22,746 nt of DNA from a virus: positions 1-22,746 of IMG/VR virus record IMGVR_UViG_3300008110_000913, one strand, 5' to 3'. Positions 1 through 22,746 of the stretch are shown here, in pieces. Positions within the stretch are counted from its first letter, which is position 1. Every line of letters starts with the position of its first letter. Below the pieces are notes generated by a model that worked only from the letters and a program-made list of their open reading frames with translations, had not been told where the DNA came from and ran no database searches. The position numbers were made by a program, and so were the translations under genes.

Positions 1-155
1 TTTATTTCCCAATCACCTTGCCAAGGGTGCATCCACCTATGATAGTTTATCTTTTTATTTGCTACTTCTAAATTAATAATTTGGGTAGGGTAATGGTTAT
101 TACTTTGTTTTAATACCTCAAGGACTTGATTTCGATATTCAGTTAGATTTTGCAT
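1..155 (-). CDS. Hypothetical protein, N-terminal part only (runs off window)
   Basis: An open frame starts at an ATG at 155-153 and continues through position 1 without a stop, giving at least 51 residues. It begins MQNLTEYRNQ and near the window edge holds an aromatic, His-rich patch (YHRWMHPWQGDW). The start lies inside the last codons of the upstream 55-aa gene, a 17-nt overlap in another frame, which is the usual arrangement in this compact gene cluster. It is the last visible gene of the glycosyltransferase cluster and may act on the same glycan, but I recognise no family motif in the part present. No function is assigned. Confidence 0.6.
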   Translation of the reverse strand, partial: MQNLTEYRNQVLEVLKQSNNHYPTQIINLEVANKKINYHRWMHPWQGDWEI

Positions 156-306
156 CTTGTAAATTTATAAATTCTCTAATAGCTTTCCCCAAATCAGCAT
201 CATTGGGGTATTTTTTAACAAACATCTCTATAACTTTCATCCTTAAGGATTCATGTTTTTCCTTAACATAATCCTTTTCTAAATCAATATAAGCTTCATT
301 ACTCAT
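139..306 (-). CDS. Small hypothetical protein, 55 aa
   Basis: A 55-residue frame starts at the ATG at 306-304 and stops at TGA 141-139. The start overlaps the stop of the upstream glycosyltransferase in an ATGA arrangement (4 nt), and its end overlaps the start of the next gene by 17 nt, so both ends fit translational coupling. The protein is charged and probably helical (EKDYVKEKHESLRMKVIEMF, then a segment around KYPNDADLGKAIREF), with no signal peptide or membrane segment. It sits between two genes of the glycosyltransferase cluster. I do not recognise a family. The call rests on the tight junctions rather than on homology. Confidence 0.6.
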   Translation of the reverse strand: MSNEAYIDLEKDYVKEKHESLRMKVIEMFVKKYPNDADLGKAIREFINLQDAKSN

Positions 307-929
307 ATCTCGTTATAAAATTTATTTTGTTTTTCTTGTTTCTCTATTGTTTTAGGATGATATAAAGCCATTTCCTCTACCTCAGGCAAACTAGTATAAG
401 TTTTAAAACCTACTAATCGCTCATGAACTTTATTTTCCCATTTAATCTCGGGAGTGTTTCGGTACAATCTCCACTGTTTATCAGGCCAATTTACCCATTC
501 TTTTTCATTCAGATTCCAACCCCACCTTTGAATGTGTTGAGGGGTAATTCCGTCAACAGTGTTGACTCTTGGAACCAAACAAATATCAAAACTATTGTTT
601 TCAACAATTCTAGGTAAGTTTTTAATTAGATACTCGTGAGGAATTTCATCTGCATCAATCTGGAAAATGTAGTCACCTTTACACATTTTGGTAAGTCTAT
701 TTTTCCAATCCGCAAAATGATTTTGGAAATTATCTTCCCCTAAAGTGATTTGGTTATTACTACTTAGTTTGTGAAGATAGCCTAGCAACTCAGAGGTTGA
801 TTCATTTTTGGTTAGATCAACCAAAACTACAATCTCATCTTGATCTTGTTTGTGTTTTAAAAGAAATGCTAGTAAACGTTGAATTTCAATGAATTCATTG
901 GATACTGTAACAGCATATGATATAACCAT
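303..929 (-). CDS. Family 2 (GT-A) glycosyltransferase
   Basis: The protein (208 aa) looks like a short family 2 glycosyltransferase, which transfers a sugar from a nucleotide-sugar donor in the cytoplasm. Near the N-terminus is a strand-loop segment (DEIVVLVDLTKNES). It is followed by the metal/nucleotide-binding DxD motif in GDYIFQIDADEIPHE, and then by a Trp-rich acceptor region (RWGWN, WPDKQWRLYRN, ENKVHE), a pattern common in GT2 enzymes. I chose the ATG at 929-927. A longer reading from 959 would overlap the upstream gene, whereas 929 follows the upstream stop by 10 nt with an A-rich leader. It belongs to a cluster with two GT-B glycosyltransferases. Donor and acceptor cannot be read from the sequence. 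Confidence 0.82.
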   Translation of the reverse strand: MVISYAVTVSNEFIEIQRLLAFLLKHKQDQDEIVVLVDLTKNESTSELLGYLHKLSSNNQITLGEDNFQNHFADWKNRLTKMCKGDYIFQIDADEIPHEYLIKNLPRIVENNSFDICLVPRVNTVDGITPQHIQRWGWNLNEKEWVNWPDKQWRLYRNTPEIKWENKVHERLVGFKTYTSLPEVEEMALYHPKTIEKQEKQNKFYNEI

Positions 930-939
930 AATTTTATTT

Positions 940-1392
940 TTATTCCGGTAATATACCAATATAACTTAAGGCATCCAAATAATCTCGCTCATGAAAGATT
1001 TTCATGTTTGTCATATCCATTTTATGAGTTTGGATTTTACCTGATATTTCCTTTCTTTCATTCTCGGGTATCTCTACAGCTTTTACAGCTGCCCAACCCC
1101 AATTTTTAGCATTTGGTCCATAAGCAAACACCATACCAACCTCAGGTTGGTTAATGGTGTTTGGGAGCCAAATTAGACCTGTTTTAGGATCAGTCCAGGC
1201 TAATTCCTTATATAACTCAGGTAGAGTTTCCATTTGCTCACTATAAAACTCAGATTCTTCCTTCATCAAACTGTTGGACCAAAACCCACAAGATAAACTC
1301 AAGTAAGTTGATAATTCTGGATTGATTTGAGTCTCGTAGCAGAGGTCTCCTCCACTTTTAGGGCAATCAATTATTCTTTCTGTTGATGTCAT
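940..1392 (-). CDS. Hypothetical protein, 150 aa, in glycosyltransferase cluster
   Basis: The ATG at 1392-1390 overlaps the stop of the upstream glycosyltransferase (ATGA), so the gene is probably translated together with it. The N-terminal third has three cysteines (residues 10, 18 and 35) in CPKSGGDLCYE and SLSCGFWSNSLM, which could bind metal, but the spacing is not a standard zinc ribbon. The middle holds WLPNTINQPEVGMVFAYGP followed by NWGWAAVKAV, a compact beta-rich-looking stretch. The C-terminus is helical (DMTNMKIFHERDYLDALSYIG). No transmembrane segment or signal peptide is visible. I do not recognise the function; position suggests a role linked to the surrounding glycosyltransferases. 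Confidence 0.75.
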   Translation of the reverse strand: MTSTERIIDCPKSGGDLCYETQINPELSTYLSLSCGFWSNSLMKEESEFYSEQMETLPELYKELAWTDPKTGLIWLPNTINQPEVGMVFAYGPNAKNWGWAAVKAVEIPENERKEISGKIQTHKMDMTNMKIFHERDYLDALSYIGILPE

Positions 1393-2684
1393 GCTTCTAC
1401 TTTCTTTAACTTAGGTAATTCAATTTTCTTAAGTTGAGGCAATTTTAGCTCTACTTGTTTTGGAAACTCAGGTATACGCTCTTTAAAAATACTATCCAAC
1501 TTTTCTTTCATTTTATCAAATGAGAAATTTGTTCTTGAATAATATCCTTGGCGTTTTGCTTTCTCAGCATACCCCTTATAGTTCTCAAATACATCTCTCA
1601 AATAATGACCAACGTGACCATGATCAACAGAAAACCATTGTGCTTCCTTAAGCAGCATATTGTTTGCTGCACTAGGATGAACATTTGTTAGTTGACCAGG
1701 GAGAAGTGTTACAAATTCAGGATTCAAGAAATCAACATGGCCACTCCAATTTGTTGTAATGATTGGTTTATTTGTTAAAGAAAATTCAAGTAGTGGTCGT
1801 CCAAAGCCTTCTCCCTTAGTCAAGCTAACCATAGCTTTTACTTTCGAATGATTATACAAACTATTCATTTCCTCATCCGTAAACTCACCATGAAGCAAAT
1901 ATATGTTAGGTAGGTTAGTTGAGTTCACTGTTGAGCGAATTGCTTTAATACGCTTAATTAATTCATCTCTATCCATATAAGAGGAACCAACTTGTGTTGT
2001 TTTCAAAATCAAAGCTGGTTTTTTACTCTTGTTTTTAAAGGTCTCATAAAACGCTTTAATCAATAGAGTAATATTTTTTCTATCCTCTCCAATTGGAGTA
2101 TTTCCAATCCAATGCCCTACAAACAGATAAGCAAAATCCTCCTTCATGTTTGGTAACTCAAAAGTAGATTTTTCTGGTTTGTACATATCAAGGTTAGCCC
2201 CCTCAAACAGAATATCAGATGGTTTATTCCATTCTACTACTCCTATGGTTTGGTTTGTATTTTGATCACGCTTTTCAAATTTTGATTCACGTAAAACATC
2301 AATGGTATGTTTTGAGGAACCTAACACTAGATCCATTCGTTGACAACCCTCAACCCATTCGGCAGGAGCAATTGTGCTTTCAATTCCAGCGGTAATCCCA
2401 ATGTTGTATTTTCCTACTACTTGGAATTCATTTGGGACAGTAACCCAAACCATAATATCAGGTTGTTGTGTCAATTGTTGTACAAAATGACTTTCCAAAA
2501 ATTTCCACTCAGGATTTTCATCAATGAAATTCATCGGTGTGTTTCCCCATCGGCAAGGGATAATCTTGATATCCCATTCGTCTTTTTTCAATTCAATGAT
2601 TGCTTTAGCAACATCTCTACCTCTAGCTCCATAACCAGAGAACGTTTGTACGGGAGCGTATATAACGCATGTATTCTTACTCAT
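1389..2684 (-). CDS. GT-B glycosyltransferase, family 4-like
   Basis: The 431-aa protein has the two-domain layout of retaining GT-B enzymes. The N-terminal Rossmann-like domain starts with CVIYAPVQTFSGYG and contains an ITAGIEST segment. The C-terminal donor-binding domain (from about residue 185, YLFVGHW) carries the EX7E signature in GEGFGRPLLE (E292 and E300). The C-terminal tail contains a direct eight-residue duplication, LPQLKKIE then LPKLKKVE (residues 415-430), a basic amphipathic extension not needed for catalysis. The gene starts 9 nt after the upstream glycosyltransferase and overlaps the next gene by 4 nt (ATGA). A cytoplasmic sugar transferase is well supported; its acceptor (virion glycan, DNA base or host surface polymer) is unknown. 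Confidence 0.88.
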   Translation of the reverse strand: MSKNTCVIYAPVQTFSGYGARGRDVAKAIIELKKDEWDIKIIPCRWGNTPMNFIDENPEWKFLESHFVQQLTQQPDIMVWVTVPNEFQVVGKYNIGITAGIESTIAPAEWVEGCQRMDLVLGSSKHTIDVLRESKFEKRDQNTNQTIGVVEWNKPSDILFEGANLDMYKPEKSTFELPNMKEDFAYLFVGHWIGNTPIGEDRKNITLLIKAFYETFKNKSKKPALILKTTQVGSSYMDRDELIKRIKAIRSTVNSTNLPNIYLLHGEFTDEEMNSLYNHSKVKAMVSLTKGEGFGRPLLEFSLTNKPIITTNWSGHVDFLNPEFVTLLPGQLTNVHPSAANNMLLKEAQWFSVDHGHVGHYLRDVFENYKGYAEKAKRQGYYSRTNFSFDKMKEKLDSIFKERIPEFPKQVELKLPQLKKIELPKLKKVEA

Positions 2685-2693
2685 ATAACTATT

Positions 2694-4118
2694 TTAATAT
2701 AAAAGTTCGTGACTCAATTCATCTTCTTTAACATCAGCAATATTGATGAACTCATATTTTTCTCGCGGCTTCCACGTGTTAAATAATTGATCTATCGCTT
2801 TAATTGCTCGCTTACCCATTGCTTTACCTGTAAAACCAGCTTGCTCAAGTGCCCATTTTCTTCCCTCTAGACCACATGCTTTTCTATCCTCACGAGTATA
2901 GTTTACATAAAGCTCAATTAAGTGCTCTGTTGCATCCTCTGGTCTACATCTGTCATCCCAAATGTAAGGTGTAACAGGTGATCCTTGGATTGATCGGTTT
3001 GTTGGGTAAACCGGGAACGCCCACACTCCATGACGCGTATATTTACCTGTATGGTTTGAAGGTACTTTTGGTGTTGGAGTATACCAATTTCCATCTTCAT
3101 CTACAAATCCCATTTGATCTTGCATTCCTCCGGTAACGTTTGCTATAATTGGAGTTCCCGCTAAAATTGCCTCTGTTAGCGAAAGACCCCATCCCTCATT
3201 CGATGTCAATAAAATTTGAGCATCTGCAATGTTATACAAAACATTCAATTGATTTGAATCCAACTTATTTGTTGAAAAATAAATTGCTTTTGGATAATCT
3301 TTAAACAACAGTTTACGTACTGCCTCTAGATCCGTTCCATGCTCACTCACTACCTCTGTGTGGAGTACCATAGCACACTTTTCTGCTTTTTCTTTCGGCA
3401 AACGATCCAAAAAGTATCTAAATGCAAGCATAGTGTCGGGAATTTGTTTTCTTCTAATGTTTCTCGAATTAAAAAACACTACAAAATCCTTTTCATCACC
3501 ACCAAACAAATTATTTTTGACCTCAACTAATTCACTATCAGGTAAAGGCCTAAAGATATCCTCATTTAATCCGTGTGGAACATAATCTATGACTTTGTTC
3601 TTTGCTTTATCGCCCAACACTAGCTCATTTATAAGCTTTGTTTGCTTTGAAATTGCCAACAACGCATCACATGACTCATAAAACGACTTATTATACAATG
3701 GCGTTGGATAATCATCCCAAATGTTTAGATAAATTATAGGACACTGTTTTCTAATCTCGTTTTCAATAGCAAACAACCACTCAAAATACCTAGGATCCGT
3801 AATTAGCATAATTGCATCTGGTTTTTCCAGTTTTATCATCTGACGGATCAAATCAGCATTTCCATAACCATCCGTTGGGTATAAAAATACGGAAGCATCC
3901 TCAATGCCTGAGTTCTTTGATGTATCGGCTGATAGATCGAATCGTTTTCCTTTTTCGGGGTGATTAATTGCTCCTGCAATGTTTACCCAATTGAAATGGT
4001 GGCAAGTATTGATTACTAATTCGCGGGCCACTGTTGCTACTCCTGAGTGTACTCTAATGTCGTCACAAATTAGTAGGATTTTCTTTCTTTCGTTTTGTGG
4101 TAGATAACCTTCTTTCAT
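2694..4118 (-). CDS. GT-B glycosyltransferase, family 4-like
   Basis: This 474-aa protein is a second GT-B enzyme. Its N-terminus has the glycine-containing nucleotide-sugar fold entry (ILLICDDIRVHSGVATVARELV, residues 14-35), followed by YVPHGLNEDIF (179-189), typical of family 4 interdomain regions. The C-terminal domain carries the EX7E motif in NEGWGLSLTEAILAGTPII (E308 and E316), where donor phosphate and sugar are bound. It is the first gene of the cluster after an 89-nt gap with a weak hairpin, and the next glycosyltransferase follows after 9 nt. The two enzymes differ clearly in sequence, so they probably catalyse different steps or use different donors. Acceptor unknown. Confidence 0.9.
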   Translation of the reverse strand: MKEGYLPQNERKKILLICDDIRVHSGVATVARELVINTCHHFNWVNIAGAINHPEKGKRFDLSADTSKNSGIEDASVFLYPTDGYGNADLIRQMIKLEKPDAIMLITDPRYFEWLFAIENEIRKQCPIIYLNIWDDYPTPLYNKSFYESCDALLAISKQTKLINELVLGDKAKNKVIDYVPHGLNEDIFRPLPDSELVEVKNNLFGGDEKDFVVFFNSRNIRRKQIPDTMLAFRYFLDRLPKEKAEKCAMVLHTEVVSEHGTDLEAVRKLLFKDYPKAIYFSTNKLDSNQLNVLYNIADAQILLTSNEGWGLSLTEAILAGTPIIANVTGGMQDQMGFVDEDGNWYTPTPKVPSNHTGKYTRHGVWAFPVYPTNRSIQGSPVTPYIWDDRCRPEDATEHLIELYVNYTREDRKACGLEGRKWALEQAGFTGKAMGKRAIKAIDQLFNTWKPREKYEFINIADVKEDELSHELLY

Positions 4119-4169
4119 AATTTTTATAACTTGTTTTTAATAATATAATTACTTAATCTTCATTTTCCA

Positions 4170-4189
4170 AATAAACTTGTTAGTTTATT
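4170..4189 (-). terminator. Weak hairpin after the small RHH-like gene
   Basis: On the minus strand AATAAAC and GTTTATT form a 7-bp A/T-rich stem with a 6-nt loop, 18 nt after the stop of the gene ending at 4208. Only a short imperfect T/A tract follows. It may be a weak terminator or processing site between the endonuclease unit and the glycosyltransferase cluster. The rest of the 89-nt gap is A/T-rich without other structure that I can see. Confidence 0.3.
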
Positions 4190-4207
4190 ACAATTAAGTT
4201 ATAAAAC

Positions 4208-4399
4208 TTAATCCAAAGATAGATCGTTATGGTTGTGAACTTTTTTTCTAAAATCCTCATCTGTTAAATACAAATGGATTGCTCGCTCGCTTAGTTTTTG
4301 GAAAGAAAACTTTCGTTTAATGCATTCTACTCTAAAATTTTCAAACAAGTCTTTGTCTATTTTGACGCTTGTTAAGGTTTGGTTTTTGTCTGTACTCAT
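4208..4399 (-). CDS. Small ribbon-helix-helix-like DNA-binding protein
   Basis: The 63-aa protein has the profile of an Arc/MetJ/CopG-type ribbon-helix-helix protein. It has a short strand (TLTSVKIDKDLF, residues 9-20), then a helix (ENFRVECIKRKFS) and a second helix (FQKLSERAIHLYLTDEDFRKKV). Such dimers insert a beta-ribbon into the DNA major groove and commonly repress their own operon. The ATG overlaps the stop of the upstream GIY-YIG gene by 4 nt (ATGA), so the two are probably co-translated. A role as repressor or partner of the endonuclease gene is possible. The fold assignment is from pattern only; an antitoxin role is not supported because no toxin gene is beside it. Confidence 0.6.
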   Translation of the reverse strand: MSTDKNQTLTSVKIDKDLFENFRVECIKRKFSFQKLSERAIHLYLTDEDFRKKVHNHNDLSLD

Positions 4400-4833
4400 A
4401 ATATTATATTTATTGGGTATTGTTTTGCTAATTTATAATTTGGGTTTTTTACAATTTGTCTAATTTGATGTTCACTTAAAGGAATATCTTTACTGTTAAT
4501 CAATACATTTAAAGAAGAATATACTTTTCCATTGTATTCTACTTTAGCCGGGACACGTTTAGATATTTTAAATATTTCTCCGATTTCCCATTGTTCTGAG
4601 GTTACTATAATTTCTTTATTTTTTATTGGGTGACCTTCGGATAGTAATTTTTCTATCCAATATGTTTCTACATCATAAAAAATATCCAATATTTTCATTT
4701 TTATGTCATATTTCCCTAGATGACTTGTATGATCATAGAATCGAGATTTGGGGCGAGATGATTTCCCTACATAGAATATATTATTTTTTTCATCTATTAA
4801 CCCATATACGTATGTTTTTGTGCCTTTTTCCAT
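4396..4833 (-). CDS. GIY-YIG endonuclease with C-terminal DNA-binding module (putative homing endonuclease)
   Basis: The N-terminal domain (residues 7-75) fits the GIY-YIG nuclease fold. It has TYVYGLID as the first half of the motif and FYVGKS as the second. A candidate catalytic Arg is in SRFYDH (R31) and a metal-binding Glu in YWIEKLL (E61), followed by PIKNKE. The C-terminal part (about 95-130) reads like a NUMOD/helix-turn-helix module: KVEYNGKVYSSL, then IPLSEHQIRQIVKN. This pairing is characteristic of free-standing phage homing endonucleases of the Seg type, which cut DNA lacking the gene and promote its own spread. It forms a two-gene unit with the RHH-like protein and sits between a nuclease gene and the glycosyltransferases, with a promoter-like motif upstream. 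Confidence 0.75.
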   Translation of the reverse strand: MEKGTKTYVYGLIDEKNNIFYVGKSSRPKSRFYDHTSHLGKYDIKMKILDIFYDVETYWIEKLLSEGHPIKNKEIIVTSEQWEIGEIFKISKRVPAKVEYNGKVYSSLNVLINSKDIPLSEHQIRQIVKNPNYKLAKQYPINIIL

Positions 4834-4855
4834 ATGTTATAAATTCGTATATCCG

Positions 4856-4867
4856 TATTATACATAT
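4856..4867 (-). promoter_or_regulatory. Promoter-like motif copy upstream of the GIY-YIG gene
   Basis: In the 41-nt gap before the endonuclease gene, the minus strand reads ATATGTATAATA. This matches the core of the longer 17-nt motif at 14954-14970 and 10338-10354. It lies 22 nt upstream of the ATG at 4833, so it could act as a -10-type element. No TTGACA-like -35 box is visible. Confidence 0.4.
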
Positions 4868-4874
4868 ATGGGTA

Positions 4875-5819
4875 TTAGGTAAAGGTAGCAGAACATAAAT
4901 GGGTTTTATAAAAAGGACAATATTTGCAATTATCATTTATTTTAGGTTGGTGCTCTACTTGTTTGTATCCGTTTTGATCAAATACGTTTTCTATAAACTT
5001 TAGCATTGCTTCTTCTGCTTTTTTGATCTTGATTTTACCCGAGGTAGGTCTATATTTTTGGATACGTTTAATAACAAAATCTTCACTTTCCCTTAACTTA
5101 CGTTTTACAATAAAGAATTCTGCTTCTATTTTCTCAATTGGGAAATTAAAATGTTCGGCAAAATATTTTTTGTAGAGTAAAATTTGATATTGTTTTATTT
5201 CGTTTTTTTTATCTTTATCTCCCCAACCCCAAGTTGAAGTTTTGATATCTAATATATGAATTGTATTTGTTGGCTCGTGATATAAAACAGCATCAATGTA
5301 GCCTTGATACACTACATTTGGATATTTTGGGTGTGGATTTAGTGTGATTGGAATTTCTACTCCAATTAAATACCAACCACGTTTGGAGAAATGTTTTGAT
5401 TTATTTTTAGCAAAATCACGAATGATCTCTATTCCATCATCGTAAAATTCTCTAAGTTCTGTTGGATTGGAAAAGTGTTGTTTGCTGTTTGCTTTATATT
5501 GCTTTGCGTATTCTTCTCTAAATACATTTTCAAAATGCTCAGATGTGTTTATTTGGTCTGCTGCTACAGCACTCTGTTCATAAAATACAGTTAGGTAATG
5601 CTGGAGTGTTTCGTGTAGAGCGGTTCCGAAAACTGTATGGATAGTTGAGGTAAATTGTTTTTGGCCTTCTTTGTATTGTAAAGACCATTTTTTAGGGCAT
5701 TCGGAGTACATTTGGAGTTGGGAAAATGAGATTAGTTTCTCACTTGCCCAATCTATATCACGCTTAATTTTGTTTCGAACGTCTTTTACAACTTGAGGTA
5801 TAACCTTCTTTTTTGACAT
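4875..5819 (-). CDS. PD-(D/E)XK nuclease, RecB/Cas4-like, with probable Fe-S cysteines
   Basis: The 314-aa protein has the ordered motifs of the RecB/Cas4 branch of the PD-(D/E)XK superfamily. These are FSQLQMYSECPKKW with C41, GTALHETL with H69, a Glu in GVEIPI (E155), GYIDAV with D176, LDIKTS with D191 and K193, and a downstream IKQYQILLY helix (the QxxxY motif). Three C-terminal cysteines (C298, C301, C309) with C41 make the four ligands expected of the Fe-S clamp in AddB/Cas4-type nucleases. It probably trims or cleaves single-stranded or free-ended DNA during recombination, replication or host DNA breakdown. It starts immediately after the stop of the preceding gene (TAAATG). No cas genes or helicase partner are nearby, so it is a stand-alone phage nuclease. 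Confidence 0.87.
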   Translation of the reverse strand: MSKKKVIPQVVKDVRNKIKRDIDWASEKLISFSQLQMYSECPKKWSLQYKEGQKQFTSTIHTVFGTALHETLQHYLTVFYEQSAVAADQINTSEHFENVFREEYAKQYKANSKQHFSNPTELREFYDDGIEIIRDFAKNKSKHFSKRGWYLIGVEIPITLNPHPKYPNVVYQGYIDAVLYHEPTNTIHILDIKTSTWGWGDKDKKNEIKQYQILLYKKYFAEHFNFPIEKIEAEFFIVKRKLRESEDFVIKRIQKYRPTSGKIKIKKAEEAMLKFIENVFDQNGYKQVEHQPKINDNCKYCPFYKTHLCSATFT

Positions 5820-6362
5820 TTATCGTTTATTATATAAAAGGATGGATTGGCCTTGAATATCTAAAATATTATTTAGTATTTTGTATTTCCATTTGCCTTC
5901 GGGTGAGGGGAGATTATGTAAGTTTTTTAACATTATTGATTGGTATAAATTGGATTTTTGGGGATCTATTATATCCGGATTACCTCCTTTATGAGTTGCA
6001 GCCACTAAAATATATTTAGGTTGGTTTATTTTGAGATAATCTAATGTAATATTAAAAACTGTTTTGATGGCTCTAATCAAATATCTATAATCTGATTTTT
6101 TATATTGGGTGTCTTCTTGACCTAGTGCAAATTCAATATTGATGAAGGTTTCATTAGGGTCTATATCACTTGGTATAGAATCGGATATTACTTCCATAGA
6201 ATATGGTTTGAATAATACTTCTCCTTTAACTCCATCATCCGTAACAAATATGTATTCATTGTTATTTACTTTAGTGAATTCATATGGAGTAATATTGGTT
6301 AATTCTCCTACTTCTTTTAACACCTCATGCAAAATAGCTTTTAGCCTTAAACTAGCACTCAT
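5820..6362 (-). CDS. Hypothetical protein, 180 aa, upstream of the nuclease
   Basis: I start this gene at the ATG at 6362-6360 (MSASLRLKAILHEVLKEVGE). A longer reading in the same frame would begin inside the transcription terminator at 6411-6471, which makes it unlikely. The protein has an N-terminal helix, then FVTDDGVKGEVLF, FINIEFALGQ and YLIRAIKTVF, then PKYILVAATHKGG and SNLYQSIMLKNL. The last two segments vaguely recall acetyltransferase-like folds, but I see no clear acetyl-CoA loop, so this is not a call. The stop touches the start of the PD-(D/E)XK nuclease gene (TAAATG), so the two are probably co-translated and may act together. Confidence 0.72.
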   Translation of the reverse strand: MSASLRLKAILHEVLKEVGELTNITPYEFTKVNNNEYIFVTDDGVKGEVLFKPYSMEVISDSIPSDIDPNETFINIEFALGQEDTQYKKSDYRYLIRAIKTVFNITLDYLKINQPKYILVAATHKGGNPDIIDPQKSNLYQSIMLKNLHNLPSPEGKWKYKILNNILDIQGQSILLYNKR

Positions 6363-6410
6363 TTTATTTTTATTTAAATTTAATATACAAAAACTTTTTG
6401 AATATTCCAA

Positions 6411-6471
6411 GGAAAAAGAAACCTCCACGATAGCGAGTGTTGGAGGTTTCGCCGTTACAGTTTTGTAACGG
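6411..6471 (-). terminator. Double-hairpin intrinsic terminator
   Basis: On the minus strand two hairpins stand in tandem after the gene ending at 6485. The first has CCGTTAC and GTAACGG as a 7-bp stem (6452-6471) around a 6-nt loop. The second has GAAACCTCCA and TGGAGGTTTC as a perfect 10-bp stem (6418-6450) with a 13-nt loop, followed by TTTTTCC. The second is a classic rho-independent terminator and would end the transcript of the small tagged genes at 7695-6485. The first hairpin may stabilise the RNA end. Confidence 0.82.
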
Positions 6472-6484
6472 TCCTAAATGTTAT

Positions 6485-6793
6485 TTATATAATATTATTA
6501 TTAAAGGCATATTCTTGAGCTGCATCTACTAGCTCTTTAGAGTCAATGTCTGTTTCACCTCTTGCTACAAGTGTTTCATAAGCAATATCTTGTAGATCAC
6601 TATAGCCATCTGGGTCTGTTTTATCATTGGCATAAAAAGATGGTCTTTCTTCTTTTGGGAGAGATTTGTAACTATCTATAAAGTCTTCGATTACTCTATC
6701 TGTGATTGTGTTATTTTCATTCAATCTAGCTTTATATTCACTTTCAGTGATTAGGCCAGCTAACATTTGCATTCTAAGAGTTTCTTTATTCAT
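6485..6793 (-). CDS. Tagged small protein A1 (shared N-terminal module)
   Basis: The 102-aa protein begins with a tag (residues 1-26: MNKETLRMQMLAG, then LITESEYKARLNE) that recurs on two otherwise different proteins in this window. After it the body is acidic: VIEDFIDSYKSLPKEERPSF, NDKTDPDGYSDLQDIAYETL and IDSKELVDAAQEYAFNNN. The tag holds [LI]xE-type sequences (ITE at 17, LNE at 26) that resemble T4 prohead protease sites. I infer, without proof, that the tag is a prohead-targeting peptide. The start overlaps the end of the 37-aa upstream gene by 8 nt, and the gene is the last before the double terminator. Function of the body unknown. Confidence 0.8.
   Translation of the reverse strand: MNKETLRMQMLAGLITESEYKARLNENNTITDRVIEDFIDSYKSLPKEERPSFYANDKTDPDGYSDLQDIAYETLVARGETDIDSKELVDAAQEYAFNNNII
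6716..6793 (-). repeat. Tag module, copy 1 (N-terminus of the 102-aa protein)
   Basis: This encodes the first 26 residues shared with the copies at 7618-7695 and 10249-10326. Similarity is visible in the DNA as well as the protein, for example in the start region ending TTTCTTTATTCAT on the plus strand. The module therefore seems to have spread by duplication or recombination. Confidence 0.75.
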
Positions 6794-6899
6794 TTTCGTA
6801 TTGTTTTAGTAATTGTTGGTTACGAGCAATCATGTTGAGACGTTTTACTAAGTTACCTCTGTTACGTTTTGGTTTGCCTTCTTTTCTTGCTTTTGCCAT
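6786..6899 (-). CDS. Very small basic protein, 37 aa
   Basis: A 37-codon frame runs from the ATG at 6899-6897 to TAA 6788-6786. It starts 1 nt after the stop of the upstream 77-aa gene and overlaps the next gene by 8 nt, so it fills an otherwise unexplained 107-nt gap exactly. Eleven of 37 residues are Lys or Arg, most of them in the first 20 (KARKEGKPKRNRGNLVKR), then comes a helical tail (LNMIARNQQLLKQY). Such a peptide would bind nucleic acid or an acidic protein partner. Function unknown; a DNA-condensing internal protein is one possibility given the tagged neighbours. Confidence 0.6.
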   Translation of the reverse strand: MAKARKEGKPKRNRGNLVKRLNMIARNQQLLKQYENE

Positions 6900-6900
6900 C

Positions 6901-7134
6901 TTACTTTAAAATTCCAGCTAGGCGCTGCATTCTTTTCATTTCCTCAATTTGAGTCCCATCTCCCACAACTGCTTCATAATCTATCATGCTAAGAGTTCCA
7001 GCAAAACGAGATAAATCAATTGCGTTTTCTGCTACACGGTGTAGATCCATATCATCTTTTGCATCCTCTCTAGCATATTCTAGAAGACGGATGAATAGAG
7101 GAACATCTAATTTGATTGTGTCTTTTGGATTCAT
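6901..7134 (-). CDS. Small protein, 77 aa, with C-terminal echo of the tag
   Basis: The protein is mostly helical and acidic in its first half (LDVPLFIRLLEYAREDAK, DDMDLHRVAENAIDL) and resembles a type of small conserved protein that I associate with marine T4-like phages, without known function. Its last residues, MKRMQRLAGILK, echo the RMQMLAGLIT core of the N-terminal tag on its neighbours, but here at the C-terminus. The ATG at 7134 follows the upstream stop by 3 nt, and the downstream 37-aa gene begins 1 nt after its stop. The gene belongs to the unit that runs from the motif at 7704 to the double terminator. Confidence 0.78.
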   Translation of the reverse strand: MNPKDTIKLDVPLFIRLLEYAREDAKDDMDLHRVAENAIDLSRFAGTLSMIDYEAVVGDGTQIEEMKRMQRLAGILK

Positions 7135-7137
7135 GGT

Positions 7138-7695
7138 TTATTTGTTTGAACTTGATTTTACTTTAGCATAGTATTCATAAGCATCTTCAATAGCATCAAA
7201 TTCTTTTGTCTCAAGTCTAGTAGCTACGGGGTGAGCAACTATCCATTTTTTTCCTTCTTGGTATATAGATACTTTTGATATGTCCTCACTTAATTCATCT
7301 TCATACACTTGAGCAGCATCTGTCTCTTCATGTGAAGGTGCTTCGGGCATTTCATCATCCATTTCTTCGTTCAATGAAGTACTTTTAGTAAAGTGTTCAA
7401 ATGCAAGTTCGTAATCTGTTTTTTCACGATCGAAAATATTTCCAACCATTCCCATACCAACGAAGTTTTCGTTGAGTGATTCTTTTGTTGAACCGTATTT
7501 ATCATTTATTTCATCCCATTGATCATTACTTACATATATTACAGATGTTGATCCATCATCATAAGTAACCTCATATGAACTATCCTTATTTTGTTTTGCA
7601 CTAACAATATCTTTATTTTCTTGCAATTTTGCTTTGTATTCGCTTTCAGTGATTACACCTGAAAGTAATTGCATGCGTAGGGTTTCTTTGTTCAT
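7138..7695 (-). CDS. Tagged protein A2 (shared N-terminal module), acidic, 185 aa
   Basis: Residues 1-26 repeat the tag (MNKETLRMQLLSG, VITESEYKAKLQE). A short beta-rich segment follows (YEVTYDDGSTSVIYVS), then a very acidic middle with two SLNE sequences (ESLNENFVGMG and TSLNEEMDDEM) and ELSED. The C-terminal quarter (KVSIYQEGKKWIVAHPVATRLE, then FDAIEDAYEYY) looks like a small folded domain. The LxE sequences could be maturation-protease sites separating tag, spacer and domain, as in T4 internal proteins; this is inference. A 17-nt promoter-like motif lies 8 nt before the ATG, and the gene heads the transcription unit ending at 6411-6471. Confidence 0.8.
   Translation of the reverse strand: MNKETLRMQLLSGVITESEYKAKLQENKDIVSAKQNKDSSYEVTYDDGSTSVIYVSNDQWDEINDKYGSTKESLNENFVGMGMVGNIFDREKTDYELAFEHFTKSTSLNEEMDDEMPEAPSHEETDAAQVYEDELSEDISKVSIYQEGKKWIVAHPVATRLETKEFDAIEDAYEYYAKVKSSSNK
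7618..7695 (-). repeat. Tag module, copy 2 (N-terminus of the 185-aa protein)
   Basis: This encodes 26 residues closely matching the copy at 6716-6793, with conservative changes (M to L, A to S, L to V, R to K). The rest of the two proteins is unrelated, so the module behaves as a separable tag. Confidence 0.75.
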
Positions 7696-7703
7696 TTTTT
7701 ATA

Positions 7704-7720
7704 TTTTATTATAAATATTA
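7704..7720 (-). promoter_or_regulatory. Promoter-like 17-nt motif before the tagged 185-aa gene
   Basis: The minus strand reads TAATATTTATAATAAAA, one mismatch from the two identical copies at 10338-10354 and 14954-14970. The first three bases are the stop codon of the gene ending at 7718. The motif ends 8 nt before the ATG at 7695. It contains TATAAT, which fits a -10 or a T4-late-like element, but no -35 box is evident. Confidence 0.5.
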
Positions 7721-7984
7721 TGGATTTTTTGTCTCTAGCATTTTTTTAACCTTCTGGAGGTATAGGATAGCATCCATGTGTTCCTCTAGAGCGTGGTTGA
7801 TATAATCTATTAGGTCTAGATCGGTACGATCTAAATCTGTTCCATACTTTTCTTTACCCATTGCTGCTCTTTCAACAAACTTATCAATTATTGAATCAAC
7901 AATTGAATCTGTTTTTGGGATTGATCGTTGTGGGGTATCTTTAGTGGGATGCCTAGGATTCCACTCAAAACTTGTTTTGCTCAT
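7718..7984 (-). CDS. Small MazG-like protein
   Basis: The 88-aa protein carries GKEKYGTDLDRTDL (residues 43-56) followed by a helix INHALEEHMDAILYLQKV with a metal-ligand-like EExxxD pattern (E67, E68, D71). This combination is common in small phage proteins related to all-alpha MazG-type nucleotide pyrophosphohydrolases, which hydrolyse (d)NTPs to monophosphates or remove modified nucleotides. The protein is shorter than a full MazG domain, so catalytic activity is uncertain. Its ATG overlaps the stop of gp62 by 4 nt (ATGA), placing it at the end of the clamp-loader operon, which fits a role in nucleotide pools during replication. Confidence 0.6.
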   Translation of the reverse strand: MSKTSFEWNPRHPTKDTPQRSIPKTDSIVDSIIDKFVERAAMGKEKYGTDLDRTDLDLIDYINHALEEHMDAILYLQKVKKMLETKNP

Positions 7985-8415
7985 TGCTTTAATAATTTAT
8001 CTGCTTCTTTATCATCAACTCCCATATCGTAAAGTACTCTGCGTGCTCCCGGTTCACGAAGGATATCAAGGTATTCTTCCGCCTCGCCTAAACTACATTC
8101 AAAATGTTTTGCAATATAGTCTATTACCTCCATGTTTTTCTTCTTACGATTAGTCTTCAAATACTTAAAAAATGTTTTTTGTTTCGGGATCATCTCTTTG
8201 TAAATGTTGTAAAGTTGTTTTTTATTGTCGTATGGGATGGTTTGGACATAATTTACAAATTCAATGTAGCGTATATCCATCGATACGTATCGATTGATCA
8301 TGTAAGAATTCCATTTATCCCACGATTCTTCCGAAATTTCTTCAATAGGAGTTTTATAAAGGGTGATTTCATTCAACCACCCAAATATATCCTTTATATA
8401 TTTTTGTTTACTCAC
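7981..8415 (-). CDS. 62: Clamp-loader small subunit, gp62-like
   Basis: The 144-aa protein resembles the gp62 subunits of marine T4-like phages. It has an N-terminal IFGWLNEITLYKTP segment, then MINRYVSMD and IEFVNYVQTI, then the basic FFKYLKTNRKKKN stretch, and a C-terminal helical DILREPGARRVLYDMG region. Gp62 joins four gp44 subunits to make the ATP-driven loader that opens the gp45 clamp and places it on primed DNA. It is shorter than T4 gp62, as in marine relatives. The start codon is GTG (8415-8413), overlapping the upstream stop as GTGA. Position downstream of gp44 in the same operon supports the call. Confidence 0.82.
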   Translation of the reverse strand: MSKQKYIKDIFGWLNEITLYKTPIEEISEESWDKWNSYMINRYVSMDIRYIEFVNYVQTIPYDNKKQLYNIYKEMIPKQKTFFKYLKTNRKKKNMEVIDYIAKHFECSLGEAEEYLDILREPGARRVLYDMGVDDKEADKLLKQ

Positions 8416-8639
8416 AAAGTAATATCTTTATACTCTGCACGAAGTTCTGATGGGAGAGAATCTATTAGGATTTTCTTGCTTTCCAAATCATAAAATACGG
8501 GAATGGGGATTAGGGCATCTTCATCTGCTCCAATCATAAATTTGGAGATTTTACGGATAATAACTGCTTGTCCGAATAGTTTTCCTCCGTTGAATCCTTC
8601 AACAGATGTTGTTTTTGTAAAGTCAATGTTCAATTGCAA
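8412..8639 (-). CDS. Small conserved-looking protein between gp44 and gp62 genes
   Basis: The 75-aa protein (LNIDFTKTTSVEGFNGG, then KLFGQAVIIRKISKFMIG, IPIPVFYDLESKKILIDSLP) looks like a small beta-rich domain. An in-frame TAG stands directly upstream, so translation must begin at a non-ATG codon, most simply the TTG at 8639-8637 or the one six bases further on. The start lies inside the end of the 53-aa gene (17-nt overlap), and the stop overlaps the GTG of gp62, so weak initiation could be rescued by coupling. The location suggests a role with the clamp loader, but I recognise no family. Confidence 0.65.
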   Translation of the reverse strand: MQLNIDFTKTTSVEGFNGGKLFGQAVIIRKISKFMIGADEDALIPIPVFYDLESKKILIDSLPSELRAEYKDITL

Positions 8640-8784
8640 CTATCAGGTTCATTCCGATTGAGGCTAATACTTCATGTATATCTTGGTATACTGTGTTCAG
8701 TAAATGTAAATGTCCTACTGCCCAAAAAGGTATGGCCAAATTTTGGGATATCCAAGAAAGTGTATATTTTAAGAAATACTTCAT
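8623..8784 (-). CDS. Small hydrophobic protein, 53 aa, directly after gp44
   Basis: A 53-codon frame fills the otherwise empty 141-nt gap between gp44 and the 75-aa gene. It starts at an ATG overlapping the gp44 stop (ATGA at 8784-8781) and ends at TGA 8625-8623. The peptide is hydrophobic and aromatic (KYFLKYTLSWI, LAIPFWAVGHLHLL) with a second hydrophobic patch near the end (IGMNLIVAIEH). It may contact membrane or bury against the clamp loader, although no clear 20-residue membrane helix is present. The junctions support a real gene; function unknown. Confidence 0.55.
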   Translation of the reverse strand: MKYFLKYTLSWISQNLAIPFWAVGHLHLLNTVYQDIHEVLASIGMNLIVAIEH

Positions 8785-9689
8785 ATTACCTCTATAATCT
8801 TTGCAATTGCAGACATTACATTAATTTCTTTATCTATTCTAAAATTTGCTTGATATAGATGCTCGTTTAATACAATTGCAACCATACCTTCTTTTCCCGG
8901 AGCGTATTTTGGAGCATATTCATATAAGCTACGATATAATTCTTCAAAATCTTTAACATTTGAATCCGCTATAATTTGCCGAATGGTCAACCAACTTCTT
9001 ATACCCATCAACTCCTTTATCACATCTTTAATATAGTTTGTTGAGGTTAAAACTGTTTTATCAAGTACAATAGCATCATCTTTTACAGACATTTGTAAAA
9101 CATTCAACATTTTACGCATGTCAGGGTAATATTGTAGGATCAATGTTTTAATATCCTCAGGTGTATATGATAAATTTAATTGGTCTGTTAGCATCCAAGT
9201 TAAATGGTTGTACACATCTTTTTTGGTGGGAGGTACAATTTTAAGTACCTGGCAACGTGATTGTAAAGGATCAATGATTCGCTCTATAAAGTTACAAGTT
9301 AAGATAAAGCGAGTTGAGCGTGAGAATGTCTCAATTACGTTTCGCAAGGCGGCTTGCCCCTGAATGGTGATAAAATCTGCTTCATCTAATATTACTACTT
9401 TGATACCTTTCCAAGATGCAGCACTAGCAAATCCCTTTACTTTTTCTCTAATAGTGTCAATTCCATTCTCGTCGGATGCGTTGATGTAAAGGTAATCGCA
9501 ATCTAAATTTTTAACTATAATTTTTGCTAGTGTAGTTTTTCCACAGCCAGGCGGGCCATAGAAGATAAAATTTTGGATATCGCCTTGATCAAGGTATTTT
9601 TGAATTGTGTCTTTAATATTCTCGTTTCCAACATAATATTCGAGTTTGGTAGGACGGAAACGTTCTACAAATAACGTATTTTCTTTCAT
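8781..9689 (-). CDS. 44: Clamp-loader AAA+ ATPase subunit, gp44/RFC-small-subunit type
   Basis: The 302-aa protein has all the landmarks of the RFC/gp44 family: FVERFRPTKL near the N-terminus, Walker A GPPGCGKTTL (residues 45-54), Walker B VVILDEAD (98-105), sensor-1 TCN and the SRC motif in LQSRCQVLK (about 144-146). It hydrolyses ATP to open and close the gp45 clamp on DNA. I prefer the ATG at 9689 (MKENTLFVERF). An ATG six bases upstream (9695) and a TTG further up are possible, but the family normally begins just before the FxERFRP motif. The gene follows a strong terminator and heads an operon with two small genes, gp62 and a MazG-like gene. Confidence 0.93.
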   Translation of the reverse strand: MKENTLFVERFRPTKLEYYVGNENIKDTIQKYLDQGDIQNFIFYGPPGCGKTTLAKIIVKNLDCDYLYINASDENGIDTIREKVKGFASAASWKGIKVVILDEADFITIQGQAALRNVIETFSRSTRFILTCNFIERIIDPLQSRCQVLKIVPPTKKDVYNHLTWMLTDQLNLSYTPEDIKTLILQYYPDMRKMLNVLQMSVKDDAIVLDKTVLTSTNYIKDVIKELMGIRSWLTIRQIIADSNVKDFEELYRSLYEYAPKYAPGKEGMVAIVLNEHLYQANFRIDKEINVMSAIAKIIEVI

Positions 9690-9702
9690 AACCATAATAT
9701 AC

Positions 9703-9727
9703 AAAAAAAGCTTGCATTTTGCAAGCT
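9703..9727 (-). terminator. Strong intrinsic terminator
   Basis: On the minus strand AGCTTGCA and TGCAAGCT form a perfect 8-bp stem with a 3-nt loop (9709-9727), followed at once by seven Ts. It lies 26 nt after the stop of the tagged gene ending at 9754 and just before gp44, separating the two transcription units. GTATATTA directly after the T-run could be part of the gp44 promoter. Confidence 0.88.
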
Positions 9728-9753
9728 CTTTAAACTATTCTATTTAACAGAAT

Positions 9754-10326
9754 TTATTTTTTAATGTATTTTTTAAAATTATCTAAATTAACATTATTTA
9801 CAGCATCAACAAAATTATTCCATTCTGGGTTGGCCACATTTATATCATCCTCTTCATATTCACTGGTGAATTGGACTGCATCGGCCATGTCATCAAATTT
9901 TTCGTTTAAGTCATCTAATGTTTGATAATCAGCAGGCATAAATAAATCTTTTTCTCCACTATAAAGGTTAAAAGGAAAGTTTCTTGAAGTGGTTGAATTT
10001 GATAAAAATTCATTAAAACTATCACCTGCTTCTTTATCTCCTTTTTGAAGACCCGATTGAAGATCTTTTAATTTTTTAAAAAATTTAGGTGTTACATAAT
10101 TATGGTCTACAATTCCTTCTTTTTTCTTGGTGCTTTTGCCCGTATCCATATTATAAGTGGTAGTTTCAGCATTAGCAGGGATTTTAACAAGGATTTGAAA
10201 AAGGGTTGCAAGTTTTTCGAAATTTAAACTTTTAAATTTCCCTTTATTTTCTTCAATTTTTTCTTTATATTGACCTTCAGTAATAATACCAGCCAACATT
10301 TGCATTCTAAGTGTTTTTTTATTCAT
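9754..10326 (-). CDS. Tagged protein A3 (shared N-terminal module), 190 aa
   Basis: I start the gene at the ATG at 10326-10324, where the tag begins (MNKKTLRMQMLAG, IITEGQYKEKIEE). The longer reading upstream would cross the promoter-like motif and adds only a Phe-rich leader. The body has LNFEKLATLFQILVKIPAN, KDLQSGLQKGDKEAGDSFNE and acidic stretches (DDLNEKFDDMADAVQF, EYEEDDINVA), ending VDAVNNVNLDNFKKYIKK. It is unrelated to the bodies of the other two tagged proteins. A 17-nt motif lies 11 nt before the start and a strong terminator 26 nt after the stop, so it appears to be a single-gene unit. Prohead cargo is a plausible but unproven role. Confidence 0.78.
   Translation of the reverse strand: MNKKTLRMQMLAGIITEGQYKEKIEENKGKFKSLNFEKLATLFQILVKIPANAETTTYNMDTGKSTKKKEGIVDHNYVTPKFFKKLKDLQSGLQKGDKEAGDSFNEFLSNSTTSRNFPFNLYSGEKDLFMPADYQTLDDLNEKFDDMADAVQFTSEYEEDDINVANPEWNNFVDAVNNVNLDNFKKYIKK
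10249..10326 (-). repeat. Tag module, copy 3 (N-terminus of the 190-aa protein)
   Basis: This encodes the third copy of the 26-residue module. It keeps TLRMQMLAG and ITE and is more diverged in the second half (GQYKEKIEE instead of SEYKARLNE). It lies 2.5 kb from the nearest copy, with the clamp-loader operon between. Confidence 0.72.
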
Positions 10327-10337
10327 TTTATCTAGAT

Positions 10338-10354
10338 TTTTATTATACATATTA
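10338..10354 (-). promoter_or_regulatory. Promoter-like 17-nt motif before the tagged 190-aa gene
   Basis: The minus strand reads TAATATGTATAATAAAA, identical over all 17 bases to the copy at 14954-14970. It sits in the 66-nt gap between genes, 11 nt before the ATG at 10326. The TATAAT core would give a very short leader if used as a -10 element. Confidence 0.55.
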
Positions 10355-10392
10355 TCAAAGATAAAAAAAAATGAAAATGTTTCCAAATTATT

Positions 10393-10953
10393 TTATTTTT
10401 CTCCTTGGGAATACCATCCAATATATCTTAATCTATTTTCAGGCCAATATCTATTTAATGTTGCTTTATCTACTGGGGTATTTATCCATTTATCTCTCAA
10501 TTTATAGTCAGTGTATCCACTTTTTGGGTCACTATGTGAGATATGTACATTTCCATCTGGATCTGTAAACCTATATGTATTAGCTAAAGTATAGTATGTA
10601 ATATCTGGGGTTCCATTTCCATTATCTGTGGTTAGAGGAAGAAGATTGTTTTGATAGCGTTCTCTTTGTTCAGCATCTTCTTTGTCCCTTTTTTCTCTAT
10701 AATTTTTTCCCCAAAAATCATCGCGGTATTTTTTTGTTATTCTAGTAACTTTACTTTTTTCTTGGGGTGTTAAAGGTCTACCCATTATGTTTTGAATATG
10801 GTCTTTAGCTTCATATTCGTGGGACCACTGGTTTTTTTCTGTGTATGGGTTGTTTTGGAAAAAAACATCCAGTTCAGAAGCTATATCAATTTCTTCGGTG
10901 AGGATTTTTTTGATTTCCTCTTTGATTAGCTGTTTGAGTTGTGAGTGTTTCAT
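10393..10953 (-). CDS. Protein with amphipathic N-terminal tag B, 186 aa
   Basis: The N-terminus (SQLKQLIKEEIKKILTEE, residues 4-21) is an amphipathic helix shared with the protein at 11939-12334 but not with the TLRMQ-tag proteins. The rest is charged and possibly DNA- or protein-binding (GRPLTPQEKSKVTRITKKYRDDF, NYREKRDKEDAEQRERYQ). It is followed by an aromatic C-terminal domain (ITYYTLANTYRFTDPDG, TDYKLRDKW, RYWPENRLRYIGWY). The sequence ILTEE could be a prohead-protease-like LxE site. It begins 1 nt after the stop of the 325-aa gene (TAAAATG). No known family recognised. Confidence 0.75.
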   Translation of the reverse strand: MKHSQLKQLIKEEIKKILTEEIDIASELDVFFQNNPYTEKNQWSHEYEAKDHIQNIMGRPLTPQEKSKVTRITKKYRDDFWGKNYREKRDKEDAEQRERYQNNLLPLTTDNGNGTPDITYYTLANTYRFTDPDGNVHISHSDPKSGYTDYKLRDKWINTPVDKATLNRYWPENRLRYIGWYSQGEK

Positions 10954-10954
10954 T

Positions 10955-11932
10955 TTATTTTATAATTCCTGCTCTAACAAGCATTTGACGTTGTTCCCAG
11001 TCCATTTCTTCCTTTAGCTTTTGTTTAAAGTCAAATGCTACGGGTTGGAGTTTGGCTCTTTGGTCAGCTGATATTCCAGTTACTATAAGTTTGTATTGTC
11101 TGTCAGTTCCAGTTCCAACAGGTTCTATTTCAAATTTGGCTGTAGGTACTTCTCCTAAACGGGCTTGTAGTTGTTTTCTTAATTTATCTGCTTGATCAGC
11201 AGTATTTACTGTGGTAGAAAGAGGTGGAACTGTTGCTTTTTCAGGTTGAACTGTTACTTGTGGGGTTTGTTCTTCATCTTCTCCTTTAGCAATATCTATA
11301 AAGTTAAAAGAAACATTAGCATTATCCATTATAGTTTTTAAAACTTTTTTAAGATATGCTTTTGGATTAAATGGTGATTTTTCTTGTGGAAACAAAATCA
11401 TTCCATTATCCACTACATAATGTATATCTTGTTCCATTTTACCTGCATATTTTTTCAAATTATCAGGTGTTTTCATAGGAAAATAGTTCTTACCATATTT
11501 TCCATAAAACTCTAGTGGTAAAGATTTTCCTGGGAGGGTTTTGAGCCAATCTTCAAATTCACCTTCATTGTCTTCTGCTCTCCAGGCTTCAAATTTAGAT
11601 TGGTTTTTTTCAACTGTTTCATCCCATGCTTCAGGAGCTCTATTCTTGATATCAGCTATTTTATTATCTTTTTCCAAGTCAGAACGTGAATCCCAATCTT
11701 TCCAAGCAGCGCCTGCTTTTTGAGCAGGAATTGAAGGACCAAATACTTTAGCAATAACTTTGGAGTCCCTCATATTTTGAGCGTATATTCCGTAATTTTT
11801 AATATCGTTTAATGCTTTTAAAGCATCATCGATGGATTCAGGTTGTATAGCTATATCATATTGGGTGCGATTAGCTTTTTGTTCTCCACCTTGTTCGTCT
11901 TCTATTTCGCGAAGGATATCAGTTAATTTCAT
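10955..11932 (-). CDS. Hypothetical protein, 325 aa, with C-terminal tag echo
   Basis: The protein starts MKLTDILREIEDEQGGEQ, a short acidic amphipathic helix of the kind seen on phage internal proteins. The middle is Trp- and acid-rich (AAWKDWDSRSDLEKD, KFEAWRAEDNEGEFEDWL). There is then a Pro/Thr/Val linker (around TPQVTVQPEKATVPPLS) and a C-terminal alpha/beta-like region (ADKLRKQLQARLG, AKFEIEPVG, YKLIVTGISADQ). It ends in EQRQMLVRAGIIK, reminiscent of the RMQRLAGILK end of the 77-aa protein. It lies between two proteins with tag B, 6 nt from one and 1 nt from the other. A structural or ejected internal protein is possible. Function not recognised. Confidence 0.75.
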   Translation of the reverse strand: MKLTDILREIEDEQGGEQKANRTQYDIAIQPESIDDALKALNDIKNYGIYAQNMRDSKVIAKVFGPSIPAQKAGAAWKDWDSRSDLEKDNKIADIKNRAPEAWDETVEKNQSKFEAWRAEDNEGEFEDWLKTLPGKSLPLEFYGKYGKNYFPMKTPDNLKKYAGKMEQDIHYVVDNGMILFPQEKSPFNPKAYLKKVLKTIMDNANVSFNFIDIAKGEDEEQTPQVTVQPEKATVPPLSTTVNTADQADKLRKQLQARLGEVPTAKFEIEPVGTGTDRQYKLIVTGISADQRAKLQPVAFDFKQKLKEEMDWEQRQMLVRAGIIK

Positions 11933-11938
11933 AATTTT

Positions 11939-12334
11939 TTAAACTCCTCTCCCTTTAGGAGAATTTCTAGTAAATACTATAGTTGTTTCTTCTTTACCCC
12001 AAGGTTTAACTCTGAAATGAACTTTATTTTGTTTATCAAAATATACGTTTCTTATTCCTGAGGGGGTTTTTCCTTTGATTGGGAAACTTTTTTGGATATC
12101 TTGTTCAATATCAACCCCAGATTTGTGATACACATTTATGTAAAACTCAGAAGAAGACCCTGAGGCGAATCTGCTCAGGGAAGAAAAACTTGAATTAGGT
12201 AGAATATTTTTAAGAGTTTGAATCGTACCTTCAATATCATTTCTTAAAACATCCTTATTTGTTGGGGTCCAATTTTCCTTCAATATTTTAGAAATTTCTT
12301 CTTTGATCAATTTTTTAAGTTGTTCTTTTCCCAT
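11939..12334 (-). CDS. Protein with amphipathic N-terminal tag B, 131 aa
   Basis: Residues 1-21 (EQLKKLIKEEISKILKEN) match tag B of the 186-aa protein at 10393-10953. The body is different: DIEGTIQTLKNILPNSSF, a Ser-rich stretch (SFSSLSRFASGSSSEFYI) and a C-terminal basic domain (VYFDKQNKVHFRVKPWGKEETTIVF, ending SPKGRGV). The small folded C-terminal part resembles a compact beta-sheet domain but I recognise no family. The ATG at 12334 is 3 nt from a shortened copy of the promoter-like motif. It heads the group of four genes ending at the terminator at 9703-9727. Confidence 0.75.
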   Translation of the reverse strand: MGKEQLKKLIKEEISKILKENWTPTNKDVLRNDIEGTIQTLKNILPNSSFSSLSRFASGSSSEFYINVYHKSGVDIEQDIQKSFPIKGKTPSGIRNVYFDKQNKVHFRVKPWGKEETTIVFTRNSPKGRGV

Positions 12335-12337
12335 GTC

Positions 12338-12348
12338 TATACATATTA
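12338..12348 (-). promoter_or_regulatory. Shortened copy of the promoter-like motif
   Basis: The minus strand reads TAATATGTATA, the first 11 bases of the 17-nt motif, again with the preceding gene's TAA stop forming its first three bases. It lies only 3 nt before the ATG at 12334, which is too close for a normal leader, so its role is doubtful. Confidence 0.3.
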
Positions 12349-12603
12349 ATATTCACCGTAAATGTTAAAACGTTTTGGTGGTTCGGGTTTGATTTCTTCT
12401 ATCTCTGTTTTAATAGCAAACAGTTTAGAATTTAAAGGTTCAAGCCTAAAATGACACTTATCACCCGTTTTTTGAAAATACTCCTCTAAAGCATCAGTGA
12501 GGGAAGAACGTTCAATGTCTTCCCCCACTAATTTCCAAGTATCCCCTTTACCAGCAACCCTGGTAGCAATGAGGGTATATGTTTCTACTTGTTTTGTTTC
12601 CAT
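12346..12603 (-). CDS. Hypothetical protein, 85 aa, last gene of the groES-groEL unit
   Basis: The ATG at 12603 follows the GroEL stop by a single base (TAATATG), so the protein is probably made with the chaperonin. It reads as a small alpha/beta domain: an N-terminal strand (VETYTLIATRVAGKGDTWKL), helix SSLTDALEEYFQK, strand KCHFRLEPL and strand KLFAIKTEIEEI, with a Pro-rich end (KPEPPKRFNIYGEY). No family is recognised. It could be a chaperonin cofactor or substrate adaptor, judged by position alone, or an unrelated passenger. Confidence 0.72.
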   Translation of the reverse strand: METKQVETYTLIATRVAGKGDTWKLVGEDIERSSLTDALEEYFQKTGDKCHFRLEPLNSKLFAIKTEIEEIKPEPPKRFNIYGEY

Positions 12604-12604
12604 A

Positions 12605-14536
<1,932 letters not shown>

Positions 14537-14540
<4 letters not shown>

Positions 14541-14896
14541 ATTTCGATTGATTTTAAAATGTTTTCTAGTCCATTTTTTACTTCATTCCAAGTACCAATA
14601 TATTCTTTGATAGAAGAATATTCACCTTGGTTTTGGTAAAACTTTTGTTTTGCAATACAATTTAGTGCATTTGAAAAGCTACTGTAATAGCCAACTACTT
14701 TTTCTTGTTCTTTACCAGTGGCTGCTTTTCCTCCAAAACCACGAGTGGTTATGGATTTTTCAATAACTGTAAAATTGGTTGCATCTTTGACAATATAGAA
14801 TGGTTCCATTGATGGATCCTTAATTGTGCAAAGTGATGATTGTGTGTCAGGATTTTCGCCGCGTGCAGGACGGCCTCTACGTTTTGTTTCTTGCAT
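14537..14896 (-). CDS. AT-hook-like protein heading the groES-groEL unit
   Basis: The 119-aa protein begins KRRGRPARGE (residues 5-14), matching the AT-hook core (GRP flanked by basic residues) that binds the minor groove of A/T-rich DNA. A compact domain follows (DPSMEPFYIVKDATNFTVIE, GFGGKAATGKEQEKVVGYYSS), then helices (FSNALNCIAKQKFY, SSIKEYIGTWNEVKNGLENI). The ATG at 14896 is preceded by AAAGTAAGTT and the 17-nt promoter-like motif about 57 nt upstream. The stop overlaps groES (ATGA). It may be a phage regulator or DNA-organising protein; the catalogued function of its C-terminal domain is unknown to me. Confidence 0.72.
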
Positions 14897-14953
14897 AACT
14901 TACTTTAAATTTATAACTTTAATATATGAAAACTATTTTAAAAAACCAAATTA

Positions 14954-14970
14954 TTTTATTATACATATTA
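14954..14970 (-). promoter_or_regulatory. Promoter-like 17-nt motif upstream of the AT-hook/groES/groEL unit
   Basis: The minus strand reads TAATATGTATAATAAAA, identical to 10338-10354. Its first three bases are the stop codon of the sliding clamp gene. The following 57 nt to the ATG at 14896 are very A/T-rich (including ATTTGGTTTTTT) and contain no hairpin that I can see. It is a candidate promoter for the chaperonin unit. Confidence 0.5.
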
Positions 14971-15702
14971 GAAAGCCAAGTCTTCTTTACGGATAATATA
15001 GTATTCGCTTTTAATTTCTTCATTATCAAACTCTAGTTTCATTAAACCGTTTGAATTCAAATATAATGCTCCCGTTTTCAAATCCTTATTTATATTCAAT
15101 ATGTTTTTAAACTGTGTTGAATTGAATGGTAATTTTATATCAACATCATTTATAGTACCATAAATCTGATATGTGATTTTATTGTTATGCCCATGCTCGT
15201 CTCCAAATGTAAAGAGGCACATTTTATCTCCGTTCAGATCTTCCTCTATAGAAACTACCATATTATCTACGTCTCCTAAAGCGGTTTTAGCTTTAACCAA
15301 ACTTAAAAGATCTTCCGAGTCAAGATTCAAAGACACATGCCATTCAGGTTCAGTTACGCTTCCTACTTTTGGGATCAAAAGTGGATCAGCTAATGCGTAT
15401 GTTAGGTTAAACTTTGTATCTTGAAAATGTAGTTTGGTTGGAATTGATTTGTGTTTTTCAAGGTTCAACAGTAGTTCACCTTGTGTAATGTTTAAGAGTG
15501 ATAGGAATTTTTTGGTATCAAAAATGGCAAGTTCACTATCTTCAATATCAATGTTTGGGCAAGTGATTTTGCCTATAACTTCTTTATTTAAAGACATAAA
15601 GTCTATTGTGAGTGTTTTGTCTTTGATTTTCCACTTGACGGATTCGTTTTCACCCAAGTAGTATTTGTTGATTGCTGCTTGTAGAACTAATTTATTTACC
15701 AT
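14968..15702 (-). CDS. 45: DNA sliding clamp, gp45-like
   Basis: The 244-aa protein matches the size and layout of T4-type gp45 (228 aa in T4), a trimeric ring that holds polymerase on DNA. It alternates short helices and strands in two similar halves: KLVLQAAINKYYLGENESVKWKI, then FDTKKFLSLLNI, ITQGELLL and a helical linker, then SEDLLSLVKAK, GTINDVDIKLPF and NSTQFKNILNIN, ending EIKSEYYIIRKEDLAF. The start at 15702 (MVNKLVLQAAI) follows the polymerase gene by 32 nt. Partners visible here are the polymerase, whose C-terminal tail fits clamp binding, and the gp44/gp62 loader encoded 5 kb downstream. Confidence 0.85.
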   Translation of the reverse strand: MVNKLVLQAAINKYYLGENESVKWKIKDKTLTIDFMSLNKEVIGKITCPNIDIEDSELAIFDTKKFLSLLNITQGELLLNLEKHKSIPTKLHFQDTKFNLTYALADPLLIPKVGSVTEPEWHVSLNLDSEDLLSLVKAKTALGDVDNMVVSIEEDLNGDKMCLFTFGDEHGHNNKITYQIYGTINDVDIKLPFNSTQFKNILNINKDLKTGALYLNSNGLMKLEFDNEEIKSEYYIIRKEDLAF

Positions 15703-15734
15703 GTGTTAAAGATAAGAAAAATATTTTAAATATC

Positions 15735-18464
15735 CTAATTAAATTGGAAAAATTTAGCCTTATATGGGTTTAAGTTTAACTGCCAACCAATATCTTCATA
15801 CACTGTTTCAAGCTTGTTTCTAATAATACTATCAAACAGACCATCACGATCAATATATTTATTGACTATCTCTAGAATGTCTGGAGCATCATTATAGCCA
15901 TTTAGAGCTAGTACCTCTATTTTGTATGGGTTTGGTTTTAGAGCAGCAATATAAATTTTATCTCCAATTGTAAATTCCGGATACTGTTTAGTTAAACCTT
16001 TAAAACGCAAAATATCATTTGTGATAGTTGCTGCTTTTGTGTTAACAGGACACTTTAATTTTAACTTTGAGAACAGCTCACCAGCCATAGGTTTACGCTC
16101 AATATATTCGTCCATCTTTTTTAGACCAACGGGTTTCAAAAGTTTTTTCCATTCTATAGTTTGGATTGAATTTTTAAAGTTCATTACAAACTTATCTATG
16201 TCTTCTTTTGGTTTGGAGAATAGAATAGATTTAATTAGTTCTTCTCCAAATTCTCTAAAGTATGCTGGGAAATTGGATTTCATGATATCTAGACCTTTCA
16301 TCTCAAGTTCCTCAATGTCCACTCCTTCTTTATTTACAATGTAAATAGCGTAACGGCGTTTACCAGACCAATATGCTTTTTCAGCAATCACTTCTTGTTT
16401 TAACTCAAAGTGATGTGATCCTCTAATGTTGAATAAGTTTGTGGAAATGTTAGATAGATTTTTATTTGTTACCTCTTGCAGCTCATCTGTTAGTTTTAAC
16501 AATCGTTTGATTTTTTCCTCCCTATTTGAATAATCCAAATCAGGATTACGGTGTAGAAGTAAATCAGTTAAGTGCATATAAAGAGAATCCGTGTCTGATG
16601 CGATAACAAACTTTTTAGTTTCAATGTTTAGTTGTTGAGAAATATATTCATTAGTGAACTCGATTGATTCTTTTGTTAAGCGCTGTCCACTATTAGTGAT
16701 AGCTGCAGAGCATATCTTGTATCCATCTGTAAAACGCCAAGAGTTAATTGCATATGTACCATAAAGTGCATTTTGCAAGATTTTGAATGCTAACTGGTAC
16801 AGGTCATATAATTTATAGTTTGCCCAATCCTCTGCTTTACCCGCTTTTTTCTTTAAACCTTTATAGTAGTTTCGTTTATCAAACCAGTCCTCCAATACCT
16901 CACACGAAATACTTTTAACATCTGTTCTAAAAAGTGCTCCACTAGCTGAAATAGTCCATTCATTGTCCTCTATAAGTCTAATTAGGGACTCGATTGTTAT
17001 AGTAGCATCTTTAAGTTGATAACTGTGTTTGTTGAGTTTTTGTATATGGATTTTTTCCTCTGGGTTGCGCTGTTTGAGTTGCTCAAGGGAATTATATTGC
17101 TCGTAGTTATCTTTAGTTACAATTCTTCCCATCAATGTTTCAATTCCCAAATTGAGAGATTTGATGATTGAAGGGTATAGTGAGGTAAAGTCCAAATCTG
17201 ATACATCCGAATATAAACCAGGGATAGGATCAAGCAGATATCCACCAGCATATCCATCCTTTTTTCGAATAGTTTTTATATTACGTTGAATGTACTGGTT
17301 TGATTTGGTTTTAACTATTACTTTGTTTTCCTCTATACTGTAAACTACCCCCTCAACTGTTGGGGTTCCTCTCTGGTGTTGTACGGGGTCTCCAATTTCT
17401 AGTTCTCTAATTGAGGGGTTTGTGGTGGTTGGCTTATTTGGTGCAATTATATTTTTACGTTTTAGATACGTTAAAATTGCTCCTTCATTCAACACAGTAT
17501 TATAGTAAATGGATTCATATGGGGTATGGCATAGGTGAGAAATCAAAATAGTTAACTCGATGAACTTTTGTTTTTCCTCTAGCGCCTCTATAATCTCAAC
17601 GTCTCGAATGTTGTACTCAACGTATTTTTCTTTGTCTTCTTTGAATAATTTATCCAAACTACCATTGTACTCTATCTTACCTAGCTTGGCATATTTCAAG
17701 CCAATATCTCCCAACTTATAAGATTGTTCTTCTTTCATCATATACTTTCGCAACAAAAGCATATAATCCAAACTGTTAACTAATCCTATACGAATTGGAG
17801 AATTTGGTTGAGTTGATATTTCATCTATTTTACCTATTGGAGATAGGCGATAGGCTTCATCTCCCAAACGTTTTTTAATTCTATAATACAAATATGGTAT
17901 ATCAAAGAAATCACTATTGTATCCTACTACAATTGTGGGATCCATTTGCTCCCATTTATTCAAGAATTTTTTAATAAGCGTATTTTCATCTTTACAAGGG
18001 ATAACTTGTTTACCGTTTATGGAAGCTTCTTCCATTTCCCCTGCTTTATCCAAAATATAACAGATTTTTTCCTTAGTGGAAACATCAATCAAAGCAATTG
18101 CTGTAATCTCAGCATTTGCCTCTTTGATAGTATAGGGAGTAAGGGCTCCCAAAATTTCAATCTCAATATCTAAATAAACTATATTATGATAGGAAGGCAT
18201 ATCGTCCGTTTTATAATACAAGTCTCTCAACAGTACTAGTTCACGGTCGATATCCTTTTCTAGAATATTGGGGTTTTTCCTATCATATTTGCCTTGAATT
18301 GGAGAACATCTTTCTCCAAACAAGGTTTCGAATTCACCTTCCTCGTCTAGTTTGTATAGGGTAGGCCAATACTGAAAGCACTTAATGCCTTTCTTATCAT
18401 CTCTGATATAATAGTGGTATTGATCGTCCCCAGGTTGACGATTGTAGTAAATTGCTTGAAACAT
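15735..18464 (-). CDS. 43: Family B DNA polymerase, gp43-like, with 3'-5' exonuclease
   Basis: The 909-aa protein (T4 gp43 has 898) carries the exonuclease motifs YLDIEIE (Exo I, D99 and E101), GYNSDFFDIPYL (Exo II, D188) and YNIRDVE (Exo III, Y284 and D288). The polymerase motifs are DLDFTSLYPSII (motif A, D425), KILQNALYG (motif B, 561-569) and ASDTDSLY (motif C, D624 and D626). GKRRYAIY is the KKRY-type motif. The last residues (AKFFQFN) form an aromatic tail of the kind that docks on the sliding clamp. An extra segment of about 50 residues (350-400), beginning LEIGDPVQHQRGTP, lies between exonuclease and palm. It is the phage replicative polymerase; the MazG-like gene ends 5 nt before it. 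Confidence 0.96.
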   Translation of the reverse strand: MFQAIYYNRQPGDDQYHYYIRDDKKGIKCFQYWPTLYKLDEEGEFETLFGERCSPIQGKYDRKNPNILEKDIDRELVLLRDLYYKTDDMPSYHNIVYLDIEIEILGALTPYTIKEANAEITAIALIDVSTKEKICYILDKAGEMEEASINGKQVIPCKDENTLIKKFLNKWEQMDPTIVVGYNSDFFDIPYLYYRIKKRLGDEAYRLSPIGKIDEISTQPNSPIRIGLVNSLDYMLLLRKYMMKEEQSYKLGDIGLKYAKLGKIEYNGSLDKLFKEDKEKYVEYNIRDVEIIEALEEKQKFIELTILISHLCHTPYESIYYNTVLNEGAILTYLKRKNIIAPNKPTTTNPSIRELEIGDPVQHQRGTPTVEGVVYSIEENKVIVKTKSNQYIQRNIKTIRKKDGYAGGYLLDPIPGLYSDVSDLDFTSLYPSIIKSLNLGIETLMGRIVTKDNYEQYNSLEQLKQRNPEEKIHIQKLNKHSYQLKDATITIESLIRLIEDNEWTISASGALFRTDVKSISCEVLEDWFDKRNYYKGLKKKAGKAEDWANYKLYDLYQLAFKILQNALYGTYAINSWRFTDGYKICSAAITNSGQRLTKESIEFTNEYISQQLNIETKKFVIASDTDSLYMHLTDLLLHRNPDLDYSNREEKIKRLLKLTDELQEVTNKNLSNISTNLFNIRGSHHFELKQEVIAEKAYWSGKRRYAIYIVNKEGVDIEELEMKGLDIMKSNFPAYFREFGEELIKSILFSKPKEDIDKFVMNFKNSIQTIEWKKLLKPVGLKKMDEYIERKPMAGELFSKLKLKCPVNTKAATITNDILRFKGLTKQYPEFTIGDKIYIAALKPNPYKIEVLALNGYNDAPDILEIVNKYIDRDGLFDSIIRNKLETVYEDIGWQLNLNPYKAKFFQFN

Positions 18465-18469
18465 AACTT

Positions 18470-19087
18470 TTATTTAAAGAATTGCGTTAAATCAGGTTTA
18501 AAGTAATTGATAGATTTCATTACTTTCCTATCACGTGTTCTATAGACGATATAATATTGGCCAACCTTTTCATAGTGGCACTCCTCTTTTTTCTCGGCGG
18601 ACCGTACTCTAACGGTATTTTGTGCTTCCTCCTCGCTTGTGCAAGCTTTGCTAAGATTAGACGCTTGTACTTCTTGATACGCCGGCCATACCTTATCCTT
18701 AAGGCCATGTAGCATAGCTCCGTTGCCCAAGGACACATACGTGATGTCACACAGAGCATCAAGAACCTCAACAATATTCCCGGTTTGGCACGCATGTTTG
18801 TATTCCTCGAGTTCTTCCAAAATAAAATTATAGACAAACATCCACTCCTTCTCATCGGGAATGACCGGGTTATAATTATTGGGCTTTCCCATTACAGCAT
18901 TAAACTCTTCAACCTCTGATACAAAAGGTACATAGTTTTGTTTTAGGTATTCAATTTCATTTGTTAATTCTCTATATTTGAATATAACATCATCTCCAAG
19001 TTCAATTTTAGACATTAGAGATAAATCTATCATTTGCCCATACAGGACTTTAATTAATTCTTCTTGTTTTCTTTCTAATGGAGTCAT
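18470..19087 (-). CDS. MazG-like nucleotide pyrophosphohydrolase
   Basis: The 205-aa protein contains the all-alpha NTP-pyrophosphohydrolase signature. Helix EELEEYKHACQTGN (91-104) is followed by IVEVLDALCDITYVSLG (105-121), giving the acidic ExxE and ExxD metal ligands. Then comes LKDKVWPAYQEVQASNLSK, a segment typical of the HisE/MazG-like branch. These enzymes hydrolyse NTPs or dNTPs to monophosphate and pyrophosphate and may clear modified or ppGpp-like nucleotides in infected cells. The first 60 residues are an extra helical extension, and the C-terminus (YYIVYRTRDRKVMKSINYF) adds a small domain. The ATG overlaps the upstream stop (ATGA), and DNA polymerase starts 5 nt after its stop. 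Confidence 0.85.
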   Translation of the reverse strand: MTPLERKQEELIKVLYGQMIDLSLMSKIELGDDVIFKYRELTNEIEYLKQNYVPFVSEVEEFNAVMGKPNNYNPVIPDEKEWMFVYNFILEELEEYKHACQTGNIVEVLDALCDITYVSLGNGAMLHGLKDKVWPAYQEVQASNLSKACTSEEEAQNTVRVRSAEKKEECHYEKVGQYYIVYRTRDRKVMKSINYFKPDLTQFFK

Positions 19088-19260
19088 TTGTTTTCTATTA
19101 AATGGTAATACAATCTATCTGCTACTAGTTTTTTCCAAACATTTATTCTGTCTTGTGATAAACTGTTTTTCTTTTTAGGGTCAATTAAAACTATAAGATT
19201 AGCTTGCAATTCAGCATCTATCAGTGCTAGAATTTCTTCTTTAGATCTGGTGTCCTCCAT
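19084..19260 (-). CDS. Small hypothetical protein, 58 aa, between folE and MazG-like genes
   Basis: A 58-codon frame starts at the ATG at 19260-19258, inside the last codons of folE (20-nt overlap), and ends at TGA 19086-19084. That stop overlaps the MazG-like start (ATGA). It fills the 153-nt gap between the two genes. The peptide is helical and charged: RSKEEILALIDAELQANLIV, a polybasic turn PKKKN, then INVWKKLVADRLYYHLIEN. The pattern fits a small partner or regulator of its neighbours. I recognise no family. Junctions on both sides are the evidence. Confidence 0.6.
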   Translation of the reverse strand: MEDTRSKEEILALIDAELQANLIVLIDPKKKNSLSQDRINVWKKLVADRLYYHLIENK

Positions 19261-19939
19261 TGTTAATTTTTAGTGAATCAAAAAATTCCTTACGTGCTTG
19301 GTTATCATTTTCCATAAACACACCTGATGCTTTAGTTGTAACCATAGAGGCACCTTGATGTTTTACACCTCTACAAGATACACAGTTGTGGGTTGCTACA
19401 GTTGTAACAATTACACCTCTATTCCCCTCACATACTTTATCTACTGCATTATGAATAGCTGCTGTAAGTTGCTCTTGGATAGCTCCTCTACGAGCAAACA
19501 ACTCTACAATTCGGTTCAGTTTGGATAGACCAATTACTCTACCACCTTCTCCAACAACGTAACCAACGTGAACTACTCCTCCAATAGTTTGGTGGTGGTG
19601 TGAACACATTGAGGTAACTGGGATATTTCGCTCAATTACAATTCCATCGTATCCATCGGATGGGAAAGATGTGATTTCAGACATTGCTGTGTATCTACCT
19701 TCCCACAAATCAAATACATATGCTTTAGCTACACGTCTAGGAGTATCGGAAGAGTTTGGATCATTTCTCCAATCACACCCCAAAGCATCTAGAAACTTAC
19801 CATAAGCTTCTTCTGCTTTATCTACCATTTTCCATTTTTCTTGTTCTGTAAGTGGGAAACCAGGTGCAACTCCATTTGCAAAACCTTGTTGTACACACTC
19901 TAAATCAGTGTACTGCTTTTTTCTTTTGTTTTCGCTCAT
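19241..19939 (-). CDS. folE: GTP cyclohydrolase I (FolE type)
   Basis: The 232-aa protein catalyses conversion of GTP to 7,8-dihydroneopterin triphosphate, the first step of folate and of 7-deazaguanine (queuosine, preQ0) synthesis. The zinc ligands of E. coli GCYH-I are matched by C112 and H115 in MCSHHHQTIGG and by C186 in THNCVSCRG. The substrate region GGRVIGLSKLNRIVELFARR (132-151) is well kept, as is the RGVKHQGASMVTT end. The N-terminal part (LGCDWRNDPNSSDTPRRVAKAY) is also typical. The gene starts 1 nt after the stop of the AT-hook gene (TAATATG). In phages FolE often feeds DNA-base deazaguanine modification, but no QueC, QueD, QueE or DpdA partner is visible here. Confidence 0.92.
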   Translation of the reverse strand: MSENKRKKQYTDLECVQQGFANGVAPGFPLTEQEKWKMVDKAEEAYGKFLDALGCDWRNDPNSSDTPRRVAKAYVFDLWEGRYTAMSEITSFPSDGYDGIVIERNIPVTSMCSHHHQTIGGVVHVGYVVGEGGRVIGLSKLNRIVELFARRGAIQEQLTAAIHNAVDKVCEGNRGVIVTTVATHNCVSCRGVKHQGASMVTTKASGVFMENDNQARKEFFDSLKINNGGHQI

Positions 19940-19940
19940 A

Positions 19941-20222
19941 TTAATCTTTGATTGTTATTTTTTCAATTTTAAATTGTTTTTTATATCGCTCAATAAACGA
20001 TTTTCCTATGCCAATCTCAAGGATTTCATATTCATCTGGGATAAGAGGAGTGTGTTTACGGTTGGTGATAATAGCATCCAACTCGTAGTTCTCATACGTG
20101 TTAAGGTAATGTTTTTTGCCTGTAGGTTTTTTATAAACTACACATATAACCGTTTTTTCACTTTTGGGTCGTCCGGTTCGGACAAATGAAGTGGTTTTTT
20201 TAGAAGGTCTTCCTCTTCCCAT
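19941..20222 (-). CDS. Small AT-hook protein, 93 aa
   Basis: The N-terminus carries two AT-hook-like cores, MGRGRPSKK and RTGRPKSEK, within the first 23 residues, so it probably binds the minor groove of A/T-rich DNA. A small folded domain follows (VICVVYKKPTGKKHYLNTYENYELDAI, PDEYEILEIGIGKSFIERYKKQF), basic overall. It begins after a GAAA-loop hairpin and an A-rich leader (AAATTAAAGTT before ATG) and leads directly into folE. It may organise phage DNA or regulate the folE-MazG-polymerase unit that it heads. It is not obviously paralogous to the 119-aa AT-hook protein outside the GRP motif. Confidence 0.7.
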   Translation of the reverse strand: MGRGRPSKKTTSFVRTGRPKSEKTVICVVYKKPTGKKHYLNTYENYELDAIITNRKHTPLIPDEYEILEIGIGKSFIERYKKQFKIEKITIKD

Positions 20223-20246
20223 AACTTTAATTTTATCAAAATATAT

Positions 20247-20266
20247 GAAGGCTCTTTCGAGCCTCC
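20247..20266 (-). terminator. GAAA-tetraloop hairpin after the sulfotransferase gene
   Basis: On the minus strand GGAGGCTC and GAGCCTTC pair as an 8-bp stem (one G-T pair) closed by GAAA, a stable GNRA loop. It lies 9 nt after the stop at 20276. The T-tract after it (ATATATTTTG) is weak, so it may be an attenuator or a partial terminator. Confidence 0.6.
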
Positions 20267-20275
20267 AAATATTTT

Positions 20276-21094
20276 TTATTGGTAATTGAATCTGTTATAA
20301 AACCAAGCGTAGTGCTGTTTAATTTTATCACAGTTGTGGAATCCTAAAATACTTGTATAGTCTTCAACTAAAGGTTGAACTTTAGGTTGTATTTGATGGT
20401 CTCCAAATATCCCATGTATAACATCATTTTCATGTGTTAGCTGCTCAACATTATCAAAATCATGCTGGAAATATGGGAGCTCTAAATAATTGTATATTCG
20501 TTTAATTTCGGTTTCAGGGTCACGTGTGAAATCCTCAAATCGAATAAAGAGCATATGCTGATCATATCCTTGCTGTACTGCATCGTATAGCCATTCTAAA
20601 GATGGGCCAACGGGAGGGGCAACAGAGAAATGTTGTAAACGTGTATCGGCTGTCATGTTTTTAAGTTCTATTCCGTTTACAATTTGAGGGTCTTTGTGTG
20701 GATTTTTTCTGTAATTTTTTTCCATAGAGGCAAATATACCTCTCAAATCTCGAACCATTACAATGGCTTTTGACCCAGGTTGGATAAAATTAGCGAATCT
20801 AAAGTTGCCTAACCATGCTCTGCTTTTATCTATAACATATGGTCGATCTGTTAGAGCATTAAAATAACCATAGAGACCATTTACACAAAAGCTATGGAAC
20901 GCTTTTGTCATTTCTGTTTGGTCTTGTGCTTTGAAAGCATCACCAGTTGAATAAATTGAGCGAGCATTTAGTAGAAATTCTACAACACCAGATGTTGGGG
21001 TTGAATAAATTTCTGGGTTTTGCATTAGAACATTTTGTAACAACGTTGAGCCTGCTCGTGGAAGCGAGGCATTGAAGAAAACTTTTTTTACCAT
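20276..21094 (-). CDS. Sulfotransferase (PAPS-dependent)
   Basis: The 272-aa protein begins with the P-loop-like PAPS-binding motif, SLPRAGSTLLQNVL (10-23), and later has the 3'-phosphate motif VRDLRGIFASMEKNYRK (114-130, R115 and S123). RFEDFTRDPETEIKRIYNYL is typical of the C-terminal part of this family. It transfers sulfate from PAPS to a hydroxyl or amine of a sugar, peptide or small molecule in the cytoplasm. It starts 6 nt after the fibre gene, so it is probably expressed with it. The acceptor may be a sugar or Tyr on the fibre or a host glycan; this is inference. No signal peptide or membrane anchor is visible. Confidence 0.88.
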   Translation of the reverse strand: MVKKVFFNASLPRAGSTLLQNVLMQNPEIYSTPTSGVVEFLLNARSIYSTGDAFKAQDQTEMTKAFHSFCVNGLYGYFNALTDRPYVIDKSRAWLGNFRFANFIQPGSKAIVMVRDLRGIFASMEKNYRKNPHKDPQIVNGIELKNMTADTRLQHFSVAPPVGPSLEWLYDAVQQGYDQHMLFIRFEDFTRDPETEIKRIYNYLELPYFQHDFDNVEQLTHENDVIHGIFGDHQIQPKVQPLVEDYTSILGFHNCDKIKQHYAWFYNRFNYQ

Positions 21095-21100
21095 AATTTG

Positions 21101-22534
21101 TTATTGTGTTAGCATTATTTTATATGTGTTTCCGTTTAATAAAATATCTAAAGTATGTGTTGAACTAGCACTTGTAGCTGATGTAACTGGACCAAATGGG
21201 TAAGTTGTCGAGCCTAAAGCGATTTGTCCGTTTGCTGTTGCTGTAGCTCCCGTACCTAAGATGAGTGAGCCTGAAAAATCGCCTGATTGGGCTCCGCTTC
21301 CTAGTGCTATGTTTTGATTTCCTACTGTATTATTGGCTAAAGTATTATAGCCTAGGGCAATGTTGTCATATCCTGTTGTGTTAAAAGATAAAGCATTTAA
21401 GCCTAGGGCAATGTTTCGGTTTCCTTCTGTATTTAGACTTAAAGCATTTTGGCCTAAAGCAACATTATATGAACCTGAGGTGTTAAAGGATAAAGCATTG
21501 TTCCCTAAAGCAACATTAAAATTTCCTATCGTATTATATTTTAAAGAGGCATAACCTAAAGCAACGTTGTTAGATCCGGAGGTATTTGAAAGTAAAGTGT
21601 TTTGACCTAAGGCAACGTTATTATATCCTGTTAAATTTGACTGTAAAACATTTAGGCCTAAAGCAATGTTATTGTTTCCTGTTGTGTTTTGATTTAAAGC
21701 TGCATTACCTAAAGCAATGTTATTTGAACCCGATGTGTTAGAAGTTAAAACATTATGACCTAAAGCAACATTATAATTCCCTACTGTGTTTTGATTTAAA
21801 GCTGTATTACCTAAAGCAACATTATTGTTTCCTGTTAAGTTTTCAAATAAAGCATCTCTACCTAAAGCAACGTTATTGTATCCTGTTATGTTGTAGCGTA
21901 AAGCACTATAACCTATAGCAACGTTGTAGTTTCCTTCTGTGTTGTTTCGTAATGCATTTTGACCTAACGCAACGTTTTGTGAGCCGGAAGTGTTGTTAAA
22001 TAGAGTTGCATATCCTAAACCAACATTACTATTTCCTATTAAGTTATTAACTAAAGCATTTTGGCCTATAGCAACGTTGTAGTTTCCTATTGTGTTTTGA
22101 TTTAAAGCACTATAACCTAAAGCAATGTTATTTGAACCCGATGTATTTGCGCCTAGAGCAACGGTGCCTAGAGCAATATTATGGGTTCCTACTGAATTTG
22201 AATATAAAGCGCTCTCACCTAGAGCAATGTTTTGGATTCCTGTTGTATTTTGATTTAATGCTTTGTAACCTTGAGCTATGTTGTAGTTTCCTGTTGTATT
22301 TGAATTTAAAGCACTTGTGCCTAAAGCAATGTTTTGGTTTCCTGTTGTTGTAGTATTTAAAGAAAAACCATCAACTAAAATATTGTTGTTTCCATCCACT
22401 TGAAACAAGCTGCTACCCCCACCATTTAAAGCATATGATGCTGTTAGAGAGTAGGATGCTGTTCCTATTAATGAGCCATTAGGGATTTCTAATGATCCTG
22501 AGGCTAATATTAATGATCCTGATAAAATAGGCAT
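21101..22534 (-). CDS. Repeat-rich phage fibre/adhesin-like protein
   Basis: The 477-aa protein has three parts. The N-terminus (1-67) is Ser/Gly/Leu-rich (GSLILASGSLEIPNGSL, then TASYSLTASYALNGGG). Residues 68-424 form about 21 consecutive 17-residue repeats of the type N-[IV]-A-L-G-x-x-A-L-x-x-N-T-x-G-x-x. The C-terminus ends SSTHTLDILLNGNTYKIMLTQ. The repeats resemble the left-handed beta-roll of trimeric adhesin heads (YadA-type) and of phage fibres, so a rod-like, probably trimeric virion fibre binding the host surface is likely. A paralogue with a similar C-terminus ends 21 nt upstream, and the sulfotransferase gene starts 6 nt downstream. Whether it is tail fibre or head decoration cannot be decided. 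Confidence 0.8.
   Translation of the reverse strand: MPILSGSLILASGSLEIPNGSLIGTASYSLTASYALNGGGSSLFQVDGNNNILVDGFSLNTTTTGNQNIALGTSALNSNTTGNYNIAQGYKALNQNTTGIQNIALGESALYSNSVGTHNIALGTVALGANTSGSNNIALGYSALNQNTIGNYNVAIGQNALVNNLIGNSNVGLGYATLFNNTSGSQNVALGQNALRNNTEGNYNVAIGYSALRYNITGYNNVALGRDALFENLTGNNNVALGNTALNQNTVGNYNVALGHNVLTSNTSGSNNIALGNAALNQNTTGNNNIALGLNVLQSNLTGYNNVALGQNTLLSNTSGSNNVALGYASLKYNTIGNFNVALGNNALSFNTSGSYNVALGQNALSLNTEGNRNIALGLNALSFNTTGYDNIALGYNTLANNTVGNQNIALGSGAQSGDFSGSLILGTGATATANGQIALGSTTYPFGPVTSATSASSTHTLDILLNGNTYKIMLTQ
21263..22333 (-). repeat. Tandem 51-bp repeats in the fibre gene
   Basis: About 21 in-frame units of 51 bp encode the 17-residue repeat. Units keep NxALG and the N-T-x-G turn, while the residues after ALG and after the Leu vary. 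No insertion interrupts the phase; the last unit (SGAQSGDFSGSL) is degenerate. Such arrays can gain or lose units by recombination or slippage. Confidence 0.85.
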
Positions 22535-22555
22535 AGAGGTAAATGTTTAGTTAAA

Positions 22556-22746
22556 TTATTGAACCATCAATAACCTATATGTGTTTCCGTTTAAGTTAAT
22601 TGCTAATGTGTGAGTTGAGCTTGCACTTACCTCTGAGGCAACTGGTCCGAGTGGTGTTGTAGATGATCCTAGAGCTAACTGTCCATTTGCTGTTGCTGTA
22701 GCTCCTGCACCTAAAACAAGTGAGCCGGAAAAATCACCTGTTCCAA
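22556..22746 (-). CDS. Fibre/adhesin-like paralogue, C-terminal end only
   Basis: The open frame enters at the right edge and stops at TAA 22558-22556, giving 62 visible residues. It matches the end of the neighbouring fibre protein: GDFSGSLVLGAGATATANGQ corresponds to GDFSGSLILGTGATATANGQ, and the last residues NGNTYRLLMVQ to NGNTYKIMLTQ. The middle differs (TTPLGPVASEVS against TTYPFGPVTSATS). The next gene starts 21 nt later. The two genes are therefore tandem paralogues sharing the terminal module, with the more distant part of this copy outside the window. Confidence 0.85.
   Translation of the reverse strand, partial: GTGDFSGSLVLGAGATATANGQLALGSSTTPLGPVASEVSASSTHTLAINLNGNTYRLLMVQ

Follow-up and report, generated by a model that had tools for sequence, protein, structure and literature searches.

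In bacteriophage T4, the secondary accounts of Mullaney and Black 1996 (PMC5694885, PMC9958956, PMC3012670) describe a capsid-targeting sequence (CTS) on IPII and IPIII, along with Alt and IPI, which is cut by gp21. The T4 internal proteins, a variable set, act within the host (PMC3012670, PMC9391042), Alt being an injected ADP-ribosyltransferase. How proteins come to be recruited to the T4 scaffolding core is still called mysterious (PMC9958956). In phage P1, the N-terminal 30 residues of DarB suffice for a foreign protein to be packaged in the head, and a consensus signal was not found among the Dar proteins (PMC9024508). The ejection proteins of the giant phages SPN3US and phiKZ carry N-terminal propeptides, mostly of more than 100 residues, that the prohead protease cuts after the Glu of AxE or SxE; identical N-termini occur there on two diverged paralogues, and no counterpart of the gp22 scaffold has been confirmed (PMC5694885).

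Like the T4 CTS, as far as those accounts describe it, the tag studied here is a short N-terminal leader on otherwise diverse proteins. Genomes carrying it encode a glutamate-specific prohead protease of the gp21 family within a T4-type head gene order, and some of the tagged cargo resembles ADP-ribosyltransferases, as does Alt. Unlike the CTS of those accounts, the leaders measure about 26 (or 20) residues rather than about 10, and they form at least four families where one is conserved in two T4 proteins. Also unlike T4, they head hundreds of different bodies, are swapped at the predicted cut site, include one class (T1) that resembles the C-terminal tail of the scaffold, and come with [LI]xE joints inside bodies, where shuffled modules meet. 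P1 offers a parallel in its short N-terminal packaging signal, although its head genes differ (PMC9024508). The giant phages share the N-terminal position and the cut after Glu, but their sites were measured (PMC5694885), whereas those of the tagged phages are only predicted. T4 capsid-targeting sequences were thus known already; what is new is this variant, with its swappable leaders and scaffold-tail likeness.

The T1 leader in the window and its relatives

The window (the whole stretch of viral DNA analysed, 22,746 nucleotides) contains three tagged open reading frames:

6485-6793, minus strand: first tagged open reading frame, product MNKETLRMQMLAGLITESEYKARLNEN
6716..6793, minus strand: its T1 leader, MNKETLRMQMLAGLITESEYKARLNE, with a predicted cut after LNE (E26)
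6485..6715, minus strand: its body (predicted cargo, 76 aa), without known family
7138-7695, minus strand: second tagged open reading frame, product MNKETLRMQLLSGVITESEYKAKLQEN
7618..7695, minus strand: its T1 leader, MNKETLRMQLLSGVITESEYKAKLQE, with a predicted cut after LQE
7138..7617, minus strand: its body, one module up to ..KESLNE followed by the module NFVGMGMVGNIFDREKTDYELAFEHF
9754-10326, minus strand: third tagged open reading frame, ATG at 10326, product MNKKTLRMQMLAGIITEGQYKEKIEEN
10249..10326, minus strand: its T1 leader, MNKKTLRMQMLAGIITEGQYKEKIEE, with a predicted cut after IEE
9754..10248, minus strand: its body, without known family

The preliminary description held that these proteins share a 26-residue N-terminal module and are otherwise unrelated, and both points are borne out. 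With the protein of 7138-7695 as query, the other two are found within the window at E 1e-10 and 2e-8; identity is high over the first 27 alignment columns and collapses beyond, and the bodies form three separate clusters (E<=1e-4). Since 16-23 of the 81 T1-coding nucleotides differ between pairs of window genes, with 4-9 synonymous codon differences, the module is conserved at the protein level and is not a recent DNA copy. The tag has two [LI]xE sites, ITE at residues 15-17 and another at 24-26. The same description had read ITE and LNE in the tags as gp21-type sites; the [LI]xE type stands, but only one copy ends in LNE, the others ending in LQE and IEE, and the rule for the end is therefore [LI]xE. 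The window bodies gave nothing credible against PHROGs and Pfam, and tblastn of a whole tagged protein against phages produced nothing beyond a chance match to a virus of haloarchaea. One relative (L387:7815-8300) has a body that starts as in 7138-7695 but stands behind a different leader, T3.

A degenerate T1 pattern matched at least 119 stretches in IMG/VR and none in 84,980 prokaryote genomes, and the likeness is therefore not a matter of chance. In the set examined, T1 heads about 200 IMG/VR proteins, which belong to a clade of uncultured T4-like phages. Two features of a T4-type capsid-targeting leader were found among them: an extreme N-terminal position of a short module, 158 of 181 copies beginning exactly 6 residues past a Met, and a single leader on unrelated proteins, with 75 T1 body families (233 body clusters for all leader classes together). 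As the search pattern included ITE, the conservation of that site is partly by construction. Among the matches listed by tblastn of T1 against a phage collection, the only one was Flavobacterium phage immuto, so there is no obvious match to T4. Candidate leader-bearing proteins of immuto are KNV73_gp230 (25061-25456), the frame at 111675-112139 and T3 proteins at 1803-2318, 103806-104354 and 118632-118931. A literature search for immuto virion mass spectrometry found none, the single paper that mentions its host strain containing neither this phage nor mass spectrometry; a paper search for the leader strings, with subscription journals outside its scope, likewise found none. Judged from these sequences, there are at least four leader types, T1 among them, and the window copies belong to a large system.

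The tag also invites comparison with SHOCT (PF09851), a mainly cellular domain of about 30 residues and unknown function, in which two amphipathic helices flank a conserved Gly with GIxTExE[FY] spacing (PMC3581485). Were the tag such a helical hairpin, it would bind protein, nucleic acid or membrane in the infected cell and never be removed, and ITE, as in SHOCT proteins, would be unrelated to proteolysis. The GIITExEY spacing agrees with this, as do the two helices of an AlphaFold model and Pfam scores of 12.5 and 14.9 bits for two of the three window proteins. However, these scores lie below the gathering cut-off of 27 bits and the third protein has no match; SHOCT is absent from the families listed for a set of 120 leader proteins (E<=0.01); and the tag is N-terminal, whereas 89% of SHOCT proteins carry the domain at the C-terminus (PMC3581485). 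Membership was rejected on score and location. A SHOCT-like hairpin would furthermore leave the swaps with non-SHOCT leaders, the [LI]xE junction and the scaffold tail unexplained, and we give it little chance of being correct.

Other leaders and their exchange

The preliminary description was too narrow in confining itself to three proteins, as further window genes carry sequences of other leader types or scaffold-like tails:

6901..6936, minus strand: C-terminal KRMQRLAGILK (like the scaffold tail and the first half of T1) of the 77-aa gene 6901-7134
10894..10953, minus strand: T2 leader, MKHSQLKQLIKEEIKKILTE, of gene 10393-10953
10955..10996, minus strand: C-terminal EQRQMLVRAGIIK of gene 10955-11932
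11900..11932, minus strand: probable short T4-type leader, MKLTDILREIE, of gene 10955-11932
12275..12334, minus strand: T2 leader, MGKEQLKKLIKEEISKILKE, of gene 11939-12334

At least five predicted cargo genes are thereby clustered between the replication genes and groEL. The two T2 leaders follow the consensus LK[QK]LIKEEI[KS]KIL[TK]E, and tblastn of T2 against phages gave no match; the T4-type, probably present on 10955-11932, is the weakest leader class, and a fourth, T3, was found in relatives. The 77-aa gene follows closely behind a T1 gene, both here and in many relatives. Tentatively, EQRQMLVRAGIIK may be a diverged form of the KRMQRLAGILK-like tail; a relative (L140:2969-3898) ends in RKKMLRLAGIIK.

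On homologous bodies, T1 is interchangeable with T2, T3 and T4-type leaders, as the sequence comparisons show. Homologues of the 10393-10953 body carry a T1 (L007) or T3 (L030) leader, with homology beginning right past it; an AlphaFold model from this protein and 8 relatives was too poor for a fold search (pTM 0.45). In one swap, T1 ..YKAKLDE precedes SYQSNIGMYEEEFKKRG and T2 ..IQKILSE precedes TYQSNIDMYKEEFKKRG (71% identity). In another, T1 ..YKAKLNE, T2 ..IQKILKE and T3 ..ENRLLKE are followed by ELDLPSEVDQYLKDNPF, EIDISAEVAQYVKDNPF and DLDLSSEVDQYLKDNPF, respectively. In a third, GKQVGTLYHFT stands behind T1 ..YKTKLNE and behind the T4-type MIKLLDILKEITE, with GKQIGTLYHFT behind T2 ..INNVLNE. 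In 71/97 cross-class homologous pairs, the homology begins, for either member, no more than 3 residues from the leader end. Counted by best pair, the same holds for 6/11 cross-class families, and for two more the start coincides with the end of a different leader or with an internal [LI]xE joint. Because T2 and T3 leaders show weak similarity, some cross-class alignments extend into the leader. The gp21-type ending of a T4-type leader was found in both T1 and T2: [LIVMA]xE stands exactly at residues 24-26 in 106/139 T1 copies, about a quarter being without it, and 23/24 T2 leaders, which were not selected for the site, end in [LIV]xE (base rate 2.5%). Cross-class homology of the bodies starts at [LI]xE, where the mature protein would begin, and the cut releasing the body is more likely to fall at this second site than at ITE.

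That bodies are shuffled behind leaders is clear, and it is also what would be seen if the leaders were recombination-prone 5' gene ends or translation-start cassettes without a targeting role. This reading we hold to be exceedingly improbable: it is the protein that is conserved, with synonymous changes in abundance, several leader families that differ in DNA sequence finish alike in [LI]xE, and the first half of T1 recurs at the C-termini of the scaffold and the 77-aa protein, where a role in translation start is impossible.

Matching segments in the head-core genes

The window, a fragment of 22.7 kb, contains no head genes, so the protease is seen only in relatives. Of 30 tagged contigs, 7 have Peptidase_S77 (gp21-type), and these 7 are also the ones with Gp23; the prohead protease whose co-occurrence the preliminary description had proposed as a check is present, together with the gp23-type capsid gene, in 7/7 capsid-bearing tagged contigs. 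The scaffold, whose gene occupies the gp22 position, has the first half of T1 at its C-terminus (R-M/F/W-Q-K-LAGI), initially in 8/8 scaffolds and then in 53/59 complete ones, collected through their N-termini. The match of the scaffold tail is to the first half of T1 only. T1 cargos share the module LNENFVGxxxINxxxxRxKxxYELAFEHF with the core protein encoded next to gp21 (E values as low as 1e-10), and the NFVGMGMVGNIFDREKTDYELAFEHF module of 7138-7695 recurs in this head-core protein, whose gene adjoins the prohead protease. T2-like helices occur inside the same core protein, and T3 leaders are found in the stretch separating gp21 from the scaffold gene. Relative to expectation, LNE is enriched 7-fold in scaffolds and in T1 bodies, one large family dominating the latter, and 1.9-fold in other proteins.

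The other option of the preliminary description, a tag serving a different part of the virion or membrane binding, found no support in these data. Gly-rich hydrophobic stretches do occur in several tagged bodies, but they belong to the bodies and not to the leader; the matching segments are in head-core genes between the portal and capsid genes, and in near-complete contigs no leader was seen on tail genes, these not having been annotated individually. We regard such attachment, whether to tail, baseplate, outer capsid or membrane, as very improbable. The analogy with the T4 CTS, in contrast, gains support from the leader swaps at [LI]xE, the S77 protease in 7/7 contigs, the scaffold tail and the shared core module, and T1 is with high probability a prohead-targeting leader that would load cargo and then be cut off by the protease.

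Predicted cargo bodies and a proposed route

Most bodies are without a known domain. For the YHFT cargo family, Foldseek shows a likeness to a 2'-phosphotransferase of the ADP-ribosyltransferase superfamily (prob 1.00, E 6e-3); since the AlphaFold model is modest (pLDDT 67), this possible identity is a lead and not proof. A second fold search gave top matches that were all uncharacterised phage proteins. A Zeta-toxin-like kinase and an NT5C nucleotidase are also among the bodies, mostly behind the weaker T4-type leader.

Leaders could direct proteins into the head core and be cut there while the bodies serve as structural core or filler, like T4 gp67 and gp68, and are not ejected. The module that T1 bodies share with the core protein beside gp21, the T2-like helices within that protein and the lack of known domains in most bodies would fit. 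We nevertheless consider this rather unlikely, as the more than 200 body families differ between genomes and are patchily distributed, which would not be expected of a conserved core, some have enzyme folds (ART-like, Zeta-toxin-like kinase, NT5C nucleotidase), and the internal proteins of T4, likewise variable, act in the host (PMC3012670, PMC9391042).

We infer that tagged proteins would be cleaved, packaged and ejected. While the prohead forms, the first helix of the leader (LRMQMLAG) would dock at the site of the scaffold C-terminal tail, on the inner shell or in the core, and the cargo would thereby become part of the core. Next, the prohead protease would cut after [LI]xE (residue 26), and probably after ITE too, freeing the mature body, and may cut some bodies internally at further [LI]xE joints. 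The bodies would stay amid the DNA and pass into the cell infected next, like the T4 internal proteins and Alt. As a tentative extension, which may well prove wrong, the leaders could constitute an address code, each class imitating the segment by which a different core component docks. T1 would correspond to the scaffold's C-terminal tail, T2 to the LRKIIREIIxEE helices within the core protein encoded next to gp21, and T3 to the beginning of the small genes lying between gp21 and the scaffold. Cargo would then be placed in different layers of the prohead core or in different amounts, with multi-module cargo cut at its [LI]xE joints like a polyprotein.

The tagged phages present a natural experiment many times over, in which the same cargo is found with swapped leaders. 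The key segment of one leader also stands in the scaffold tail, a likeness that gives a specific, testable docking motif. The leaders would also let the injected proteins of uncultured phages be listed from sequence alone. Any open reading frame behind a leader becomes a candidate early effector or anti-defence protein, and the more than 200 body families, nearly all unannotated, provide a defined set for testing.

Window genes and the T1 tag

The window is a complete IMG/VR record of 22,746 bases with T4-like phage genes, all on the minus strand. We saw no leader on groEL or on the replication genes, which encode a family B DNA polymerase, an AAA clamp-loader subunit and a clamp-loader A-type protein. 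Further genes encode a PD-(D/E)XK nuclease, GroEL/GroES, GTP cyclohydrolase and glycosyltransferases. Since groES/groEL, the PD-(D/E)XK nuclease and glycosyltransferases are common to the window and Flavobacterium phage immuto (Immutovirus), a Bacteroidota host is suggested.

Features of the window
4396-4833, minus strand: GIY-YIG endonuclease-like gene (E 3e-6), flanked by glycosyltransferases and the PD-(D/E)XK nuclease
6421-6449 (AACCTCCA..TGGAGGTT) and 9703-9728 (AAGCTTGCA..TGCAAGCT): short intergenic hairpins, GC-rich or perfect, likely terminators ending transcription units
6485-6793, minus strand: T1-tagged protein
6901-7134, minus strand: 77-aa protein with the same tail as the scaffold, adjoining a T1 gene in many contigs
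7138-7695, minus strand: T1-tagged protein
9754-10326, minus strand: T1-tagged protein
12605-14540, minus strand: GroEL and GroES genes, adjacent in immuto too (40295-42237)
20276-21094, minus strand: sulfotransferase-family protein (Sulfotransfer_3, E 2e-15), flanked by GTP cyclohydrolase I and a repeat protein
21101-22534 and 22556-22744 (continuing past the record end), minus strand: neighbouring genes with 17-residue NIALG-type repeats and similar C-termini, probably tail-fibre or adhesin paralogues

As the preliminary description held, the three T1 proteins share one N-terminal tag, being alike over their first 26-27 residues and divergent thereafter. The window copies differ at many synonymous positions, and it is therefore the protein sequence that is kept. 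A degenerate DNA pattern of the tag matched at least 119 stretches in IMG/VR and none among 84,980 prokaryote genomes, while a profile (HMM) search of the collected IMG/VR loci with the tag, as had been proposed, found at least 201 proteins with bodies in at least 75 clusters; all such counts of leaders, proteins and bodies are lower bounds. T1 is exactly N-terminal in nearly all copies, its conservation at R-M-Q, G, ITE and YK being partly built in by the search pattern. Among isolate phages only immuto carries it, in the variant form MKKQILSEQFKRMQFLAGIITE, all other sequences used here being from metagenomic fragments. An identity with the SHOCT domain was rejected, as scores fell under threshold and SHOCT is itself C-terminal.

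Leader exchange at [LI]xE

T1 is one of several leader classes, which we assigned by regular expressions. The 20-residue T2 leader starts two window genes (MKHSQLKQLIKEEIKKILTE, MGKEQLKKLIKEEISKILKE), one window gene starts MKLTDILREIE (the short and least certain "T4-type" class, a label unrelated to phage T4), and relatives carry a T3 leader, MDNFDLKKYLVENKLTxNSxxLNE; IMG/VR totals for the T2 and T3 patterns are likewise lower bounds, from the matches listed. Near-complete contigs each show some 5 to 12 genes that are candidates for bearing a leader or tail. Of 24 T2 leaders not chosen for the site, 23 have [LIV]xE at residues 18-20 (base rate 2.5%), and conservation ends directly after it.

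Homologous bodies, the remainders behind the leaders, occur after different leaders, with homology beginning at the first residue past [LI]xE in both.

Homologous bodies behind different leaders (L-numbers, IMG/VR loci of relatives)
L047 (T1) and L102 (T2): 71% identity over 157 residues
L012 (T1) and L120 (T2): 68%
L007 (T1), L142 and window 10393-10953 (T2), L030 (T3): 47-75%
L051 (T1), L182 (T2), L096 (T4-type): every body starts GKQ[VI]GTLYHFT

Such cross-class pairs begin within 3 residues of both leader ends in 71 of 97 cases, as does the best pair in 6 of 11 families. Similarly, AVEVP[AT]WLKGKLEDVH is placed after the LNE or LTE of T3 leaders, the LNE of T1 leaders or an internal ..EALNE, and the first module of window 7138-7695 is matched behind a T3 leader (L387:7815-8300, 51% identity), in a protein whose second module directly follows a T2 leader in L156. 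Because body homologies begin right past it behind different leaders, [LI]xE is, at the level of sequence, a mark of module joints, as a protease of such specificity would impose. ITE and LNE had both been noted in the tag as possible cut sites. The [LI]xE-type site at its end, residue 26, is marked by the swap junctions; since the swap homologies, our strongest evidence, start right after [LI]xE, release of the body more likely occurs at residue 26 than at ITE.

The 525-aa frame L243:5744-7321 apparently holds several modules in line (KKxKRDRCLRIADRKFNKPSAYKSGA, YHST, YHFT), LNE immediately preceding the last (YHFT), and is possibly a polyprotein cut at [LI]xE.

Head genes and the scaffold tail

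The proposed association with a prohead protease is borne out: a gp23-type capsid gene is present in 7 of 30 tagged contigs and a gp21-type Peptidase_S77 in the same 7, the others being fragments without capsid and protease genes. Between the two genes, like T4 gene 22, all 7 contigs and immuto encode an acidic protein ending in RMQKLAGII, RFQKLAGII, RWQKLAGIIK or similar. Profile searches did not name this protein, which we assigned as the scaffold by gene position and acidic, LNE-rich composition. A search with scaffold N-terminal peptides yielded 80 further scaffolds, of which 53 of the 59 complete ones end in the tail motif and the remaining 6 in degenerate forms. This motif is the first half of T1 (LRMQMLAGII).

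In more than 20 contigs the body module LNENFVGMGMVGNIFDREKTDYELAFEHF of window 7138-7695 recurs in the core protein whose gene immediately precedes that of the protease (E down to 1e-10). T2-like helices are present within this protein, and small genes lying between those of the protease and the scaffold start with T3 leaders. LNE exceeds expectation 7-fold in scaffolds and T1 bodies, the latter excess being dominated by one large family, and 1.9-fold in other proteins, where the reversed tripeptide is near 1.

Cargo bodies and a proposed route into the head

The bodies comprise more than 200 families over the leader classes, mostly without known function, and a few have enzyme domains (Zeta toxin-like, NT5C). 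By analogy, such diversity fits the picture of T4 internal proteins, a diverse anti-defence set with the leader as sole common part (PMC3012670); one of them, IPIII, is required on one E. coli strain (PMC9391042).

A short MI[KS]LxxLLKE[IV] leader precedes candidate injected enzymes, namely Zeta-toxin-like P-loop kinases and a nucleotidase-like protein (L158:8673-9434, L165:4832-5581, L208:8800-9624, L152:833-1345). The GKQ[VI]GTLYHFT family, with TRNKN and DGDKLSxxYKxxP motifs, occurs behind three leader types (L051:4076-4687, L182:2697-3350, L096:9808-10263, L227:3659-4240, L242:10751-11170); its model, of moderate quality, resembles tRNA 2'-phosphotransferase of the ADP-ribosyltransferase superfamily, and the family is perhaps a functional counterpart of T4 Alt. 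Long Gly-rich hydrophobic stretches (e.g. LVGGIVGALVGYF) in the tagged bodies L064:108-677, L071:5643-6137, L121:1191-1919, L154:17842-18702 and L120:1756-2751 perhaps denote membrane-inserting ejected proteins.

The leader swaps at [LI]xE, the gp21-type protease in 7 of 7 capsid-bearing contigs and the T1-like scaffold tail support the earlier reading of T1 as a T4-like capsid-targeting leader. Building on the observed module, swaps, junction, protease and tail, we infer docking, cutting and ejection; T4 internal proteins and Alt are known to be built into the core, cut, kept with the DNA and ejected (PMC5694885, PMC9958956, PMC3012670). The leader would dock at the scaffold-tail site, making the cargo part of the core; the prohead protease would then cleave after [LI]xE, and the cut leader would escape while the body remains with the DNA, later to be ejected.

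Capsid-targeting leaders as such are already known, and the present leader strings occur in none of the papers searched. The novelty lies in leaders of several families that can replace one another, in a very large set of cargo, in swapping at the predicted cut site and, judged by sequence, in the match of the first half of T1 to the scaffold's C-terminal tail. Recruitment of cargo into the T4 core was called mysterious in a 2023 review (PMC9958956); the match between T1 and the scaffold tail offers a possible answer to how the core recruits its cargo.
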